Assembly (NCBI GenBank): GCA_022822005.1 | Contig: JAJECO010000001.1 | Span: 1 to 64,000, forward strand | Reading direction: 5' to 3' | From: Candidatus Poribacteria bacterium | GTDB lineage: Bacteria; Poribacteria; WGA-4E; PCPOR2b | Length of the DNA: 64,000 nt | Shown here: one piece after another, positions 1 to 64,000 of the stretch | How positions within the stretch are numbered: the stretch's first letter is position 1 | Layout: the number at the start of each line of letters is the position of its first letter | Position numbers and translations under genes: made by a program | Notes under the pieces: model-generated | What the model was told of the DNA's origin: nothing | Databases searched by the model: none | What the model saw: the letters and a program-made list of their open reading frames with translations, nothing else

Positions 1-61
1 TAGCCCCAGCGGGGCGACATGTTTATAGCATACCGATAGCCCCATACCCCAAAGCCCCAGC

Positions 62-200
62 GGGGCGACAGGTGCAGCCGAAGCGTACAACTAATGAGCT
101 ACCCTAATGAATCAATGAACACTTCAACAAAGTGGGAAAGACCCTCTCACTAACTAGCACCAAAGGTTAATGTGTGTACTTATTTGTATTGTTCACCATA
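62..200. repeat. Interspersed repeat, copy A (~130 bp)
   Basis: This stretch matches 3175-3303 in the same orientation. The last 53 bases (148-200) are identical to 3251-3303 and the first part matches with substitutions and small indels. The two copies bracket the amidohydrolase-Rieske gene pair. The repeat encodes nothing recognisable. Function unknown. Confidence 0.85.
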
Positions 201-222
201 TTTTGGTTCATGTTAAGAAAGT

Positions 223-250
223 CCCGATTCTCGGGATCCCGAGAATCGGG
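223..250. repeat. Perfect 28-bp palindrome
   Basis: Bases 223-236 (starting cccgattctc) are exactly complementary to 237-250 read backwards, with no loop. It could extrude as a cruciform or fold in RNA. It stands 20 bases after repeat copy A and 23 before another inverted repeat. No adjacent gene explains it as an operator or terminator. Confidence 0.85.
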
Positions 251-273
251 GCATACAACAGTAACCCAATCTT

Positions 274-302
274 CGTAGGGGTTGGGTCACCCAACCCTTA
301 CG
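274..302. repeat. REP-like inverted repeat, GTAGGGGTTGGG family
   Basis: Arms 274-287 and 289-302 pair over 14 positions with one mismatch around a single central base. The core gggttgggt/acccaaccc recurs at 3367-3415 and, in part, at 4456-4544, always starting with gtagggg. This is a dispersed palindromic spacer family. Confidence 0.75.
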
Positions 303-373
303 GACTGCCCCGATAAGGTCGCCCGATAAATCGAGACCAGGGGGACAGGCGGAACGGAGCCATTTTTGTCCGT

Positions 374-393
374 AGTGGATTTTCCAATCCACT
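374..393. repeat. Hairpin repeat, GTGGATT family
   Basis: Arms agtggatt (374-381) and aatccact (386-393) enclose the loop ttcc. The same design, with arms around gtggatt/aatccac and a 4-base loop followed by g-c-g-a/c-g-rich bases, occurs at 957-980, 3328-3351 and 12993-13016. Confidence 0.8.
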
Positions 394-918
394 GCGCTCG
401 GTAATCAATTCAATTTAGCTTTGATTCGCTCGGTTTGCAATGGTTTCTATAACCCGCAACTTAGGTTAATTCATGGTAAATGTGGACTGTCATCGGCATC
501 AATTCTATGCCATTTATTGATTTCTAACACCCTATAGGGTAACATATGTTAAGTATAATACTAAAAATTATCTTAATTTTTTCTCCGTCTTATGCGTCGA
601 AACCCAGACAGGGAGCGGGTTTGACGGACATGGCAAATTTTGAAAATCACCCCGACAAACCGACTGGAAAACGTCGAAATTTTTTCAAAAGTGTTAGATT
701 TTGTTAGATTTTGCCAGGTCATTGTGGATAACTTTTCACCGCCGATTTACCAGAGGTATTCACGACTCTTTTCTTACACATTACGTCAGTTAGTAGTTAT
801 CTGATGGATAGGCACAAGACCTGTCCCTACAGCGATCCATCACCCACCCTACACGCGCATTTTACCAAAGTTTGCTAATGTTAGTGTCATATAAATCATG
901 ATAAGTCTCTCACGGCTC

Positions 919-942
919 GGCTTGGATAGCCATATCCAAGCC
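919..942. repeat. Hairpin with 10-bp arms and 4-base loop
   Basis: Arms ggcttggata (919-928) and tatccaagcc (933-942) are perfect complements around gcca. The geometry is that of the GTGGATT hairpin family, and it lies 14 bases before the next member, but the arm sequence differs, so it may be a diverged relative. Confidence 0.7.
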
Positions 943-956
943 CGATTTGCGGCGGT

Positions 957-980
957 GTTGTGGATTTGTCAATCCACAAC
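957..980. repeat. Hairpin repeat, GTGGATT family
   Basis: Arms gttgtggatt (957-966) and aatccacaac (971-980) are perfect complements around loop tgtc, followed by gag. It is nearly identical to 3328-3351. Confidence 0.85.
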
Positions 981-1131
981 GAGCAGGGGCATTAACAATT
1001 ATCTGACAATGTATTAGATTGTGTGAGTTATTGTCGATAATTACCAAAATCACTGGCATTGACGCAAACCACATGTCGTGTCGTCCCGATAAAATCCCGA
1101 TTCAAATCGCTTTGCGGTTAGTTAAACCTGT

Positions 1132-1315
1132 CAGGAGTTACGCACTTAAACGCTCAAAACTTTGTAGTTCGGCGATTCATCACCGCTAGACACCATTTCC
1201 AGCACCCGATGAATCGAGCAACTACGGTAGGGTCTTCGGTTTGTGGTAGGACGATTTATCGCCCGTCCGGACGCGCAATGAATTGCGCTACTACAAACTG
1301 AACTGCGTAACTCCT
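1132..1315. mobile_element. MITE-like element, copy 1 (184 bp)
   Basis: Terminal inverted repeats aggagttacgca (1133-1144) and tgcgtaactcct (1304-1315) bound a non-coding core. The direct repeat acctgt lies immediately outside both ends (1126-1131 and 1316-1321), as expected for a target-site duplication. The left half of the core (about 1163-1225) closely matches the core of the element at 39538-39651 and is itself an imperfect palindrome; the right half is a second palindromic unit (about 1250-1295) absent from copy 2. No transposase is present in the window, so it would depend on one elsewhere. Confidence 0.7.
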
Positions 1316-1423
1316 ACCTGTGACGATTTATCACGAAAATAAGTTGTTGATCTGCTCAGCCATCTGTGGTATCTTATTTATCACGACTTTTTAGGCGAAT
1401 CTCAAGCGTAAGGAGGGATTTGT

Positions 1424-2590
1424 ATGAGCCAAACAGGAGCTACACCCATTACTGCGCCGGGCTGGACTGGCAAGCCCAAAAATGGCGTTGCAATTGTCGA
1501 TTGCGATGTTCACCACAACTTTCGCAATCCTGAACAGTTATTGCCGTACCTATCAACATTTAATCAGGAACATTTACTCGACCAAGGGTTGCATCTGGGT
1601 GGGTATCCCAACATCCCAATTCGGACTAACCGCACCGATCTGAAAGGTCGCATGAAGACCAAAGATGCGCCTGTAAAGAAAGCTACCGGCGGTGATCCAC
1701 GCGATTTCAATTTTACGTTGGAGTTTCTGCAAGCGGAACACCTCGACCCTTGGAATATCGACTACGGGCTGCTGACCGGACCCCCGGTGTTTTACGGATA
1801 TTCAGGACTCCCCGATCCGGATTGGGCTGCCGCACTGTGCCGAGCGTTCAACGATTGGACTATTGAACATTGGCTTGACCGTGACGAGCGTATCGTCAAC
1901 GCCATCCTCGTTTCGCCTTCAGATCCACCCCAAGCGGTAGAGGAAATCAATCGATTGGCGGATCGCAAGGACACCGCTGCAGTAATGGTGCCGATGGGAA
2001 CAAGCATGCCCTTCGGCAATCGCTTCTATCACCCCATCTGGGAGGCGTGCGAACAGCACGGACTGCCGGTGGTTGCCCACATTGGTGGAGGCGGCGGCGC
2101 AACCAGAACCACCCCAACCCCAGTTGGCTATCCCACCTACTATATGGAATCACGGATGAGCCGACCTACCGTCGCCAGTGCGCATGCGACATCTCTGATC
2201 TGCGAGGGTGTTTTCGAGAAGTTCCCGGATTTCAAATTCGCGCTTATCGAAGCGCAGCAGCTTTGGGCGGTCTCGGTGATGTGGCATCTGGATACGGACT
2301 GGAAGGCGATCCGTGATCAGACCCCATGGCTCAAACGCCTGCCGAGCGAGTATTTCCGCGAGCACATCCGAATCGGTTCACAACCGATGCACGAACCGGA
2401 AAAACCGGAGCAGATGTACCAGATGTTGGAGATGCTGCACGCAGACGAAACGCTGATATTCTGCTCAGACTTCCCGCACTTCGACTGGAACGATCCGGTA
2501 ACAACCTTCCCCAAACTCGACGACGACCTGCACCACCGAATCTTTGCCGGTAATGCGCTCGATATGCTCCGGATAGACACAGGGAATTAG
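1424..2590 (+). CDS. Amidohydrolase (Amidohydro_2 TIM-barrel) family protein
   Basis: A metal-dependent TIM-barrel hydrolase or decarboxylase of the PF04909 group, which includes ACMSD-like decarboxylases. The first metal motif reads D-C-D-V-H-H at residues 26-31, the strand-5 His lies in VAHIGGGGG (about 217-225), and the C-terminal Asp motif is SDFPHFD (348-354). The length of 388 residues suits the family, and no signal peptide is seen. The ATG is preceded by aaggaggg at good spacing. The Rieske gene starts 2 bases after its stop, so the two are surely co-transcribed and may act on the same, probably aromatic or cyclic, substrate; that substrate cannot be read from sequence. Confidence 0.85.
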   Translation: MSQTGATPITAPGWTGKPKNGVAIVDCDVHHNFRNPEQLLPYLSTFNQEHLLDQGLHLGGYPNIPIRTNRTDLKGRMKTKDAPVKKATGGDPRDFNFTLEFLQAEHLDPWNIDYGLLTGPPVFYGYSGLPDPDWAAALCRAFNDWTIEHWLDRDERIVNAILVSPSDPPQAVEEINRLADRKDTAAVMVPMGTSMPFGNRFYHPIWEACEQHGLPVVAHIGGGGGATRTTPTPVGYPTYYMESRMSRPTVASAHATSLICEGVFEKFPDFKFALIEAQQLWAVSVMWHLDTDWKAIRDQTPWLKRLPSEYFREHIRIGSQPMHEPEKPEQMYQMLEMLHADETLIFCSDFPHFDWNDPVTTFPKLDDDLHHRIFAGNALDMLRIDTGN

Positions 2591-2592
2591 CC

Positions 2593-2970
2593 ATGACAAG
2601 CGTTGTTATCGGTAAGGTAGCAGATATCCCACCCGGAGAGCGCAAAATTGTGGTGCCGTTCCGGGGGCGGGCTGGGATCGGCGTCTTTAACGTCAACGGT
2701 TCATTCTACGCTGTACGCAACATATGTCCCCACAAGAACGGTCCCCTCTGTACCGGCGAACTCAGCGGTCGGGTTAGCACCGATGCACCGCCCTCTACCC
2801 GTGGCTCTACAATCGCAGTGGACGGCTTAGGCGAGGTGTTGCGCTGTCCATGGCATCAGTGGGCGTTTGATATTGCGACTGGACGGTGCCTCGTAGACCC
2901 GGAACTGCGAGTCAAGACCTACCCAGTGAAAATCAAAGGCGATGACGTTGTTGTTGAATACGAGGACTGA
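2593..2970 (+). CDS. Rieske [2Fe-2S] domain protein with long inter-motif insert
   Basis: A small soluble electron-transfer protein of the Rieske ferredoxin type. The cluster ligands are C45-P-H47 and C85-P-W-H88. The two motifs are 37 residues apart, against about 15-17 in common Rieske ferredoxins; the extra segment (about 59-79) is Ser/Thr/Gly-rich. There is no membrane anchor or oxygenase catalytic domain. It directly follows the amidohydrolase and is probably translationally coupled to it. It may feed electrons to an oxygenase encoded elsewhere, or may be a Rieske-like fold with a family-specific loop. The family call is firm, the role is not. Confidence 0.85.
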   Translation: MTSVVIGKVADIPPGERKIVVPFRGRAGIGVFNVNGSFYAVRNICPHKNGPLCTGELSGRVSTDAPPSTRGSTIAVDGLGEVLRCPWHQWAFDIATGRCLVDPELRVKTYPVKIKGDDVVVEYED

Positions 2971-3174
2971 GCACCTGTTTTATGGTAAAAATTATAATTA
3001 CTGATACATTTGAATAATAACCACTGGTGTTAGTTTGCAGCTGTTGATAACGTCAAACGTGATGCCCCGATAAATCCCCGATGAATCGGGACAGGCGGGA
3101 CAGGTTGTGAAACATGAAAACTATTGGATCGTCGGTGCCTTTAGCCCCGGTTTCGAATCCCGATTTATCGGGGA

Positions 3175-3303
3175 GGGGCGACATGTGCAGCCAAAGGGTA
3201 GAACCTAAGAAGAATCAATCAACGCTTCAACAATGTGGAAAAGCCCCTTTCACTAACTAGCACCAAAGGTTAATGTGTGTACTTATTTGTATTGTTCACC
3301 ATA
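3175..3303. repeat. Interspersed repeat, copy B
   Basis: Direct-orientation partner of 62-200; bases 3251-3303 are identical to 148-200. Together the copies bracket a 3-kb segment containing the amidohydrolase and Rieske genes. A 22-base stretch near 46766-46787 resembles the inner part (20 of 22 bases by eye) and may be a decayed third copy. Confidence 0.85.
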
Positions 3304-3327
3304 AAAAGTGAGGAGTGATCCCACGGT

Positions 3328-3351
3328 GCTGTGGATTTGTCAATCCACAGC
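3328..3351. repeat. Hairpin repeat, GTGGATT family
   Basis: Arms gctgtggatt (3328-3337) and aatccacagc (3342-3351), loop tgtc, followed by gagccg. It matches 957-980 almost throughout. Confidence 0.85.
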
Positions 3352-3366
3352 GAGCCGTATCGCGGG

Positions 3367-3415
3367 GTAGGGGTTGGGTTTCCCAACCCGTTGGGCGAGG
3401 GAACCTCGCCCCTAC
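3367..3415. repeat. Compound palindrome, GTAGGGG family
   Basis: Outer arms gtagggg (3367-3373) and cccctac (3409-3415) enclose two smaller inverted repeats, gggttggg/cccaaccc and gggcgagg/cctcgccc, so a three-way cruciform-like fold is possible. Related copies are at 274-302 and 4456-4544. Confidence 0.75.
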
Positions 3416-3618
3416 GAAACAAAGTCCCTCGATTGGTCTGACACGGTTTGCGAAACACAGCGAGGATGTGCCATCGAACCGTGGATTATGGAAGAAACCG
3501 AGTTTTGCAGAAAAAACTCCGTTTCATGGCAAATAACTTTACCCAAAATGACTTTTCAAACAGACTCTAAGGCGATGTCAAACAGCTAAACTGTGGATAG
3601 TGTACAAAGGAGAAAACC

Positions 3619-4407
3619 GTGTCATCAAGATTAGAAGGTAAGGTTGCAATTGTCACAGGCGGAAACAGCGGTATCGGTAAGGCAACTGCTCATCTCTTTG
3701 CCCAAGAAGGCGCGAAAGTCGTCATTATGGCAAGAAGGGAGGAGGAGGGCGCTCAAGTTCAGGACGCTATCAATAGCGAGGGTGGCGAAGCCACGTTCAT
3801 TCGCTGCGATGTCTCGGACAGTAGTGCGGTTGATTCGGCGGTCGAAGCAGCCGTCTCAAAATACGGTACGATCAATATCCTCTTTAACAACGCAGGCGGC
3901 GGCGCTGGCGAGAATTTCCCGAACGAAGGAGATGAGGGGTGGGATCGGGTGATTAACGTCAACTTGTCAGGCACCTTCTACATGTCACGAGCGGTCTGGT
4001 CCCACATGGTAGACGCAGGCGGTGGCGCTATAGTCAATAACTCCTCTATTGCCGCTGTCATTGGATTTAGCAAGAACATGTACGATATAACCGGCGGAAC
4101 ACCATCGTCCTCATATTATGTGGCAAAAGCGGGTGTCGAGGCTTTTACACGATACACATCGAGTACGGGCGGACAGCATAATATCCGAGTCAACTGCGTA
4201 CGTCCCGGTCAAATCCTCACCCCGGGGGCGACCGGCGGTAGAGAACATCACTACTTCAAACCAATCTTCGATCTGGCACAGATACTTGACGGTCCGGGTT
4301 ATCCGGAAGATGTAGCGAATTTAGTGCTTTTTCTTGTTGCCGATGAGTCCCGGTTCATAACGGGAGAAATTATAAACATTGATGGTGGCACCCCACGAAA
4401 GCTGTAA
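3619..4407 (+). CDS. SDR family NAD(P)-dependent oxidoreductase
   Basis: A classical short-chain dehydrogenase of 262 residues. Visible are the nucleotide-binding TGGNSGIG (13-20), the NNAGG motif (91-95), catalytic Ser at 142/143 in NNSSIA, the active-site Y166-x-x-x-K170, and the PG turn near 196 that leads into the cofactor loop. R39 after the second strand hints at NADP preference, a weak inference. GTG is the start, placed by aaaggaga six bases upstream. A small insertion (about 150-162, SKNMYDITGGTPS) precedes the catalytic Tyr. The substrate is unknown. It stands between two repeat-rich spacers, so it may be a single-gene unit. Confidence 0.88.
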   Translation: MSSRLEGKVAIVTGGNSGIGKATAHLFAQEGAKVVIMARREEEGAQVQDAINSEGGEATFIRCDVSDSSAVDSAVEAAVSKYGTINILFNNAGGGAGENFPNEGDEGWDRVINVNLSGTFYMSRAVWSHMVDAGGGAIVNNSSIAAVIGFSKNMYDITGGTPSSSYYVAKAGVEAFTRYTSSTGGQHNIRVNCVRPGQILTPGATGGREHHYFKPIFDLAQILDGPGYPEDVANLVLFLVADESRFITGEIINIDGGTPRKL

Positions 4408-4455
4408 AAAAAACGTCGCTTATGTAAAAAGAAAGTGCAAAATATGAAGCGAAAT

Positions 4456-4544
4456 CGTAGGGGCGGGGTTCCCCCGCCCGTGGCACATCCCGATTTATCG
4501 GGGATTTATCGGGGCAGTAAGGGTTGGGTGACCCAACTCCTACG
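4456..4544. repeat. Palindromic spacer repeat, GTAGGGG family
   Basis: The element is bounded by cgtagg (4456-4461) and cctacg (4539-4544) and contains internal inverted repeats: ggcggg/cccgcc, two tandem cgatttatcgggg-type units, and gttgggtgacccaac. It fills most of the 200-base gap between the SDR and ThDP-enzyme genes. Confidence 0.7.
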
Positions 4545-4610
4545 AAAACTCGGTTGCTGTTGCACTAATTCTGAACATGGGCGAAAATCGTTCCTACAGG
4601 AGAAAACAGT

Positions 4611-6284
4611 ATGCCTACAATGACAGGAAGTAAATTTCTTGCGGATACAGTCCACGGTTACGGGATTACCCACGTCTTTTTTATGCCCTACATCGCGCCT
4701 CGAGCGCTGATGGAGATGGAAAAACTGGGGATAAAGCGCGTTCAAACCCACGGAGAAAAAGGCGCCGCATACATGGCAGATGCCTACGCCCGCGTCAACC
4801 GTGCTCCCAGCCTCTGTATGGCACAGTCGGTGGGTGCGGTCAACCTCGCCGCCGGATTACAGGATGCATACCTGGCATGTTCTCCGGTCATCGCTATCAC
4901 CGGACGGGAGAGCCAGATCAACCAACAGCGCCACGCGTATCAAGAGGTCGATCACATCAATCCGTTTTCAGCGGTGACCAAATATAGCGCGTTTGTCGCT
5001 ACGCCGGAACAGTTCCCGGTCTACCTGCGCCAAGCCTTCCGTTCCGCGACTTCTGGCACACCGGGACCGGTACACCTGGATCTGGAAGGCCTCGCCGGTC
5101 AGGCGGTCGTAGATCGCGAAGCGGATCTGGAAGTTATCATCGAAGAGCCTTTCACTCAACTCCCACCTTTCCGACCGGAAGCGGAGATCGAAAAAGTGAA
5201 AGAAGCGATCGAGCTACTCGCTGACGCCAAACGTCCCATCATCGTCGCTGGCGGGGGTGTGACCGCGTCAGACGCTCGCGCCGAACTGATTGCTTTAGCA
5301 GAGAAACTCTCGATCCCGGTTGCGACCGCTCTCAATGCAAAGGCGATGTTCCCGCACGACCATCCGCTGGCGGTCGGCGTCCCCGGTTCATATTCGCGGG
5401 ATTGCGCCAACCAAGCGGTCTGCGAGGCAGATCTGGTGTTCTTCATCGGGAGTCATACCGGCGGACAGGTGACCAATGGATATAGTATCCCACCGCAGGG
5501 AACGCCGGTTATTCAACTCGACATTAACCCAGAGGAACTGGGGCGCAATTACTCAATTCAGTTAGGGATGCAGGGCGACATTAGAAACTCGCTGCGCCGC
5601 ATGATTGACGCCGCAGAAGCCGTTGAACCGCGAACTGAGTGGATCACTCAAGTGCAGGAACTGGTTCGGAACTGGAAAGAGAGCGTCAGCGACGTGGCAA
5701 ACTCGGATATCGTACCGATGCGCCCGGAACGTCTCTGTAAAGAGCTGACCGACTATCTGCCCTCCGACGCAATTCTGGTCTCCGACACAGGGCATTCCGG
5801 TGTCTGGACCGGCACGATGCTCGATCTCAAACATCCCGACCAGATATTCATTCGTTGTTCAGGCTCGCTTGGATGGGGACTGCCTGCGGCGATGGGTGCC
5901 AAATGTGCAAAACCGGATAGACCCGTGCTCTGCTTCACCGGCGACGGCGGCATCTGGTATCATCTGGGAGATTTGGAGACCGCCGTGAAATCCGAAATTA
6001 ACGCCGTCATTCTGGTCAACAACAACCACTCCTTGAACCAAGAGCAGGGCGGTGTCGAGTCTGTCTACGGTGGACGGACAAAAGGTTCCGATGAACTCTG
6101 GCTGTTCCCCGACGCAGATTTCGCCAAAATCGCCGAATCGATGGGTTGTCTCGGAATTACGGTCAACAAACCGAGCGAACTTTCGAGTGCGTTGGACCAG
6201 GCTTTCTCCGCAGAGAGGCCGGTCGTTGTCGATGTAAAAACGCACGTCGAAGGGATTGCCCCGCGGGCATGGAGTCCCTCATAA
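4611..6284 (+). CDS. Thiamine diphosphate-dependent enzyme, acetolactate synthase-like
   Basis: A 557-residue ThDP enzyme with the three usual domains: pyrimidine-binding (about 5-170), central (195-330) and pyrophosphate-binding (370-545). E49 in THGEKG is the conserved Glu that activates the cofactor. GDGG (444-447) with N470-N472 forms the metal/ThDP motif. It resembles the large subunit of acetolactate synthase and benzoylformate or sulfoacetaldehyde-type decarboxylases; no acetolactate synthase regulatory subunit or branched-chain gene is near, so a catabolic 2-oxo-acid role is more likely. The ATG follows acaggagaaaac. The exact reaction cannot be assigned. Confidence 0.85.
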   Translation: MPTMTGSKFLADTVHGYGITHVFFMPYIAPRALMEMEKLGIKRVQTHGEKGAAYMADAYARVNRAPSLCMAQSVGAVNLAAGLQDAYLACSPVIAITGRESQINQQRHAYQEVDHINPFSAVTKYSAFVATPEQFPVYLRQAFRSATSGTPGPVHLDLEGLAGQAVVDREADLEVIIEEPFTQLPPFRPEAEIEKVKEAIELLADAKRPIIVAGGGVTASDARAELIALAEKLSIPVATALNAKAMFPHDHPLAVGVPGSYSRDCANQAVCEADLVFFIGSHTGGQVTNGYSIPPQGTPVIQLDINPEELGRNYSIQLGMQGDIRNSLRRMIDAAEAVEPRTEWITQVQELVRNWKESVSDVANSDIVPMRPERLCKELTDYLPSDAILVSDTGHSGVWTGTMLDLKHPDQIFIRCSGSLGWGLPAAMGAKCAKPDRPVLCFTGDGGIWYHLGDLETAVKSEINAVILVNNNHSLNQEQGGVESVYGGRTKGSDELWLFPDADFAKIAESMGCLGITVNKPSELSSALDQAFSAERPVVVDVKTHVEGIAPRAWSPS

Positions 6285-6393
6285 GTGGGAGTGTCACTAC
6301 CTATTTCCTGACAAGGGTTAAATTCCTGCTGTTGACACTGTTTTGTGACCGCACTGTAGTTCTGGTCCAACTTAATTTCATAGGAGGTCTATC

Positions 6394-6777
6394 ATGCGGG
6401 ATTATCCGTATCCGAGGACTGACGGTGTGAGAAGTATTGCACTCGGAATCATTTTCAGCCTGCTGACTTGTGGAATTTACTCTCTGTATTGGGAGTATAA
6501 ACAGATGGCAACGCTCAATGCCTGGTTAGGCCGAACCGAGTATCGTTTTGGGCTTTGGTTAATTCTCAGTATCATAACATGCGGTATCTTTGCCCTTTAC
6601 TACGAATACAAGATGGCGGTAGGAATTAACGAGGTTCAGACGAACAATGGCTTGAACGTAAGCAATTCCTTAGCGGTAATTTGTGTCTTGCTCGCAATTT
6701 TTGGTATTGGTATCGCATCGCTTGCGATCCAGCAGTGGGAGATCAACAAATTCTACGATGCACGCAAAGACGTTTAA
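6394..6777 (+). CDS. DUF4234 membrane protein
   Basis: A 127-residue integral membrane protein with two tandem hydrophobic segments of the form L-T-C-G-I-Y/F-x-L-Y-x-E-Y-K (about 17-37 and 48-70), a third at about 85-110, and short polar loops. The repeated CGI(Y/F) motif is typical of the DUF4234 family, whose function is unknown. A strong ribosome site, taggagg, precedes the ATG. The next gene starts inside its 3' end, which suggests a coupled pair. Confidence 0.8.
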   Translation: MRDYPYPRTDGVRSIALGIIFSLLTCGIYSLYWEYKQMATLNAWLGRTEYRFGLWLILSIITCGIFALYYEYKMAVGINEVQTNNGLNVSNSLAVICVLLAIFGIGIASLAIQQWEINKFYDARKDV

Positions 6778-7147
6778 TCACATACATCTCGCACGAATTT
6801 TCCTGATCGGACTTGCCTTTGTCAGCATATACACGGCATGGTCAGGTATATCCCCCAACGAGATGAGGCTTATTCCATGTTTATTCCGTCTCATCACTGA
6901 TATATCATGCCCCGGTTGTGGCATGACTCGCGCCTGTGTCTCGCTTGCACAGGGTAAATTCGCCACAGCTTGGGGCTATCATCCGTTTGTATTTTTTGTT
7001 ATTCCGTTAGCCTTGGGTATCTCGTGCGCCCCGAGCCGATTCCGAGATGCTTGGCTAAAGCTCTCCGCTTCCATCCGAAACAATATCACGGGAGTCGGGA
7101 TCGCCCTCGTTCTAGGACTTTGGATTTATCGTTTAACGCATCTCTAG
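6758..7147 (+). CDS. DUF2752 membrane protein
   Basis: A 129-residue membrane protein with the DUF2752 signature C-P-G-C-G-M-T-R-A in the first third and three predicted membrane segments. An upstream start at 6683 is possible in frame, but it would run through the previous gene; the ATG at 6758 overlaps that gene by 20 bases and gives the family's normal length. The two cysteines of CPGCG could bind metal or form a disulfide; no biochemical role is established. Pairing with a DUF4234 neighbour suggests one small membrane complex, which is inference. Confidence 0.8.
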   Translation: MHAKTFNHIHLARIFLIGLAFVSIYTAWSGISPNEMRLIPCLFRLITDISCPGCGMTRACVSLAQGKFATAWGYHPFVFFVIPLALGISCAPSRFRDAWLKLSASIRNNITGVGIALVLGLWIYRLTHL

Positions 7148-7213
7148 CACACAATAACGAATAACAGAATTACTGTTTGACATTTTACGAATCTGTTGAA
7201 AGGAGAGAAACCG

Positions 7214-8125
7214 ATGGCAATAGCAATGACACCGCAGCAGGAGAAGGACTTTGACGAAAAAGGCTACATTATCCTTGAAGATTTTTTAGAACAGGCGGAA
7301 TTAGACCGATTACTATCCGCTATTGACGAGGTAAGAGATAGAGTCCGTCAAGTCGAGGGTGGTGGTCCCAATGATCCCTTCACTATCCGCAACGCGTTAG
7401 CTCAACATGAAGCGTTCCTCGACCTGATTGATCACCCTAAAATGCTGCCGTTGGTCGTTGATGCAATCGGCTGGAACATTCAGATCCGAACTACGCACCT
7501 CGATTATCGTCCCCCGTACCCTAAGGATCTAAAACCCGGTGCGATTGGTGTCGGCGACGGAGACGATCAGAAAGCTGGCTACAACAACCTCGGCTGGCAT
7601 CCGGATCTGTCGGGCAAAGAACTCTTTGAGGGACCGTCGCTGGATGGGCGGTTGCCCTTTATGGAGATCAAGGTGTTCTATGTCTTCTCTGATCTGAGTG
7701 AATCCAACTCCGGCAATCTCTGGTTGATGCCGGGCAGCCACATGCGCCCCTTACAGGAATGGCGGGAGATGCGGGGCAAATCCGATCTCTCCGAGGCGGT
7801 CGAACTCAGGTTGAAGCCGGGGGCTGCGGTCCTGTGGCGCACAGCGACTTGGCACTGTGTTGGACCGAATCTATCGGACAAAACCCGCAAGATTATGCAC
7901 GTCGGCTACCATTACCGGTGGCTCCGTCCGGCGGACTTCATTGAGCAAGCACCGGAGCTGATATCCAAAAGTTCACCGATCCGGAAGCAATTACTCGGTG
8001 CATTGGCGTCGAAGGACAATCCATTGGGGACTTCTCCTGAGTTTCAACCTCACTCTCAGTACTGGATTACAAAAAATCCGGACGATGTTCCATTGAGAGC
8101 CTGGGCGGAAGCCCAAGAAAAATAA
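7214..8125 (+). CDS. Phytanoyl-CoA dioxygenase (PhyH) family protein
   Basis: An Fe(II)/2-oxoglutarate-dependent oxygenase of 303 residues. The iron triad is visible as H129-x-D131 and H214, with R225 as the likely 2-oxoglutarate-binding residue. The ATG at 7214 is chosen over a TTG at 7196 because aaggaga lies 7 bases before it. PhyH proteins hydroxylate small molecules from fatty acyl chains to natural products; the substrate cannot be inferred. It leads a plus-strand run of five genes with another PhyH gene at the end. Confidence 0.88.
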   Translation: MAIAMTPQQEKDFDEKGYIILEDFLEQAELDRLLSAIDEVRDRVRQVEGGGPNDPFTIRNALAQHEAFLDLIDHPKMLPLVVDAIGWNIQIRTTHLDYRPPYPKDLKPGAIGVGDGDDQKAGYNNLGWHPDLSGKELFEGPSLDGRLPFMEIKVFYVFSDLSESNSGNLWLMPGSHMRPLQEWREMRGKSDLSEAVELRLKPGAAVLWRTATWHCVGPNLSDKTRKIMHVGYHYRWLRPADFIEQAPELISKSSPIRKQLLGALASKDNPLGTSPEFQPHSQYWITKNPDDVPLRAWAEAQEK

Positions 8126-8179
8126 GAGGGCTTACCTGCACGCACAGCACGAACGGGTAAAAAGAGCAAGGAAGAAGAT

Positions 8180-10240
8180 ATGAGCCTCGAATCGATAGAT
8201 CCCGAAACTCAACCCGTAAACGATATAGTCCGAGAAAATCGCTTGTCTGGGGACCCGCCAACCGAGTGGGACATTAACGGGTGGGGCGACCCGACCATCC
8301 AAGGCTTCGGTCATGACATCAGCATCAACCGCGGTGAGACGATCTTCTTCAAGATCAAAACCGATTCGACCGACTACCGGATAGACATCTATCGGATGGG
8401 GTACTACGGTGGGATGGGTGCACGTCGCGTCGACGCCATCGAGCCATCGGTCAAACTCCCGCAACATCAGCCGGAAGGTCTGAGAGACGAGGCGACCCGC
8501 CTCTACGATTGTGGGAATTGGGAAGTATCAGCTTCCTGGCAAGCGCCCCCAGATGCAACGTCAGGAATCTATTTTGCGCGTTTGGTGCGACAGGATTCGG
8601 ATCCCCCGACCTGGCGGGCGGACAACAGTCAAGAAGGTCCAAAGGAAAGACCGATTGTCTCACCGCACGCCTACGGAGCGTTAGGTCACGGACGTCTCGC
8701 CAATGCGCTGCGTGAACCACGTGCAAGCCACATCTATTTCATTGTACGGCACGACGATAGCCACTCTGACATTCTCTTCCAAACTGCCGATACGACTTGG
8801 CAAGCCTACAATCCCTACGGTGGCTACTGTACCTACGGCCGGGTAAACCCGGGTTACCCACGTGGAATCGGCATCCCTCCGCGTGCCTACAAGGTGAGCT
8901 ACAACCGCCCGCTCAAGACGCGCGATTACCGGGCAGTCAACACGGTTTTTAACGCTGAATATCCTTGTGTTCGTTGGCTTGAGGCTAACGGCTACGACGT
9001 CAGTTACTTTACCGGCTTGGATAGCGACCGACGTGGTGAGGAAATTCGCAAGCACCGCCTGTTTCTGTCGGTTGGACACGACGAATACTGGTCCCTTGAG
9101 CAGAGGCAGCATGTCGAGGAGGCGCGCGAGGCGGGTGTTAATCTCGCCTTTTTCAGTGGCAACGAAGTATTTTGGAAAACCCGATGGGAGCCATCCATCG
9201 ACGGAGAAGAAGCACCTCACCGAACATTGGTTACCTACAAGGAAACACACGATAACGCCAAGATCGACCCCGTCGCTGACGTTTGGACTGGGACATGGCG
9301 TGACCCACGACCTTTCAATCCGGAGGGGCCACAACCAGAAAACGCCTTAACCGGCACCATCTTCACGGTGAACGCGTGGCGCAACGATCCACTCATCGTG
9401 CCTGCAAAATACGCTGCCCTCCGATTCTGGCGCAACACGGAGGTTGCTAAACTTAAAGCAGGGGAACGTGCTGTTTTGCTAAAGGGATTACTCGGTCATG
9501 AGTGGGACGAAGACTTGGACAACGGGTTTCGACCACCCGGCCTGTTTCGGCTATCGGAGACGACTGTTGACAACGTCCCCTACCTTCAGGACAACGGCAC
9601 GGTTTACGATTCAGGCACCGCGACCCACCACCTGACGCTCTATCGTCACGAGCCTCCCAAGAACGCACAATCATTTTCAAACAAAGATGGCGCTCCCGAA
9701 AACGCCAGCGGTGCGTTGGTATTTGGTGCGGGCACAATTCAGTGGACTTGGGGGTTAGACGCACACCACGATACCGAGACCGGAATACCGCCGGAGCGCG
9801 CGAATTCCAGTTCTACCCGGGTGGGTGTGGATCCAAGTGGTCCCGATAGGAACATCCAGCAAGCGACTATTAATCTTTTTGCCGATATGGGCGTACAACC
9901 TCAGACGCTGCAAGACGACCTGACACCGGCGAGCGCGTCCACTGATACGCAACCCCCGACCTCGACGGTGCACGTCCCAACCGATGGCGAGATACTGACC
10001 CTGGAGACTCTGATAATTAGTGGCACCGCTCAAGATACCGAGGGTCAAGTCGCTGGGATCGAAGTGTCGGTCGATAACGGTGCCAATTGGCATCCAGCAA
10101 ACGGCTGCGAGGCATGGAGTTATAAATGGCTGCCGACACAGGCGGGACCCATCACCATCCTGAGCCGATCCGTCGACGACAGCGGCAACCTGGAACGCCC
10201 AGGACAAGGGGTAACAGTCACGATTCATTCAGTGCAGTAG
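8180..10240 (+). CDS. N,N-dimethylformamidase large-subunit-like protein
   Basis: A 686-residue protein resembling the catalytic beta subunit of N,N-dimethylformamidase. An N-terminal beta domain (about 20-140, with TDYRIDIYRMGYYGG) leads into an alpha/beta domain with the family's conserved SVGHDEYWS segment (H300-D301-E302). A C-terminal Ig-like domain (about 590-686, GIEVSVDNGANW) resembles sulfite-oxidase dimerisation domains. There is no signal peptide. The small alpha subunit gene is not next to it, so amide hydrolysis of DMF is not implied. It lies 54 bases after a PhyH gene and is likely co-transcribed. Family call good, substrate unknown. Confidence 0.75.
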   Translation: MSLESIDPETQPVNDIVRENRLSGDPPTEWDINGWGDPTIQGFGHDISINRGETIFFKIKTDSTDYRIDIYRMGYYGGMGARRVDAIEPSVKLPQHQPEGLRDEATRLYDCGNWEVSASWQAPPDATSGIYFARLVRQDSDPPTWRADNSQEGPKERPIVSPHAYGALGHGRLANALREPRASHIYFIVRHDDSHSDILFQTADTTWQAYNPYGGYCTYGRVNPGYPRGIGIPPRAYKVSYNRPLKTRDYRAVNTVFNAEYPCVRWLEANGYDVSYFTGLDSDRRGEEIRKHRLFLSVGHDEYWSLEQRQHVEEAREAGVNLAFFSGNEVFWKTRWEPSIDGEEAPHRTLVTYKETHDNAKIDPVADVWTGTWRDPRPFNPEGPQPENALTGTIFTVNAWRNDPLIVPAKYAALRFWRNTEVAKLKAGERAVLLKGLLGHEWDEDLDNGFRPPGLFRLSETTVDNVPYLQDNGTVYDSGTATHHLTLYRHEPPKNAQSFSNKDGAPENASGALVFGAGTIQWTWGLDAHHDTETGIPPERANSSSTRVGVDPSGPDRNIQQATINLFADMGVQPQTLQDDLTPASASTDTQPPTSTVHVPTDGEILTLETLIISGTAQDTEGQVAGIEVSVDNGANWHPANGCEAWSYKWLPTQAGPITILSRSVDDSGNLERPGQGVTVTIHSVQ

Positions 10241-10327
10241 ATGCCAATCCTCGTTTCGGGGCACTCGTGACAAGGGCTCTACGACGGGCCGATTTCTATT
10301 TATACCAAAGAAAAAAGGAAGGTTCCT

Positions 10328-10549
10328 ATGAAGACTTCGCCTCAAGAGCATACTCAACAATGGATTGAAAGCTGGGAACGTGCATCAGTTGCCCTAAAAG
10401 CGGTTAAGCGCCACGAACTCCGCACCTATGCGAAAAATCAAGCTATTGTGGACGGGATGTTACAATGGGCCTTTGAAAACCGAGAGTTGCGATTGAGTAG
10501 TGGGTTGGTTGAGCAACAGCGCCTTTTTATGAAGATGAGGCCATCATAG
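10328..10549 (+). CDS. Small hypothetical protein
   Basis: A 73-residue soluble, helix-rich, basic protein with no recognised domain. It is believed real because aaaaaaggaagg lies 6 bases before the ATG and it fits an 87-base gap after the preceding gene and a 64-base gap before the next, all on one strand. Two Trp-rich helices (about 10-25 and 40-55) flank a basic segment. A regulatory or chaperone-like role would be a guess. Confidence 0.6.
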   Translation: MKTSPQEHTQQWIESWERASVALKAVKRHELRTYAKNQAIVDGMLQWAFENRELRLSSGLVEQQRLFMKMRPS

Positions 10550-10613
10550 CTGACTCAGTGGTGTAAATCCCGTATGGACATCTACTTACCCAAGTCAGTA
10601 AAGGAGAATAACG

Positions 10614-12134
10614 ATGCCGATGCTCAATATTGGATCGACTAAACAGCTTTTCTTCGATGATTACCTGATTGAGAGCTTGGTCAATGCAAAACAGGGGTTG
10701 AACCCCGCAGTGAAGGTGGACAACAACCCCGTCATCCAGCCAGAGCGTCCGTGGGAAGGTAACTTCATGCGCCCTGCCAAGGTGATTTTTGACCCGATGG
10801 AGCAGCGCTTCAAGATGTGGTATTCCTCCGCAACCATCACCGTGCGTCTTGAAAACGGAAAGCCTGTTCCGGGGGGCGCTGCGGGCCTCGAATTGGATAC
10901 TCAAGGCAGCGTAATCTGCTTGGCTACTTCCGAAGATGGGATTCACTGGGAACGACCATCGCTGGGGCTCGTTGAATTCGACGGTTCAACGGACAACAAC
11001 ATCCTTCCCACAAAGGAGGATGTCCCCCCAACGCCAGCATTCCAAGACCTGCAAGAGAAAGATCCCGCCAAACGGTATAAAGCACTGCGCATGATCGGTG
11101 GCACACAGACACGGGGGATGCAATATGATCTCTTCTATTCTCCCGATGGGATCAGCTGGACTCCCTACGAAGGCAACCCCGTCATTGATACAGGTCAGGA
11201 ATTGGGACGTTGGGCGGGCCGCTTTCAAGGCTGGGACCCGATACGTGAGACATACTACGTCACAATGGAAGCCAGCCATCACTGGCGAGGACCGTACGGC
11301 AAACGACTTATCGGCAGGGCGGAGAGTCCAGACATGATCCACTGGAGCGAACCGGAGATTATTCTTGTGCCGGACAAGGACGACCACCCCGATACCGAGT
11401 TTTATAGCCTGCCTGTTGTCGCCTATGAAGGAATCTACGTTGGTCTGCTGTGGATCTTCCGCACCACCAATGTGACCCATCATCCGGAGATTGTCTTCAG
11501 CCGTGATGGATTTCACTTTCAGCGGAACTACCGGGAACCTTACATCCCTCGTGGCGGCGCACGGGCGGACTTCGACTCCAGCAGCGTCTACGCTGAAACC
11601 ATGATTGTTCACGGGGATAACATCTTCACTTATTACATCGGCACGAACAGCCGCTCCCCTGAAATTGCTTTGGAATTGGGTGATAAATCCTCGGAGGGCA
11701 TTGGGCTGGCGGTCTCACGTTTGGATGGATTCGTCTCTCTTGATAGCGGGAAGGGCTGGGTTGTCAAGGATAGATCTGAGGATGAGCTTCAACACATCTA
11801 CGGCGAGCGACAAATCTTCGAGGAGCCTGAGTCCTTCGGTCAGATGACGACCCGTCCGTTTGGGTTCTCCGGATCGCGCCTGTATCTGAACACAAGCATG
11901 GCACCGATTTCCGCAGGACCGGGCCCCGGGGAAGTGAAGGTAGAGATTTTGAGGGCGAACCACAAGAAGTTGGACGGATTTAGTTTCAACGATGCCGATT
12001 CGATCACGGAGGGAGGCACCGCCCAAGTTGTCTCTTGGAACGGAAATTCCGATGTGAGCGCACTGGCTGGCAAACCGATAAAGCTGCGTTTCTACTTCAA
12101 GAACGCCAAGCTCTACTCTTTTCAGTTCAAGTAA
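10614..12134 (+). CDS. Beta-propeller glycosidase-like protein
   Basis: A 506-residue all-beta protein resembling five-bladed propeller glycosidases (GH32/43/117/130-like folds). It opens with the conserved KQLFFDDYLIE block (about 10-20), then repeated blades with SxDGxxW-like turns such as SEDGIHW (about 104), SPDGISW (about 178) and SRDGFHF (about 299), and an acidic residue-rich funnel. A C-terminal beta-sandwich (about 410-506) ends with the FYFKNAKLYSFQF motif. No signal peptide. It is paralogous to the protein at 35156-36568 with the same start and end motifs. aaggag precedes the ATG. Glycosidase activity is inferred from fold only. Confidence 0.65.
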   Translation: MPMLNIGSTKQLFFDDYLIESLVNAKQGLNPAVKVDNNPVIQPERPWEGNFMRPAKVIFDPMEQRFKMWYSSATITVRLENGKPVPGGAAGLELDTQGSVICLATSEDGIHWERPSLGLVEFDGSTDNNILPTKEDVPPTPAFQDLQEKDPAKRYKALRMIGGTQTRGMQYDLFYSPDGISWTPYEGNPVIDTGQELGRWAGRFQGWDPIRETYYVTMEASHHWRGPYGKRLIGRAESPDMIHWSEPEIILVPDKDDHPDTEFYSLPVVAYEGIYVGLLWIFRTTNVTHHPEIVFSRDGFHFQRNYREPYIPRGGARADFDSSSVYAETMIVHGDNIFTYYIGTNSRSPEIALELGDKSSEGIGLAVSRLDGFVSLDSGKGWVVKDRSEDELQHIYGERQIFEEPESFGQMTTRPFGFSGSRLYLNTSMAPISAGPGPGEVKVEILRANHKKLDGFSFNDADSITEGGTAQVVSWNGNSDVSALAGKPIKLRFYFKNAKLYSFQFK

Positions 12135-12186
12135 TAGGGGTCGACTCTGATGTCAGACAGGGTTCAAGCTTAGGGAGTAGCGCACC

Positions 12187-12966
12187 ATGAAATTAACAAT
12201 GGATCAGTTGGCGCATTTCGATACCGAAGGCTGGTTGCTCATGGAAAACAGGTTCAGCCAAGCAGAGATGGATGTGCTCAAAGGCGAATTTCCGAAGATT
12301 TTTGCCATGCAGCGTGAGGAGGTGTGGCGGGAAAAAGATGGGGAGGCGGTACGCACCGCCTTCGCTGCACATACCTACAACGAAGCGTTCAACCGTTTGG
12401 GACGGCATCCCCGCTTAATCGAGCCGGTCATGCAGCTCCTCAATGGTCCCGTTTATATGCACCAGTACAAGATTAATGGGAAAGCCGCTTTCAACGGCGA
12501 TGTCTGGCAGTGGCACCAAGATTACGGCACATGGGCTCGCGACGATCAGATGCCACAACCACGGGCGATGAATATTGCAGTGTTCCTTGACGAAGTGACC
12601 GAATTCAATGGTCCCCTTTACCTCATTCCGCGCAGCCACAAGCAAGGGGTGATAGAGGCGGGACATGACACATTGACGACATCTTATCCGCTGTGGACAC
12701 TCGACAAGGAAAGAATTAGAGAGTTAGCGAATGAGGGCGGTATCATCGCGCCCAAAGGGGGACCGGGCACCGTCCTGATGTTCCATTCAAATATGGTGCA
12801 CGCCTCAGCACCCAACATCAGTCCGTGGGACCGGGTGATTGTTTATCTTAGTCTCTGCCATGTGGATAACCACATCCGCCAATTCAAGCGCCCGGAATGG
12901 ATTGCCCACCGCGACTTCACGCCAATTGAGCCGTTGGACGATGATTGTCTGTTAGCGCTCTCGTAA
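12187..12966 (+). CDS. PhyH family dioxygenase, EctD-like subgroup
   Basis: An Fe(II)/2-oxoglutarate oxygenase of 259 residues with iron ligands H110-x-D112 (in WQWHQDYGTW) and H205, and R216 as the probable 2-oxoglutarate anchor. The segment around residues 107-150, with a WHQD, an MPxPRAMN-type stretch and NGPLYLIPRSH, resembles ectoine hydroxylases more than classic phytanoyl-CoA hydroxylase; no ectoine synthesis genes are nearby, so the substrate stays open. It closes the plus-strand run and faces the next gene convergently across a hairpin. Confidence 0.85.
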   Translation: MKLTMDQLAHFDTEGWLLMENRFSQAEMDVLKGEFPKIFAMQREEVWREKDGEAVRTAFAAHTYNEAFNRLGRHPRLIEPVMQLLNGPVYMHQYKINGKAAFNGDVWQWHQDYGTWARDDQMPQPRAMNIAVFLDEVTEFNGPLYLIPRSHKQGVIEAGHDTLTTSYPLWTLDKERIRELANEGGIIAPKGGPGTVLMFHSNMVHASAPNISPWDRVIVYLSLCHVDNHIRQFKRPEWIAHRDFTPIEPLDDDCLLALS

Positions 12967-12992
12967 CCCAATAATTAAATCAATCACCGCTC

Positions 12993-13016
12993 GCAGTGGA
13001 TTGACAAATCCACTGC
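12993..13016. repeat. GTGGATT-family hairpin between convergent genes
   Basis: Arms gcagtggatt (12993-13002) and aatccactgc (13007-13016), loop gaca, preceded by cgctc. It is the family hairpin in the opposite orientation. It lies between the stops at 12966 and 13031, where it could serve as a bidirectional transcription terminator, although no T-tract follows. Confidence 0.75.
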
Positions 13017-13030
13017 ATATGGGCTAGTAA

Positions 13031-13972
13031 TCAGTATCCTCTGGTCTGGTCGAAACGGCTGAGCAGATCGTCATCGCCCATCAGAAACCGTTTCACATTC
13101 TCGCAGAATGTGTCCATCCACCGAGGACTCCGCATCGGCGAGTTGCCAGCCATATGAGGGGTAATGATCACATTGTCCATCTTCCACAAAGGATGATCAT
13201 CTGCCACCGGTTCCACCGGCAGTACATCCAGACCCGCACCGCCGATAAGCCCCTGTTCCAGCGCCTCCACCAGTGCCTCCTCATTGACAATTTTGCCACG
13301 GCTGACATTGATCAGTAAAGCGTCGGATTTCATGTGGCGGAATGCCTCCCGACCGAACATCTCTTCCGTTTCCGGTGTGAGCGGCGCGCAGAGCACAACA
13401 ACATCGGAAGCCTCCAGCAGATCGTGGAAACGGTCCAATCCCCAGCACGCTTCCACATAGTCGGGAACTGTTACCGGTGTTGGATCTACAGCAATCACTT
13501 TCATACCAAAAGCGTGCGCGCGTTTAGCCGTCTCGCGTCCCGCACCGCCCAGTCCGATGATCCCCATGGTGCTATCGATGAGCTCCCGCGCCATCAGACG
13601 GTTGTTGCTCCAACTGGCGTTACGGGTTACCAGTGCGACATCCCGCGTGAGACCTAAGATAAGCGCGAATGCGTGCTCTGCCAAGTGTATCCCTACAAAG
13701 CCCTTCGCGGTTGTGATAATGACATCGCTCTTTTCAATCTCCGAGCTCATCAGGAAGTCAATCCCTGCGGAATAGTACGCCATCCAACGTACCCGCTTCG
13801 CTTTTGGGAAATATTTTGGTCGCACATCACCAACCAGGATATCTGCGGTGGGAAGTTCCTCCTCAAATTTCTCCTCAGAGCCAGCGACTATAAGTTCAAC
13901 TTGATCGGACACGGCACGGATCCGCTCTGCGGATGTGTCGTCCATATTCATTGTTAGTATCTTGGTTGCCAT
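13031..13972 (-). CDS. D-2-hydroxyacid dehydrogenase
   Basis: An NAD(P)-dependent D-isomer-specific 2-hydroxyacid dehydrogenase of 313 residues. The dinucleotide motif GLGGAG is at 140-145 and the catalytic set is R225 (in SRGKIVN), E254 and H273 (TPHMAGN). D163 after the second Rossmann strand suggests NAD. It probably oxidises or reduces glyoxylate-, hydroxypyruvate- or sugar-acid-type substrates. The aldolase gene lies 59 bases upstream on the same strand and the pair would suit 2-oxo-acid catabolism, which is inference. Confidence 0.88.
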   Translation of the reverse strand: MATKILTMNMDDTSAERIRAVSDQVELIVAGSEEKFEEELPTADILVGDVRPKYFPKAKRVRWMAYYSAGIDFLMSSEIEKSDVIITTAKGFVGIHLAEHAFALILGLTRDVALVTRNASWSNNRLMARELIDSTMGIIGLGGAGRETAKRAHAFGMKVIAVDPTPVTVPDYVEACWGLDRFHDLLEASDVVVLCAPLTPETEEMFGREAFRHMKSDALLINVSRGKIVNEEALVEALEQGLIGGAGLDVLPVEPVADDHPLWKMDNVIITPHMAGNSPMRSPRWMDTFCENVKRFLMGDDDLLSRFDQTRGY

Positions 13973-14031
13973 AACCTCAGATTAAATTCCTTCCTTATCA
14001 GGTCAAGTCAGCGATTATTCATGAAATGATG

Positions 14032-14895
14032 CTACGCTGGCATGGTTCGCTTGGTGTACTCTCGGCATAGCGCTGCGATTTCGGGACCTCCCCCGCAGAT
14101 CAAGATGTCGTTGTCGATCTGTTCCTTATAGTTGTCAACGTTAATCGAATCGCAGAAGTCGATGCCGGCCGCTTTACGGGCAGCATTCACTCGCGCCCGC
14201 GCCGCAGCCATTTCAGGACTATACGGCGGATCATGCGCGTCCGGGTCACCGAACGAATATCCCATGTCACCGGGTCCCCATTCGACATAAGTGAGCCCCG
14301 GCACTTTACAGGTCGCTTCACAATTTTCAAGAGCGCGGCGGTTCTCGATTTTCAAGCCCACCATCAACTCGCCCTCCGGATTGAGGGGCCAGACATCTGC
14401 TTTCCGCAGATATTCTGGATGATCCAATCCCCAGATATGACCCGGACCGCCGCCGGCGCCCCGGCGTCCCACATCCAGCCCATCTCCTACGCCGATGTCG
14501 TTGAAGGGAAACCGCATGGACTCGATTAAAGCCTTCACCGCACCCGGAGTCTCCGCGTGGCAGAGCACAAAACCGTGAACACCACAGTCAAGGTAGTGTG
14601 TCACCATCCAAGCGTTCGCTCGTACCACATGCTCGTCGGTGCCTTGCATGGGCAGCGTCATCAATACGGTCGGCGTCGGGTGCCCGCTCTTCGTTGGGCC
14701 CGCTGCTGCCAACCCCCTCATAAATTCTCGCACACCCGTTATGTTTAGCGGGACATGCTCCTGTTCAAGCAGGAGGAAATCGTTATCCGTATGACAGGCG
14801 TTAACGCCGCCCTCGTATGACAGATCTCCGCTTCCACCGTAAATGAGGGTATGTCTCCCCTCAAGTAGTTCAATAGCACGATTGACTCTACCCAT
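14032..14895 (-). CDS. HpcH/HpaI aldolase/citrate lyase family protein
   Basis: A 287-residue TIM-barrel protein resembling class II pyruvate aldolases (HpcH/HpaI). Recognisable parts are an acidic LEQEH segment near residues 43-47, FVLCHAETPGAVKAL (about 109-123) and LKIENRRALENCE (about 180-192), where family members carry metal and substrate acidic residues. The usual GTW-type N-terminus is replaced, so it is a divergent member. A gaaatggagaag ribosome site precedes the ATG. It likely cleaves or condenses a 2-oxo-3-deoxy acid with pyruvate release. Substrate unknown. Confidence 0.75.
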   Translation of the reverse strand: MGRVNRAIELLEGRHTLIYGGSGDLSYEGGVNACHTDNDFLLLEQEHVPLNITGVREFMRGLAAAGPTKSGHPTPTVLMTLPMQGTDEHVVRANAWMVTHYLDCGVHGFVLCHAETPGAVKALIESMRFPFNDIGVGDGLDVGRRGAGGGPGHIWGLDHPEYLRKADVWPLNPEGELMVGLKIENRRALENCEATCKVPGLTYVEWGPGDMGYSFGDPDAHDPPYSPEMAAARARVNAARKAAGIDFCDSINVDNYKEQIDNDILICGGGPEIAALCREYTKRTMPA

Positions 14896-14916
14896 CGGAT
14901 CTTCTCCATTTCTTGT

Positions 14917-15192
14917 CTATTCGCGTCTCCGCTTTTTTAGCACAATAATAATAATAACAACGAGAACGATGGCAATCCACCAGTTATTTATCACCCAACC
15001 CCAAAAGATGTTGAACGCAATCCAAGCTAAAACCTCAATCGCAAGGATAATGGCTGCCTTATTCCACGGGAACTCCGCATACCGTTCACGATACTTGACA
15101 GATAACCACCATGACAATCCTGCCGTACCCAGTACGACGATTAAAAACAGAAAATTCACCAGTGATTGGGTTGCGCCTAAAATCATTTCCAT
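14917..15192 (-). CDS. Small membrane protein
   Basis: A 91-residue protein with three hydrophobic stretches (about residues 3-27, 44-62 and 66-84) and a basic C-terminal tail KKRRRE. The start at 15192 is chosen because its ATG has aaggagg nine bases upstream; the longer frame to 15216 would put that ribosome site inside the gene. No family was recognised. It sits between FdhD and the aldolase and may have its own regulation through the inverted repeat at 15225-15268. Confidence 0.65.
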   Translation of the reverse strand: MEMILGATQSLVNFLFLIVVLGTAGLSWWLSVKYRERYAEFPWNKAAIILAIEVLAWIAFNIFWGWVINNWWIAIVLVVIIIIVLKKRRRE

Positions 15193-15224
15193 TGAAAAAT
15201 TCCTCCTTCCCTTCATACATTGAA

Positions 15225-15268
15225 CGTAGCCGAATGCATGAGACGGTTGGGAATTAGATTCGGCTACG
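15225..15268. terminator. 11-bp inverted repeat, possible terminator or attenuator
   Basis: cgtagccgaat (15225-15235) and attcggctacg (15258-15268) are perfect complements with a 22-base loop. On the minus strand it lies downstream of FdhD and 33 bases upstream of the small membrane gene. No T-run follows, so intrinsic termination is uncertain; an operator or attenuator for the membrane gene is equally possible. Confidence 0.45.
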
Positions 15269-15329
15269 ATCCAAACTTCCTGAATACACTCATCTCTGCT
15301 CCAGACCTGATTACAACTTTATTGCCATT

Positions 15330-16148
15330 CTACGGGAGTTCAGCAATCCTGTCCGGATGACTGTAGACAGTCATGCCTTTGCCACGCATAAACCCAATCA
15401 ACGTGACTTTACCCTCTTGCGCCATTTCGACGGCAAGAGTTGAGGCCGCAGAGACCGCTACAATCACTGGAATACGTGCAAATAACGCTTTCTGAATAAT
15501 CTCGAAACTGGCGCGGCCACTCACCATTAAGATATGTCGATCCAGAGGAAGTTGCTCAATCAGTAGCGCCTGTCCAATCACTTTGTCAACTGCATTGTGT
15601 CGCCCGACATCCTCGCGTACGATTTGCAATTCACCTTGCTCGTCAAATAATCCGGCGGCGTGCAGACCACCGGTCGCCTCGAAGACAGATTGCGCCGATC
15701 GTAGCCTATCGTTGAGTTGATAAAAGACGGCCGAATCTATCTGAATATCAGATTTTATCGGTGGGATATCCTGTTTAACAGATTCGATAGTCATTTTGCC
15801 GCACAATCCACAACTGGCGTTCGCGTGAAAGTTCCGTTGCCACCCCTCCTGTTCTTCGAGAATCTGCCCGTTCGTCAGATGGACGTTAACGATATTTTGT
15901 AGGGCTGTTTCCTCGACATCCTCGCAGTAAGCAATTGCCCCGATATCGTCAGACGACGCTATCAGTCCTTCCGTGTAGAGAAATCCCGCAGCGAGATCGA
16001 AGTCGTGTCCCGGTGTTCGCATCACGACCGCCAGGCTCTGGTCACCTACCCGAATTTCGAGCGGCTCCTCGACCACGAGGGAGTCTTCAATCAGGGCTGG
16101 ATGGGCGTTACGCCAACGTATGACCTGTTTCGTCAATATCGATTTCAT
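15330..16148 (-). CDS. fdhD: Formate dehydrogenase accessory sulfurtransferase FdhD
   Basis: FdhD transfers sulfur from the cysteine desulfurase IscS to the bis-MGD molybdenum cofactor of formate dehydrogenases. The 272-residue length suits the family, and the persulfide-carrying C-x-x-C is C113-G-L-C116 in NASCGLCGK. The GDP/cofactor-binding segments TPGHDFDLAAGFLYTEG (about 45-61), ATGGLHAAGLF and VREDVGRHNAVDK are present. No formate dehydrogenase subunit is in the window. The start ATG at 16148 lacks a strong ribosome site. Confidence 0.92.
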   Translation of the reverse strand: MKSILTKQVIRWRNAHPALIEDSLVVEEPLEIRVGDQSLAVVMRTPGHDFDLAAGFLYTEGLIASSDDIGAIAYCEDVEETALQNIVNVHLTNGQILEEQEGWQRNFHANASCGLCGKMTIESVKQDIPPIKSDIQIDSAVFYQLNDRLRSAQSVFEATGGLHAAGLFDEQGELQIVREDVGRHNAVDKVIGQALLIEQLPLDRHILMVSGRASFEIIQKALFARIPVIVAVSAASTLAVEMAQEGKVTLIGFMRGKGMTVYSHPDRIAELP

Positions 16149-16296
16149 GGTGAATTAGAAAACAGAAAGGTGAGGGGAACAACGCATCTCACAGAAAAAT
16201 GAACATAACATGTCCCAGCACCGACTAATTTAATAACGCTAACCGATTTTCGACATTGTATCATAGTAATAGTGCCTTGTGTATAGAAAAAACACC

Positions 16297-16326
16297 TTGA
16301 CAAACTGCCAAAAAATCAGCGAAAAT
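16297..16326 (+). promoter_or_regulatory. Possible sigma-70 promoter for the Gfo/Idh operon
   Basis: ttgaca (16297-16302) and gaaaat (16321-16326) are separated by 18 bases in the divergent spacer between FdhD and the Gfo/Idh operon. The -35 is perfect and the -10 matches at four of six. It would leave an 80-base leader before 16413. Confidence 0.3.
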
Positions 16327-16412
16327 TCATTGTTAGAATTGCCCATAAAATTTCTTTTTAGACAATTAACGTCAGTCGCAAAAAAATTCGAAAGTGCGGC
16401 TTGGAGGAATAG

Positions 16413-17318
16413 ATGATCCGGCTCGGAATTGTTGATTTTGATACGTCCCATGTGATTGAATTTACGAAACGGCTCAACCATATTGATATAGATCAAGAGC
16501 AGTGGGTAGACGGGGCAAAAGTTGTTATCGGTTGTCCGGGGGAATCACTGCTATCCCCTGAACGCGTCCCCGGCTATACGAAGCAGATGCAGGAGTACGG
16601 CGTACCGTTGGTAGACACACCGGAGAAGATGATTGGGCAGATTGATGCCGTGCTCATCGAGTCGGTTGAGGGCAGTTTCCACTATAAACGGACGGTGCCA
16701 TTTCTGGAAGCAGGTTTACCCGCATTCGTGGATAAACCCCTGACCTGCGACTTGGCGCAAGCAAAGGAACTGGCAGCACTCGCTCAATCAAATGGTGTCC
16801 CCATTTTCACATCCTCCTCGTTGCGTTACGGCTTAGAAGTTGTCGAGATGAAGAGCAAAGCGAACGAAACCGGAAAGATTCTCGGAGCAGACGTTAGCTC
16901 GCCGGCACCGCTGCACCCACGCAATCCGGGACTGTTCCACTACGGTCTGCACGGCGTGGAAACCCTATACACGTTGATGGGACCTGGGTGCGAAGCAGTT
17001 TGGTCCGCCTCGAACGACGACGTGGATGTCGTAACCGGGTGTTGGAAAGATGGACGGATTGGGACGATGCGCGGTATCCGGAAGGGAACACCGGGATACG
17101 GCTTCACCGCATATTGTGAAAATTCCATCGTGCGGACCTCGATAAATGCAAGCTACATCTACCGCGAGCTTCTCAAACAGATTGTTCAGATGTTCGAGAC
17201 CGGAAAGCCGCCGATCGACATCTCCGAAAGCATAGAAATCGTCGCCTTCATCGAAGCAGCAGCGAAATCCGCGGTAAACAATGGTGCGAAGACAGCGTTG
17301 GAATATACTGTGGAATGA
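16413..17318 (+). CDS. Divergent Gfo/Idh/MocA family oxidoreductase
   Basis: A 301-residue protein with the two-domain Gfo/Idh/MocA layout. The usual GxGxxG turn is replaced by GIVDFDTSH (residues 5-13). The later F-V-D-K-P motif (about 107-111) corresponds to the family's EKP, where Lys contacts the cofactor and substrate. A second conserved segment, HYGLHGVETLYTLMG (about 176-190), carries the catalytic-site His. Because the nucleotide loop is altered, cofactor binding may differ. ttggagg precedes the ATG. It starts a four-gene operon and sits 39 bases before a second, canonical Gfo/Idh gene. Confidence 0.75.
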   Translation: MIRLGIVDFDTSHVIEFTKRLNHIDIDQEQWVDGAKVVIGCPGESLLSPERVPGYTKQMQEYGVPLVDTPEKMIGQIDAVLIESVEGSFHYKRTVPFLEAGLPAFVDKPLTCDLAQAKELAALAQSNGVPIFTSSSLRYGLEVVEMKSKANETGKILGADVSSPAPLHPRNPGLFHYGLHGVETLYTLMGPGCEAVWSASNDDVDVVTGCWKDGRIGTMRGIRKGTPGYGFTAYCENSIVRTSINASYIYRELLKQIVQMFETGKPPIDISESIEIVAFIEAAAKSAVNNGAKTALEYTVE

Positions 17319-17357
17319 CCGAGAGGAAAGGCACTTGAAGATATAGGTGGAATTGTC

Positions 17358-18371
17358 ATGGCACAGATTAAATTGGGTTTTATCGGTTGTGGCGGACATG
17401 CGACCCGGAATCTGCAACCGTGTATTCGATTGGTTCCCGAAATTGATTTCGTCGCAACATGCGATATATCCGCTGCGAAAGCTGAGAGCAGCGCCCAACG
17501 CTTTGGCGCGAAGCAGTGGTATACAAATTACCGGACGATGATTGAGACAGAAGATCTGGATGTCGTTGCGATTGTTGGACACCCCAAAACCATGCATACC
17601 GACATGGCAATTGCTTGTATGGAACTCGGAAAGCACGTTTTCATTGAAAAGCCACCTGCGATCAATGTAGAAGATGCTGAACGGCTCTCCGAAACTTCGA
17701 CGAGAACGGGAAAATTCGGGATGGTCGCGACGATGTGGCGTCATGCGCCAGCACACCGGATGGCAAGACGAATTGTCACGCAAGCAGCATTTGGAGAACC
17801 CCTCCTGTTTGAGGGACGCTACCTGGCACCGAGTCCAAGGGGTGCGCACGAGACGTTGGAGTGGGCGTATCTGTTGGATCAGGGCGTTCATATTGTAGAT
17901 TGCATGCGATACCTAATGGGTGACGTAACAAGACTCCGCGCCTTTGAACATTTTGGCGCGGAGGGCAGAATGGCGTTCGCGGTTTCCCTACAATTTGATA
18001 ATGGTGCGGTCGGCACACTGAACATGGTTGCAGGGTCTCCAGCGTTAGAGACATCAATAATGGTTGCCGGCGACGGTGGACATTCAGTTCACGTGCACAA
18101 TATGCAGCAGGTTCAATATCTCAAACCAGATGCGTGGCGGGGTGTCGGCGGTTATCGAGATTTCCCAACACAGGAATGGAATCAGGGAACGCACTATCGC
18201 GGCTACGGACGCCACGGGTACCTCGAAGAGATGGAGCATTTCGCCCAGTCAATCCTCGCTCGGAGACAACCCCGTGCGAGCCTCGATGATGCTTGTGAAG
18301 TAATGCGGATCTGTCAAGCGATCGCCGATAGTCACGAACAGGGGGCATCCGTTCAAATCAGAAGAGACTGA
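17358..18371 (+). CDS. Gfo/Idh/MocA family oxidoreductase
   Basis: A canonical NAD(P)-dependent sugar-type dehydrogenase of 337 residues. The Rossmann turn is GFIGCGGHA (6-14), the EKP motif is at about 96-98 in VFIEKPP, and the substrate-domain His lies in LLDQGVHIVDCMRYL (about 172-186). Family members oxidise sugars, inositols or glycosides. It is the second gene of the operon; two Gfo/Idh enzymes in tandem often act in sequence on one sugar, which is inference here. Confidence 0.85.
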   Translation: MAQIKLGFIGCGGHATRNLQPCIRLVPEIDFVATCDISAAKAESSAQRFGAKQWYTNYRTMIETEDLDVVAIVGHPKTMHTDMAIACMELGKHVFIEKPPAINVEDAERLSETSTRTGKFGMVATMWRHAPAHRMARRIVTQAAFGEPLLFEGRYLAPSPRGAHETLEWAYLLDQGVHIVDCMRYLMGDVTRLRAFEHFGAEGRMAFAVSLQFDNGAVGTLNMVAGSPALETSIMVAGDGGHSVHVHNMQQVQYLKPDAWRGVGGYRDFPTQEWNQGTHYRGYGRHGYLEEMEHFAQSILARRQPRASLDDACEVMRICQAIADSHEQGASVQIRRD

Positions 18372-18391
18372 GCAGGAAGGGGAAAGCAACC

Positions 18392-18784
18392 ATGCCGCAG
18401 ATTAATGTTACAACCAAACCCAACGGGGCGGGGCGCAGTTGGTTGGAAGTGGGATATTATGAGACAGATTCGTTCGGGCGCAAACAGTGGATCAAGCGGG
18501 AGGTCCCCCACAACGACCGACGGCTGACAACGGATCGGCAATATTCGGATCGGGGCGAGACTGTCGACTGGATCATACTGGTGCCGGATAACTATCCCCT
18601 TAGCATCGTCAAAGTCAACTATGATCGTCTCAACCCTCGGCAATTTGAGGTTGTCTGGGAGCCAGAAAGTGGGGACGAGATTAGCCGCGCAGATAAAATA
18701 AAACGCGTATTTGAGCTATCATCAGAGAACGAAGAGTTGACCAATCTACTGAAAGAATTGCTGGACGAAAAGGAGAATTCATGA
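18392..18784 (+). CDS. Hypothetical protein in the Gfo/Idh operon
   Basis: A 130-residue soluble, charged protein with no recognised family. The N-terminal two thirds look beta-rich; the C-terminal 35 residues are acidic and strongly helical (FELSSENEELTNLLKELLDE), possibly a coiled coil. It is preceded by ggaagggg and its last codons overlap the next ATG by 4 bases, which supports it as a real, translationally coupled gene. Confidence 0.7.
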   Translation: MPQINVTTKPNGAGRSWLEVGYYETDSFGRKQWIKREVPHNDRRLTTDRQYSDRGETVDWIILVPDNYPLSIVKVNYDRLNPRQFEVVWEPESGDEISRADKIKRVFELSSENEELTNLLKELLDEKENS

Positions 18785-19803
18785 GTTCATCAAATGCTGC
18801 CGTTACGAGAGAGCAACTCTGTGAAAAGATAAATCAACTCCCGCAGGTTGATCTCGGACATTTTCCAACCCCCTTGGAAGAATGCCCACGTTTATCAGAG
18901 GCGTTGGGCGGTCCCCGTATCCTGATTAAGCGTGAGGACTGTTCAGGGCTGGCGTTCGGCGGGAACAAGGTACGCCAATTGACCTTTACGATCGGTGACG
19001 GCGTACATCAGGGAGCGGACACAATCATTCAGGGCGCTGCCTCACAATCGAACCATTGTCGGCAAGCGGCCGCCGCTTCAGCAAAGTTGGGGCTGAAGTG
19101 CTATCTTCGGCTCTCCCGTGACAACAAAAGCGTGAGACAAGGGAACGTACTGTTAGACGATCTGGCTGGCGCGGATGTGGAATTTGTTGATGCATCTATG
19201 GGAGCTGAACTCGATGCCATCAAGTATGCCCTCGCCGATGAACTGAAGGAGAAGGGGCTTAAACCTCATGTCCTCGCCGCTCCCAGATCAACCGCACTCG
19301 CTGCGGTTGCCTTTTCGTGGTGTATCGCTGAGATACACGAACAGCAGGAGGCGATGGGAATTGATGCTGATTGGATTTACGCTGCTTCGGCGGGTGGAAC
19401 ACAGGGTGGATTGATTCTCGGAACAAAGGTGTTGGGGATGAAATTGAAACCCTTCGGAATTGCACCGATTGGCTGGCCCGATCGAACAGAACGTATCCGA
19501 ATCGCTGCAAACGATGCGGCAGCCATTTTGGGACTTGACCTTGCTATCGCCGATGACGATGTGCGGAACTCCGACGATTATGTTGGAGAAGATTACGGCA
19601 GCCTGACCCCCGAATGTGTCGACGCCTTGAAACTTATGGCACAGACGGAAGGAATCTTTCTTGACCCGTCCTACACAAGCAAAGCGCTTTCCGGCTTGAT
19701 TGACCACATCCAAACGGGTCGTATCTCCTCCGATGAGACAGTAATTTTCCTACATACTGGCGGCACACCCGCGCTGTTTGCGTACAATGAAGAGTTGGTT
19801 TAA
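18781..19803 (+). CDS. D-cysteine desulfhydrase/ACC deaminase family PLP enzyme
   Basis: A fold-type II PLP enzyme of 340 residues. The Schiff-base lysine is K63 in FGGNKVRQL, typical of D-cysteine desulfhydrase and 1-aminocyclopropane-1-carboxylate deaminase. The phosphate-binding region is near ASAGGTQGG (about 201-209) and the C-terminal LHTGGTPALF is also diagnostic. It likely releases ammonia and a 2-oxo acid from a D-amino acid or related amine. The ATG overlaps the preceding stop. Its stop codon shares bases with that of the opposing phosphodiesterase gene. Confidence 0.85.
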   Translation: MSSSNAAVTREQLCEKINQLPQVDLGHFPTPLEECPRLSEALGGPRILIKREDCSGLAFGGNKVRQLTFTIGDGVHQGADTIIQGAASQSNHCRQAAAASAKLGLKCYLRLSRDNKSVRQGNVLLDDLAGADVEFVDASMGAELDAIKYALADELKEKGLKPHVLAAPRSTALAAVAFSWCIAEIHEQQEAMGIDADWIYAASAGGTQGGLILGTKVLGMKLKPFGIAPIGWPDRTERIRIAANDAAAILGLDLAIADDDVRNSDDYVGEDYGSLTPECVDALKLMAQTEGIFLDPSYTSKALSGLIDHIQTGRISSDETVIFLHTGGTPALFAYNEELV

Positions 19804-21254
19804 CGAAGGACTCGCCCATCAATTTGAGCAGGTTCCACAGGTCGTCCGAACTGACTTAGAACGGTCGGAAACAGGTCAACAGTGCGGATAAACTCTGTTT
19901 CGATGGGCAGATTGATCGCGAGCGGCACGAACATCTGCTCGGCATTGAGCGCCCCGTGGGTCGCGTGGTGTTCGGGGTACTCATAACGGGCGCGTAAGTC
20001 GTAGCCGGGGTCGGCACTTAGAACCAGATCGCCTGTTCTATCCCCTTGAAAAATTTGCCAGAGTTGAACCAGTCCATCCGGATACTTGGAATCGTAGGTT
20101 TGAATGAGTGCATCACGGGAGGATAAGTTCTGATAGGAAGCCCCATACCCCAACGGATCTGCCCCATGAAATTGATATGAAAAAGTCTCAGTTTCGCAAG
20201 TGATTTCCGCAATTCCGTTCCTATCCTGTACGACGATACCTCCGTCCTCGCTCTGTCCCGCGACAAAAGCCAACCCTTCAATTTCCAGCAGTGGCTCAAT
20301 GGCCCCCATCCTGCTGAGTTTTTCAAAAGAGACGCGCCCACCCCAACCTTCCTGATGCTTGGATGTGGATTTCCCTTTATCGCCTTCCCCTCCCTTAAAA
20401 TAGAGATGTGCCATCCCGTTCCCTGAAACCATGCTGGCGGATCGAGCGTGTCGTCGCCAGAGCAGCGGATAGTGCAGGCACCGCCAACCCAGACTATCCA
20501 AACGACTTGGGAGATCAATATGCGTGTGTGTGTTGCTCATGCCGTGATCGCTTGCTATCATAATCAGGGTATTGTCGAAATCTCCTGACGCCTGCAAGAT
20601 CTGGCAGACCTCACCGACAGTTCTATCCACCTCTCGGTAGATGTCCATGGCATCGGGCGATCGCGTATGTGACAGATGTGAAAAGGTATCCACTCCGGGG
20701 AAGAGACACATCACAAATTCAGCGTTTCCTTTGACAGCCTTCAATAACTTTCGGGAGGCGATAGCATTCACAAACTTCCACCGCTCAGAAAAATGGGCGT
20801 AGGTGTAGACCAGCGGTTTGATCCAACGGGTTAAGTTGCCGGACGGGGGGCAGCCGCGCGTCAATAGATTGTAGATATTGTTCACAGGTGAAAAGAGGTC
20901 GAACAGGGTTGGACTGTCCGGTAGGTGTGCTGAAAAAGAGAGTGCCTCCCGCCCCATGTAACTGCATATCCCCGGACTGCGGAATCGGTAGGGGTTTTGG
21001 AATTCCTTTTTAGATAACCAGCGGATACCCGGGACATTCGCCGGACCCGGAAACCGTCCCGTGAAAAATGGGATGAAGGCGGGACCGGTTGTCGATGGAA
21101 ATGCGGTAACGGCCTTTTTGAACACGCCACGATCTATCACATACTTCTTGATGTTCGGAAGTGTACCATCTTGGACTAAATCGTTAAAGACTTGATAGGG
21201 TGAGCCGTCGACTAAGATGAAGATGAACCGCGTCCAAGAGTGGTTAGTAGACAT
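19800..21254 (-). CDS. Alkaline phosphatase-superfamily phosphodiesterase
   Basis: A 484-residue protein resembling type I phosphodiesterase/nucleotide pyrophosphatases. D16 (FILVDG) is the first metal ligand, T55/T56 in FPSTTGPA the likely nucleophile, and D236-H237 in IASDHGMSN the second metal site. A late HATHG segment (about residue 430) supplies the last His. No signal peptide is seen. It is the last gene of a six-gene minus-strand run with sialidases, so release of phosphate from a glycan fragment is possible; the substrate is not assignable. The ATG follows aaaagg. Confidence 0.82.
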   Translation of the reverse strand: MSTNHSWTRFIFILVDGSPYQVFNDLVQDGTLPNIKKYVIDRGVFKKAVTAFPSTTGPAFIPFFTGRFPGPANVPGIRWLSKKEFQNPYRFRSPGICSYMGREALSFSAHLPDSPTLFDLFSPVNNIYNLLTRGCPPSGNLTRWIKPLVYTYAHFSERWKFVNAIASRKLLKAVKGNAEFVMCLFPGVDTFSHLSHTRSPDAMDIYREVDRTVGEVCQILQASGDFDNTLIMIASDHGMSNTHTHIDLPSRLDSLGWRCLHYPLLWRRHARSASMVSGNGMAHLYFKGGEGDKGKSTSKHQEGWGGRVSFEKLSRMGAIEPLLEIEGLAFVAGQSEDGGIVVQDRNGIAEITCETETFSYQFHGADPLGYGASYQNLSSRDALIQTYDSKYPDGLVQLWQIFQGDRTGDLVLSADPGYDLRARYEYPEHHATHGALNAEQMFVPLAINLPIETEFIRTVDLFPTVLSQFGRPVEPAQIDGRVLR

Positions 21255-21285
21255 GAAAAACCTTTTAAGACTGGAGAATTTTGCT

Positions 21286-22275
21286 TCAGCCGCCCAATCG
21301 TGTCAACGGTATCCGAACAAAGAACACTCCCGGACCCCCGGGCTGGTCCTGATCAAGATCGTAAAAGAGGGTGCCAAGGGTCTCAGCATCAATCTGTACC
21401 GTGCGTGGCCACCCCCGTCCCATGATGCGCCTGCCCGGATTGTGGACTTCAATCGCGCTATCGAAGTCCCAAGTTGCTCCATCATCACGGGATATGACCA
21501 GTTCATAGCTGAACTCGCCATCGACGCCGACACCGTAGACGATGTAGGTTAGGGCAATCCAACCGTTTGATAATACAGTCAGATCATATCCAGCAACACC
21601 AAAATGCGGAAAGACATTCAACGCGTGCCACCTGTTCCCATCATCCGTTGAACGAAGTCCTCTGACCATATTTCCCGGTACGCCTACGGGCACGGGCGCA
21701 ACCGTCTGCGGCGCACCGCTGACTAGTGTGCCTGTGGCTGTACGCACAATCGGCACCATGCCGTGATTGCGTCCATCGCCAAAGGAGGTTATCTGGTCTG
21801 CTCCCATGTCATATAGTACAGTCCTATCATAGAACGGGCACACCCACGCATCGGTTGACCATTCGACCGGGGCATGGCGCATACAGGTGTAGTTCGTATG
21901 GTCGGTGATAGGATAATCCCGCGATTCGGACCATGTTTCGCCCTCATCGGGGCTGATCGAAAACTGGGGCACCCGCCAGAGCCGGTCCTCCGTTTTGTGA
22001 TAGCAAGACCAATTCAGTAGAATCCTCCCATCGCTCAATGTTGCCAGCGAGCCGGGATAGATTGAGCAGTTACGAATCGCGGGGATGGGTGCTGGACTGC
22101 TCCACGTCACACCACCATCGTTAGATCGGCTTAACAGGAGTTCTTTCCCGCCGCCGCCCTCTTCATTGTAGACGGCAAGCAGCGTCCCACTCTGCGTGAC
22201 ACAGATTGCCGGATGAATGTGCCCGCCGATCACATCGGCGATGCGCGTCGGTTTCCCGATGCCATTTCTGTTCAT
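21286..22275 (-). CDS. Sialidase/BNR-repeat family protein
   Basis: A six-bladed propeller protein of 329 residues with four Asp-box turns of the form SxDxGxTW: SNDGGVTW, SPDEGETW, STDDGNRW and SRDDGATW. These repeats mark sialidases and related propellers. The three Arg of true sialidases cannot be assigned safely, so hydrolysis of sialic acid is not shown. No signal peptide. ATG at 22275 is preferred to the TTG one codon upstream; agagagg lies ahead. It is paired with a second, related gene just upstream. Confidence 0.8.
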   Translation of the reverse strand: MNRNGIGKPTRIADVIGGHIHPAICVTQSGTLLAVYNEEGGGGKELLLSRSNDGGVTWSSPAPIPAIRNCSIYPGSLATLSDGRILLNWSCYHKTEDRLWRVPQFSISPDEGETWSESRDYPITDHTNYTCMRHAPVEWSTDAWVCPFYDRTVLYDMGADQITSFGDGRNHGMVPIVRTATGTLVSGAPQTVAPVPVGVPGNMVRGLRSTDDGNRWHALNVFPHFGVAGYDLTVLSNGWIALTYIVYGVGVDGEFSYELVISRDDGATWDFDSAIEVHNPGRRIMGRGWPRTVQIDAETLGTLFYDLDQDQPGGPGVFFVRIPLTRLGG

Positions 22276-22355
22276 CAATTGTTCTTACCTCTCTAAAGGA
22301 ATTTGGATGGGACCTGTCATCTCCATCTCTTGCTTCAATCTATAATGGGGCAACA

Positions 22356-23399
22356 CTACACAAAATCAGATTCCTGCAAGCGCATTGCAGTTTTATCCCT
22401 GAACTGCGTCGTCACCCAAAGTTCGCCGGGGTTGGGTTCAAAAATATGCGGATACGATGGACCTCTGTCCTTCATGCGTAGGATAACGACCGGTTCAGAC
22501 CAAGTCTCGCCGTCATCCTCCGAAAACGCGAGCGACACTTCCTCGCGATGCCAGCTCGTCGCTACCGAGGACAAGTTGTTATCACCGCCGCGGAGCGGAT
22601 AGCTTGTCGTGCCTTCGGGATAAAAGCGGTTCCACACCAACGCTAATCGCCCACTGGCTAGACGAACCATCGCCGCTGGCGCGCTGCTGGCGTCGATATC
22701 GGTCGATTGAATCACGCGCCATGACAAACCCTTGTCCGACGAATATGCCGACCAGAACTTGCGGAGATTAGTCCGTATCAACAGCCACAGTCGTCCATCA
22801 GACAGTTCAACCAGCGTCGGCTCCATTGCACCGTCGTGGTGCCCATGTCCGCCGAGATCGATGATATTGCTGTGTCGCCAAGTCTCGCCGCTATCCGCAG
22901 AGACATAAACGCAGATGCCGTGCCGGTCTGGATCGTGCAACAGCCGCTGAATCGGCACAACAATTTCACCTGTGGAGGTCTGAATCATGTGGATCAGTGC
23001 TCCGCAGTAACCCTCGAAGATCTGCTGTCGTCCGGACCAAGTCAGTCCTTCATCTTCACTACGAATCGTCCACACATTGAGGTTGACATCTTCGGCAGCT
23101 TGGTGGCGGTCGTCCTCCCAAGCCCACTTGAAACCCTCCATATCCATATAAACGAAAACGATAATACCCTCACGTGTTCGAACTATCACGCCGCTACTGC
23201 TGGGTTTGCCGGGACCTGGTCCATCATATATCGGGCGCGGTGCTGACCAAGTCTCGCCGTTATCCACGCTGATAACGGTTGCATTGTCTTCGGTTGTTAA
23301 GATCTTGCCATCGTCGAGTTTAATAAACGGTCCGAACCTGTCGGCTGAAAGGGTGGTACAACGCGAATCTGTCCAAAGGTTCTGATCTGTTTCGTTCAT
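22356..23399 (-). CDS. Sialidase/BNR-repeat family protein
   Basis: A 347-residue propeller protein with five Asp-box turns (SVDNGETW, SEDEGLTW, SADSGETW, SSDKGLSW, SEDDGETW). The reading frame extends upstream to 23546, but that would overlap the next gene; ATG 23399 follows ttggagag and is used. It is a paralogue rather than a copy of its neighbour, with low identity outside the Asp boxes. No secretion signal is seen, so both sialidases may act on imported fragments, or export may be by another route. Confidence 0.8.
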   Translation of the reverse strand: MNETDQNLWTDSRCTTLSADRFGPFIKLDDGKILTTEDNATVISVDNGETWSAPRPIYDGPGPGKPSSSGVIVRTREGIIVFVYMDMEGFKWAWEDDRHQAAEDVNLNVWTIRSEDEGLTWSGRQQIFEGYCGALIHMIQTSTGEIVVPIQRLLHDPDRHGICVYVSADSGETWRHSNIIDLGGHGHHDGAMEPTLVELSDGRLWLLIRTNLRKFWSAYSSDKGLSWRVIQSTDIDASSAPAAMVRLASGRLALVWNRFYPEGTTSYPLRGGDNNLSSVATSWHREEVSLAFSEDDGETWSEPVVILRMKDRGPSYPHIFEPNPGELWVTTQFRDKTAMRLQESDFV

Positions 23400-23467
23400 T
23401 GGCTTGACTCTCCAAAAGTTAAGGCATGAAAGCCGGAGGCGATCCTGCTTTCTGTCTGTGACGCACG

Positions 23468-24817
23468 TTATCGACCAAAGACCTCCCGGATTACCTTGAG
23501 GTTCTCGTCTCCCTCCGGGTTCAGCGTAAACAGGGCACCATCGCATTCATTGTCGACAACAGTAGTGCAGAGCTGCCGCACCAACGCTGGATCTCCAGAA
23601 GCAGACACCGGTGGATAGAGAGGTATCTTACCACTGGTCAGCCCCTTCAGTTTTGTCACCTCGCGGCGGTACATCTCCGATAGAGGTAGAGATTCTTCCT
23701 GAATCCCCGCCACCGAAAGCGGTAGTGCGAGATCGCCATATCCAAACATCTGATAAATCGTTTGGAGTGCTATTCCTTCGTTTAAGCCGGGCACAATTTG
23801 ACATAACGCCGGTGCCCACTCGGTTGCCAAGTTGGTCACCGTTGTCGCCCATCCAACGACGCCGCCAAACGAACTTCCGCCGGTGAGATAATCCGTCGCA
23901 GCTTCCCATTCCGCGTAGAGATGTCCGCCCAAGAGCGCGATAGAGGGAGGAAATACATCGCTACCGAACACCTTCTCTGGTCCGGCGACACGCTGCACTG
24001 CGTCTCGAAACTCCCTCATCCGCTCCGCTAAAATGACCGCACGGAATTTTAGCCACTCCAGCACCGCGTAATTGTCGCCAAGGTAGGAGAGAAAATCCCA
24101 GAAATTCAGATTGACTTCCAAACCCGTGAGCAACCACTCCGTTGTCAGATGGTTCAAAGCGCGGTGAAATTCGAGCAGCCCCTCCCTCATTGAGTGGAAA
24201 TCATAGCCGAGTCGGAGCGCTTCGTCTTGGCACGCCTCGCAGGCACACGCGAAAAGTCCGGATATATTCGCCGGCGCGGGATAGCGCGCATGGTCTACGT
24301 CAAACCCATCAATGTCATAACGCCTGATTACGTCCACCAGACAATCGCGAGTCCACTCGTTGATCCGCTTGCGGCTCGGGCACAGACCGATCCCCCACTG
24401 TTTGTAGCGCATGTCGAGGGGCTTGCCGAAGATGTCCACCATAGCGTATTCCGGGTAGACATCACCCCCGTAGCTCCATAAGCCGAGGTGTCCCCAAATC
24501 TCAATGCCCACCTCACGACACGCTTCGACGACACGCAATAACGGCGTATCATCAAAACCACCGACCGTGCCTGCCACCGGTGGATAGATGCCGTCTTTTG
24601 CCTTCGGCCATAACGCCTCGCGGGAGCGCCAATCCTCAAACGGTCCTCGTTGAACAATCTCGTCCGATGCACGGAATCCCGATGTGTGACACACCGAACT
24701 TTCCGGCATGATGGTGGTAAGCCCGATCTCATCCCTGAGTTTCTTCAATGAATCAGGGTGTTCGGCAACCTGTTCTGTGCTACAGAACCAGATAAAACGT
24801 TGTGGCTGTTCGCTCAT
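23468..24817 (-). CDS. TIM-barrel glycoside-hydrolase-like protein
   Basis: A 449-residue protein with a likely TIM barrel resembling glycosidase-like families. The segment RRYDIDGFDVDHARYP (about 168-183) places acidic residues on strand 4 as in retaining glycosidases, and GIEIWGHLGLWS (about 103-114) forms an earlier strand. A CACEAC pair near residues 194-199 is unusual and could bind metal. Start at 24817 is preferred over 24841 by a G-rich stretch upstream, but the ribosome site is weak. Its place between sialidases and a PLP enzyme suggests a role in glycan or amino-sugar breakdown. Confidence 0.6.
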   Translation of the reverse strand: MSEQPQRFIWFCSTEQVAEHPDSLKKLRDEIGLTTIMPESSVCHTSGFRASDEIVQRGPFEDWRSREALWPKAKDGIYPPVAGTVGGFDDTPLLRVVEACREVGIEIWGHLGLWSYGGDVYPEYAMVDIFGKPLDMRYKQWGIGLCPSRKRINEWTRDCLVDVIRRYDIDGFDVDHARYPAPANISGLFACACEACQDEALRLGYDFHSMREGLLEFHRALNHLTTEWLLTGLEVNLNFWDFLSYLGDNYAVLEWLKFRAVILAERMREFRDAVQRVAGPEKVFGSDVFPPSIALLGGHLYAEWEAATDYLTGGSSFGGVVGWATTVTNLATEWAPALCQIVPGLNEGIALQTIYQMFGYGDLALPLSVAGIQEESLPLSEMYRREVTKLKGLTSGKIPLYPPVSASGDPALVRQLCTTVVDNECDGALFTLNPEGDENLKVIREVFGR

Positions 24818-24855
24818 AGCAATCCCGCCCGTTGAATGCATTGCGGTTACAATTA

Positions 24856-25155
24856 CTACCGCCTCTTAGCTTCCCAAGAAGCCTGCCAATACTCACCCAA
24901 GTCGAGGCTCCCCTGAATTTCATCACCGTCAATGAGACCTTCAAAGCGGTACGCCACGCTTTGGTTCTGATACTGAACGTTTGTCTGTAGTTGCACCACA
25001 TTCCCGCGCACAGTTCCCTGTAACGGTTCGGCATCGTATTGAGAGCGATAGGTTCCGCTTAATGTTTCACCGGTCTGCTCGAATCGGAGATTGTGCTGTG
25101 CCCCTCCGCAGAGGAATCGAATCTGTACATCCCACTCACCATTCAAATCATACAT
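24856..25155 (-). CDS. Small beta-rich protein, calycin-like
   Basis: A 99-residue cytoplasmic protein with alternating beta pattern: LNGEWDVQI at the start, then LRFEQTGETLSGTYRS, LQGTVRGNVVQL and FEGLIDGDEIQGSLDL. This G-x-W start and repeated LxGxxxG turns resemble small calycin or lipocalin-like barrels that bind hydrophobic ligands; the match is to the pattern only. A strong ribosome site, aaggaggggg, precedes the ATG. It is tightly placed 11 bases after the SelA-like gene. Confidence 0.6.
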   Translation of the reverse strand: MYDLNGEWDVQIRFLCGGAQHNLRFEQTGETLSGTYRSQYDAEPLQGTVRGNVVQLQTNVQYQNQSVAYRFEGLIDGDEIQGSLDLGEYWQASWEAKRR

Positions 25156-25166
25156 AGTCCCCCTCC

Positions 25167-26264
25167 TTATTGCTGTGACGAATTAAGCACTTCACGGATC
25201 CGCGCTGCAACAATTGGGTCCTCACCGTCCTCCATCATGTAGGGCATGATGGAAACACCACCCTCATTGCTGTGGAGTTCAATGCGCGGGTCCCCCGCCG
25301 ACAACTGGTCGCCGACCTCTGTACCGTTCAAGCCAATCGCCTCAGCATCCCAGTTAATCTCCAGCACCGGCGCGACATTGGATCTTTCCGATATACGGAT
25401 CGAAGTAGTCACAGTATCAATATCCTTCACAGCCTCCGTGATAACTTCCAGCCGTCGTTCCCACTCTTTCCATTCCGCTTTGTGGTCTCTCGCTACCCAC
25501 TGCTCTACCGCTGCCAGGAGCCCCATGATCTCCTCTTTACCTGCCTTCATTGGACGCGCCAATGCGTGGTGAGGAGCACCATTGAGAAAAGCTGCCTGGA
25601 GCAGATCCTTGCGTCCTAAAACCAAGCCAGAGGCTTGAGGTCCTCGCATACATTTGCCGCCGCTATAGGCAACGGCATCGGCACCCTGCTCAAGATACCA
25701 GTTAGGCACATCGGGGCGTTCTGCTGCCGCGTCAACGAATGTTGGAATGCCGTGTGCGTGCCCAATTTCTGCCATCTCCTTCGTCGATATTTGACCTCGT
25801 TCTTCAGCATCCCCAAAAACAAAGAGCATCGCGGTCTGATCGCTGATGGCGGCTTCAAGTTCGGCTTTCGTGTCAACCTCAACCATTTTGACACCGACCA
25901 TACGGATTGCATGGTCATAGACATTCCGATGACAAGTTTGGACGATGACTTCATTTTCCATTCCAGACGTATCAGGAAGGCGGATCATCTTTTCGGGATC
26001 GCTCCCAGCCACACAAGCCGCTGTCACTTGACATAGCGCTGCAGCACAACCATCGGTGACCAATCCCCACTCACACTGCATCAACTCAGCAATTCGTGCT
26101 CCGACACGTTCCATCAGTTCGTCGATATTGACATAGCGTTGTGAAGCGAGGACCATCGCTTCGCGGACTTCTGGCAGGATAACCGATCCGCTTATAATGG
26201 TAAAAGTACCGCGACAGTTGATCAGTGGTCGCACACCGATCGATTCATAAGTAGGACAATTCAT
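25167..26264 (-). CDS. SelA-like fold-type I PLP enzyme
   Basis: A 365-residue aminotransferase-fold protein of the group of SelA and D-glucosaminate-6-phosphate ammonia-lyase. D178 (FVDAAAE) should bind the pyridine nitrogen and K204 in SGGKCMRGP forms the Schiff base. It is about 100 residues shorter than true SelA and lacks an N-terminal tRNA-binding region, so it is not called selA. With sialidases downstream, ammonia elimination from an amino-sugar acid is a reasonable but unproven role. taggagag precedes the ATG; it leads a six-gene minus-strand run. Confidence 0.8.
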   Translation of the reverse strand: MNCPTYESIGVRPLINCRGTFTIISGSVILPEVREAMVLASQRYVNIDELMERVGARIAELMQCEWGLVTDGCAAALCQVTAACVAGSDPEKMIRLPDTSGMENEVIVQTCHRNVYDHAIRMVGVKMVEVDTKAELEAAISDQTAMLFVFGDAEERGQISTKEMAEIGHAHGIPTFVDAAAERPDVPNWYLEQGADAVAYSGGKCMRGPQASGLVLGRKDLLQAAFLNGAPHHALARPMKAGKEEIMGLLAAVEQWVARDHKAEWKEWERRLEVITEAVKDIDTVTTSIRISERSNVAPVLEINWDAEAIGLNGTEVGDQLSAGDPRIELHSNEGGVSIMPYMMEDGEDPIVAARIREVLNSSQQ

Positions 26265-26584
26265 AAATTCTCTCCTATTTGGGTAATTCTCGTGCTTTGA
26301 TATGTGCTGTATATCTGTTTAGGCTGCCCCGAAATGTTACTAAGGTGAGACTCCTCATTCGGATATGCTCAAATGTCGGTGTTATTCTATCATAAGTTGT
26401 GCCCAAAATCGACACCAAAACTCGTCCCTGCGAACGCAGTTAAGGGCATTCTTTTTTAGATAGACAAGGCTCCGGATGTATGCTAATATAGCCGACAGCA
26501 TTTTTTTTTAAATACCAAAGGCAACTTCCTCTACATCATAAAAGAAGACTATAGGAAAGTTGTCTTTGACATGAAAGGAAGGAC
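26265..26584. other. Divergent intergenic region
   Basis: About 320 bases between the SelA-like gene (minus) and the transporter gene (plus). It contains a candidate promoter for the transporter (listed separately), a T-rich run around 26501-26509, and otherwise nothing recognised; no REP-type hairpin is present. Confidence 0.6.
26461..26489 (+). promoter_or_regulatory. Possible sigma-70 promoter for the Nramp-like gene
   Basis: tagaca (26461-26466) and taatat (26484-26489) with a 17-base spacer. Five of six and four of six positions agree with the consensus. The leader to 26585 would be about 90 bases and starts with an A/T-rich tract. Confidence 0.35.
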
Positions 26585-28084
26585 ATGGACAATAAAGAAA
26601 CGGTTCAGGATACCGAAGAAAATATCGGCAAAGTTGCAGTACCGCCTGTCAGCGGCGTGTTCTCCCAGCCGTGGTCGATGAACAAAGTGTTCGGGTTGTT
26701 CGCCGTTTTTGGTCCTGCCGCGATCGTGGCATCGGTCAGCATCGGTGCCGGCGAAACGATTGTTGTCGTCAGAGCGGGCGCGTGGGCAAAGTATGGGCTG
26801 TTATGGCTTGTGCTTCTAAGCTGCGTCGTTAAGGGGGTCTTCGTCACCTACTTGCTCGGACGCTACACAGCGGTCAGCGGGGAATATATCGGCCATCGGC
26901 TTGTACGGCTGCCGGGACCGCGTGGATGGTTACTGATTGCAATCGTGTTGATGGAAATGATTGGGGCACCGCTGGCTTGGGTGCCTATTGCGAAACCGTG
27001 CGGAGATCTGTTCCACTTTTTTCTCAGTGGTATGTTGCCAGGGTCCGTGCCGGAGGTGACCTATGAAAACATCATCACCTGCTGCTTCATTGGGTTTGCC
27101 CTTGCATTCGGTTTGCGGCTTTCATTTGAAAAATTAGAGAAACAGCAACTCATCATTTGCACTATTCTCGTTGTAGGCACCATCATTGGAACCGCGATGG
27201 TTCGCCCAGATTTAGGGAAAGCGTTTATCGGAAGTCTCAGCTTCGGAAAGTTGCCCGAATTTCCCGAATGGGCTCCGCAGGATGCCGTTCAAAATCCACT
27301 CCTGACAATGGCAACAGCATTCGCTTACGTGGGCGGTTCGGTGATGGGGTATATTGTCTATGCCAACTGGGTAGGAATCCACCGTTGGGGGATGACTGGT
27401 CACCAGAGCATTGAAACGATTCAGCGGTACGCTTACACACACGATAAAATTGATTATCTGCCCGATGACCCGGAACAGGTCAGTCGGTTACGGAAAATTG
27501 TCGCACCGTTACGATGGGATGTTGGCATGGGGGCAATTGTGCTGTTCATTGTAACGGGAGCGTTCATGTTATCCGGCGCCGCCGTTCTGTATCCGCTTGA
27601 AAGTGAGTTTAAGGGATGGAGCCTACTCACCGAACAACGCCATGTCTGGAGTAATATCCACGGCTCACTAATCTGGGTCTACTATATCTGTATTATCGCA
27701 GCACTCTGGGGAACCTTGCAAGCCTTGCCTGAAATTTACGCACGAGTATCGCAGGAATTCTTCCAAGCGATTTGGCCCAATCGGGAGTGGAGTTACGATA
27801 AAATTCGACGTTACGTCTGTGTCTATATCTTCATAACCACGTTTGTCATTGTTTGGCTCAACATTCCGTTCGACATCCTCACACAGATTGCCGGATTTGT
27901 CTTGGCGAACCTATCCATTGCGCTGATGATGCTCGGCGCGCTATATCTGAACTTCAAATTGCCCCCCGCTTATCGGACGCGGTGGCCGATGTTGTTAGGC
28001 GCAATTGTGTCGGCAGCGATTCTGATAGTTTTCGCAGGAATTAGCGGATGGGGATTGATTGGGAAGCTGTTTGGGGTTGGATAG
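26585..28084 (+). CDS. Nramp-related transporter lacking DPGN and MPH motifs
   Basis: A 499-residue integral membrane protein with about 11 hydrophobic segments and the Nramp (SLC11) arrangement. The first membrane segment has GPAAIVASVSIGAGE: where canonical Nramp proteins carry the metal-binding DPGN, this one has G54-A-G-E57. The sixth segment reads VGGSVMGYIVYANW with no MPH. Loss of both metal-site motifs suggests a different substrate or ion coupling, as in other divergent Nramp-related groups. aaaggaagg precedes the ATG. The N-terminal 25 residues are acidic and cytoplasmic. Confidence 0.78.
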   Translation: MDNKETVQDTEENIGKVAVPPVSGVFSQPWSMNKVFGLFAVFGPAAIVASVSIGAGETIVVVRAGAWAKYGLLWLVLLSCVVKGVFVTYLLGRYTAVSGEYIGHRLVRLPGPRGWLLIAIVLMEMIGAPLAWVPIAKPCGDLFHFFLSGMLPGSVPEVTYENIITCCFIGFALAFGLRLSFEKLEKQQLIICTILVVGTIIGTAMVRPDLGKAFIGSLSFGKLPEFPEWAPQDAVQNPLLTMATAFAYVGGSVMGYIVYANWVGIHRWGMTGHQSIETIQRYAYTHDKIDYLPDDPEQVSRLRKIVAPLRWDVGMGAIVLFIVTGAFMLSGAAVLYPLESEFKGWSLLTEQRHVWSNIHGSLIWVYYICIIAALWGTLQALPEIYARVSQEFFQAIWPNREWSYDKIRRYVCVYIFITTFVIVWLNIPFDILTQIAGFVLANLSIALMMLGALYLNFKLPPAYRTRWPMLLGAIVSAAILIVFAGISGWGLIGKLFGVG

Positions 28085-28091
28085 GATAGAT

Positions 28092-28123
28092 GGTCGGGGC
28101 TGGCATAGATAGCCTCCCCGACC
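28092..28123. terminator. Bidirectional terminator-like hairpin
   Basis: ggtcgggg (28092-28099) pairs with ccccgacc (28116-28123), continued by ggc/gcc (28102-28104 and 28112-28114) around a 7-base loop. It lies between the convergent stops at 28084 and 28134, so it can serve both genes. T-tracts are poor on both sides. Confidence 0.65.
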
Positions 28124-28133
28124 TGTTATATTC

Positions 28134-29198
28134 CTATTGCGTCGGCAGGTGGTAACCGTCTTTCATCACTTTGATGTGGTAGAGGCTATTCCCCGATGTA
28201 ACATATAGAGTTTTACTTTCATCCCCGTGACCAAATGCGACGTTGGTCGGGAGTTCCGGCGTCGTTGGGATATACGCCAGTTCCTCTCCCTCAGGCGAGT
28301 AGACACAGATGCCGGGTCGAGTGGTGTCGCGTACGGCGACATAAAGGTTCCCGTCTACGTCGACGACCAACCCGTCCGGTCCATCCTGCGGCGCGTAGTC
28401 AACCAATACTTTCCGAAATGTGGCAGTTCCGTCTTCCGCTAAATCGTACGCCAGCAAGGCCATGCGTCCCTTATGAAGCGGCGTCTCTTCGGGAATCCGA
28501 CCAATGCCGGTCATACCGTTGTCGTTACTGACCACGTATATTGACTTTTGGTCGGGTGAGACCGCCACACCGTTCGGTTTCCCGGCATCGGTGATAATGC
28601 GATGGATTGATCCATCGGGATCAATCCGGTATACTGCCATAATCGGCTGATCTATCGGCTCATGCCCAAGATAGCGAGGGTCGCTGAAATAGATTCGCCC
28701 CTTTTCGTCAATGGTGATGTCGTTGGGCGCATTAAACGGTCGTCCCTCATACAGACCGGCGATGATCTCACTTTTACCTGTCGTCATATCCGTCCGGGTG
28801 ACACGGCGTCCACCGAAGTCCGCGCCTTCGGCGACAATCATTCGCCCTTGGGCGTCAAACTTGATACCGTTGGACATCCCGCTCGGCGAGCGGTACACGG
28901 AAGCGGTTCCGGTCTTGGGGTCATACCGCCAGATGTGTCCCGCCTGCATATCTGATCCATGCGTAAAGGTAATGTCACTGAAATAGACGCTACCATCCGG
29001 TGCCACAGCAGCTCCCTCTGTGAAGAAGGCGTCGCTGAACAACAGCTCCAGTTTGGCGTCTGGAGAAACGATGCTCGCATCGCCGCTCGGCATTGGCGCG
29101 TGTGCGTCAGCCATCTCTGCTACAGGAACAACGAGACCGACGATCAGAACAAACGCAAAACAGAAACGCTTGAATTGAAGCGATTGGGTACTCAACAT
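28134..29198 (-). CDS. SMP-30/gluconolactonase family protein, exported
   Basis: A six-bladed propeller lactonase of 354 residues with an N-terminal signal peptide (hydrophobic 11-26, cleavage likely after ADA-H-A near 34). Family metal-site residues appear as E in FFTEGAAV (about 61), N in SNGIK (about 110), N in NAPNDI (about 154) and N/D in KPNGVAVSPD (about 205). Members hydrolyse sugar-acid lactones such as gluconolactone. A periplasmic lactonase fits the neighbouring mannonate-type dehydratases, although it is convergent to them in transcription. aaaggaatg precedes the ATG. Confidence 0.85.
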   Translation of the reverse strand: MLSTQSLQFKRFCFAFVLIVGLVVPVAEMADAHAPMPSGDASIVSPDAKLELLFSDAFFTEGAAVAPDGSVYFSDITFTHGSDMQAGHIWRYDPKTGTASVYRSPSGMSNGIKFDAQGRMIVAEGADFGGRRVTRTDMTTGKSEIIAGLYEGRPFNAPNDITIDEKGRIYFSDPRYLGHEPIDQPIMAVYRIDPDGSIHRIITDAGKPNGVAVSPDQKSIYVVSNDNGMTGIGRIPEETPLHKGRMALLAYDLAEDGTATFRKVLVDYAPQDGPDGLVVDVDGNLYVAVRDTTRPGICVYSPEGEELAYIPTTPELPTNVAFGHGDESKTLYVTSGNSLYHIKVMKDGYHLPTQ

Positions 29199-29396
29199 AT
29201 TTCATTCCTTTCTTTAAGGCGTAGTGTTTACGCAGTTGCGGGGCAAGATACCCCGCCTACAACCGGTTTGATGTTATTGTTCGAGGTTGAGAGGATTTTA
29301 GCAAATCTGTCTAACCAGAGCAACAGAAAAAAATCATGTCCTCACGCAAGGGGTTCGCTATGTAGGGCTAACCGTAGGTGAGGAGAAGGGACTTAA

Positions 29397-30599
29397 ATGG
29401 CTACAGTAACAATTAAAGATGTTCAGACAATTACAACGCAACCGGCTGGTTCACGGCTAATCATTGTCAAAATTATCACCTCGGAACCGGGGCTGTACGG
29501 CTTGGGGTGTGCGACCTTTACGCAGCGATACAACGCCGTTGTAACCGCGATGGAAAAACATTTGAAACCGTTCCTGATCGGACGCGATGTCTCCCGCATC
29601 GAAGAGATCTGGCAGATGGGGATGGTGCATAGCTACTGGCGAAACGGACCGGTTTTAAGCAACGCGATTTCTGGCGCAGATCAGGCGCTATGGGATATCA
29701 AAGGGAAACAGGCGGGAATGCCGGTCTACGAGCTTCTGGGCGGAAAATGCCGTGAAGCGGCTGCGGTCTACGGACATGCAGGCGGCAACTCACCCGAAGC
29801 GGTTGCTGATAGCGTCCGACAATTTATGGAAAATGGATACCGTTACATTCGGATTCAGATGGGCGGCTACGGTGGCGAAGCAAGCCGAATTGTTAAACCG
29901 GAAGGCGCGCCGGACGGGGCATACTTCGATCCACGGGAATACACGCAGAATATGTTGCGGATGATTGAGCATGTCCGATCTGAAGTGGGAGATGAGGCTG
30001 AACTGTTGCACGATATCCATGAGCGGCTGCACCCCATTGATGCGGTGAAGTTCGCCAAGGATGTGGAACCGTTCAATCTTTTCTTTCTCGAAGATCCACT
30101 TGCCCCGGAGGATTTGGAATGGTTCACCAACATGCGCCAGCAGTGTTGTACCCCGATCGCAATGGGTGAACTGTTTAACAATCCCCGCGAGTGGCAACCG
30201 TTAATCGCCGGTCGCCTGATTGACTTTATCCGGATGCATGTCAGCCAGATGGGTGGAATAACACCTGCACGTCATGTAGCGGCATTCGCCAACATGTACG
30301 GTGTCCGCACCGCGTGGCACGGTCCCGGTGACACATCGCCGGTGGGACATGCCGCAAACTTGCATCTCGACCTATGGGCACCAAACTTCGGGATTCAGGA
30401 ATGGTGCAACTTCCCGGAGCATGTGTATGAAATTTTCCCCGGTCTGCCGGAAGTCCGCAATGGGTACATGTATCCCAGCGACAAACCGGGTTTAGGAATC
30501 GACATCAACGAGGATCTGGCAGCGAAATATCCGTGTCAGGACGAGGTTGAGTGGTGGACACAGACCCGCTTGCCGGATGGCAGCCCGACCCGTCCTTAA
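29397..30599 (+). CDS. Enolase-superfamily sugar-acid dehydratase (ManD/RspA group)
   Basis: A 400-residue mandelate racemase/muconate lactonizing-type enzyme of the D-mannonate dehydratase subgroup. The magnesium ligands are D206, E232 and E258, the catalytic His of this subgroup is H208 in HDIHERLHP, and H308 in AWHGPGDTSP is the second barrel His. It should dehydrate a D-mannonate- or D-gluconate-like acid to a 2-keto-3-deoxy acid. Many RspA-group enzymes have weak activity, so flux is uncertain. It is followed 55 bases later by a UxuA-family gene. Confidence 0.85.
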   Translation: MATVTIKDVQTITTQPAGSRLIIVKIITSEPGLYGLGCATFTQRYNAVVTAMEKHLKPFLIGRDVSRIEEIWQMGMVHSYWRNGPVLSNAISGADQALWDIKGKQAGMPVYELLGGKCREAAAVYGHAGGNSPEAVADSVRQFMENGYRYIRIQMGGYGGEASRIVKPEGAPDGAYFDPREYTQNMLRMIEHVRSEVGDEAELLHDIHERLHPIDAVKFAKDVEPFNLFFLEDPLAPEDLEWFTNMRQQCCTPIAMGELFNNPREWQPLIAGRLIDFIRMHVSQMGGITPARHVAAFANMYGVRTAWHGPGDTSPVGHAANLHLDLWAPNFGIQEWCNFPEHVYEIFPGLPEVRNGYMYPSDKPGLGIDINEDLAAKYPCQDEVEWWTQTRLPDGSPTRP

Positions 30600-30607
30600 A
30601 ATAGTTT

Positions 30608-30633
30608 TCACGTTTCACGAATCACGTTTCACG
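30608..30633. repeat. Short tandem repeat between dehydratase genes
   Basis: Two copies of tcacgtttcacg (30608-30619 and 30622-30633), two bases apart, lie just ahead of the UxuA-family ribosome site. They could be a remnant of a spacer repeat or a regulatory tandem site. No known motif was matched. Confidence 0.5.
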
Positions 30634-30654
30634 CACCAATCAAAGGAGTTCAAA

Positions 30655-31644
30655 ATGCACGTTGGCACACAGAACATTTCAGGAGATAACTGGGACGCTT
30701 ACAAGGTATTGCCCCAGTTAGGTGTAAATCATGTTTCATCCAACCCGCCCGGTAACTGGCTGGACTGGGATGCAGACTCTCTATCGCAGTTTAAGGAGAA
30801 ATTAGCCTCCTTAGACATTTCGCTTGATATGATGATTTTGCCGTTGGCATCAGGACCTGCGAGGACCCAAGGTGCACCTCACGTTTTTCTCGGTCCAAGT
30901 CCAGAACGGGATCGGGAGATTGACCAAATCTGTGACCTGATCCGCAATATGTCGCGGGCGGGAATACCTGCTGGACGATACAATATCACAATTCTCGGCC
31001 ATCTACGGACAGAAAGGCGGTTTGGACGGGGCGGCGCGAGTTTGTCATCGTTTGAGTACCATAAACTTGACCAGACGCTGGGCGATTTTGAAGACGGTCC
31101 CGCCGACGCGGACGAGATGTGGGAGCGAATCGACTACTTCCTTTCGCGGGTTGTCCCCGTGGCAGAGGAGTACAAGGTACGGCTGGCTTGCCACCCACAG
31201 GATCCGAGTATCGGTGATCGGTTATACCGGGGTGTTGCCAGAGTCATGGGCACGGTTGAAGGCTTCAAGAAATTCATCGAAATGCATGAGAGCCCTTACC
31301 ATGGGTTGAACTTTTGCATCGGAACGATGTCGGAATCGCTGGAGAATCCGGGTGAGGAGATCTACGACGTTATCCGCTATTTCGGCGAGCGGAAGAAGTT
31401 GTTTAACATCCACTTCCGCAATATCAAGGGCGGTCTCCTCGATTTTGTTGAGGTGTTCCCAGACGAAGGCGACGTGAATATGCTCAAGGCATTGCGCACT
31501 CTCAAAGAGGTTGACTATCCGTATATGGTGATGCCAGACCATGTGCCGGGGATTACGGGCGACAATCCCAGCGGCGTTGGGTTCGGATATTGCTTCGGTT
31601 ATATCCATGCGTTGATGCAGGCGATTAACGAACCCTCGGCATAG
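30655..31644 (+). CDS. UxuA-family mannonate dehydratase
   Basis: A 329-residue TIM-barrel, metal-dependent dehydratase of the UxuA group. Recognisable motifs are ACHPQDP (H180), LNFCIGT (C221), NIHFRNIKG (H253), the DEGDVNM segment (270-276) and VMPDHVP (D295, H296), which supply the Mn/Fe site. ATG 30655 follows caaaggag; an in-frame start at 30547 would overlap the previous gene. The product of D-mannonate dehydration is 2-keto-3-deoxygluconate. No KDG kinase or aldolase follows. A shortened member: E. coli UxuA is about 394 residues. Confidence 0.85.
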   Translation: MHVGTQNISGDNWDAYKVLPQLGVNHVSSNPPGNWLDWDADSLSQFKEKLASLDISLDMMILPLASGPARTQGAPHVFLGPSPERDREIDQICDLIRNMSRAGIPAGRYNITILGHLRTERRFGRGGASLSSFEYHKLDQTLGDFEDGPADADEMWERIDYFLSRVVPVAEEYKVRLACHPQDPSIGDRLYRGVARVMGTVEGFKKFIEMHESPYHGLNFCIGTMSESLENPGEEIYDVIRYFGERKKLFNIHFRNIKGGLLDFVEVFPDEGDVNMLKALRTLKEVDYPYMVMPDHVPGITGDNPSGVGFGYCFGYIHALMQAINEPSA

Positions 31645-31743
31645 GCGTATTCGCTGTAAGAGCGGGTTTACTCCATAGTCATCAAGTTAAAGATCTCAAA
31701 GAATTTCAAGGCGATTTATAGATTTTCATAGAGAGGTGCTGTT

Positions 31744-34700
31744 GTGACGACTCAGCCGAACTGGGACGAATTGCGGGATGCTGCACTCGCCGATAATACT
31801 GCACAGGGAATCTTAAAGTATCTAAGAGAATTGAAATCAAATCGTACGGCTATGCGTACGCGATGGATTTGGGAACTCTTTCAAAACGCACGGGACGCTT
31901 CTATTGATGCTGATACACCCCTTATCGTCTCCGTTGAGTACGAACGGGGAGATATTATCTTTCGGCATAATGGACGTGGGTTCGCTGCTAGTGAAATAAC
32001 CCACCTCATCCATCACGGCTCAACAAAAGTAGAAACAGACGAGGCAATCGGCAAATTTGGTAGTGGTTTTCTCACGACGCATTTATTGTCGTCGGAAATT
32101 AATGTCTCCGGTCAGCTTGACACGGGCCGGTCATTTGAATTTCGCTTGAAGCGTGAGGACAGTTCGGTTGCAGAACTTCGTGATTCTATGGACGAGTCAT
32201 GGAATGATTTCAAACATTCTCTATCGTCTCTCTGTACACAATCTTTGCCTAGTAACTTCACTACCCAATTTCAATACCCTATCTTGGACGGTGTGAGTGA
32301 TGTAGTTAATGAAGGCCTCACAATGCTGAAGCGATGCGCTCCTTTTGTCATCGTTTTTAATAAGGAGTTTTCATATATTGACGTCAAAACGCCTGACGGA
32401 ATTGGGATCTTTAAAGTGGCCAAGCGTACACAGTTGTCACATGTTGGATGGGAAATTAGGGTGTCAGAGAATAAAAATGGAAATTGGAAAGACAAGGTGT
32501 ACCTTTTGGCAGAAGGCAAAAAAACTTCCGTTGCTATTCCTCTAGAAGATGATGGCCAGGCATGTTTACTAGTCAATAGCATACCTCGACTTTTCTTAGG
32601 ATTTCCCTTAGTGGGGACTGAGGAATTCAGTTTCCCTGCAATTATCAATAGCTTTAAATTTTCGCCAACAGAAAATCGTGATGGCGTGTATCTAGGGGAA
32701 GATGATGACGCGAACAGCAAGAACGAAGCTATCATCGAAGAAGCCTGTGAGCTTCTTGTTAGTCTGCTCCACGTCGCAGCATCAGCCGGCTGGCGCAACA
32801 TTTATGCCTTGGCAGATATTCCGCAGGTCAATGAACAGAATCAGAAAAAAAAGCAATGGATTCAAAAATGCCTTAATAAACAGCTTATAGAAAAAATCCG
32901 CCAAACTTCCGCAGTTCTTAATGAGGATGGGGAGAAGATAAACCCAGATGAATTAAAATTGCCGTTCGCAGAGACAACCACGGGCACAGAAACTCTCTGG
33001 GATTTGTTGGACGGATGTCAGGATTGCCGTGAGATATTACCGAGGCAGAGTGAAGCCATTGGCTGGTGGAATGCTGTCAAGAGTTGGGTTGATATATGTG
33101 GAAGCGATAGGACTTCCTTTGATGAAGTAATTGATGGCGGCAAACTGGCGCTGCTCATTCAGAGCAAAGCCAATAGCGTAGAAAGTTTGCAAGGTTTTCT
33201 CCGAGATGGTATTTGTGCAATAGAATGGCTGGATCGTTTCTATACCTTTCTCCAATCGGATAGACAGTATGAAGTAGTCCGTACTTATTCCATTATTCCT
33301 AACCAAAGCGGCGAGTTGGATAAACTTTCTAACCTGTACCGCGATCAAGACATAGACGAAGAACTGAAAGATATCGCAGAATTGCTTGGCGGTAATATCC
33401 GACGAGAACTTCGCGATAAGCGACTTTATTCCCTAGTCAACGAAGTTGGTGCTGGAGATAGGACAAGGGAAGATGTCGTTCAAAAATTGATTACACAACT
33501 CCGAGAACACGTTGAAAAGGCTGCTGAAAAAGATCTAGATGACAACTTCAAGAAGGCAAGCGCACGCCTCTTTGCTTGGCTGGTTAATCAAGAGGACTGG
33601 AATCGCTTACAGGGATTCTCTGTGTTCGCAATAGATGGCAATTCCGTTCTTGATCTGCCGACCGCTCACGGTGGAGAGCCGCCGTTGGCACCGATCTGTG
33701 TATGGCCAGAAGGTTTGAAACAGTTCGCCGATCTTTTTCCACCCGACCGCATTTTAGCTGATGATTTCAAGGTATGCGCTCCGGAAGCATGGGAACAACT
33801 TGATAAACAGGGACTTATTAGAAACTCTATGGTAATCACTTACAATGAGAAGAATCTCAAAGCATTGTCTCCAGACTTGAATCAGGAAGCGGAAGACGTG
33901 AATCAGGGGGAATCAACTCACGAAGCTGTGCATTGTATCACTGCCACAGATGTTGTAGAACGGGACGCAATCATGGACCGGGTGCGCAATAGGCCGAAGC
34001 GTGCTTTCCTATTCTGGCGGTTTCTCACAGAGTGGCTTATCAAAGAGTATGGTCAAGGTATGGAGATTCAAGAGGCACTCTGTACATGTAAAGAAACTCA
34101 CGAATACTATCCGGCTGCATGGCTAATACCAGTGCGAAATAAAAGTTGGATTCGACTAGAGGGAAGTAACACACGCGTCCGTGCAGACGCTCAGCGGCTT
34201 GCTAACTTGCTTCGAAATAATGAATGGGCCCCCGGATCCCTGAGTAAAAACCCCGCTGCCATCAAACTACTAAAAGCAATCGGTGTGGAACGCTTCGACC
34301 TGATGCGACAACTTGCCGCGGAAGACGATGATGCTCGCGTAGCGATGGATAGTGCTTTCATAGATATGTTGTCCACAGTTGAAGGGGAGGTAAACTATCT
34401 CAAGCGTGCGCGTGAATATATAGAAGATCTGAAAAACGACGAAAATCTCCCCGATGTTCTCGAAAAGCGTCGCAAACAAAGAAAAAGAGTGGCAGAGAAT
34501 CAGTACTTAGGAAAACGGATAGAACAGCTAGTAAAGGAGAGTCTTGAGGAGATAGGTTTCGACGTAAATCGGAAACCCATCGGTTCGGACTTCGAGATCG
34601 AACATGATTTGGTTGAAAACGACGAGGAAATAGGCATCGAATTGGTTCAAGGACGCCAAAGTTGGCTGATTGAAGTAAAGGCAACACGAGGAAAGGAAGT

Positions 34701-35028
34701 CCGAATGACTTTTACCCAAGCAAAAACCGCTGTTGAGCAGAAAGATAATTTTCTGCTTTGTGTCGTTCCGCTAGACCTTGAAGATATTGAGGGAGAATTA
34801 GACACTGTTAGAACCAAGATGCGGTTTGTAACAGATATTGGTTCCCAAATAGATCAATTGTGCAAAAACCTCGACGCATTTGAGCAATTACGGGATGATA
34901 TTACTGCTGGTAACGATTCTGGTGTTCGGTTGGAAGTCATACTCGGTACAGCGGGGATTCGTGTTGCCCATACCTTATGGGAAGATGAGGGATTACCACT
35001 GGAAACCCTAGGCGATTACCTGAAGTAA
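31744..35028 (+). CDS. Sacsin-like GHKL ATPase with C-terminal DUF3883/PD-(D/E)XK nuclease-like domain
   Basis: A 1094-residue protein. The N-terminus (about 20-200) is a GHKL ATPase of the sacsin/HSP90-like type: E44-LFQ-N48-ARDA is the N-box, H75-N-G-R-G-F the second box with His where HSP90 and MutL have Asp, and GKFGSGF (103-109) the lid glycines. The middle 650 residues are helix-rich and unrecognised. The C-terminus (about 920-1030) is DUF3883-like: E927, D949 in GSDFEIE, and E977-V-K979 in LIEVKAT form a PD-(D/E)XK nuclease pattern. Start is GTG after gagaggt. It is visibly more A/T-rich than its sugar-metabolism neighbours. This pairing is known from defence-island proteins; a defence role is inference. 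Confidence 0.78.
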   Translation: MTTQPNWDELRDAALADNTAQGILKYLRELKSNRTAMRTRWIWELFQNARDASIDADTPLIVSVEYERGDIIFRHNGRGFAASEITHLIHHGSTKVETDEAIGKFGSGFLTTHLLSSEINVSGQLDTGRSFEFRLKREDSSVAELRDSMDESWNDFKHSLSSLCTQSLPSNFTTQFQYPILDGVSDVVNEGLTMLKRCAPFVIVFNKEFSYIDVKTPDGIGIFKVAKRTQLSHVGWEIRVSENKNGNWKDKVYLLAEGKKTSVAIPLEDDGQACLLVNSIPRLFLGFPLVGTEEFSFPAIINSFKFSPTENRDGVYLGEDDDANSKNEAIIEEACELLVSLLHVAASAGWRNIYALADIPQVNEQNQKKKQWIQKCLNKQLIEKIRQTSAVLNEDGEKINPDELKLPFAETTTGTETLWDLLDGCQDCREILPRQSEAIGWWNAVKSWVDICGSDRTSFDEVIDGGKLALLIQSKANSVESLQGFLRDGICAIEWLDRFYTFLQSDRQYEVVRTYSIIPNQSGELDKLSNLYRDQDIDEELKDIAELLGGNIRRELRDKRLYSLVNEVGAGDRTREDVVQKLITQLREHVEKAAEKDLDDNFKKASARLFAWLVNQEDWNRLQGFSVFAIDGNSVLDLPTAHGGEPPLAPICVWPEGLKQFADLFPPDRILADDFKVCAPEAWEQLDKQGLIRNSMVITYNEKNLKALSPDLNQEAEDVNQGESTHEAVHCITATDVVERDAIMDRVRNRPKRAFLFWRFLTEWLIKEYGQGMEIQEALCTCKETHEYYPAAWLIPVRNKSWIRLEGSNTRVRADAQRLANLLRNNEWAPGSLSKNPAAIKLLKAIGVERFDLMRQLAAEDDDARVAMDSAFIDMLSTVEGEVNYLKRAREYIEDLKNDENLPDVLEKRRKQRKRVAENQYLGKRIEQLVKESLEEIGFDVNRKPIGSDFEIEHDLVENDEEIGIELVQGRQSWLIEVKATRGKEVRMTFTQAKTAVEQKDNFLLCVVPLDLEDIEGELDTVRTKMRFVTDIGSQIDQLCKNLDAFEQLRDDITAGNDSGVRLEVILGTAGIRVAHTLWEDEGLPLETLGDYLK

Positions 35029-35031
35029 ATC

Positions 35032-35046
35032 GAGATTCGCAATCTC
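35032..35046 (+). terminator. Small terminator-like hairpin
   Basis: gagatt (35032-35037) pairs with aatctc (35041-35046), loop cgc, followed by atttgcttttt. It starts 4 bases after the stop of the GHKL-nuclease gene and would isolate it from the next operon. Confidence 0.45.
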
Positions 35047-35155
35047 ATTTGCTTTTTGGAATTAGATCCACCATCCGAGGGAAACAGCAGGCTATGAGGT
35101 TGCACTACAGGGCACTCAGTACAAGCTTTTATTTGTATTGGCTGGGAGAATAGAC

Positions 35156-36568
35156 ATGAGTCAAAAAGGATTCAACGTACCCGCGGATCAACGGCAGCTA
35201 TTTCTTGATGATGTTGGAATTGAACGCCTCGAAAACCTCACTCGGACGCTGCACCAACCTACCAAAAAAGGTGCAGTAGTTCGGAGCGCGAATCCGACCC
35301 AGACGATCCAAACGCGCGCGACACCGGCATGGGATCCAGAGGAAGAGGTCTACAAGTTCTGGGTCATCGGGACGGACGAGAGCTACCGCGTCAGTACGGA
35401 CGGTTTGCACTGGATTCCGGGACCTGAACCGAACATTGGGGGACCGATGGCGGTTCGTGACCCAAACGACCCGGATCCGAACAGACGATACAAAGGCGCG
35501 CTCCTCAACGCTGGCTTCGCAGTCTCACCGGACGGCGCGAGCTGGACGAAATTAGATGTCCCCGCTGTGCCAAGTTCGGATGAAGGGAACTTCTCCTACA
35601 ACGAAGCGGAGGGTCTGTTCATCCACACGGTAAAACGTTCGGGTCCCTACGGCAGATCGGTCGCCATGGCAACCAGCACGGACTTTGAGCATTGGGATGA
35701 TTATGGGCTTGTTTTCCACGCCGACGACGTGGATCAGGAGATGGGCAGAGATGTTATCGCAGCTCGGCTCGCCGATCCGAACCTCCGGCAAACGGAATAT
35801 AACACACCCGAACACTACAGTGTACAGATCTACAATATGGGTGTATTTCGATATGAGGGATTATATATCGGGTTGCCGTCCATGTATCATCACACCGGCA
35901 AAGTCCCTACCGATTGGCCCGGTTTTGACAGGCTGCGGCTGTCGCCATATATCCTGGAGTGTGTCAGGCAGTACGGCGACTATACCGGCTTCTACAACAT
36001 TCAGGTGACCTGCAGCCGTGATTTGAAAAACTGGATACGCGTTGGTGAACGCAAGCCGTTCATTGAAACTTCAACGTTGGGCGGTGGTGCTTACGATTTG
36101 CAAGGGTTGCTCGGTCCCTCAAACGCTGTCGTGCGAGGTGATGAACTATGGTTTTATTACACAGGAACTAAGCAGTACGCCTTCATCACCTCCGGCGACC
36201 TGCCCGGCTATGACGATTACTATCCCGATAGCGGCGCAGTCTGTTTAGCGGTCCTGCGGCGCGACGGGTTCATCTCCCTCGACGCTGGAAAAGAGGGTGG
36301 GACCATTTGTACGGAGTCTTTTACGCTGAACGGCGACCTGCTGTTCGTCAATGTCGATGTACCGAACGGCGAGTTAGGGATTGAAATGCTTTCCGCCGAT
36401 GGCGAGACGCTCGCCACCTCCGCCCGACTCCACGGTGACTATCCTGCTGCACGGATTGAGTGGACTGATGCAAATATCGCTCAATTTTTGGGACAAACTA
36501 TCCGCCTCCGCTTTGCCCTCCAAAACGGACAGTTTTACTCCTACTGGTTCGGTTCAACCTCGATTTAA
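35156..36568 (+). CDS. Beta-propeller glycosidase-like protein
   Basis: A 470-residue paralogue of the protein at 10614-12134. It shares the opening RQLFLDD block (about 9-15), propeller turns such as STDGLHW (about 79) and SPDGASW (about 123), the central N-R-R-Y-K-G-A-L segment, and the closing LRFALQNGQFYSYWF motif. Length and fold suggest a five-bladed propeller followed by a beta-sandwich. No signal peptide. ATG 35156 is used because gggag precedes it; TTG 35138 is weaker. It leads a five-gene plus-strand run ending in PhyH and epimerase genes. Activity unproven. Confidence 0.65.
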   Translation: MSQKGFNVPADQRQLFLDDVGIERLENLTRTLHQPTKKGAVVRSANPTQTIQTRATPAWDPEEEVYKFWVIGTDESYRVSTDGLHWIPGPEPNIGGPMAVRDPNDPDPNRRYKGALLNAGFAVSPDGASWTKLDVPAVPSSDEGNFSYNEAEGLFIHTVKRSGPYGRSVAMATSTDFEHWDDYGLVFHADDVDQEMGRDVIAARLADPNLRQTEYNTPEHYSVQIYNMGVFRYEGLYIGLPSMYHHTGKVPTDWPGFDRLRLSPYILECVRQYGDYTGFYNIQVTCSRDLKNWIRVGERKPFIETSTLGGGAYDLQGLLGPSNAVVRGDELWFYYTGTKQYAFITSGDLPGYDDYYPDSGAVCLAVLRRDGFISLDAGKEGGTICTESFTLNGDLLFVNVDVPNGELGIEMLSADGETLATSARLHGDYPAARIEWTDANIAQFLGQTIRLRFALQNGQFYSYWFGSTSI

Positions 36569-36587
36569 TCTTGAAAGGGGTACACAG

Positions 36588-37589
36588 ATGAAAGGTATTG
36601 TTTTTTTAGGTAACCGCCAATGTGCTGTCAAAGAGGTTCCCACCCCAGAGCCGGGGAACGGAGAAGTTCGGATTAAGATGAAGGTATCGGGGATCTGTGG
36701 CAGCGATCTCCATGTGTATCGCCCCCCAGAGCCGAGAGATTGGGTCCAAGGGCATGAATCGTCCGGGGTTGTTGAAAAATTAGGACCAAATGTGACCAAC
36801 CTCAAAGTGGGTGACAGGGTGACTGTCCATCACCATCAAGGGTGTGGGCAGTGCTACTACTGTTCGCTGGGAGATTTCGTCTGGTGCCCGGACGATAAGG
36901 TCGTCAGCGGTGCATTTGGCGAGTATGTTGTTGCAAATGAACGGAATTGTGTGGTCCTTCCAGATGAGATTGACTTCATCGACGGTCCCTTCTTCGCCTG
37001 TGTCGGAACGACAGCGTATGCTGCCTTGAGGCGGCTTGGGGTGGAGCAGTATTTCCCGCAAACGATCGCCGTCTATGGTCTGGGCCCCGTGGGATTGAGC
37101 ACTGTGTGCATCGCGAAGTCAATGGGGGCCCGGGTTATCGGGGTTGACGTTATGGAGGAGCGGATCGAGGTTGCCAAGCGATGCGGTGCCGATGCTACCG
37201 TCAATGCAGCAACAGAAGATCCGGTTGAAGCGGTGGTCGCGTTCAGTGGAACGGAAGGCGTCGATTACGTTGTCGAAACCTCCGGCAGCACCGGCGGACG
37301 AAGCAGCATCATTCCATCGCTTCGCCGTGAGGGAAAAGCCGCGCTTGTCGGTGTCGGAAGCGATGACAAGGTCATCAATCCGGGCGACATGGTTTATCGC
37401 CGAATCACCCTGATGGGATCGGTCGTATTCCCCATTGGGTGGCTGAGAGATTTCGTGCGGTACTGTGCCCAAACTGGATTGACTTTTGCGCCCGCGGTGA
37501 CGCACCATTTCCGCGTCGATGACGGTGTCGAGGCACTCCGTATCGCTGACGAAGCGAGATGCGGCAAAGTGGTATTTGATTGGGATTAA
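36588..37589 (+). CDS. Zinc-dependent alcohol dehydrogenase (MDR)
   Basis: A medium-chain dehydrogenase of 333 residues resembling sorbitol/threonine dehydrogenases. Catalytic zinc ligands are C37 and H56-E57 (GHESSG); the structural zinc set is C86, C89, C92, C100. The Rossmann motif is VYGLGPVGLS (about 163-172). An in-frame upstream extension exists, but ATG 36588 follows aaagggg and gives the family length. It oxidises a polyol or sugar alcohol with NAD(P), by analogy. It lies 19 bases after the propeller gene. Confidence 0.9.
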   Translation: MKGIVFLGNRQCAVKEVPTPEPGNGEVRIKMKVSGICGSDLHVYRPPEPRDWVQGHESSGVVEKLGPNVTNLKVGDRVTVHHHQGCGQCYYCSLGDFVWCPDDKVVSGAFGEYVVANERNCVVLPDEIDFIDGPFFACVGTTAYAALRRLGVEQYFPQTIAVYGLGPVGLSTVCIAKSMGARVIGVDVMEERIEVAKRCGADATVNAATEDPVEAVVAFSGTEGVDYVVETSGSTGGRSSIIPSLRREGKAALVGVGSDDKVINPGDMVYRRITLMGSVVFPIGWLRDFVRYCAQTGLTFAPAVTHHFRVDDGVEALRIADEARCGKVVFDWD

Positions 37590-37615
37590 CGATTTAGAAA
37601 ACAAGGATAAATGCA

Positions 37616-37984
37616 ATGGAACATGCAGTCAAAGGGTGGCTGGCTGAGAGTCGTCAGAAACTTCAAACAGGAGACCTCACAGAAGCCGACCTTCAAGCGT
37701 TAGAGACGCTTTTGACAGAGCCGAGACAACTGGTACTGTATCTCTATTCAAAATCGACAAACATGCGTTCAGCGATTGCCAGTTGGGCATTGTATGACCC
37801 GACCGTGCCGTATGAACCCACGCTGCCGTCACAGGACACACCATACGATTCGGTTATCGAAGCGGTCAACGACGGATGGCGGATCGTTCAATTTCCGAGA
37901 GCAGAACTGTACCAGTTTTCGGATGTCGATAACACTTATCTGGGTTATGAATTCATATTGGAAAAATCGACTTCAGACTTGTAA
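37616..37984 (+). CDS. Hypothetical protein in propeller/PhyH operon
   Basis: A 122-residue soluble protein with no recognised family. The first half is helical (about 1-60), and the second half has beta-like segments with W-R-I-V-Q-F and YLGYEFILEKS. It has good spacing: 26 bases after the dehydrogenase and 12 before the PhyH gene, with caagga upstream of the ATG. The tight packing argues for a real gene serving the same pathway, perhaps as a small accessory subunit; this is not shown. Confidence 0.65.
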   Translation: MEHAVKGWLAESRQKLQTGDLTEADLQALETLLTEPRQLVLYLYSKSTNMRSAIASWALYDPTVPYEPTLPSQDTPYDSVIEAVNDGWRIVQFPRAELYQFSDVDNTYLGYEFILEKSTSDL

Positions 37985-37996
37985 CAGGAGGAAACA

Positions 37997-38791
37997 GTGA
38001 TCGATATTCAACCCACCATGGACGATAGTCAAGTAATGGATTTTGTTTCGAGGGGTTCCGTAGTTCTGGAGGGAGTTGTCTCTGATGATTTCAATCGTCA
38101 ATGCGGAACTTTGCCAGCCGGTAGAATTAACGAATTCGCTTGCACACCCGGTTTTCGGAACGAAGTGCTTTTGCACCCGGAAGTGGCTGGCGTCGCTCGC
38201 TCTCTGCTCGGACGGAATTTCTTTATGCCCATAACTGCCCATCATCACCTATATGAAGAATCGCATCCCGGGCAGACGTGGCACTCCGACGGTCTCTCCG
38301 AATACGGTTACGGCGTCAATCATCTTCAGTGCTACTACTATCCACAAGATGTCACACTTGAGGACGGTCCCACAATGGTGCTGCCCGGTTCCCATCATCG
38401 GTTGGTCGATCGGGAGGCAATCGCTCATTACGGCGATATTTTGGGGCAGCTCTCTTTGACTGTTCCCGCTGGAACGGTCGTTCTGACCCACTACGGTATC
38501 TGGCATAAAGCGGGACCCAAGTTGAACGCCAAACGGCGTGGGATGATTAAATTTTCGTACTTCCGAAACGCGCCGCCGAAGCGGGATTGGTTGATAGAAT
38601 CAGAGGAGATACCGCCTTACGCCAACCGAGAGCGACACCTTTACGCCAACGAAGTCGAGTCCTATCGCGACATGGCACGACGCCAACGCACATGGAACTG
38701 GTTATGCGGGGCGGATACAACCCCAGATGTCAGTCACGGTGCGAAACTCTTCATCGACGCTCGTCCGCTCAGTGAGATTGTGAACGAATAG
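37997..38791 (+). CDS. Phytanoyl-CoA dioxygenase (PhyH) family protein
   Basis: An Fe(II)/2-oxoglutarate oxygenase of 264 residues. Iron ligands are H96-x-D98 in TWHSDG and H170 in YGIWHKAGP; R179 or R180 should hold 2-oxoglutarate. GTG is the start, after acaggagg at 6 bases. It is not closely alike to the PhyH proteins at 7214 and 12187. It follows an orphan gene and precedes an epimerase in the same run. Confidence 0.87.
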   Translation: MIDIQPTMDDSQVMDFVSRGSVVLEGVVSDDFNRQCGTLPAGRINEFACTPGFRNEVLLHPEVAGVARSLLGRNFFMPITAHHHLYEESHPGQTWHSDGLSEYGYGVNHLQCYYYPQDVTLEDGPTMVLPGSHHRLVDREAIAHYGDILGQLSLTVPAGTVVLTHYGIWHKAGPKLNAKRRGMIKFSYFRNAPPKRDWLIESEEIPPYANRERHLYANEVESYRDMARRQRTWNWLCGADTTPDVSHGAKLFIDARPLSEIVNE

Positions 38792-38804
38792 GAGAAGATT
38801 TGCT

Positions 38805-39533
38805 ATGAAAGTGTTAATTGTCGGAGGGGCGGGGCATGTCGGGACTATGACACTGCCCTACATGAAATCACATCACCAGTTTCGTGTCCTCGACCTTTCA
38901 CCGCCCAAAGATTCAAGCGTCGAATATATCGAAGGTTCGGTGACCGACCCGGAGGCCGTTCAGCAGGCGGTCAAGGGCATGGACGCATTCATCTATATGG
39001 TCATGCAGCGTCCCACCAGTGATTCCTCATCAGCAGCAGATTTTGACGATGTCATCGCCAACTATCAGGTCAACGCAATGGGGCTTCATATCGTGCTGCA
39101 CGCGGCAAAGGAAGAAGGTATCGCACACGGCATTTACACGAGTACGTTCACTGTCCATGAACGGACACGGAATTGGTATCCATCTGAGGAGGAGGTTCCG
39201 CTCGATAATCCCGGAGGGTTTGGGGAGCGGATCTGTCGATACTTCTGCCGTGAACACAGCATGTCGATCATTGCCCTCCGAATCACGGGTCCCAGGACCC
39301 GCCAACAGTGGATCGAGCAACGCGGGCAACCCAAGTCCGATCATAGACATCTCTGGGTAACCGATGAGGAGGACCTTGCGCGGGCTTACCTCGCTGGGCT
39401 TTCCGTCGAACATACCGGCTTTGACGCCGTATTCATCGCCGGCGATGAGGAACAGCAAGAGATTAACTTGTCAAAAGCCAAGCGACTGCTCGGTTGGGAG
39501 CCGTTGACACATACCTATGTGAAAACCGATTAA
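38805..39533 (+). CDS. NAD-dependent epimerase/dehydratase family protein
   Basis: An extended SDR-like protein of 242 residues, shorter than most (about 300). The Rossmann turn is GGAGHVG (7-13). The usual YxxxK is not seen as such; the region after STFTVHERTRNWYPSEE (about 113-129) instead has Y138-type replacement by F/E residues (GFGERICRYFC), so catalysis may differ from classic epimerases. aggag precedes the ATG. It closes the run and is followed 4 bases later by a MITE-like element. Confidence 0.75.
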   Translation: MKVLIVGGAGHVGTMTLPYMKSHHQFRVLDLSPPKDSSVEYIEGSVTDPEAVQQAVKGMDAFIYMVMQRPTSDSSSAADFDDVIANYQVNAMGLHIVLHAAKEEGIAHGIYTSTFTVHERTRNWYPSEEEVPLDNPGGFGERICRYFCREHSMSIIALRITGPRTRQQWIEQRGQPKSDHRHLWVTDEEDLARAYLAGLSVEHTGFDAVFIAGDEEQQEINLSKAKRLLGWEPLTHTYVKTD

Positions 39534-39537
39534 TCCT

Positions 39538-39651
39538 AGGACTTACGCAGCCAAACGGTTAAAGTCCTGTAGTTCGGCGATTCATCGCCGCTGGATACCG
39601 TCCCCAACGCCCGATGAATCGGGCAACTACAATCGAAGTGCGTAAGTCCTG
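39538..39651. mobile_element. MITE-like element, copy 2 (114 bp)
   Basis: Terminal inverted repeats aggacttacgca (39538-39549) and tgcgtaagtcct (39639-39650), with flanking direct repeats aatcct (39532-39537 and 39652-39657). The core matches the left half of the element at 1132-1315 with few changes and is an imperfect palindrome. It lies 4 bases after a stop codon and may have brought a transcript end. No transposase is present in the window. Confidence 0.75.
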
Positions 39652-39666
39652 AATCCTATAGTAGTA

Positions 39667-39683
39667 GGCATACTCCGTATGCC
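39667..39683. repeat. Short perfect hairpin
   Basis: ggcatac (39667-39673) and gtatgcc (39677-39683) around tcc, 16 bases after the MITE-like copy. Likely another REP-type spacer element; termination is possible but no T-run follows. Confidence 0.5.
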
Positions 39684-39811
39684 GTAACCCTTGTGCGAGT
39701 TACAGTACAGTAGCGTGTGCCTGCAATTGTCCTCACGTCTATTGGTCATGTAGCTCTATCTCCACAACACCTACACACATCGCCGCCTACCTCTCCAATT
39801 TTCCAAAAAGC

Positions 39812-41476
39812 ATGAAGCCTATTTTCCTTGTATGTTTCCTACTGCTTCTCATCAGAAATCCTTCCGTCGCAGCTCCAATCCAGTTTACATCGGTTACAAA
39901 GGAAGCGGGCATCCATTTCGAGCATCACAACGGTGCACGCGGACAACGATACTTCGTCGAACCCCTCGGCGGAGGCGCAGCATTTCTGGACTATAACAAT
40001 GACGGGCTCCAAGATATCTACCTCGTCAACGGGGCAGATCTCTCTTCTCTGACGGAGAAACAACCCGAAGAAATTGAATCACCGCACAATGCGCTCTATC
40101 GCAACAACGGGGATGGCACGTTCACCGATGTCGCGATGGCAGCCGGGGTCGCCGACACAGGTTACGGTATGGGGTGTGCAGTCGGAGACTACGATAACGA
40201 TGGGTTTCCTGACCTGTACGTGACAAACTTCGGCGCAAACGTCTTTTTCCGTAATAACGGGGATGGCACCTTCACCGATGTAACGAGGGGGACCGGCACC
40301 GGAGATACACGCTGGGGAGCGAGCTGCGCCTTCGTAGATTACGATAACGACGGGTTTTTAGACCTATATGTAACGAACTATGTGAAGTATGAGGTCGAAT
40401 CCGATCAGGTCTGCATGAATAAAGGGGTACGTGTCTATTGTGACCCACGCCTCTATGAGGGGGAATTGGACCTCCTCTACCACAACAACGGCGACGGGAC
40501 CTTTACCGACGTGACGGAGGCCGCGGGCTTTTCTGGGGCAACGGGACGCGGGCTTGCCCTCGCTTGGGGCGATTACGATGACGATGGGGACATGGATATT
40601 TATATCGCCAACGATGCCGATCGAAACTTCCTCTATCGCAACAACGGCGATGGCACTTTTACCGATGTCAGTCTGACCGCAGGTGTTGGGTTCAGCGAGG
40701 ATGGGGAAGCAGAGAACGGCATGGGTGCTGACTTCGGGGATTACGATAACGATGGCAACTTAGACCTCGTCGTTACGAACTTTCAGGATCAGACAAACAC
40801 CCTCTACCACAACGAGGGGAACGGGCTATTTTCGGATGTAAGCTATGCGTCACAGATTGGGACAATGAGTTTGCCCTACTTGGCGTGGGGCGTGGGGTTC
40901 GCCGACTACAATAACGACGGCTATCAGGATCTATTCATCGCCAATGGACATCTGGACGAGAATGTTCAGGGGTTCAACCCGACCGGATTTTATGAACAGC
41001 CCAATCAGCTTTTCCGCAACAATCGGGATGGCACCTTCGACGAGGTCGGTGTTGATTCAGGATCTGGTATGCGTTTGGAGAAGGTCAGCCGTGGCTTCGC
41101 GTACGCTGACTACGACAACGACGGCGATCTTGATCTGCTGGTGACGAACCTAAAGGGCTCTCCAGACCTGTTGGAGAATAGGGGTGGACAAAATAGGTGG
41201 TTGACTCTCAAACTCATTGGCACGCGCAGCAATCGGGACGCGATCGGGGCACGGGTCACGGTAACTGCCGGAAACCTGACACAGGTTCGAGAGGTTCAGA
41301 GTGGGTCAAGCTACCTATCGCAGAACGATATGCGGTTACATTTTGGACTGGGAAAACATAGCCAAGTCGATCGGATGGAGATCCGCTGGCCCAGTGGTCT
41401 ACAGGAACGCATTGAAGGGGTTAAAGCGAATCAAACCCTTACGTTAGTCGAGGGAACCGTAGAGTCAAGCCGGTAG
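39812..41476 (+). CDS. Secreted CRTAC1/ASPIC-UnbV FG-GAP repeat protein
   Basis: A 554-residue exported protein. A signal peptide (1-20, cleavage near VAA-P) leads to about seven FG-GAP/VCBS repeats with calcium-binding turns of the form DYDNDGxxDLYV (for example FLDYNNDGLQDIY, GDYDNDGFPDLY, VDYDNDGFLDLY), then an ASPIC/UnbV domain (about 470-550, ending near LRIHFGLG-like and IRWPSGLQE). Such proteins are integrin-like propellers thought to mediate surface contact or bind calcium. No ribosome site is obvious before the ATG. It faces the WD40-dockerin gene convergently. Confidence 0.88.
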   Translation: MKPIFLVCFLLLLIRNPSVAAPIQFTSVTKEAGIHFEHHNGARGQRYFVEPLGGGAAFLDYNNDGLQDIYLVNGADLSSLTEKQPEEIESPHNALYRNNGDGTFTDVAMAAGVADTGYGMGCAVGDYDNDGFPDLYVTNFGANVFFRNNGDGTFTDVTRGTGTGDTRWGASCAFVDYDNDGFLDLYVTNYVKYEVESDQVCMNKGVRVYCDPRLYEGELDLLYHNNGDGTFTDVTEAAGFSGATGRGLALAWGDYDDDGDMDIYIANDADRNFLYRNNGDGTFTDVSLTAGVGFSEDGEAENGMGADFGDYDNDGNLDLVVTNFQDQTNTLYHNEGNGLFSDVSYASQIGTMSLPYLAWGVGFADYNNDGYQDLFIANGHLDENVQGFNPTGFYEQPNQLFRNNRDGTFDEVGVDSGSGMRLEKVSRGFAYADYDNDGDLDLLVTNLKGSPDLLENRGGQNRWLTLKLIGTRSNRDAIGARVTVTAGNLTQVREVQSGSSYLSQNDMRLHFGLGKHSQVDRMEIRWPSGLQERIEGVKANQTLTLVEGTVESSR

Positions 41477-41539
41477 GTGCGAGGTCACGCCCGTATAACG
41501 TCTGAGAATTAGATTCAATACGTCCCGAACAATCCCCTC

Positions 41540-44098
41540 CTACTTGACGATTACCATCCGCCTCGTGGCTGAATAATCTCCCACACGGAGTTGATAGAAA
41601 TAGACGCCACTTGACACTAATTCCCCACTCTCGTTGCGACCATCCCAATATGCTGCCTTTGACCGATTCGTGTAGTACCCCGCAGACTGATGTCCTATAT
41701 CTAATTGACGCACCATCACGCCTTTTGTGTCATAAATAGTGATTTGAACATCGGCAGCATCGGTGAGTTGATATGGAATCCACGTTTCTGGATTGAACGG
41801 ATTCGGGTAGTTAGGCAACAGGACGGTTTCTTTTGGGGTCAATGCAACGAGGAGTTGTTCCAGCACGGCAATGCCGCGTAGATGGACAGGATTTGTCAGT
41901 GCCATCTGCTGCGCTTGGATGAGCCAGTCTTCGACCTCAGTAGCGGTCAGTATTGCAAGAGTTTGTGGGATCAAGGAAGGTGCAGCTGCCGCGTTGCCGA
42001 GTGCACTAGCAACCGTGACGAGATCCAAAATATTGACAATACCATCCCCGTTGACATCGGCATCATTCTGTTCTGTCAGTCCGAAGTTTGAACCAACAAT
42101 TAACAAATCTGAGATGTCCACCACACCATCGCGGTTGATATCTCCGAGCAGTGGCGGATCCATTGTAGGGGTGAGATCCCACAGCAGTACCGTGCCATCC
42201 CTACCTCCACTAGCAAGTGTGGTGCTATCTGGACTGAACGCAATGCTCCTAACCATTCTCGTATATCCAGTGAAGATCTGCTTGGGGGCACCTGTCATGG
42301 CATCCCACAGACGGATAGTTCCATCCGTGCTTCCGCCGGCGAGCAGGCTACCATCCGGACTGAACGCAATGCTTCTCACTCTTGCCTCCCCGGTAAGCGT
42401 CCCTTTGTGTTCACCTGTTACGGCATTCCACAGTCGAATGGTGTTGTCATAACTCCCGCTTGCCAGCGTATTTCCATCCGGACTAAACGCAACACTATAG
42501 ACCCGACTCGTATGTCCGGTAAGTGCCCCCTTGTGTTCACCCGTGGCAACATCCCACAGGCAAATGGTATTGTCGTAACTCCCACTTGCCAGCGTATTTC
42601 CATCCGGACTAAACGCAACACTAGCGACTCGCCCCGTATGCCCGGTGAGGGGCTGTTTGTGTTCACCTGTCACGGCATTCCACAGATGGAGGGGTCCGCC
42701 TGGCCGATCCCCGCCACTAGCAAGCGTCAGTCCATCGGGGCTAAACGCAACGCTATGGATCGAAGACCTATGCTCGCTGAGTGCCTGCTTGTATTTACCC
42801 GTGACGACATCCCACAGAATTACCGTGCCGTCAACACTTCCACTAGCAACTGTGTTTCCATCTGGGCTAAACGCGACGCTATAGACCTCAGACGAATGTC
42901 CATTGAGTATCTGTATGCCTTCATCCGTGTAAGACCAATGTCCAGCGAGTATCTGTTTGTGCTCGCCCGTGACGGCATCCCAGAGCCTCACTGTCGTATC
43001 CACATGCCCACTTGCGAGCGTCCTGCCATCCGGGCTGAATGTGACGCTCCAGGCATCATTCGTATGTCCGGTAACGGTCTGCTTATGTTCACCCGTGCCG
43101 GCATCCCACAGACGGATAGTTCCGTCCCAACTCGCACTTGTCAGCGTTTCCCCATCAGGACCAAATGCGACGCTAGTGATTAAATCCCTATGTCCGGTGA
43201 GCGTCCACCGATGTGCTCCCGTTACCGCATCCCATAAACGGATGGTCCTGTCGTAGCCTATACTTGCCAGCGTTCCCCCATCAGGACTGAACGTGACGCT
43301 AGAGACACCAGATATATGCCCTGTGCGGGTCTGCTGGGTGAGGGTCTGCTTGCGTTCACCTGTGACGACATCCCACAGATGGATTGCCCCACCACCACTC
43401 CCACTGGCGAGCGTGCTACCATCCGGGCTATACGCAACGCTAGAGATAACAGATGTATGCCCGGTGATCGTCCGTTTGCGTTCACCCGTGATAACATCCC
43501 ACAGATGAATCCTCCTACCACTTCCACTGGCGAGTGTCTCCCCATCCGGGCTATACGCGATGCTATCGAACTCCCACTCATGCGCGGTGACTATCCACTT
43601 GTATTCACCTGTGATAACATCCCACAGACGGATCTCCTCACCATCCTCACTGGCGAGGGTGTTCCCATCTGGGCTGAAGGCGATGTTCCAGATCCCCTCC
43701 GTATGCCCGGTAAGTGCCCCCTTGTGTTCACCCGTGACGAAATCCCACAGACGGATGGTCTTGTCATGACTACTACTAGCGAGTGTCTCGCCATCCGGAC
43801 TGAATGCGACGCTAGTGACCAAATCTGTATGCCCCGTAAGCAGGGCAACCTCCCCGTTCCGAGAGTTTTCAACTTGATAGGTCCCCGCATCATAGAGCCA
43901 AATACCGATACCAGTGGCAACCGCAAGACGAGCACCATCGGAAGAATACGCAATATTACCAGATATTCGTCCCTTACCAAGGCGGGCTTTGGCACCTTCG
44001 GGTAAACTCCATCGCGTATAATCTTGGGCAAAGGTGTTTGGTAAAAACAGGAGTGTCAGAAAGATAAGTGTGGGTGTGGAAAATTGCATTGCTTTCAT
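41540..44098 (-). CDS. Secreted WD40 protein (14 repeats) with dockerin and C-terminal sorting-like domain
   Basis: An 852-residue protein. A signal peptide (about 1-24, ending FAQ) is followed by 14 WD40 repeats (about 40-650), enough for two seven-bladed propellers. Then come a type I dockerin-like pair of calcium loops (DINRDGVVDISDL and DVNGDGIVNILDL, about 660-710) and a FlgD/T9SS-type C-terminal domain that starts NYPNPFNPETW at 763 and ends in a basic MVIVK. It is probably exported and fixed at the cell surface, binding partners through the propellers. Repeats are very alike at protein and DNA level. The ribosome site is far (16 bases), so start is fairly sure only. Confidence 0.9.
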   Translation of the reverse strand: MKAMQFSTPTLIFLTLLFLPNTFAQDYTRWSLPEGAKARLGKGRISGNIAYSSDGARLAVATGIGIWLYDAGTYQVENSRNGEVALLTGHTDLVTSVAFSPDGETLASSSHDKTIRLWDFVTGEHKGALTGHTEGIWNIAFSPDGNTLASEDGEEIRLWDVITGEYKWIVTAHEWEFDSIAYSPDGETLASGSGRRIHLWDVITGERKRTITGHTSVISSVAYSPDGSTLASGSGGGAIHLWDVVTGERKQTLTQQTRTGHISGVSSVTFSPDGGTLASIGYDRTIRLWDAVTGAHRWTLTGHRDLITSVAFGPDGETLTSASWDGTIRLWDAGTGEHKQTVTGHTNDAWSVTFSPDGRTLASGHVDTTVRLWDAVTGEHKQILAGHWSYTDEGIQILNGHSSEVYSVAFSPDGNTVASGSVDGTVILWDVVTGKYKQALSEHRSSIHSVAFSPDGLTLASGGDRPGGPLHLWNAVTGEHKQPLTGHTGRVASVAFSPDGNTLASGSYDNTICLWDVATGEHKGALTGHTSRVYSVAFSPDGNTLASGSYDNTIRLWNAVTGEHKGTLTGEARVRSIAFSPDGSLLAGGSTDGTIRLWDAMTGAPKQIFTGYTRMVRSIAFSPDSTTLASGGRDGTVLLWDLTPTMDPPLLGDINRDGVVDISDLLIVGSNFGLTEQNDADVNGDGIVNILDLVTVASALGNAAAAPSLIPQTLAILTATEVEDWLIQAQQMALTNPVHLRGIAVLEQLLVALTPKETVLLPNYPNPFNPETWIPYQLTDAADVQITIYDTKGVMVRQLDIGHQSAGYYTNRSKAAYWDGRNESGELVSSGVYFYQLRVGDYSATRRMVIVK

Positions 44099-44576
44099 TA
44101 GATTCTGTTGGCATCTCCTTTCATTAAGTTCTATTGATATTTCAACGGAGCTAGATAGGATCTGACATGAATCGTTACCGAACCAAATTTACTTGGTTCA
44201 TCGGCTACGAGCAATTTAGATGCCACAGTTATATAGAATCATGTAAAGCGTACTGTGCAGAAAACCGAATATTTGGACAAACCCGTTCCCCGGGGGACTC
44301 TACATCTGTTTTTTACATGCGCTATGAATTCAAAGGGGAGGGTCATGCACACAGAGAGAATGTCGCAATTATGCTACATCGTCGTCGCAAAAATGCCACG
44401 CCGGTACACAGATGGGTGAGTCAACTTCAATTACGGGAATTTAAGTTGGCATTTTAGGAAGGAAATAATAACTGAAGAGAAACAGTGAGGAAGAACCGCA
44501 CTTTTAATTCAAAACTGCTTCACAACATATCAGGCTGATCTAACGATTTGGGACATTCCAATTATCAAAATCGTCC
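44099..44576. other. Intergenic region between two WD40 genes
   Basis: About 480 bases between genes on the same strand. No clear promoter or repeat was recognised. A 96-codon frame on the plus strand (44167-44457) has only a weak ribosome site and no family resemblance; it is not accepted as a gene. The promoter of the secreted WD40 gene should lie here. Confidence 0.5.
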
Positions 44577-45608
44577 CTATTCGTGCAGGTCCCACAGGAT
44601 CGTCGTTCCGTCCCGTGACCCGCTTGCGAGGGTGCTGCCATCCGGACTGAACGCAATACTATGGATGATGGACGTATGTCCTGTGAATGTTTGCTTGTGT
44701 TCACCTGTGGCAACATCCCACAGACGGACGATAGCGTCGTCACTTCCACTCGCAAGGGTCGTGCTGTCGGGACTAAACGCGATACTAATCATCTGTTTTC
44801 CAGCAAGCGAACCAGCGGGCTGCCCTGTGGCAGCATCCCAGAGTTTCACCCCGTCAGTAGTGCCACATGCGAGGATAGTGCCATTGGGACTGAACGCTAA
44901 GCTATAGGTGGTGCGCCGACCATGACCGGTGAGATTTTTGAGATATTCCCCCGTGATACCATCCCACAACCGTACTGTGAGGTCCCTACTCCCGCTTGCC
45001 AAAGTAGTGCCATCAGGACTGAAGGCAACGCTCTTAATCTGCCCTGCATGCCCGGTGAGCGTCCGCTTGTGTTCACCTGTGGCAACATCCCACAGACGGA
45101 TGGTTTGGTCCGCACTCCCACTTGCGAGGGTCGTACTATCCGGACTGAACGCAACACTATAGACCGCACCTGAATGCCCATAAACTGTAGACGTATGCCC
45201 TATAAGTGTCCGCTTGTGGTCACCCGTGACGGCATCCCACAGACGGATGGTATCGTCCCCACTTCCGCTTGCAAGCGCCTTACCATCTGGACTGAAGGCA
45301 ACGCTATATACAACCGACTTATGCCCCTCGAGTCGATGAAGTTCTTCACCGGTCTGCGCATCGCGTATCAAGATCCCAGTAGAACTTGCGGCTGCTAGAC
45401 GCTTGCCGTCCGGAGCGTATGCTACCTCATATATGTCACCTTTGTCAGATCGAGCTTTGGCACCTTCAGGCAAGCTCAATTCCGGAGAGTCTTTGACGAT
45501 AAGGTCTGGATTAAATAGAGTAGGCCAAAATATAGTTAAAAGAACTAAGACGATTATTACGGCTGACAGGACCAGAACAATTAGTATGGAAATTTGCGTT
45601 GATTTCAT
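44577..45608 (-). CDS. Membrane-anchored WD40 repeat protein
   Basis: A 343-residue protein with a single N-terminal membrane segment (about 6-30, ILIVLVLSAVIIVLVLL) and seven WD40 repeats, enough for one propeller, probably outside the membrane. It lacks the dockerin and sorting domain of the neighbouring WD40 protein. Start at 45608 is chosen over an in-frame start at 45659 because gaggagg is 8 bases upstream. Between repeats 2 and 3 a truncated piece, GHTSTVY followed by GHSGAVY, looks like a scar of unequal recombination. The role is probably scaffold for protein contacts. Confidence 0.88.
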   Translation of the reverse strand: MKSTQISILIVLVLSAVIIVLVLLTIFWPTLFNPDLIVKDSPELSLPEGAKARSDKGDIYEVAYAPDGKRLAAASSTGILIRDAQTGEELHRLEGHKSVVYSVAFSPDGKALASGSGDDTIRLWDAVTGDHKRTLIGHTSTVYGHSGAVYSVAFSPDSTTLASGSADQTIRLWDVATGEHKRTLTGHAGQIKSVAFSPDGTTLASGSRDLTVRLWDGITGEYLKNLTGHGRRTTYSLAFSPNGTILACGTTDGVKLWDAATGQPAGSLAGKQMISIAFSPDSTTLASGSDDAIVRLWDVATGEHKQTFTGHTSIIHSIAFSPDGSTLASGSRDGTTILWDLHE

Positions 45609-45677
45609 TCGTGAGGCCTCCTCTGTGCACAATTTTGAGGGCATCGACTCACTGAGCATCCACAGATTTCTTACACA

Positions 45678-46688
45678 CTATTTCCCAGCCGCCTTGCCGC
45701 CCTTCAATTTCGCGTTGTTTTCTCGGACTAACTCGGCGACCGCCGGTTCAAGGGTGCGCCCCCGCACATCTGATTTGCGAATTACGCCTTCGCCATCAAT
45801 GAGGTACATTTGCGGAATAGCGCTGATACCATACATCTTCGCCACCCGATTTTCCCAGCCATTTCCATCAAAAAACTGGGGCCACGTAATATCTTCTTTT
45901 TGTAGGTAACCTACCAGTATCTCCCGACGCTGATCGAGGTTAATGCCGATGACTTGGAAATTTGCGTCCTTGTATTTCTCGTAAACCCCCTTCACGTTAG
46001 GCATTTCAGCGACGCATGGTCCACACCAAACCGCCCAGAAGTCGAGCAAAATCACATCTCCTCGGTATTTCTGAAGCGATAGATCATTACCGTCGAGGTC
46101 TTTCACGTTAAACTCGATAGCTTTTTTACCAATTAGTGCATCTGGCCGACCTCTATGTGGGGCACTTGTGGGGCGTTCGCCAGTACGGTCCTCCTTTGGA
46201 AGTTCCAGTAACCGCTTCGCGGTCTTTGTAGACAAGCGCGAGCCGTACTTTGGGTGTTCAACCAATTGATGATACGCTGCGTCCGCTTTGTCGTGTTGAC
46301 CGAGCCGATCATAGGCTAATCCCATCTCCAGCAGGGCAGGCGCGAAATAGGTGGCTTTCGGATAATTTTCCACAACTTGTCGATACGCCTTAACCGCTTC
46401 CTCGGGCTGTCCCACCTTGGTCAGTGCGTGACCAAAGATATAATAGACCTGGTCAATCCGTTTGTATTCCGGATGCTCCGTGATAAAGGTGCGGGATTTC
46501 TGAATCAGCATATTGAGTTCCGCCGGTCCGCTGTTTTCGCGGACCATTCTATGGAGTCGCTTGATCTCTTGATACTTGTAACCGGTTTTGATCGAAGCCA
46601 CACCGACGGAAGAGGTACAGAGCGTTATGAGTATGCAACCGGCCACGATGCGTAACGGGTAGCGGCGGAAGTCATTATGAAAGCGCAT
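45678..46688 (-). CDS. TPR protein with TlpA-like thioredoxin domain, exported
   Basis: A 336-residue exported protein. A signal sequence (about 1-31) leads to YbgF-like tetratricopeptide repeats (about 50-165), then a redoxin domain of TlpA type (about 190-330) with active site C222-G-P-C225 in WAVWCGPC and the cis-Pro loop AIPQMYLID (about 288-296). It should reduce disulfides in periplasmic proteins, with the TPR part choosing partners. aggagg is ahead of the ATG. Confidence 0.87.
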   Translation of the reverse strand: MRFHNDFRRYPLRIVAGCILITLCTSSVGVASIKTGYKYQEIKRLHRMVRENSGPAELNMLIQKSRTFITEHPEYKRIDQVYYIFGHALTKVGQPEEAVKAYRQVVENYPKATYFAPALLEMGLAYDRLGQHDKADAAYHQLVEHPKYGSRLSTKTAKRLLELPKEDRTGERPTSAPHRGRPDALIGKKAIEFNVKDLDGNDLSLQKYRGDVILLDFWAVWCGPCVAEMPNVKGVYEKYKDANFQVIGINLDQRREILVGYLQKEDITWPQFFDGNGWENRVAKMYGISAIPQMYLIDGEGVIRKSDVRGRTLEPAVAELVRENNAKLKGGKAAGK

Positions 46689-46788
46689 GATGATACCTCC
46701 TGTGTTGGTTCATTTGTTCACTGGTTGATTGATTCATTAGTGAACGAACGACCTCTTCTTTATCCTCACCAACTAACACCAAAGGTTA

Positions 46789-47388
46789 TTAGGTGAGTGT
46801 CCCCTGATAGGAGTAATGCAGCAACAGCTTAATCTCCTCAACCTGTACAGCTTGTAGAAACGCTTTCACAGTTTCCCGCGTTGACCTATCCCTATCTGCG
46901 GCTTCACACCAGTCGACGAACCGAAAGGCATCCCACTCTTCTGCTCCCTCAATCGCTTCGATATAATTTACGAGCGAATCCGATTCGGTGGAACCTGATT
47001 GGAGCAGCCTTAACGCGCATTCACGGAGTGCGGGAAAGATGGAATGACCGCCGACGCGCCGAAACCAGTACTTCGCATTGCTATAGTCAGGCTCGCGGCG
47101 GTGCATAATACCGTGCCAGAAGCTGCCCGTTCTGCTTTCGATGCCCTGCGAGATTGTGTGTGACGCATCAAGCGCATCGTTCCAGAGCAGCAAACCGCTC
47201 TGCACGGCATCCCCCATCGTTGAGTCCTCGATGGACTGTCCATCAAAGAGCGTCTCTAACGAAATACTGCTAAGCTGATGGGTGAGTTGACTATCCCATT
47301 CTCCGCTTGGGGCAAGCGGCGGTAACGGATCGCGGGTTTCCAGTTTCTGGACAATACTCGCGATAGTTGATGAATATCCTGTGTTCAT
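46789..47388 (-). CDS. Hypothetical protein
   Basis: A 199-residue soluble protein without a recognised family. It is mostly helical, with a conserved-looking stretch SFWHGIMHRREPDYSNAKYW (about 88-107) and a His/Trp/Cys-bearing FVDWCEAA near residue 157. The His-rich part could bind metal. aaaggagag precedes the ATG, and it lies 24 bases after the VOC gene in the same direction, so it is co-transcribed with it. Confidence 0.7.
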   Translation of the reverse strand: MNTGYSSTIASIVQKLETRDPLPPLAPSGEWDSQLTHQLSSISLETLFDGQSIEDSTMGDAVQSGLLLWNDALDASHTISQGIESRTGSFWHGIMHRREPDYSNAKYWFRRVGGHSIFPALRECALRLLQSGSTESDSLVNYIEAIEGAEEWDAFRFVDWCEAADRDRSTRETVKAFLQAVQVEEIKLLLHYSYQGTLT

Positions 47389-47412
47389 GACCCTCTCCTT
47401 TCTATAACAATA

Positions 47413-47883
47413 CTACGACGGTGCGCCCCCCTCAGCAATAGCGAGCAATTCCTCATCTGACAATTCGAGATCAACCGGTTCAGATAGCGGTTGCGCCACT
47501 TTGTAGGGCGTTTTTGCGTAGATCTCAACAACATTGTCATCGGGGTCGTAGCAGTAGATGGCGAGGGCGATGCCGTGGCTGACGATGCTGCGAAAGCGCA
47601 CCCCCTCCTCCTTCAGCCGATGATAAAACTGCTTCAGGGTCGGCAAATCTTCCACGATAAAGGATACCTGTTGAATAACTTTTGCCCCTGCCGGCACGTC
47701 CCTGCCCGGACAGAGGGCAACCTCATGGTGTTCCTCATCTGGTTGTGCACTGAGGAAGGTGATATTACCGTCGGGGTCCTCGTCAGTAACTGTGAGTCCG
47801 AGAATACGGGTGTAAAAATCTTTGGACCGTTGTAGATCGGTGCAGTAGATTCCGACATGGCCCAGTTCTTTAACGGCTAACAT
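47413..47883 (-). CDS. VOC family protein (glyoxalase/dioxygenase fold)
   Basis: A 156-residue single vicinal-oxygen-chelate protein. Metal ligands fit H at the start (GHVGIYC, about H8), H58-type in EEHHEVAL and E in VVEIYAKTPY (about 130). It opens with LQRSKDFYTRILGL, typical of glyoxalase, extradiol dioxygenase and bleomycin-resistance relatives. Start at 47883 is set by aggaggaaag. An in-frame extension to 47937 would include that ribosome site. Substrate unknown. Confidence 0.85.
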   Translation of the reverse strand: MLAVKELGHVGIYCTDLQRSKDFYTRILGLTVTDEDPDGNITFLSAQPDEEHHEVALCPGRDVPAGAKVIQQVSFIVEDLPTLKQFYHRLKEEGVRFRSIVSHGIALAIYCYDPDDNVVEIYAKTPYKVAQPLSEPVDLELSDEELLAIAEGGAPS

Positions 47884-48200
47884 ATTTCTTTCCTCCTGTT
47901 CCAAAAGCAACAAATGAGCAGAGGGGTCGCTGAGCAAACGGGGCTACATTCACCCTCCCAGATAGGCATATTTAGAATAGCCCTTCTTAATTTAGCACAC
48001 AATCCCTTGATACGTCAACTCCGTTCCGTCTCGATTCATGTCGATTCATCGGCACAAGTCGGGAAGAGTTTTCGATCCAAGCAGTTTCTATCGCAAGTTC
48101 TTAGTTTTTCGTTGGATTAACTATACGAAAACTGATATAATCGTGATTATCGTACCGGTAATCTTTCAACCCAACCAACGAGGAGCAGTAAAAACAACAT
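47884..48200. other. Divergent intergenic region
   Basis: About 317 bases between the VOC gene (minus) and the TauE/SafE gene (plus). It holds a good -10 box for the latter (listed separately) and short repeated gattcat motifs near 48031-48050. No gene is supported. Confidence 0.55.
48112..48141 (+). promoter_or_regulatory. Possible sigma-70 promoter for the TauE/SafE gene
   Basis: A perfect tataat (48136-48141) with ttggat (48112-48117) 18 bases upstream. The leader would be about 50 bases before the ATG at 48201. Confidence 0.5.
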
Positions 48201-48959
48201 ATGGAAAATCTTTGGGAAATCCCGCTCATTCTCGTTACAGGTGTCTTCGCCGGTTTCCTCAACACCGTTGCCGGCGGCGGATCATTACTCACTCTTCCTG
48301 TTCTCATTTTCCTCGGTTTACCCCCGGCGACAGCAGCAAACGGAACCAACAGAGTCGCGGTGTTCGTGCAGAATTTCAGCGCAATTATGGGGTTCCGTCG
48401 TAAAGGTGTTTCTGACTTTGGCTATAGTGTGCTCCTTACCCTGCCCGCGATTGTTGGGGCATGGTTCGGTGCACAGATTGCTGTTGAAACGGATGACGTT
48501 ATCTTCAACCGAGTTCTCGCTGGAATTATGATCGCGGTATTGATTGTGACCCTTTCCAATCCAACCAAGAGATGGGAAAGGGAAACTGCGAACCTCAGCG
48601 TATTCCGTAAAATTATCGGAATGATTGTCTTCTTTTTCGTGGGGGCTTACGGTGGTTTTATTCAGGCGGGAGTGGGGTTCATCATCATTGCATCCCTGAC
48701 GCTGACAAACGGCTTCGATCTGGTTCGCACCAATGCAATCAAGGTGTTTGTAATATTCTTTTACACCATCATTGCACTAATTGCTTTCTATAAACACGTT
48801 AATTGGCCCCTTGGATTGACCCTTGCTGTCGGAAATGCAACGGGTGCTTGGATTGGCAGTCATTGGGCGGTCGAGAAAGGGGATAAATGGATTCGGGTTG
48901 TTCTTGTTGTCGCGGTAGTGGGGTTTGCAATTCGGTTAGTCTGGAAGACACTTGGATAG
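48201..48959 (+). CDS. Sulfite exporter TauE/SafE family protein
   Basis: A 252-residue integral membrane protein with about eight membrane segments. The family's repeated motif appears as GFLNTVAGGGSLLTLPVL near the start (about 18-35) and, in weaker form, as GGFIQAGVGFIIIASL (about 152-167). Members move sulfite, sulfonates or organic anions out of the cell. A gagga stands 17 bases before the ATG, rather distant. No sulfonate-degrading gene was found nearby, unless the ThDP enzyme at 4611 is sulfoacetaldehyde-active, which is not supported. Confidence 0.85.
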   Translation: MENLWEIPLILVTGVFAGFLNTVAGGGSLLTLPVLIFLGLPPATAANGTNRVAVFVQNFSAIMGFRRKGVSDFGYSVLLTLPAIVGAWFGAQIAVETDDVIFNRVLAGIMIAVLIVTLSNPTKRWERETANLSVFRKIIGMIVFFFVGAYGGFIQAGVGFIIIASLTLTNGFDLVRTNAIKVFVIFFYTIIALIAFYKHVNWPLGLTLAVGNATGAWIGSHWAVEKGDKWIRVVLVVAVVGFAIRLVWKTLG

Positions 48960-48999
48960 GAGAAGAGGTTGTCACCGTTGGGTAGGATGTCGCTTGTGC

Positions 49000-51900
49000 C
49001 TATCGCTCTTCATCATTTTCATCAATCTGTTCCAACAATTGCTCGACAGCAACGTTAAGTTGACTGTCTATCCCTTGTGCGGCTTCACCGAGTGGGCGGT
49101 CAACTTCAACATCAACTGGGCGGGCGGTGCCCTCGGTATTCTCACCTTCCAAGGTTGAGACCCTTAGCCGGGGCAAACGGAAGATTGTGCCATCGAGCAG
49201 AGCCCAGCCCCAGGTCCAGATGACCGCACCGGCTGTGGGCATACCGACCACCTTACCAAGTCCCAACTTCTGGAACCCCTCACTGAACATCTCCGCATTG
49301 CTCCCGGAGTGCTCATTGGTGATAAGGATAACGGGCTGCTCTAAGATACGATTGCCTGCGAGGTTGGTGTCCGTCGTACTAATCAGACCACGATAGTTCG
49401 ATTGGGTGTAGGCTCTGCGGTGCAAGACATCGAGGATGAAGGGGGCAATATGTCCGCCGGGGTTAAATCGGACATCGAGCACCACCCCTTCCTTGTCGTG
49501 GGTTTCAGTATCAAGATCGGCAATGAACTGGAGGTAGGCTTCGTAAGACATCTCCCGGATATGGACATACCCAAGCCGCTCGCTACTCTCTTCGTGGACG
49601 TACGCCTCATTCCAACGGACCCACTCCTTGTAACGAAGGTTTCGGTGCTGACCGCTATCAATAGGTTGGACGGTCAGCTCCCGCGCCCCTTCAAGTTCGG
49701 GTTTATCATTGAGTTTCACAACCACCCGCTTCCCCTGTTTCCGCTGAAGTTGTTCAGTTAGATTGACCCTTCGATTCAGGCGGACGCCATCGATCTCAAC
49801 CAGATACTCCCCAACCAGTGCGGGCTCTTCTGGAAGCGTAAGTGGAGATTCGGGGACGATTTCGGAGATCTGGAAGTGCCCATCCCGTTCCAACGTCTCT
49901 CGATCAAAATCCACACCGAGAAAGCTGTCCGGTGCGCTTTCAGCCAATCCCATGGTTCCAAGATGGGAGGCGTTCAATTCCCCAACCATGAGGTTCAATA
50001 GTTCACGGAAGTCCGCTTGTGTTTGGACCCCATCCACCACCGAACGAAATGTTTCGCGCATCTGTTCCCAATCACGGCCGTGGAACTGTGGATCGTAAAA
50101 TCCATCCCGAATCAACCGCCACGCCTCGTCGAAGGCTTGCATCTTTTCAAGATGAAAGTTGACCTCAATCTCTGCTCTCGTATCTAACCCTTTCGCCTCC
50201 CCTTCCTTCGCCCCGTCTTCGCCCATCCGCATAAAATGGATACGCCCTCCATCTGTATAATAAAACCTTTTGCCATTCGGTACGAAATGCACATTACCTT
50301 TTCCGCTGGCAGTCCCCGTCAATTGCTTAGGAAGTTCACCGCGCTTATCCTCCTCAAGGGACAGACTCCACAGGTTTTGTTGGCCCGTCATAGCGGCACG
50401 GAAGATGAGGGCTTTGCTGTTAGGGCGAATACTTTCAGCAAGCGCATTGAGCTTAAAGTCAGTGAGGAAACGGAGCCGATGTTTGATCCCTTCAAACTCA
50501 ATATCAACCGGCTCAATCTTCTTTTCGGGCTTCTTATCCTTTGCCTTTTTGTCGTCACCGTCCGCCCCGTTCTCTGATTCATCAGCGCCTTCGCGCTCTG
50601 AATCGGCTTCCCCCGTTTCGCTGGATTCCCCTTCAGGCGGAGCTGATTCGTTCTCCTTTTTTTCCTCATTCCGATTGCCCTCGACCTGAAATAGCCGATC
50701 AAAATCTTCTTCTTTGAAAATTGGTCGAATCGGCTTGAGATCTACCCGTGCAATTTGTGATTCAGCGCGATATTGTCCGGTGTTAAAGATGATAAATTTT
50801 CCGTCAGGTGACCAGAGAATGTCACCGGTGCTGATGTTGCTCAAAAAGGTTAGTTGCTTGGGGTTATCCGCTTCGATATGCTGGACATAAAGGTTGCTAA
50901 AGAAGTTCGTATCCGTTGCAATAAAGGCTAACCACTTACTATCCGGCGACCACACAAACTCTGTTGGTTGAGGCACACCTATAAAAGCCTGGTTAGTAAT
51001 AAAGGAGCGCTTCTCATCCGACTCTGTATCCATCAACCAGATTTCGCCGTCGCCAGCTGTCGTATTGGGATCTGAAGAGACCTGGATATACGCAAGCCAT
51101 TTTCCATCGGGCGAGTACTTTGGCGCATATTTCTGCTCTGGTGAATCCGTCAACTGTGTTTCCACCCGCTCCTTGAAGTTATACCGAAAAACTTCGTTGT
51201 GCCCTGTCCGATCCGAGATGTACACGACTCGGTCGCTCTCAGGGTGCCACCGCAGTTGGCTCTCACGGAAGGGAGTGTCTGTGACCTTAAACGAATCCCC
51301 TCCCTTTTTGACCTTATCCCCCTTATCCGCCAAGTCTGCGAAGACCTCGCCGTGAACGATAAAGGCAACCTTTTTGCCGTCAGGGGCGAGCTCAAACTCG
51401 TTGATGCCAGCGGTGTAGCTATGATGCCGAATCGGGTTTGACTTTTCGTCGGTTTGAAGAATAATCTTCACCGGTTCAGACGCTCCGGTTTCAAGGCTCA
51501 AGAGCCAAATCTGAAAATCGCGTTCAAACACAACCCATTTCCCATCCGCAGAAATGGCTGGACGCAGCACCCGCCCATCGGAAAAGTGGGTGAACGGCTC
51601 AGTCTCCGTATCACCTTCCACCGTCATATACCAGATGTTTTCCTCACCGTCGCGGTCACTCAGGTAGTAAAGCCCAGTCCCGTCGGCGTTCCACATCGGC
51701 ATCAAATTTCTGCCGAGATATTGCGTCAATCGACGGTGATCGTCCGCCCCAACAGCTTCACTGACTATCCAGATATCGGAATGCCCAGAGGGGTGCTGTC
51801 CACGCCGCCACCATTGGGAGCCGTTATTGTTAAAAGCTAATGTCTTTCCATCGGGCGAGATTGCCAAATTGTAATGTGTTTCCCGTGGATCCCCAGCAAT

Positions 51901-52335
51901 TTGGATCGGTGTCCCCCCATCAACGTGGATCTTATAGCTTGCGCCTCGCAGCCCATCATAGCTGGAGGTGAAGTAGAGCCACCGCCCATCCGGAGACCAG
52001 CAGGCAGGTGGCACCGATTCGTCGTGATAGGTTAAGCGTTTCGGTGGTTGATTCGATTCGAGGGAGAGGGTGTAGATATTTCCACCACCCGTGCGCTGAG
52101 ATGCAAACGCCAACTGCGTTCCGTCGGGAGAGAAGATTGGGTGTGAATCGTTGCTTGCATGAGATGTTATGCGGTTTGCCTGTCCACCGTCGGCGGGTAC
52201 AATCCAGACATCTCCCGCATAACAGAAAGCAATTTTGTCCCCGTTCGGAGAGAGGGAGGGTTGCCGTAAATATGGAGGGTTTCCATCTTCGTTTTTTTCA
52301 TCGGATTTCATTGATATGCTTTCGTCATCTTCCAC
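49000..52335 (-). CDS. Tricorn-type protease (S41 family) with acidic insert
   Basis: A 1111-residue homologue of the tricorn core protease. N-terminal six- and seven-bladed propellers (about 20-690) contain many SPDGK-type blade turns. A C1 helical domain follows (about 735-795) with S790-H791 of the catalytic set in LNASHLG, then a PDZ domain (about 800-890) and the S41 core with nucleophile S1012 in HSGSNAE. A low-complexity acidic and lysine-rich stretch (about 540-600) splits the second propeller. It probably trims peptides in the cytoplasm; no signal peptide. The start could also be the Met at residue 9. Confidence 0.88.
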   Translation of the reverse strand: MEDDESISMKSDEKNEDGNPPYLRQPSLSPNGDKIAFCYAGDVWIVPADGGQANRITSHASNDSHPIFSPDGTQLAFASQRTGGGNIYTLSLESNQPPKRLTYHDESVPPACWSPDGRWLYFTSSYDGLRGASYKIHVDGGTPIQIAGDPRETHYNLAISPDGKTLAFNNNGSQWWRRGQHPSGHSDIWIVSEAVGADDHRRLTQYLGRNLMPMWNADGTGLYYLSDRDGEENIWYMTVEGDTETEPFTHFSDGRVLRPAISADGKWVVFERDFQIWLLSLETGASEPVKIILQTDEKSNPIRHHSYTAGINEFELAPDGKKVAFIVHGEVFADLADKGDKVKKGGDSFKVTDTPFRESQLRWHPESDRVVYISDRTGHNEVFRYNFKERVETQLTDSPEQKYAPKYSPDGKWLAYIQVSSDPNTTAGDGEIWLMDTESDEKRSFITNQAFIGVPQPTEFVWSPDSKWLAFIATDTNFFSNLYVQHIEADNPKQLTFLSNISTGDILWSPDGKFIIFNTGQYRAESQIARVDLKPIRPIFKEEDFDRLFQVEGNRNEEKKENESAPPEGESSETGEADSEREGADESENGADGDDKKAKDKKPEKKIEPVDIEFEGIKHRLRFLTDFKLNALAESIRPNSKALIFRAAMTGQQNLWSLSLEEDKRGELPKQLTGTASGKGNVHFVPNGKRFYYTDGGRIHFMRMGEDGAKEGEAKGLDTRAEIEVNFHLEKMQAFDEAWRLIRDGFYDPQFHGRDWEQMRETFRSVVDGVQTQADFRELLNLMVGELNASHLGTMGLAESAPDSFLGVDFDRETLERDGHFQISEIVPESPLTLPEEPALVGEYLVEIDGVRLNRRVNLTEQLQRKQGKRVVVKLNDKPELEGARELTVQPIDSGQHRNLRYKEWVRWNEAYVHEESSERLGYVHIREMSYEAYLQFIADLDTETHDKEGVVLDVRFNPGGHIAPFILDVLHRRAYTQSNYRGLISTTDTNLAGNRILEQPVILITNEHSGSNAEMFSEGFQKLGLGKVVGMPTAGAVIWTWGWALLDGTIFRLPRLRVSTLEGENTEGTARPVDVEVDRPLGEAAQGIDSQLNVAVEQLLEQIDENDEER

Positions 52336-52380
52336 TTAGAGTAATCGTGTCTTCGAGTGCGAATGGGTTATGAAAACAGC

Positions 52381-53472
52381 TCACTCAAAAGCGCACTCCG
52401 TTACCAGATATTTTTTAACTGCATCGTGGTTCAAAGTATATCCCAATCCAGGCCGATCTGGCACCAGAAAACAGCCATCTTCAAAGGGAAAATCCTCATT
52501 CACCAAGGTGTTCTCCCAAGCCATGGGTCCAACCATGTCATAGGGCTGCGTCAGGTGGGGCATACAGGCAGCCACATGCAACCCCATCGCTGCTCCCGGT
52601 CCGTACGCCACCGTTTGTGACCAACCGCCCATACCCAATTCATGGGCAAGACGTGACTGACTAATCGCTTCGAAAGCGGTCGATCCTCCAACAATCGCAT
52701 AATCAAGCGCCTCCGCTTGAAACCGCTGAATCATATCTTCGGCGTTATAGACATGGTCTCCCACAGGCAGGTGGATGGTCTGCCGCAGACGACGCCACTC
52801 AGAAAAGGTGCCGCCTGCCGCCCGTTTAGTTATCGGACTCTCAAGGCTATCCATCCGATGCCCCTGTAGGCGGCGGGCAAGTTCTTGCGCTACCCAGACC
52901 TCCTCAAGTCGCCAACGGATATCAGGCCGAACCGCCATATCCGGCAGGACTTTGTGGATCGCTTCGACACGATCGGCGACATAAAGGATACGCTCCTCTG
53001 GCGTCGTCTCTCTGCTGGTGATGCACTTCATCTTGTAGGCGCGAAAACCGTGTTCCCATCCCCACTGTGCGTCCTCTGCCGTGTGTTGCGGTGTCTTGTA
53101 GCCGGTACATTGGGTGACATAGATGCGATCTCGGAGCCTACCGCCAAGCAAATTCCAGATCGGAACGCCGAGCGCCTGACCGCGCAGGTCAAGTATCGCC
53201 TGTTCAAAAGCCCCTACCATCGCTATTGTTGATTCAGCGAGATTAACCTGCAGCACATCCTTGCCCAACCACTCATTCAGCGATGCTTCCATGGTTGCCA
53301 TCGGCGTAGCCCGCCCTATCTGGGTGAGCCCAGTCAACCCCTCGCTGGTTTCGACCTCCGCAATGCCGTGCTCCGATCGCTGGTGCGTTGGCTGTCCATA
53401 AAAGTCGTCAGACCACCACCATTTTCGTTCAGGCACGTTGACGATATAGAGTTTGATACGAACGATCTTCAT
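52381..53472 (-). CDS. Mandelate racemase/muconate lactonizing enzyme family protein
   Basis: An enolase-superfamily enzyme of 363 residues. K147-M-K149 supplies the KxK acid/base pair, and likely magnesium ligands are D184, E211 and D239 (VGDH). The last is placed a little differently from typical members. The protein may racemise, cycloisomerise or dehydrate a carboxylate; the MLE-type KxK points to the muconate/dipeptide-epimerase side. An in-frame start at 53559 is not used, since ATG 53472 follows gcggagg and avoids overlap with the zinc-ribbon gene. Confidence 0.8.
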   Translation of the reverse strand: MKIVRIKLYIVNVPERKWWWSDDFYGQPTHQRSEHGIAEVETSEGLTGLTQIGRATPMATMEASLNEWLGKDVLQVNLAESTIAMVGAFEQAILDLRGQALGVPIWNLLGGRLRDRIYVTQCTGYKTPQHTAEDAQWGWEHGFRAYKMKCITSRETTPEERILYVADRVEAIHKVLPDMAVRPDIRWRLEEVWVAQELARRLQGHRMDSLESPITKRAAGGTFSEWRRLRQTIHLPVGDHVYNAEDMIQRFQAEALDYAIVGGSTAFEAISQSRLAHELGMGGWSQTVAYGPGAAMGLHVAACMPHLTQPYDMVGPMAWENTLVNEDFPFEDGCFLVPDRPGLGYTLNHDAVKKYLVTECAFE

Positions 53473-53515
53473 AACTGTTGATGTCCTCCGCTTCAAAGAC
53501 TGATTGTCGGTCATT

Positions 53516-54052
53516 TTACCGGGTAATCGGTTCCAAGCCGTGCTCCCAGTCACAGTCAAGGCAAAAGCTTATCCCCTGTCCGAGGTGCTGGATCTTACCA
53601 TCACAGACAGGGCAGGCTGTGACCTCCGCGGAGATAGACTGTACCGACGACGGTTCAGACTCCTCCCGTTTATCGATTTGGAGATGTGTACATTCATAGA
53701 CATGCCCGTTGCATTCGGGGCAACGGTAGAAGAAATTGGAATGCAGTCCGGTGATCTCCGGCGGAATGATGCAATCTAATTCGTAGATCACTGTATTATC
53801 ACGGACAAGCCGTGCTTTCCCTGACTTTTCGATAGCGATAGCGTCCGGTTCGGCAAGATTCGGCTCCAACTGTATGATGAGCCCCTCAATCCGATAAGCA
53901 GCAACAGCCCACGGCAGTTCCGTCACCCCAAAGATGATACTCGTCCGCTGCGGTGCGAGCCGTTCAAAAATATGGTTGCCAGCGAGTATCTTCACCGGAA
54001 CAAAATTGTCCCGGAAGGTAAAACAGGCATCTGTAGGGTTCAGGTCATTCAT
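53516..54052 (-). CDS. Double zinc-ribbon protein
   Basis: A 178-residue protein of unrecognised family. An N-terminal beta-rich region (about 1-108) is followed by two zinc sites: CPEC...YEC (about residues 111-124) and CPVC...CLDC (about 146-167). Between them is a Glu/Ser-rich linker. Start at 54052 is preferred since gaagga is 8 bases upstream of that ATG rather than inside the spacing for 54061. It lies in a minus-strand run with an FAH hydrolase and an enolase-superfamily enzyme; a role in metal handling or nucleic-acid binding is possible. Confidence 0.65.
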   Translation of the reverse strand: MNDLNPTDACFTFRDNFVPVKILAGNHIFERLAPQRTSIIFGVTELPWAVAAYRIEGLIIQLEPNLAEPDAIAIEKSGKARLVRDNTVIYELDCIIPPEITGLHSNFFYRCPECNGHVYECTHLQIDKREESEPSSVQSISAEVTACPVCDGKIQHLGQGISFCLDCDWEHGLEPITR

Positions 54053-54177
54053 AATTGGCATCCTTCAACCCCCGAAGTCGGGTTGACAGATTCGTCCGAA
54101 CTACGGGAACATGCTGCTTGACTTGTCTCTCTACTACCATTGCCCCTTGCGCGCTTAGATTTATGCGGTATATTCCA

Positions 54178-54930
54178 TTACCCATCAACGGCAGTATTAC
54201 TAAGGATACCAATCCCCTCAAGCTCCACCTCGACCACATCCCCAGCCTTTAATGCTGTTGTCGTTCCGGGGGTGCCGGTGAAGATAACGTCTCCCGGCTC
54301 AAGCGTCATCGCCTGCGAGACGAAGCTGACAACGGCCTCCACAGGGAAAATCAGATCGGCAGTGGTCTGGGACTGAACAACCTCGCCGTTGATGCGTGTC
54401 TCCAATTGGAGCGCGTTGTAATCGAGACCGGTCACCACAGCGGGTCCGACAGGACCGAATGTATCGGAGGCTTTTGCACGCCACCACTGCATATCGTTGC
54501 TTTGCCACGTTCGAGCGCTAACATCGTTCCCACAAGTAACGCCCAAAATATTTGCAGCGGACTCTTCGGGAGTTGCACCTTTCGTGCGGTTCTTAATGAC
54601 GACAACCAATTCACCTTCCGCATGAATCTCATCATCCCCGTCCGGCAGCACAATATTTCCCTCCGGATCATTTAGACAGGTGGGTGTCTTGATAAAGATC
54701 TCCGGATTGGTTGGCTCTGGCGCACCGCCGAGATGGCTTCTATAGTTCAGACCAACTGCCAATACTTTTCCCGGCGTGACCGGCGCAAGCAGTTGGACAT
54801 CTCCCAATGCGGCGGTATTTCCCGTTTCACTATATCCCGAAATCGGATCCCCATCTATCTCGTTAATGGTGTCGCCCGAGAGCGTCCCGCAACTTACATT
54901 TCCATTAGATTGGTATCGAACAAATTTCAT
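54178..54930 (-). CDS. Fumarylacetoacetate hydrolase (FAH) family protein
   Basis: A 250-residue FAH-fold hydrolase. The metal ligands are E105, E107 and D136 (HAEGELVVV and CGNDVSAR), and NYRSH (about 62-66) holds the catalytic His. Members cleave acylpyruvates, 2-hydroxyhepta-dienedioates or decarboxylate oxaloacetate; this one looks like the acylpyruvase/5-carboxymethyl-2-oxo-hex-3-ene-dioate group by length. cggagg precedes the ATG. It leads the minus-strand run with the zinc-ribbon and enolase-superfamily genes. Confidence 0.88.
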   Translation of the reverse strand: MKFVRYQSNGNVSCGTLSGDTINEIDGDPISGYSETGNTAALGDVQLLAPVTPGKVLAVGLNYRSHLGGAPEPTNPEIFIKTPTCLNDPEGNIVLPDGDDEIHAEGELVVVIKNRTKGATPEESAANILGVTCGNDVSARTWQSNDMQWWRAKASDTFGPVGPAVVTGLDYNALQLETRINGEVVQSQTTADLIFPVEAVVSFVSQAMTLEPGDVIFTGTPGTTTALKAGDVVEVELEGIGILSNTAVDG

Positions 54931-55072
54931 AAAATCCTCCGATTATTTTCCCGCGAATGGTAGCGAGTTTTTGAATTGTAAGGATGAATTTCCTCATAAA
55001 GCTAGCGAACAATTTATCTTAATTCAGCAGCATTGTCAAGGGATAATTCATAACCGGTCATTATTAAAGTAC

Positions 55073-55110
55073 GCTAAAGTGTTGCTAAACTGACTGAAGT
55101 GTGCTAAAGT
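55073..55110. promoter_or_regulatory. Triple GCTAAAGT direct repeat upstream of MetE-like gene
   Basis: gctaaagt (55073-55080), gctaaact (55084-55091) and gctaaagt (55103-55110) lie in the divergent spacer between the FAH and MetE-like genes, 11 and 19 bases apart. This looks like a cluster of regulator-binding sites, about two helical turns long. No regulator gene is near and the protein is unknown. Confidence 0.4.
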
Positions 55111-55176
55111 TAGGATTAGCATTGGAGCTCGCTATAACACACTGAATTTTACTTACATTTATAAAGAGGAGAATTC

Positions 55177-56214
55177 ATGCCATACGAACAATTACTTCCC
55201 ACCACTGTGATCGGTTCTCACGCAATGCCGGGTTGGTTCTGGACAGCAATGGACGCACTAAAAGAGGGCAAATATGGACCTACCGATGAACGAGAGGTTT
55301 ATGACGACGCTGTCCGACTGGCAATCTGGGATCAGAAAGAGGCTGGCATTGATACTATCACGGACGGCGAAATGCGTCGTTGGTATTTTGTGCAGAATTT
55401 CTACGGCCGGATGGAGGGATTGATTGAACGACCTGTCCTCCGCCAAGCCGGATTGTATGCGTACGATAGCGTTCCCCGCTATAATCTTGCGGATCGGGTG
55501 AGTATCCCAACGGGCTTGGGTATTGTGGAGGAATTTCAGTTTCTGAAAGCAAACGCCGGCGATGGACAAGGAATCAAGGCGTGCTGTCCAGGTCCCCTGA
55601 CACTGACCATGCACATCCAAATCCGAGATGATGATCCGTATAAAGATCGCGTCGAACTTGCCTGGGAATTTGCTGAAGTTATCAACCGAGAATTGAAAGT
55701 GCTTGAGGCGGAAGGGTGTACCGAAGTCCAACTTGACGAACCGAGCTTTGGCATCATCCCCGGCAAACTTGAAGATTGGGTAGCCCTACTCAATCACGCA
55801 CTTGATGGCGTATCGGTGCGAAAGAACCTTCACATCTGCTTCGGCAACTTGGGTTCACGTCCCCGCGGCAAACGCCGCTACGACTGGATGTTCCCAGCAC
55901 TGCTGGAGATGAACGTCGATTGCCTGTCGATGGAGTTCGCCAACCGTGAGATGGTTGAACACGACATCTACAGTCGATTCGAGGGACAGTTTGACTTTAT
56001 GGCAGGTGTCGTGGACATCAAGAGTTTTTGGAACGAACCGCCCGATGAGATCGCTGACCGCATTCGCCAAATCTTGAAACACTGTCCACCCGAACGATTG
56101 AGCATCTCGCCTGATTGTGGTTTCTTTCAGCTGCCACGTTGGTTATGCTGTTTGAAGCTGCAAAACCTCGTCGCCGGGACCCGCATTGTCCGCGCTGAAT
56201 TGGAAGGCAGATAG
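55177..56214 (+). CDS. MetE-like (cobalamin-independent methionine synthase family) protein
   Basis: A 345-residue single-barrel protein that matches only the catalytic C-terminal half of MetE (about 750 residues). The zinc ligands are H219-x-C221, E253 and C314 in SPDCGF; D187 in QLDEPSF marks the methionine side. The N-terminal barrel that helps bind folate is absent, as in archaeal MetE and other methyltransferases of this group. So it probably moves a methyl group between a thiol and another carrier, and need not make methionine. gaggag lies ahead of the ATG. Confidence 0.85.
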   Translation: MPYEQLLPTTVIGSHAMPGWFWTAMDALKEGKYGPTDEREVYDDAVRLAIWDQKEAGIDTITDGEMRRWYFVQNFYGRMEGLIERPVLRQAGLYAYDSVPRYNLADRVSIPTGLGIVEEFQFLKANAGDGQGIKACCPGPLTLTMHIQIRDDDPYKDRVELAWEFAEVINRELKVLEAEGCTEVQLDEPSFGIIPGKLEDWVALLNHALDGVSVRKNLHICFGNLGSRPRGKRRYDWMFPALLEMNVDCLSMEFANREMVEHDIYSRFEGQFDFMAGVVDIKSFWNEPPDEIADRIRQILKHCPPERLSISPDCGFFQLPRWLCCLKLQNLVAGTRIVRAELEGR

Positions 56215-56289
56215 AATTTGGGGTCCCAAAGCAGCTCGTGTTTATAGCTTTGTCAGCACAAACCAGCGTCCCCCTCAGACCACAAAGAT

Positions 56290-59200
56290 ATGAACTGCCA
56301 TATTCCTAAACGTATGAAGCGCCTCTTATCCTGTTTCACGCTACCTGTTTTACTTTTTACCTACACTTCAGTTGTCTACTCCCAGCCGTCTGCCGACGAG
56401 ATCATCTCGGATGCAATCCGCCATCAAAATCTTGGATTGGCATATCTCGAAGAATCTCAACCAGATCAAGCGATTGAGCAGTTTCAGGGGTTGATAGACC
56501 TTGTACCGGATGAGTCAATCGGTTACGGGAATCTCGCCGTTGCACGCTTACGTCTCAAGCAGCGCGAGGAAGCGGAAACGTGGATCAAACGCGGGCTTGA
56601 AGTTGAACCGATGGACAGCCAGCTGTATTTCATTTTGGCGGAGATCTATCAATCGCAGAGCAGAACAGCGGAAGCGGTTGGAGCAATCCAAGAGGCGGTG
56701 AAACTTGCGCCAGATGACCTTGAAGTGCGATATAAGTTGGCACGTCACTATCTGAGCCAGCGGAATGACCCGGAGGCGATGGACGCGTCAATTTTGCACC
56801 TGCAGGCGTTGCATGAGCGAACTCCAGCGAATGTGGTGGTACTGCTCAAATTGGCGAATACACTGTTGCGACGAGGACAGATTGAGGAAGCGGAACGGAT
56901 CTGTATGGAGCTAAACGCGCTGTTATGGGACGCCGATGAAGAATTTCTGAAGTATCTGAAACAGGGACTGCTCTTGATAGACCAAAACGACATTAAAGGG
57001 GCAGCCCGATATATTCAGATTTTCGAGAACGTTCAGAAGCGGAGCCCCCGCTATCAACAGGGGATCGGCGAGTTGGTGACGAACATCTTGGGCCATCCGA
57101 TTGAGGAATTCAGCTCTGGATTCAGGGGGCGAGTAAAAGCGAAGCGGACACCGGCAATCGGGGTCAACTTTGTCGATGCAACTCAGGAGGTCGGACTTGA
57201 GAACCTGAACGGCAAACGTTCCGCAATTCTGTTGACAGACTACGATAACGATGGCGATCTCGACCTGTACGCCGCGTGTGCTGCTTTAGACGCTGTTCCT
57301 ACTCTTTTTCGGCATGACGGTGGGACATTTGTTCCTGTCCCAACAATCGGGGACCGCGCAGATGCTGCCACCTTTGCGGATATTGATAAGGATGGCGACC
57401 CGGATCTATGCCTGTCCGGAGACAAGGGGCTTACCCTCCTTCGCAATGATGGAGCGGGCAATTTCACCGAGATGACAGATTTCGTCGCCACCCAACCGGA
57501 TCAGGATTCAAAGGAGCAGCGTAGAGGAGCACCCCTATTCGTTGACTACGATCATGACGGAGATCTGGATCTGTTCACAACCGGCGACAAGGTGGAGATG
57601 TATCGCAATAATGCGGACGATACTTTCAGCGATGTTAGCGATCAAACCTTTATCTCAGTGGAACAGCCCGGTGCACGAGGTGCGGCACTCGCTGATTTCG
57701 ACGATGACGGCGATATAGATCTATTTGTTGTTAATGATACGATGGGCTGTACGCTCTACACAAACCTACGTCAGGGAAAGATGCAGGCGTTGACGGAGGA
57801 GATAGGACTGCCCCAAAACCACGCATTTACAGCGGTCACGGTCGGTGATTACGACAACGATGGTGATATTGATCTGTTTTTAGCTACCGACGGCGAAACA
57901 CCCCATCAACTTTATAGAAACCGCGGTGATGGCACCTTTGTCCTCGATGCGCGTTCGGACACTGCTAAGGGTGTACGCGGTTCCGACGCCTATTTTCTCG
58001 ATTATGACAACGACGGTTGGTTAGATTTATGGTTTCTTGGTGAACCGCAGAGGGCCAATGATCGTGGCGTTTTCCTGTTTCGGAACGATGGGACGGGACG
58101 TTTCACCGATACCTCACATCTCTTGCCGGAGACGATTCGGAGCGGCGGTGATGGGGCAATCGGCGATTACGACAGCGACGGCGACCTCGACCTCTTCCTA
58201 ATTGACGCGAATGGCGGAGTTATGGTGCTGCGCAACGAGGGCGGCAGCCAAAATAGTTGGCTGGCGGTGAAACTGGAAGGTATCGACGCCGGCAATAATA
58301 AGAACAATATAGACGGCATCGGCGCAAAGGTGGAACTCAAGGCAGGCGAGCTTTACCAGATGAAATATGTTACCGCCCCGGCAACGCATTTCGGCTTGGG
58401 GAAAGAGAAGCAGGCGGACGTGCTGCGGGTTGTTTGGACAAACGGGGTCCCGCAAAATGTCATCCAACCCAAATCGAATCAGCGCATCCTCGAAAAGCAG
58501 GTGTTGAAGGGATCGTGTCCATTCCTCTACGTCTATGACGGTAGTGGTTATCAGTTTGTGACGGACCTTTTGTGGCGTAGCCCGTTGGGGATGGTCACGC
58601 CGATGGGTTTCCTTGCAGCTGCCGAAACCGCGGATTACGTCAAGATTCCCGGTGAACTGATGAAGCCGAAAGGGGACAGCTATTCGATTCAGGTTACGGA
58701 GGAACTGTGGGAAACCGCCTATTTTGATCTGGTCAAGCTGCTCGTCGTAGACCACCCCGCCGACACAGAAATCTTCACCGATGAGAGATATACCCCCCCG
58801 CCGTTCCCTGAGTTCAAGATCTACACGGCAAAAGAAATTCGTTACCCACGCATCGCCTTCGACCACCATGGGTACGATGTCTCCGATGCGCTCAAAGCGG
58901 TCGATTATCGCTATGCGGTCGAACATGAGCCGGGTGTGTTCCAAGGTGTCGTTGCCCCCCACTTCATCGTGCTTGATTTGGGAGATGTGCCTGATGACCA
59001 AGGGCTTACCCTATTCCTTACCGGCTGGATCTTCCCAACAGATACCAGTATCAATCTGTCACTCTCGCAGAATCCGTCAATTAACCCAGCGTTTCCTTAC
59101 CTACAGGTTCGTGATGCGGACGGACAATGGCAGACGGTCATCAACCCCATCGGCATACCTGCGGGAAAGAATAAAACCATCTGCATCGATCTGACGGGCA

Positions 59201-59781
59201 AATTCCTTTCGGACGATCGACAGGTCAAGATCGCGACCGATATGCAAATTTACTGGGATTCGGCGTTTTTCACTATTGGCAGAGATGATGTGCCGATGCG
59301 TATCACGAGGTTGTCTCCGACTCACGCAGATCTCCACTATCGCGGCTTTTCCAAGATGTATCGCCCGACACCACACGGACCGCATCTGTTCGATTACAAT
59401 GAGGTTGAAACGGCAGGACAGTGGCGCGATCTGGCGGGACATTACACACGGTACGGGGAAGTAACCTCCTTACTCGAAGAAATTGACGATATGTATGTCA
59501 TCCTGAATGCGGGGGACGAGATGACAGTCGAGTTTGATGCGGAGGGATTGCCGCCGTTGGAAACGGGTTGGAAGCGGGATTTTATCCTCTACAGCGATGG
59601 ATGGGACAAGGATGGCGACATCAACACGCTGACTTCGCAGACGGTTGCGCCGTTACCATTTCACGGCATGTCTACCTACCCGTATCCACACGGAGAAAAG
59701 TACCCAGAGACCCCAGAACATCTTCGCTATCAACTCGAATATAACACGCGGCGTGTGACGCATGACCTGCCCCGTTTCTGA
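56290..59781 (+). CDS. Giant exported TPR plus CRTAC1/ASPIC-UnbV protein
   Basis: A 1163-residue exported protein. A signal peptide (about 1-31, ending VYSQ) leads to TPR repeats (about 43-230), then FG-GAP/VCBS repeats with DYDNDGDLDLY-type calcium loops (about 300-640), an ASPIC/UnbV domain (about 655-740), and a 420-residue C-terminal beta-rich region that starts SCPFLYVYDGSGYQFVTDLL. This long tail is found in some other CRTAC1-type proteins but has no assigned role. The Met at residue 9 is an alternative start. It probably presents a calcium-stabilised surface propeller. Confidence 0.85.
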   Translation: MNCHIPKRMKRLLSCFTLPVLLFTYTSVVYSQPSADEIISDAIRHQNLGLAYLEESQPDQAIEQFQGLIDLVPDESIGYGNLAVARLRLKQREEAETWIKRGLEVEPMDSQLYFILAEIYQSQSRTAEAVGAIQEAVKLAPDDLEVRYKLARHYLSQRNDPEAMDASILHLQALHERTPANVVVLLKLANTLLRRGQIEEAERICMELNALLWDADEEFLKYLKQGLLLIDQNDIKGAARYIQIFENVQKRSPRYQQGIGELVTNILGHPIEEFSSGFRGRVKAKRTPAIGVNFVDATQEVGLENLNGKRSAILLTDYDNDGDLDLYAACAALDAVPTLFRHDGGTFVPVPTIGDRADAATFADIDKDGDPDLCLSGDKGLTLLRNDGAGNFTEMTDFVATQPDQDSKEQRRGAPLFVDYDHDGDLDLFTTGDKVEMYRNNADDTFSDVSDQTFISVEQPGARGAALADFDDDGDIDLFVVNDTMGCTLYTNLRQGKMQALTEEIGLPQNHAFTAVTVGDYDNDGDIDLFLATDGETPHQLYRNRGDGTFVLDARSDTAKGVRGSDAYFLDYDNDGWLDLWFLGEPQRANDRGVFLFRNDGTGRFTDTSHLLPETIRSGGDGAIGDYDSDGDLDLFLIDANGGVMVLRNEGGSQNSWLAVKLEGIDAGNNKNNIDGIGAKVELKAGELYQMKYVTAPATHFGLGKEKQADVLRVVWTNGVPQNVIQPKSNQRILEKQVLKGSCPFLYVYDGSGYQFVTDLLWRSPLGMVTPMGFLAAAETADYVKIPGELMKPKGDSYSIQVTEELWETAYFDLVKLLVVDHPADTEIFTDERYTPPPFPEFKIYTAKEIRYPRIAFDHHGYDVSDALKAVDYRYAVEHEPGVFQGVVAPHFIVLDLGDVPDDQGLTLFLTGWIFPTDTSINLSLSQNPSINPAFPYLQVRDADGQWQTVINPIGIPAGKNKTICIDLTGKFLSDDRQVKIATDMQIYWDSAFFTIGRDDVPMRITRLSPTHADLHYRGFSKMYRPTPHGPHLFDYNEVETAGQWRDLAGHYTRYGEVTSLLEEIDDMYVILNAGDEMTVEFDAEGLPPLETGWKRDFILYSDGWDKDGDINTLTSQTVAPLPFHGMSTYPYPHGEKYPETPEHLRYQLEYNTRRVTHDLPRF

Positions 59782-59865
59782 GTTTCATCCGTTGAGTATC
59801 AACAGCACTAATCGATCAAGATCCATAACTCGACACCCGAATGCCTGAACACGAGGTTTAGAAAA

Positions 59866-60882
59866 ATGCAAGCCAAAGCACTTGTCTGCGACGAAAATCA
59901 GAACTTTAGTTATGCTGACGTCACCCTGCCCGATCCGGGACCGGAACATATCCTGATACGATCGCTGTACAGCGGGGTTAGTATTGGGACAGAGTTCGCC
60001 CTGATCCGCAACAAAATACCGACTTGGGGCGAGTATCCACTGTGCACCGGCTACCAGGGGGTCGGTGTCGTTGAGTGCGCTGGCGATAAGGTCGATGCGT
60101 TCAAATCCGGCGATAAGGTCTATTACCGCGATAACCGGGAGGGGATGCGGCTACCCGATGGACGACAGGTTTCAGCCGCATCCGGTGTCCACTGCTCCGC
60201 TGCCCTTGTTAGTCCGGGGACAACGCACGGCCTGGAACTGCTGCCCGACGACGTTCCCGCTGACGCTGCGAGCCTGTTTGTGATGCCAGCGGTCGGTTTG
60301 AACGGCGTTGACATGGCGAACCCGCGGATGGGGGACGTTGTCGCAGTCTACGGCGCGGGATTGGTCGGGTTGGGGGTCATGGCTGCTTGTAGCCATCGGG
60401 GCTGCGTCGTCGTTGCCATTGATCTGGCACAGAACAGGTTGGAGGTGGCGCAAAAACTTGGGGCGGATTACCTAATTAACGGCTCCACTCAAAACGTGGT
60501 GGAGGAGCTACAAAAGATTGCGCCTGACGGTGCCGATGTGGTCTTTGAGTCCACCGGTATTCCCGCGTGTGTCGATCCAGCGATTGAATTGTGTAGACGG
60601 TACGGCAAGTTTATACTTCAAGGACATTACGGCACAGACCCGCTCTCCTACCAATTCGCGCCACCCCACGGCAAACGGTTGACGATGTTCTACCCGTGCG
60701 ATGATGGCTTCGCGCCTTGCCGACGTGCTGTACTCAAAAATATGGCGACGGGCGTTCTGCCCTGGCATCACACGATCACACATCGTGTCGACGCGGAGGA
60801 TTCGCCAGCCCTATACGATGCTATCAATAAAGACAACGCTAAGGATGTGGTCGGTGCGGTGATACGATGGTCGGAAGATTGA
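59866..60882 (+). CDS. MDR-family dehydrogenase without catalytic zinc ligands
   Basis: A medium-chain dehydrogenase/reductase of 338 residues. The segments that usually hold the catalytic zinc Cys (GxCGxD) and His-Glu (GHE) read SGVSIGTE and TGYQGVG, so no catalytic zinc is expected; it resembles BchC-like and other zinc-free members. The Rossmann motif is VYGAGLVGLG (about 163-172). It probably uses NAD(P)H on a small carbonyl or alcohol. It lies 84 bases after the giant CRTAC1 gene and 42 bases before an epimerase. Confidence 0.82.
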   Translation: MQAKALVCDENQNFSYADVTLPDPGPEHILIRSLYSGVSIGTEFALIRNKIPTWGEYPLCTGYQGVGVVECAGDKVDAFKSGDKVYYRDNREGMRLPDGRQVSAASGVHCSAALVSPGTTHGLELLPDDVPADAASLFVMPAVGLNGVDMANPRMGDVVAVYGAGLVGLGVMAACSHRGCVVVAIDLAQNRLEVAQKLGADYLINGSTQNVVEELQKIAPDGADVVFESTGIPACVDPAIELCRRYGKFILQGHYGTDPLSYQFAPPHGKRLTMFYPCDDGFAPCRRAVLKNMATGVLPWHHTITHRVDAEDSPALYDAINKDNAKDVVGAVIRWSED

Positions 60883-60924
60883 TTGTTGCCCCGCACGGAT
60901 GCGTTCGGAAGGAGAAAACATAGA

Positions 60925-61767
60925 ATGAGTGGAATACTAATCACCGGCACCAGTGGATTTATTGGACGTGCACTCGCTGAATCAATGGCGAAAGACCACG
61001 AGGTTTTCTGTATATCCAGGCAGAAAACAGAGGTAGCGGGTGTGACGTCGATTCAAGGGGACTTTACATCGCCCGACGACCTTCGGAAAATAGACCCTAA
61101 CAGGATTGATGTCGTAGTTCACCTTGCGGCGGTAACGGGTGGTGGGACCGAGGAGGAATTGCTCCGGGTCAATGTTATGGGAACATACCAACTGGTGCGG
61201 TATTTCATAGACGGCGGCTGCAAAAAGTTTGTGCTCGCCAGTTCGATTGCGGCGGTCGGAATGCAGTCTCCCCTGTTCAGACCGTTACAGTTACCGATGC
61301 CCGACGAACACCCGTGTCTGGATCGGGTGGGATACGGCTTCTCGAAGTATATGATGGAGGAGACCTCCCGTTATCTCGCACGCCAGAACGCGGATCTTGA
61401 CTTTATCAATATCCGCTTGGCAAGCATCGCACCCGATGACCGCGAGTTGGCACCCAGAAAGGCGGGCCCGGTAGGGCAGTGGTCGATGGGAACGATCTCG
61501 TACATGTACCTCAGCGATACGGTTCGCTGTCTGACGCTTGCCGCAGAAGCCTCGCATAAGCCGGGGGTTCGCATCCTGAACGCGGTGGGGACACAAGCTT
61601 GTGTTGAGGATACTGTCCCTGAAATTATCCGTGGGTGGTACGGCGCGGATGCCGACCGGATAGATCTCTCCCACTACGCACGCCCCGGACATGAACGGGA
61701 TCCGGTGTACAAAATCAGTCAAATCGCGGAAGAGTTGGGCTTTGTGCCTGAACGAAGTATACTATAA
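60925..61767 (+). CDS. NAD-dependent epimerase/dehydratase family protein
   Basis: An extended-SDR protein of 280 residues. The Rossmann turn is GTSGFIG (7-13), catalytic Ser lies in LASSIAAVG, and YGFSKYMME gives the Y-x-x-x-K of the active site (about 136-140). ATG 60925 follows cggaaggag; a frame start at 60883 would include that ribosome site. The gene should act on a nucleotide-sugar or similar alcohol. It converges on glutamate dehydrogenase across a 47-base gap. Confidence 0.87.
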   Translation: MSGILITGTSGFIGRALAESMAKDHEVFCISRQKTEVAGVTSIQGDFTSPDDLRKIDPNRIDVVVHLAAVTGGGTEEELLRVNVMGTYQLVRYFIDGGCKKFVLASSIAAVGMQSPLFRPLQLPMPDEHPCLDRVGYGFSKYMMEETSRYLARQNADLDFINIRLASIAPDDRELAPRKAGPVGQWSMGTISYMYLSDTVRCLTLAAEASHKPGVRILNAVGTQACVEDTVPEIIRGWYGADADRIDLSHYARPGHERDPVYKISQIAEELGFVPERSIL

Positions 61768-61814
61768 AATTTGGGTTGAAGCGCTGCCGAATCCCGTTTC
61801 CACAGTTACGTGTA

Positions 61815-63230
61815 CTACGGAAAGATCCCCAACTGTATATAAGACCCAGCAATCTTATGGATAGCGAGGACCATCGCCGCGGTTCTCAAGTCCGCTGCTT
61901 CCCCAAGCGCCTTTGATTCCCTTCTAATTTCATCGTATGCGGTCACCATTGTTTCCTCAAGTGCAGCCTCCACCAGATCCTCTTCTGTCGCGCCATGTGC
62001 CAACCGATCCCGCTCGGTTTTTGAAAACTGTTGCCCCGATACGTCCTCCATTGCTTTCAAAAGATTACGGTCCCTATTTTCCTCAAAACGCCTTTCCAAC
62101 TGACCGAACCGCACATGCGAAAGGTTCTTGAGCCATTCAAAATAAGAGATAGTAACGCCGCCCGCGTTCAGATACACGTCGGGAATAACCCACACACCTT
62201 TCGCCCTGAGAATCTCATCTCCTTCGGGGGTCGTAGGACCGTTTGCAGCCTCCGCAATAATCTTGGCTTTGATTCGAGAGGCGTTCTCGCCGGTAATCTG
62301 ATTTTCAAGTGCCGCAGGGATGAGAATGTCACATTCCTGTTCGAGGATGTCGGTTAAGCTGGGGAGATTGGTCGCCCCAGGAAAATCGAGAAGGGAATCC
62401 TTTTCGGTTCGATGTTCGAAGACCTCCTCAACACCCAATCCTTTCGGATTGTAGATGGCACCGGTCATGTCGGCTAATCCAACAATCACCGCCCCACCTT
62501 CTTCCAAGAATTTGGCGCTGTGGTACCCGACGTTGCCAAACCCCTGAATGACAACCGACTTGCCCTCCAAGCCGGGCGTCAACCCGAGCACTTTCATATC
62601 CTCTGAGAAACCGCACGCCTCCCGGATACCGAAATACACGCCCCTACCCGTCGCGGCCGTCCGCCCTTGAATGCCGCCCAGTTCCATCGGCTTCCCCGTC
62701 ACACATGCCAATCCCTCCAACTTGTCTGGCGTAAACGATTTATAGGTGTCGGCGATCCATGCCATTTCGCGTTCGCCGGTACCGTAGTCGGGAGCGGGAA
62801 CGTCTATGCCCGGACCGATGAAATTCTTCTGAATCAGTTCGTATGTATAGCGACGGGTGATGCGCTCCAATTCCGCGGTGGAGTAGTTCTTGGTATCAAT
62901 CTGAACGCCCCCTTTCGCCCCACCGAACGGCACATCGACGATGGTACATTTGTATGTCATCAGGGCGGCGAGTGCGATCACCTCGTCCTCATTGACCAAC
63001 GTGCTGTAACGAACTCCACCTTTTGTCGGCTGTTTGTGATGACTATGTTCCGCTCGCCACGCATGGATGACTTCGATCTCTCCATCATCCCTTTCGAGTG
63101 GAAATGTCATGTGACAGACACTGTTGCAGATTTTGACCTGCTCAAGTAGACCGGGAGGGTAGTCGGTAAACTGAGCGGCTCTGTCAAAGTTGAGGTTGAC
63201 CTGTTGAAAAAACGAATCCTCTGGCGGCAT
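61815..63230 (-). CDS. Glu/Leu/Phe/Val dehydrogenase
   Basis: An oxidative-deaminating amino-acid dehydrogenase of 471 residues, most like NAD(P)-glutamate dehydrogenase. Substrate and catalytic lysines are K70 (PTKGGVR), K94 (MTYKC) and K106 (FGGAKGG), and the Rossmann motif is GFGNVG near residue 230. A long extra piece between the domains (about 258-300, with VEEVFEHRTEKDS) is as in some hexameric GDHs. It links 2-oxoglutarate and ammonia. A 2-oxoglutarate-using PhyH gene lies just upstream on the same strand, but a functional link is not shown. Confidence 0.9.
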   Translation of the reverse strand: MPPEDSFFQQVNLNFDRAAQFTDYPPGLLEQVKICNSVCHMTFPLERDDGEIEVIHAWRAEHSHHKQPTKGGVRYSTLVNEDEVIALAALMTYKCTIVDVPFGGAKGGVQIDTKNYSTAELERITRRYTYELIQKNFIGPGIDVPAPDYGTGEREMAWIADTYKSFTPDKLEGLACVTGKPMELGGIQGRTAATGRGVYFGIREACGFSEDMKVLGLTPGLEGKSVVIQGFGNVGYHSAKFLEEGGAVIVGLADMTGAIYNPKGLGVEEVFEHRTEKDSLLDFPGATNLPSLTDILEQECDILIPAALENQITGENASRIKAKIIAEAANGPTTPEGDEILRAKGVWVIPDVYLNAGGVTISYFEWLKNLSHVRFGQLERRFEENRDRNLLKAMEDVSGQQFSKTERDRLAHGATEEDLVEAALEETMVTAYDEIRRESKALGEAADLRTAAMVLAIHKIAGSYIQLGIFP

Positions 63231-63279
63231 TTATACTGCTCTCCCCACAAGAATCTAATAAATGTAGTAAAGCGAAAAC

Positions 63280-64000
63280 TTACCGTTTCCAACGATAACG
63301 CACGGCATCCTTCCCTGCCATCAGCGCGAACTCCCACCGGTCACACCATGTCTGATAATCGGTCTGCAGCGCATCTGGACGGAACTTGCTGCGCATGAGG
63401 AACGTCGGATAGAAGGGGCGACCCGATGGCATATAGGCATCGTGATAGCGCAGATCAAAACTCCAACGGACCTCGTCCGACTCGTTGGGGAGCGCATGAT
63501 GCAGCGTGTAGTTGTGGAACAGGATAAGCCCACCAGCGGGTACGGGCAGCGGCTTAGATTGGATCGGTGGACGCTCTTCATCAGGTACGTTTAATCCGGG
63601 GGTATATGCATGTTGCCGGAGGCCATATTTATGGCTGCCGGGCAGCACCGCCAAACAACCGTTCTCCAACGTCGCGTCCACAACAGGCACCCAGACAGTC
63701 AGCATAAAGTAGGGATCAGTGTCGGGCCAACACACACCGATATCCTGATGGAAATGGGTCGGAGACCCACCGGTTGCACGATGCGGCAGGACCGCCCGAA
63801 TGTGCTGGATCGGATTACACACAATCTCTGAACCGCAGAGCGATTCCGCCACGTCCAGAATCTTCGGGTTTTTCAGGAAGTTGAAGGTCGCCTCGCCGCG
63901 TTCCTGCATAATGTCCAGATTGCCAGCGACTTCTGGAACCTCCTTCGCCAGAAGCAGCAGCCGCCGCGTGAACGGTTCGTCCTCATGCAGCGAACTCACC
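63280..64000 (-). CDS. Phytanoyl-CoA dioxygenase (PhyH) family protein, 5' end cut off
   Basis: At least 239 residues of an Fe(II)/2-oxoglutarate oxygenase whose start lies beyond the window edge. Iron ligands are H-x-D in THFHQDIGV, at about residue 78 of the visible part, and H in TLHHALPN. An R in VRWSFDLRYHD should bind 2-oxoglutarate. It is the fourth PhyH gene of the window. It reads toward the glutamate dehydrogenase gene, 49 bases away, and may share its transcript. Confidence 0.85.
   Translation of the reverse strand, partial: VSSLHEDEPFTRRLLLLAKEVPEVAGNLDIMQERGEATFNFLKNPKILDVAESLCGSEIVCNPIQHIRAVLPHRATGGSPTHFHQDIGVCWPDTDPYFMLTVWVPVVDATLENGCLAVLPGSHKYGLRQHAYTPGLNVPDEERPPIQSKPLPVPAGGLILFHNYTLHHALPNESDEVRWSFDLRYHDAYMPSGRPFYPTFLMRSKFRPDALQTDYQTWCDRWEFALMAGKDAVRYRWKR

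Follow-up and report, generated by a model that had tools for sequence, protein, structure and literature searches.

A short-form Tiamat gene in a Candidatus Poribacteria genome, with a predicted HSP90-like ATPase and a predicted Holliday junction resolvase-like nuclease

Is a 3.3-kb gene for an apparent ATPase-nuclease fusion, lying by itself between genes of sugar metabolism, a defence gene, and if so, of what kind? The question was raised by an initial annotation of a 64,000-nucleotide stretch (the window) of contig JAJECO010000001.1 from a Candidatus Poribacteria bacterium, which proposed a stand-alone fusion of a GHKL ATPase with a PD-(D/E)XK nuclease as a candidate defence gene. The host belongs to a Poribacteria genus and is most likely a sponge symbiont.

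Identity of the gene and its family

The gene, designated tmtA, and its immediate surroundings comprise the following features.

30547-31644, forward strand: left flank, sugar-isomerase/epimerase-like gene with its true start probably at about 30655, conserved in all congeners
31645-31743, forward strand: leader separating tmtA from the upstream gene, with an RBS-like AGAGAGG, from sequence comparison with congeners
31744-35028, forward strand: tmtA (Tiamat family), 1,094 aa, GTG start, from PADLOC profile PDLC03967 (TmtA)
35022-35055, forward strand: hairpin resembling a terminator, which has a U run and overlaps the tmtA stop codon, from folding energy
35138-36568, forward strand: right flank, glycoside-hydrolase-like metabolic gene, conserved in all congeners

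The reading frame coincides exactly with the annotated 3.3-kb gene, having 1,094 codons, a GTG start and no internal stop, and occurs as a single copy in its 6.0-Mb, 97-contig genome (G000). The terminator-like hairpin that had been noted at its end was recovered as well (dG -12.0 kcal/mol, z -2.9). The start region, AGAGAGG followed by TTGTGAC, is the same in G000 and in the tmtA-bearing congener G002.

With the PADLOC profile PDLC03967 (TmtA) the protein gave a score of 646.7 bits (E 2.4e-194), the match covering residues 9-1094 of 1094 and profile positions 10-1057 of 1063. We take TmtA to be the protein of the Tiamat system, which is reportedly one of the antiphage systems of Millman et al. 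2022. PDLC03967 is the short TmtA profile (1,063 positions), whereas the seven others, of 1,302-1,782 positions, matched far more weakly and mostly over the ATPase. By its sequence, the window gene is a member of the TmtA/Tiamat family, and it is less novel than the term stand-alone fusion implies because this defence family had already been described: the fusion itself was borne out, but with a TmtA profile covering the protein, its reading as an orphan was rejected. The approximately 700 residues between the two ends, previously called unrecognised, fall within the same profile match, and the N-terminal half of the structural model resembles the N and middle domains of HSP90. In common with Tiamat, the window gene is a single large gene encoding an N-terminal GHKL ATPase, shows a patchy distribution and is matched over its full length by a family profile. 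The gene alone fills its slot in G000 and G002, and neighbours vary among the other loci, in keeping with a single-gene system that has no obligatory partner. It is best read as a new, apparently intact short-form Tiamat with a predicted antiphage role.

Predicted domains and conserved residues

Within the protein, the following parts and residue codons were assigned.

31765-32388, forward strand: GHKL/HSP90-like ATPase domain, about residues 8-215 (NF047352, HtpG profile match, Foldseek, conservation)
31873-31875, 31885-31887, 31966-31968 and 32050-32067, forward strand: codons of the ATPase residues E44, N48, H75 and G103-G108
32389-34455, forward strand: HSP90-middle-like part, then a long stretch of mainly helical structure, about residues 216-904 (Foldseek over about 550 columns, secondary structure)
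34456-35025, forward strand: PD-(D/E)XK nuclease domain, NOV_C/DUF3883-like, residues 905-1094 (Pfam, profile, Foldseek, model, conservation)
34522-34524, 34588-34590, 34672-34674, 34678-34680 and 34717-34719, forward strand: codons of the nuclease residues E927, D949, E977, K979 and Q992

The N-terminal ATPase that had been proposed from the residues E44, N48, H75NGRGF and GKFGSGF is supported by several lines of evidence. The NCBIfam model NF047352, 'sacsin N-terminal ATP-binding-like', matched at 61.3 bits (cut-off 50), and the motifs E44, N48, H75-N-G-R-G-F and G103..G106-S-G108 lie inside this match. A profile built from 23 homologues matched the N domain of HtpG/HSP90 (E 0.0012); in this match ELLQNArDa stands opposite ELISNASDA, and FrhnGrgF opposite ISDNGVGM. 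The AlphaFold model of the full protein (pLDDT 82.7) was matched to full-length HSP90 by Foldseek with an E value of 9e-8 and a probability of 1.00 over about 550 columns and, therefore, the HSP90 likeness reaches the middle domain. Whole-chain TM-scores between the model and HSP90 were low (0.2-0.4), as expected if the angles between domains differ or are mispredicted, and the pTM of 0.59 leaves the domain arrangement in the full model uncertain. All 23 homologues, at 26-51% identity, have E44, N48, G77, G103, G106 and G108 without exception. The region of about residues 216-904 is a putative sensor or transducer.

In HSP90, the Asp of the DxGxG motif contacts adenine. While the ATPase motif set is present, with N-box and glycine-rich motif, its G1 box reads HNGRGF and is not the canonical DxGxG: the position aligned to the HtpG Asp is His (H75) in 22 of the 23 homologues, and in 34 distant relatives His is conserved there at a level of at least 90%. 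Judged by this conservation, H75 is a family-wide trait and not a lesion. The exchange may have changed the nucleotide preference, and ATP binding is not to be assumed since the adenine-binding Asp is replaced. TmtA shares with HSP90/HtpG the N-terminal ATPase fold, the arrangement of N and middle parts, the E and N of the N-box and the glycine-rich lid motif, but differs in this His, in its C-terminal nuclease and in that no HSP90 dimerisation domain was identified.

At the C-terminus, the nuclease pattern D949...E977-x-K979 had been placed in a DUF3883-like domain. The label held in part: Pfam NOV_C (DUF3883, PF13020) scored 21.0 bits against the window protein, just under the cut-off of 22.1, but was matched by 13 of the 23 homologues at E<1e-3. 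In the literature, DUF3883 is classed among restriction-endonuclease domains by one survey (PMC3710099). Modelled alone, residues 905-1094 (pLDDT 83.5, pTM 0.80) have in the predicted models the alpha-beta-beta-beta-alpha-beta topology of the PD-(D/E)XK core, in which a single strand bears both E977 and K979, while E927 belongs to the first helix and Q992 to a later one; the loop bearing D949 is of low confidence in the models. The nuclease fold was recovered, and its residues are conserved down to homologues of 26% identity, E927, G947, E977, K979 and Q992 being invariant in 23 of 23 and D949 being kept in 22.

The best Foldseek matches of this domain were archaeal Holliday junction resolvases (Hjc 1gef, E 2.2e-4; 2eo0, 8.9e-4; 1ob8, 9.5e-4; all with probability 1.00), followed by RecU and then by weaker matches to defence nucleases, among them the PD-(D/E)XK proteins SPARDA DREN and Lamassu LmuA (9qbp, 9ux7). 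Independently, the sequence profile matched the Hjc structure 2eo0 (E 0.0024) across the catalytic core. The domain has the fold and catalytic motif of archaeal Hjc/Hje resolvases, but is fused to a 900-residue ATPase/helical part and carries additional C-terminal strands and helices. The sensors of SPARDA and Lamassu, an Argonaute and an SMC-like protein, are both unrelated to the putative sensor part of TmtA.

As the closest solved folds are the Holliday junction resolvases Hjc and RecU and the Hjc profile match spans the catalytic core, the protein might be a Tiamat-family barrier to plasmids, integrating elements and incoming DNA generally, whose Hjc-like nuclease would cut branched or replicating DNA without a phage trigger. 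We consider this unlikely: fold likeness within the PD-(D/E)XK group does not predict the substrate, and published lists (PMC10482375, PMC12926258) count Tiamat among the antiphage systems whose mechanism is unknown.

In more distant Tiamat-like proteins (L094-L140), a module matching residues of about 470-620 is repeated two or three times, and the NOV_C nuclease was detectable in only 8 of 34. By these sequences, the C-terminal effector may be swapped or lost within the Tiamat family.

Horizontal transfer and allele exchange in one slot

The initial annotation had described the gene as more A/T-rich than its neighbours, and the difference proved large. Compared to 39 other genes of the window, tmtA has a GC content of 0.452 versus 0.534 (SD 0.017) and a GC3 of 0.421 versus 0.578 (SD 0.034), that is, 4.8 and 4.6 SD below, respectively, and of the 40 genes it departs furthest in codon usage. 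A tmtA match occurred in 19 of 98 related genomes (order and beyond). In the tree, a Poribacteria copy joins a Gemmatimonadota copy with a support of 100/100, and copies from Chloroflexota and one gammaproteobacterium are placed among those of Poribacteria, a mixing of phyla which mis-binned metagenome contigs could explain in part or in single cases. GC content was 0.504 in the Chloroflexota copy and 0.646 in its flanks, and 0.458 and 0.644 in the gammaproteobacterial copy and flanks. Composition and distribution make it clear that tmtA is horizontally acquired, mobile cargo.

With respect to the vehicle, a phage or viral origin is not supported: no tmtA homologue was found in 50,697 phage records or in viral contigs, and plasmids yielded only three partial matches, and no match for the nuclease domain alone. 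Integration marked by a tRNA or by terminal repeats was likewise rejected, as the window contains no tRNA and no direct repeats bracketing tmtA were found.

The slot itself was compared among congeners. In G003, G004 and, as far as sequenced, G005 it is empty, and the flanking genes adjoin with about 40-60 bp between them. G002 carries in the same slot a TmtA of 52% identity, while its flank proteins are 92-99% identical; between G000 and G002, DNA identity falls abruptly at both edges of tmtA. Identity at fourfold-degenerate sites is 0.44 in tmtA versus 0.70-0.83 in the flanking genes at 29397, 30547 and 35138; the gene that follows, at 36381, has 0.67. Because it is low in tmtA compared to the flanks, the two alleles probably diverged much earlier than the flanks. 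A sister relation of G000 and G002 was not rejected by an AU test (p 0.24), and the tree neither supports nor rejects it. Fast evolution of the G002 allele in situ is disfavoured as a full explanation, since divergence at fourfold sites (identity 0.44) is as great as that from other families. The leader shows 77% identity over 65 bp between G000 and G002 and is absent from the empty slots; this common leader suggests that a single insertion came first and that the allele was replaced later.

The G002 gene (L061, G002:C90, 10001-13282) appears to be a mosaic. Over most of the first five eighths it is closer to a Caldilineaceae copy, and over the last two eighths to a Poribacteria copy of a different family, with a fourfold identity in the seventh eighth of 0.74 over 38 sites versus about 0.4 elsewhere. 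This pattern in the DNA suggests recombination of nuclease ends. In the fifth congener, G001 (L041, 3812-6000), the slot is occupied by a minus-strand ORF for a TolB-like beta-propeller (3938-4960) together with A/T-richer sequence of about 1 kb, and no tmtA remnant was found there; the slot seems prone to insertion. In G002 a frame change splits the sugar-isomerase-like gene on the left, and in G005 this gene is interrupted, unless these are assembly errors.

These observations bear on what kind of protein TmtA is. Like sacsin and NO VEIN of eukaryotes, it has a sacsin-type ATPase above the cut-off and a NOV_C-like C-terminus, and Tiamat profiles match plant proteins, too (PMC12409356), all of which would fit a cellular stress, chaperone or repair protein with no immune role. 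The window protein differs, however, in being bacterial and mobile and in showing no Pfam match to the HEPN and J domains of the sacsin C-terminus or to a ubiquitin-like domain, its C-terminus being a PD-(D/E)XK nuclease. Patchy presence, allele swaps in one slot, outlying composition and spread across phyla are unlike a housekeeping gene, and we regard a purely cellular role as improbable.

The tmtA copies at three loci (L062, L074, L085) are broken into two or three frames, by decay or assembly error. Such copies, together with the departure of H75 from the canonical Asp, would be expected if tmtA were decaying or inactive cargo with a dead ATPase or nuclease. For the window gene this is very improbable: the copy is intact, every catalytic residue is kept, and H75 is family-wide. 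Both the stress or repair role and the loss of activity are thus disfavoured by the intact catalytic residues and the mobile behaviour.

Genomic neighbours and proposed function

Among the 44 other genes of the window, no other convincing defence gene was identified; the only hits were two of a generic kind to HEAT repeats and a weak one to SspA, and a partner gene in the window was rejected. Elsewhere, homologues are not confined to housekeeping contexts. At one locus a protein of 678 aa that carries a ThsB-like TIR domain (L062:13389-15425) lies 88 bp downstream of the tmtA copy, which is possibly a two-gene arrangement, and at another the PADLOC candidate PDC-M68B (L071:8090-9973; E 3e-204) ends 12 bp upstream of tmtA. 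Further neighbours of homologues are a Dsr1-like gene (L070), a methyltransferase (L076), an SNF2/PLD helicase (L079) and a type IIG restriction-modification gene (L075). The search for defence neighbours was therefore positive for some homologues but not for the window, and 104 control ORFs picked arbitrarily from elsewhere in related genomes also included type I methyltransferase, DISARM-like and other PADLOC matches. Since control regions hold many such matches, we claim no enrichment. For sponge symbionts, an overall abundance of defence genes has been reported (PMC5099237).

Taken together, the TmtA profile, the fold searches at both ends, the catalytic conservation and the horizontal transfer support the candidate defence role, with a putative antiphage activity. 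We favour, with moderate confidence, the reading of tmtA as a Tiamat-family antiphage system that consists of one gene, was acquired horizontally and is apparently functional, with an HSP90-like clamp gating a DNase. The N-terminal nucleotide-dependent clamp and the middle/helical region would act as infection sensor and gate; sensing would lead to a conformational change by which the C-terminal Hjc-like PD-(D/E)XK domain is released or aligned; and the aligned nuclease would cut DNA, either that of the phage or all DNA in an abortive response. Family membership, predicted folds, catalytic conservation and horizontal transfer were computed here, and gating by ATP or a similar nucleotide, the DNA substrate, the trigger and the protection from phage are what we infer.

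A more specific version of this gated clamp is offered as a speculation that we rate as rather doubtful. Tiamat may be a nucleotide-gated nuclease whose HSP90-like clamp, with a base site altered by the conserved His, responds to a phage cue or to a nucleotide state that is not the standard one, and so permits Hjc-like cutting of replicating or branched phage DNA, and whose whole alleles and nuclease ends recombine into fixed chromosomal slots across the phyla of sponge symbionts. If true, Tiamat would be an immune switch built on the HSP90 fold and would differ from the known pairs of P-loop ATPase and nuclease.

The empty slot and the swapped alleles provide a clean natural case in which a defence gene moves on its own between metabolic genes, away from any obvious island, and the family-wide Asp-to-His exchange in the nucleotide site is a specific and checkable oddity. 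In the short-form Tiamat, both ends are readable, as an HSP90-like clamp and as an Hjc-like nuclease with strictly conserved catalytic residues. These readable domains turn the 'mechanism unknown' of Tiamat into testable point mutants at E44, N48, H75, E977 and K979.
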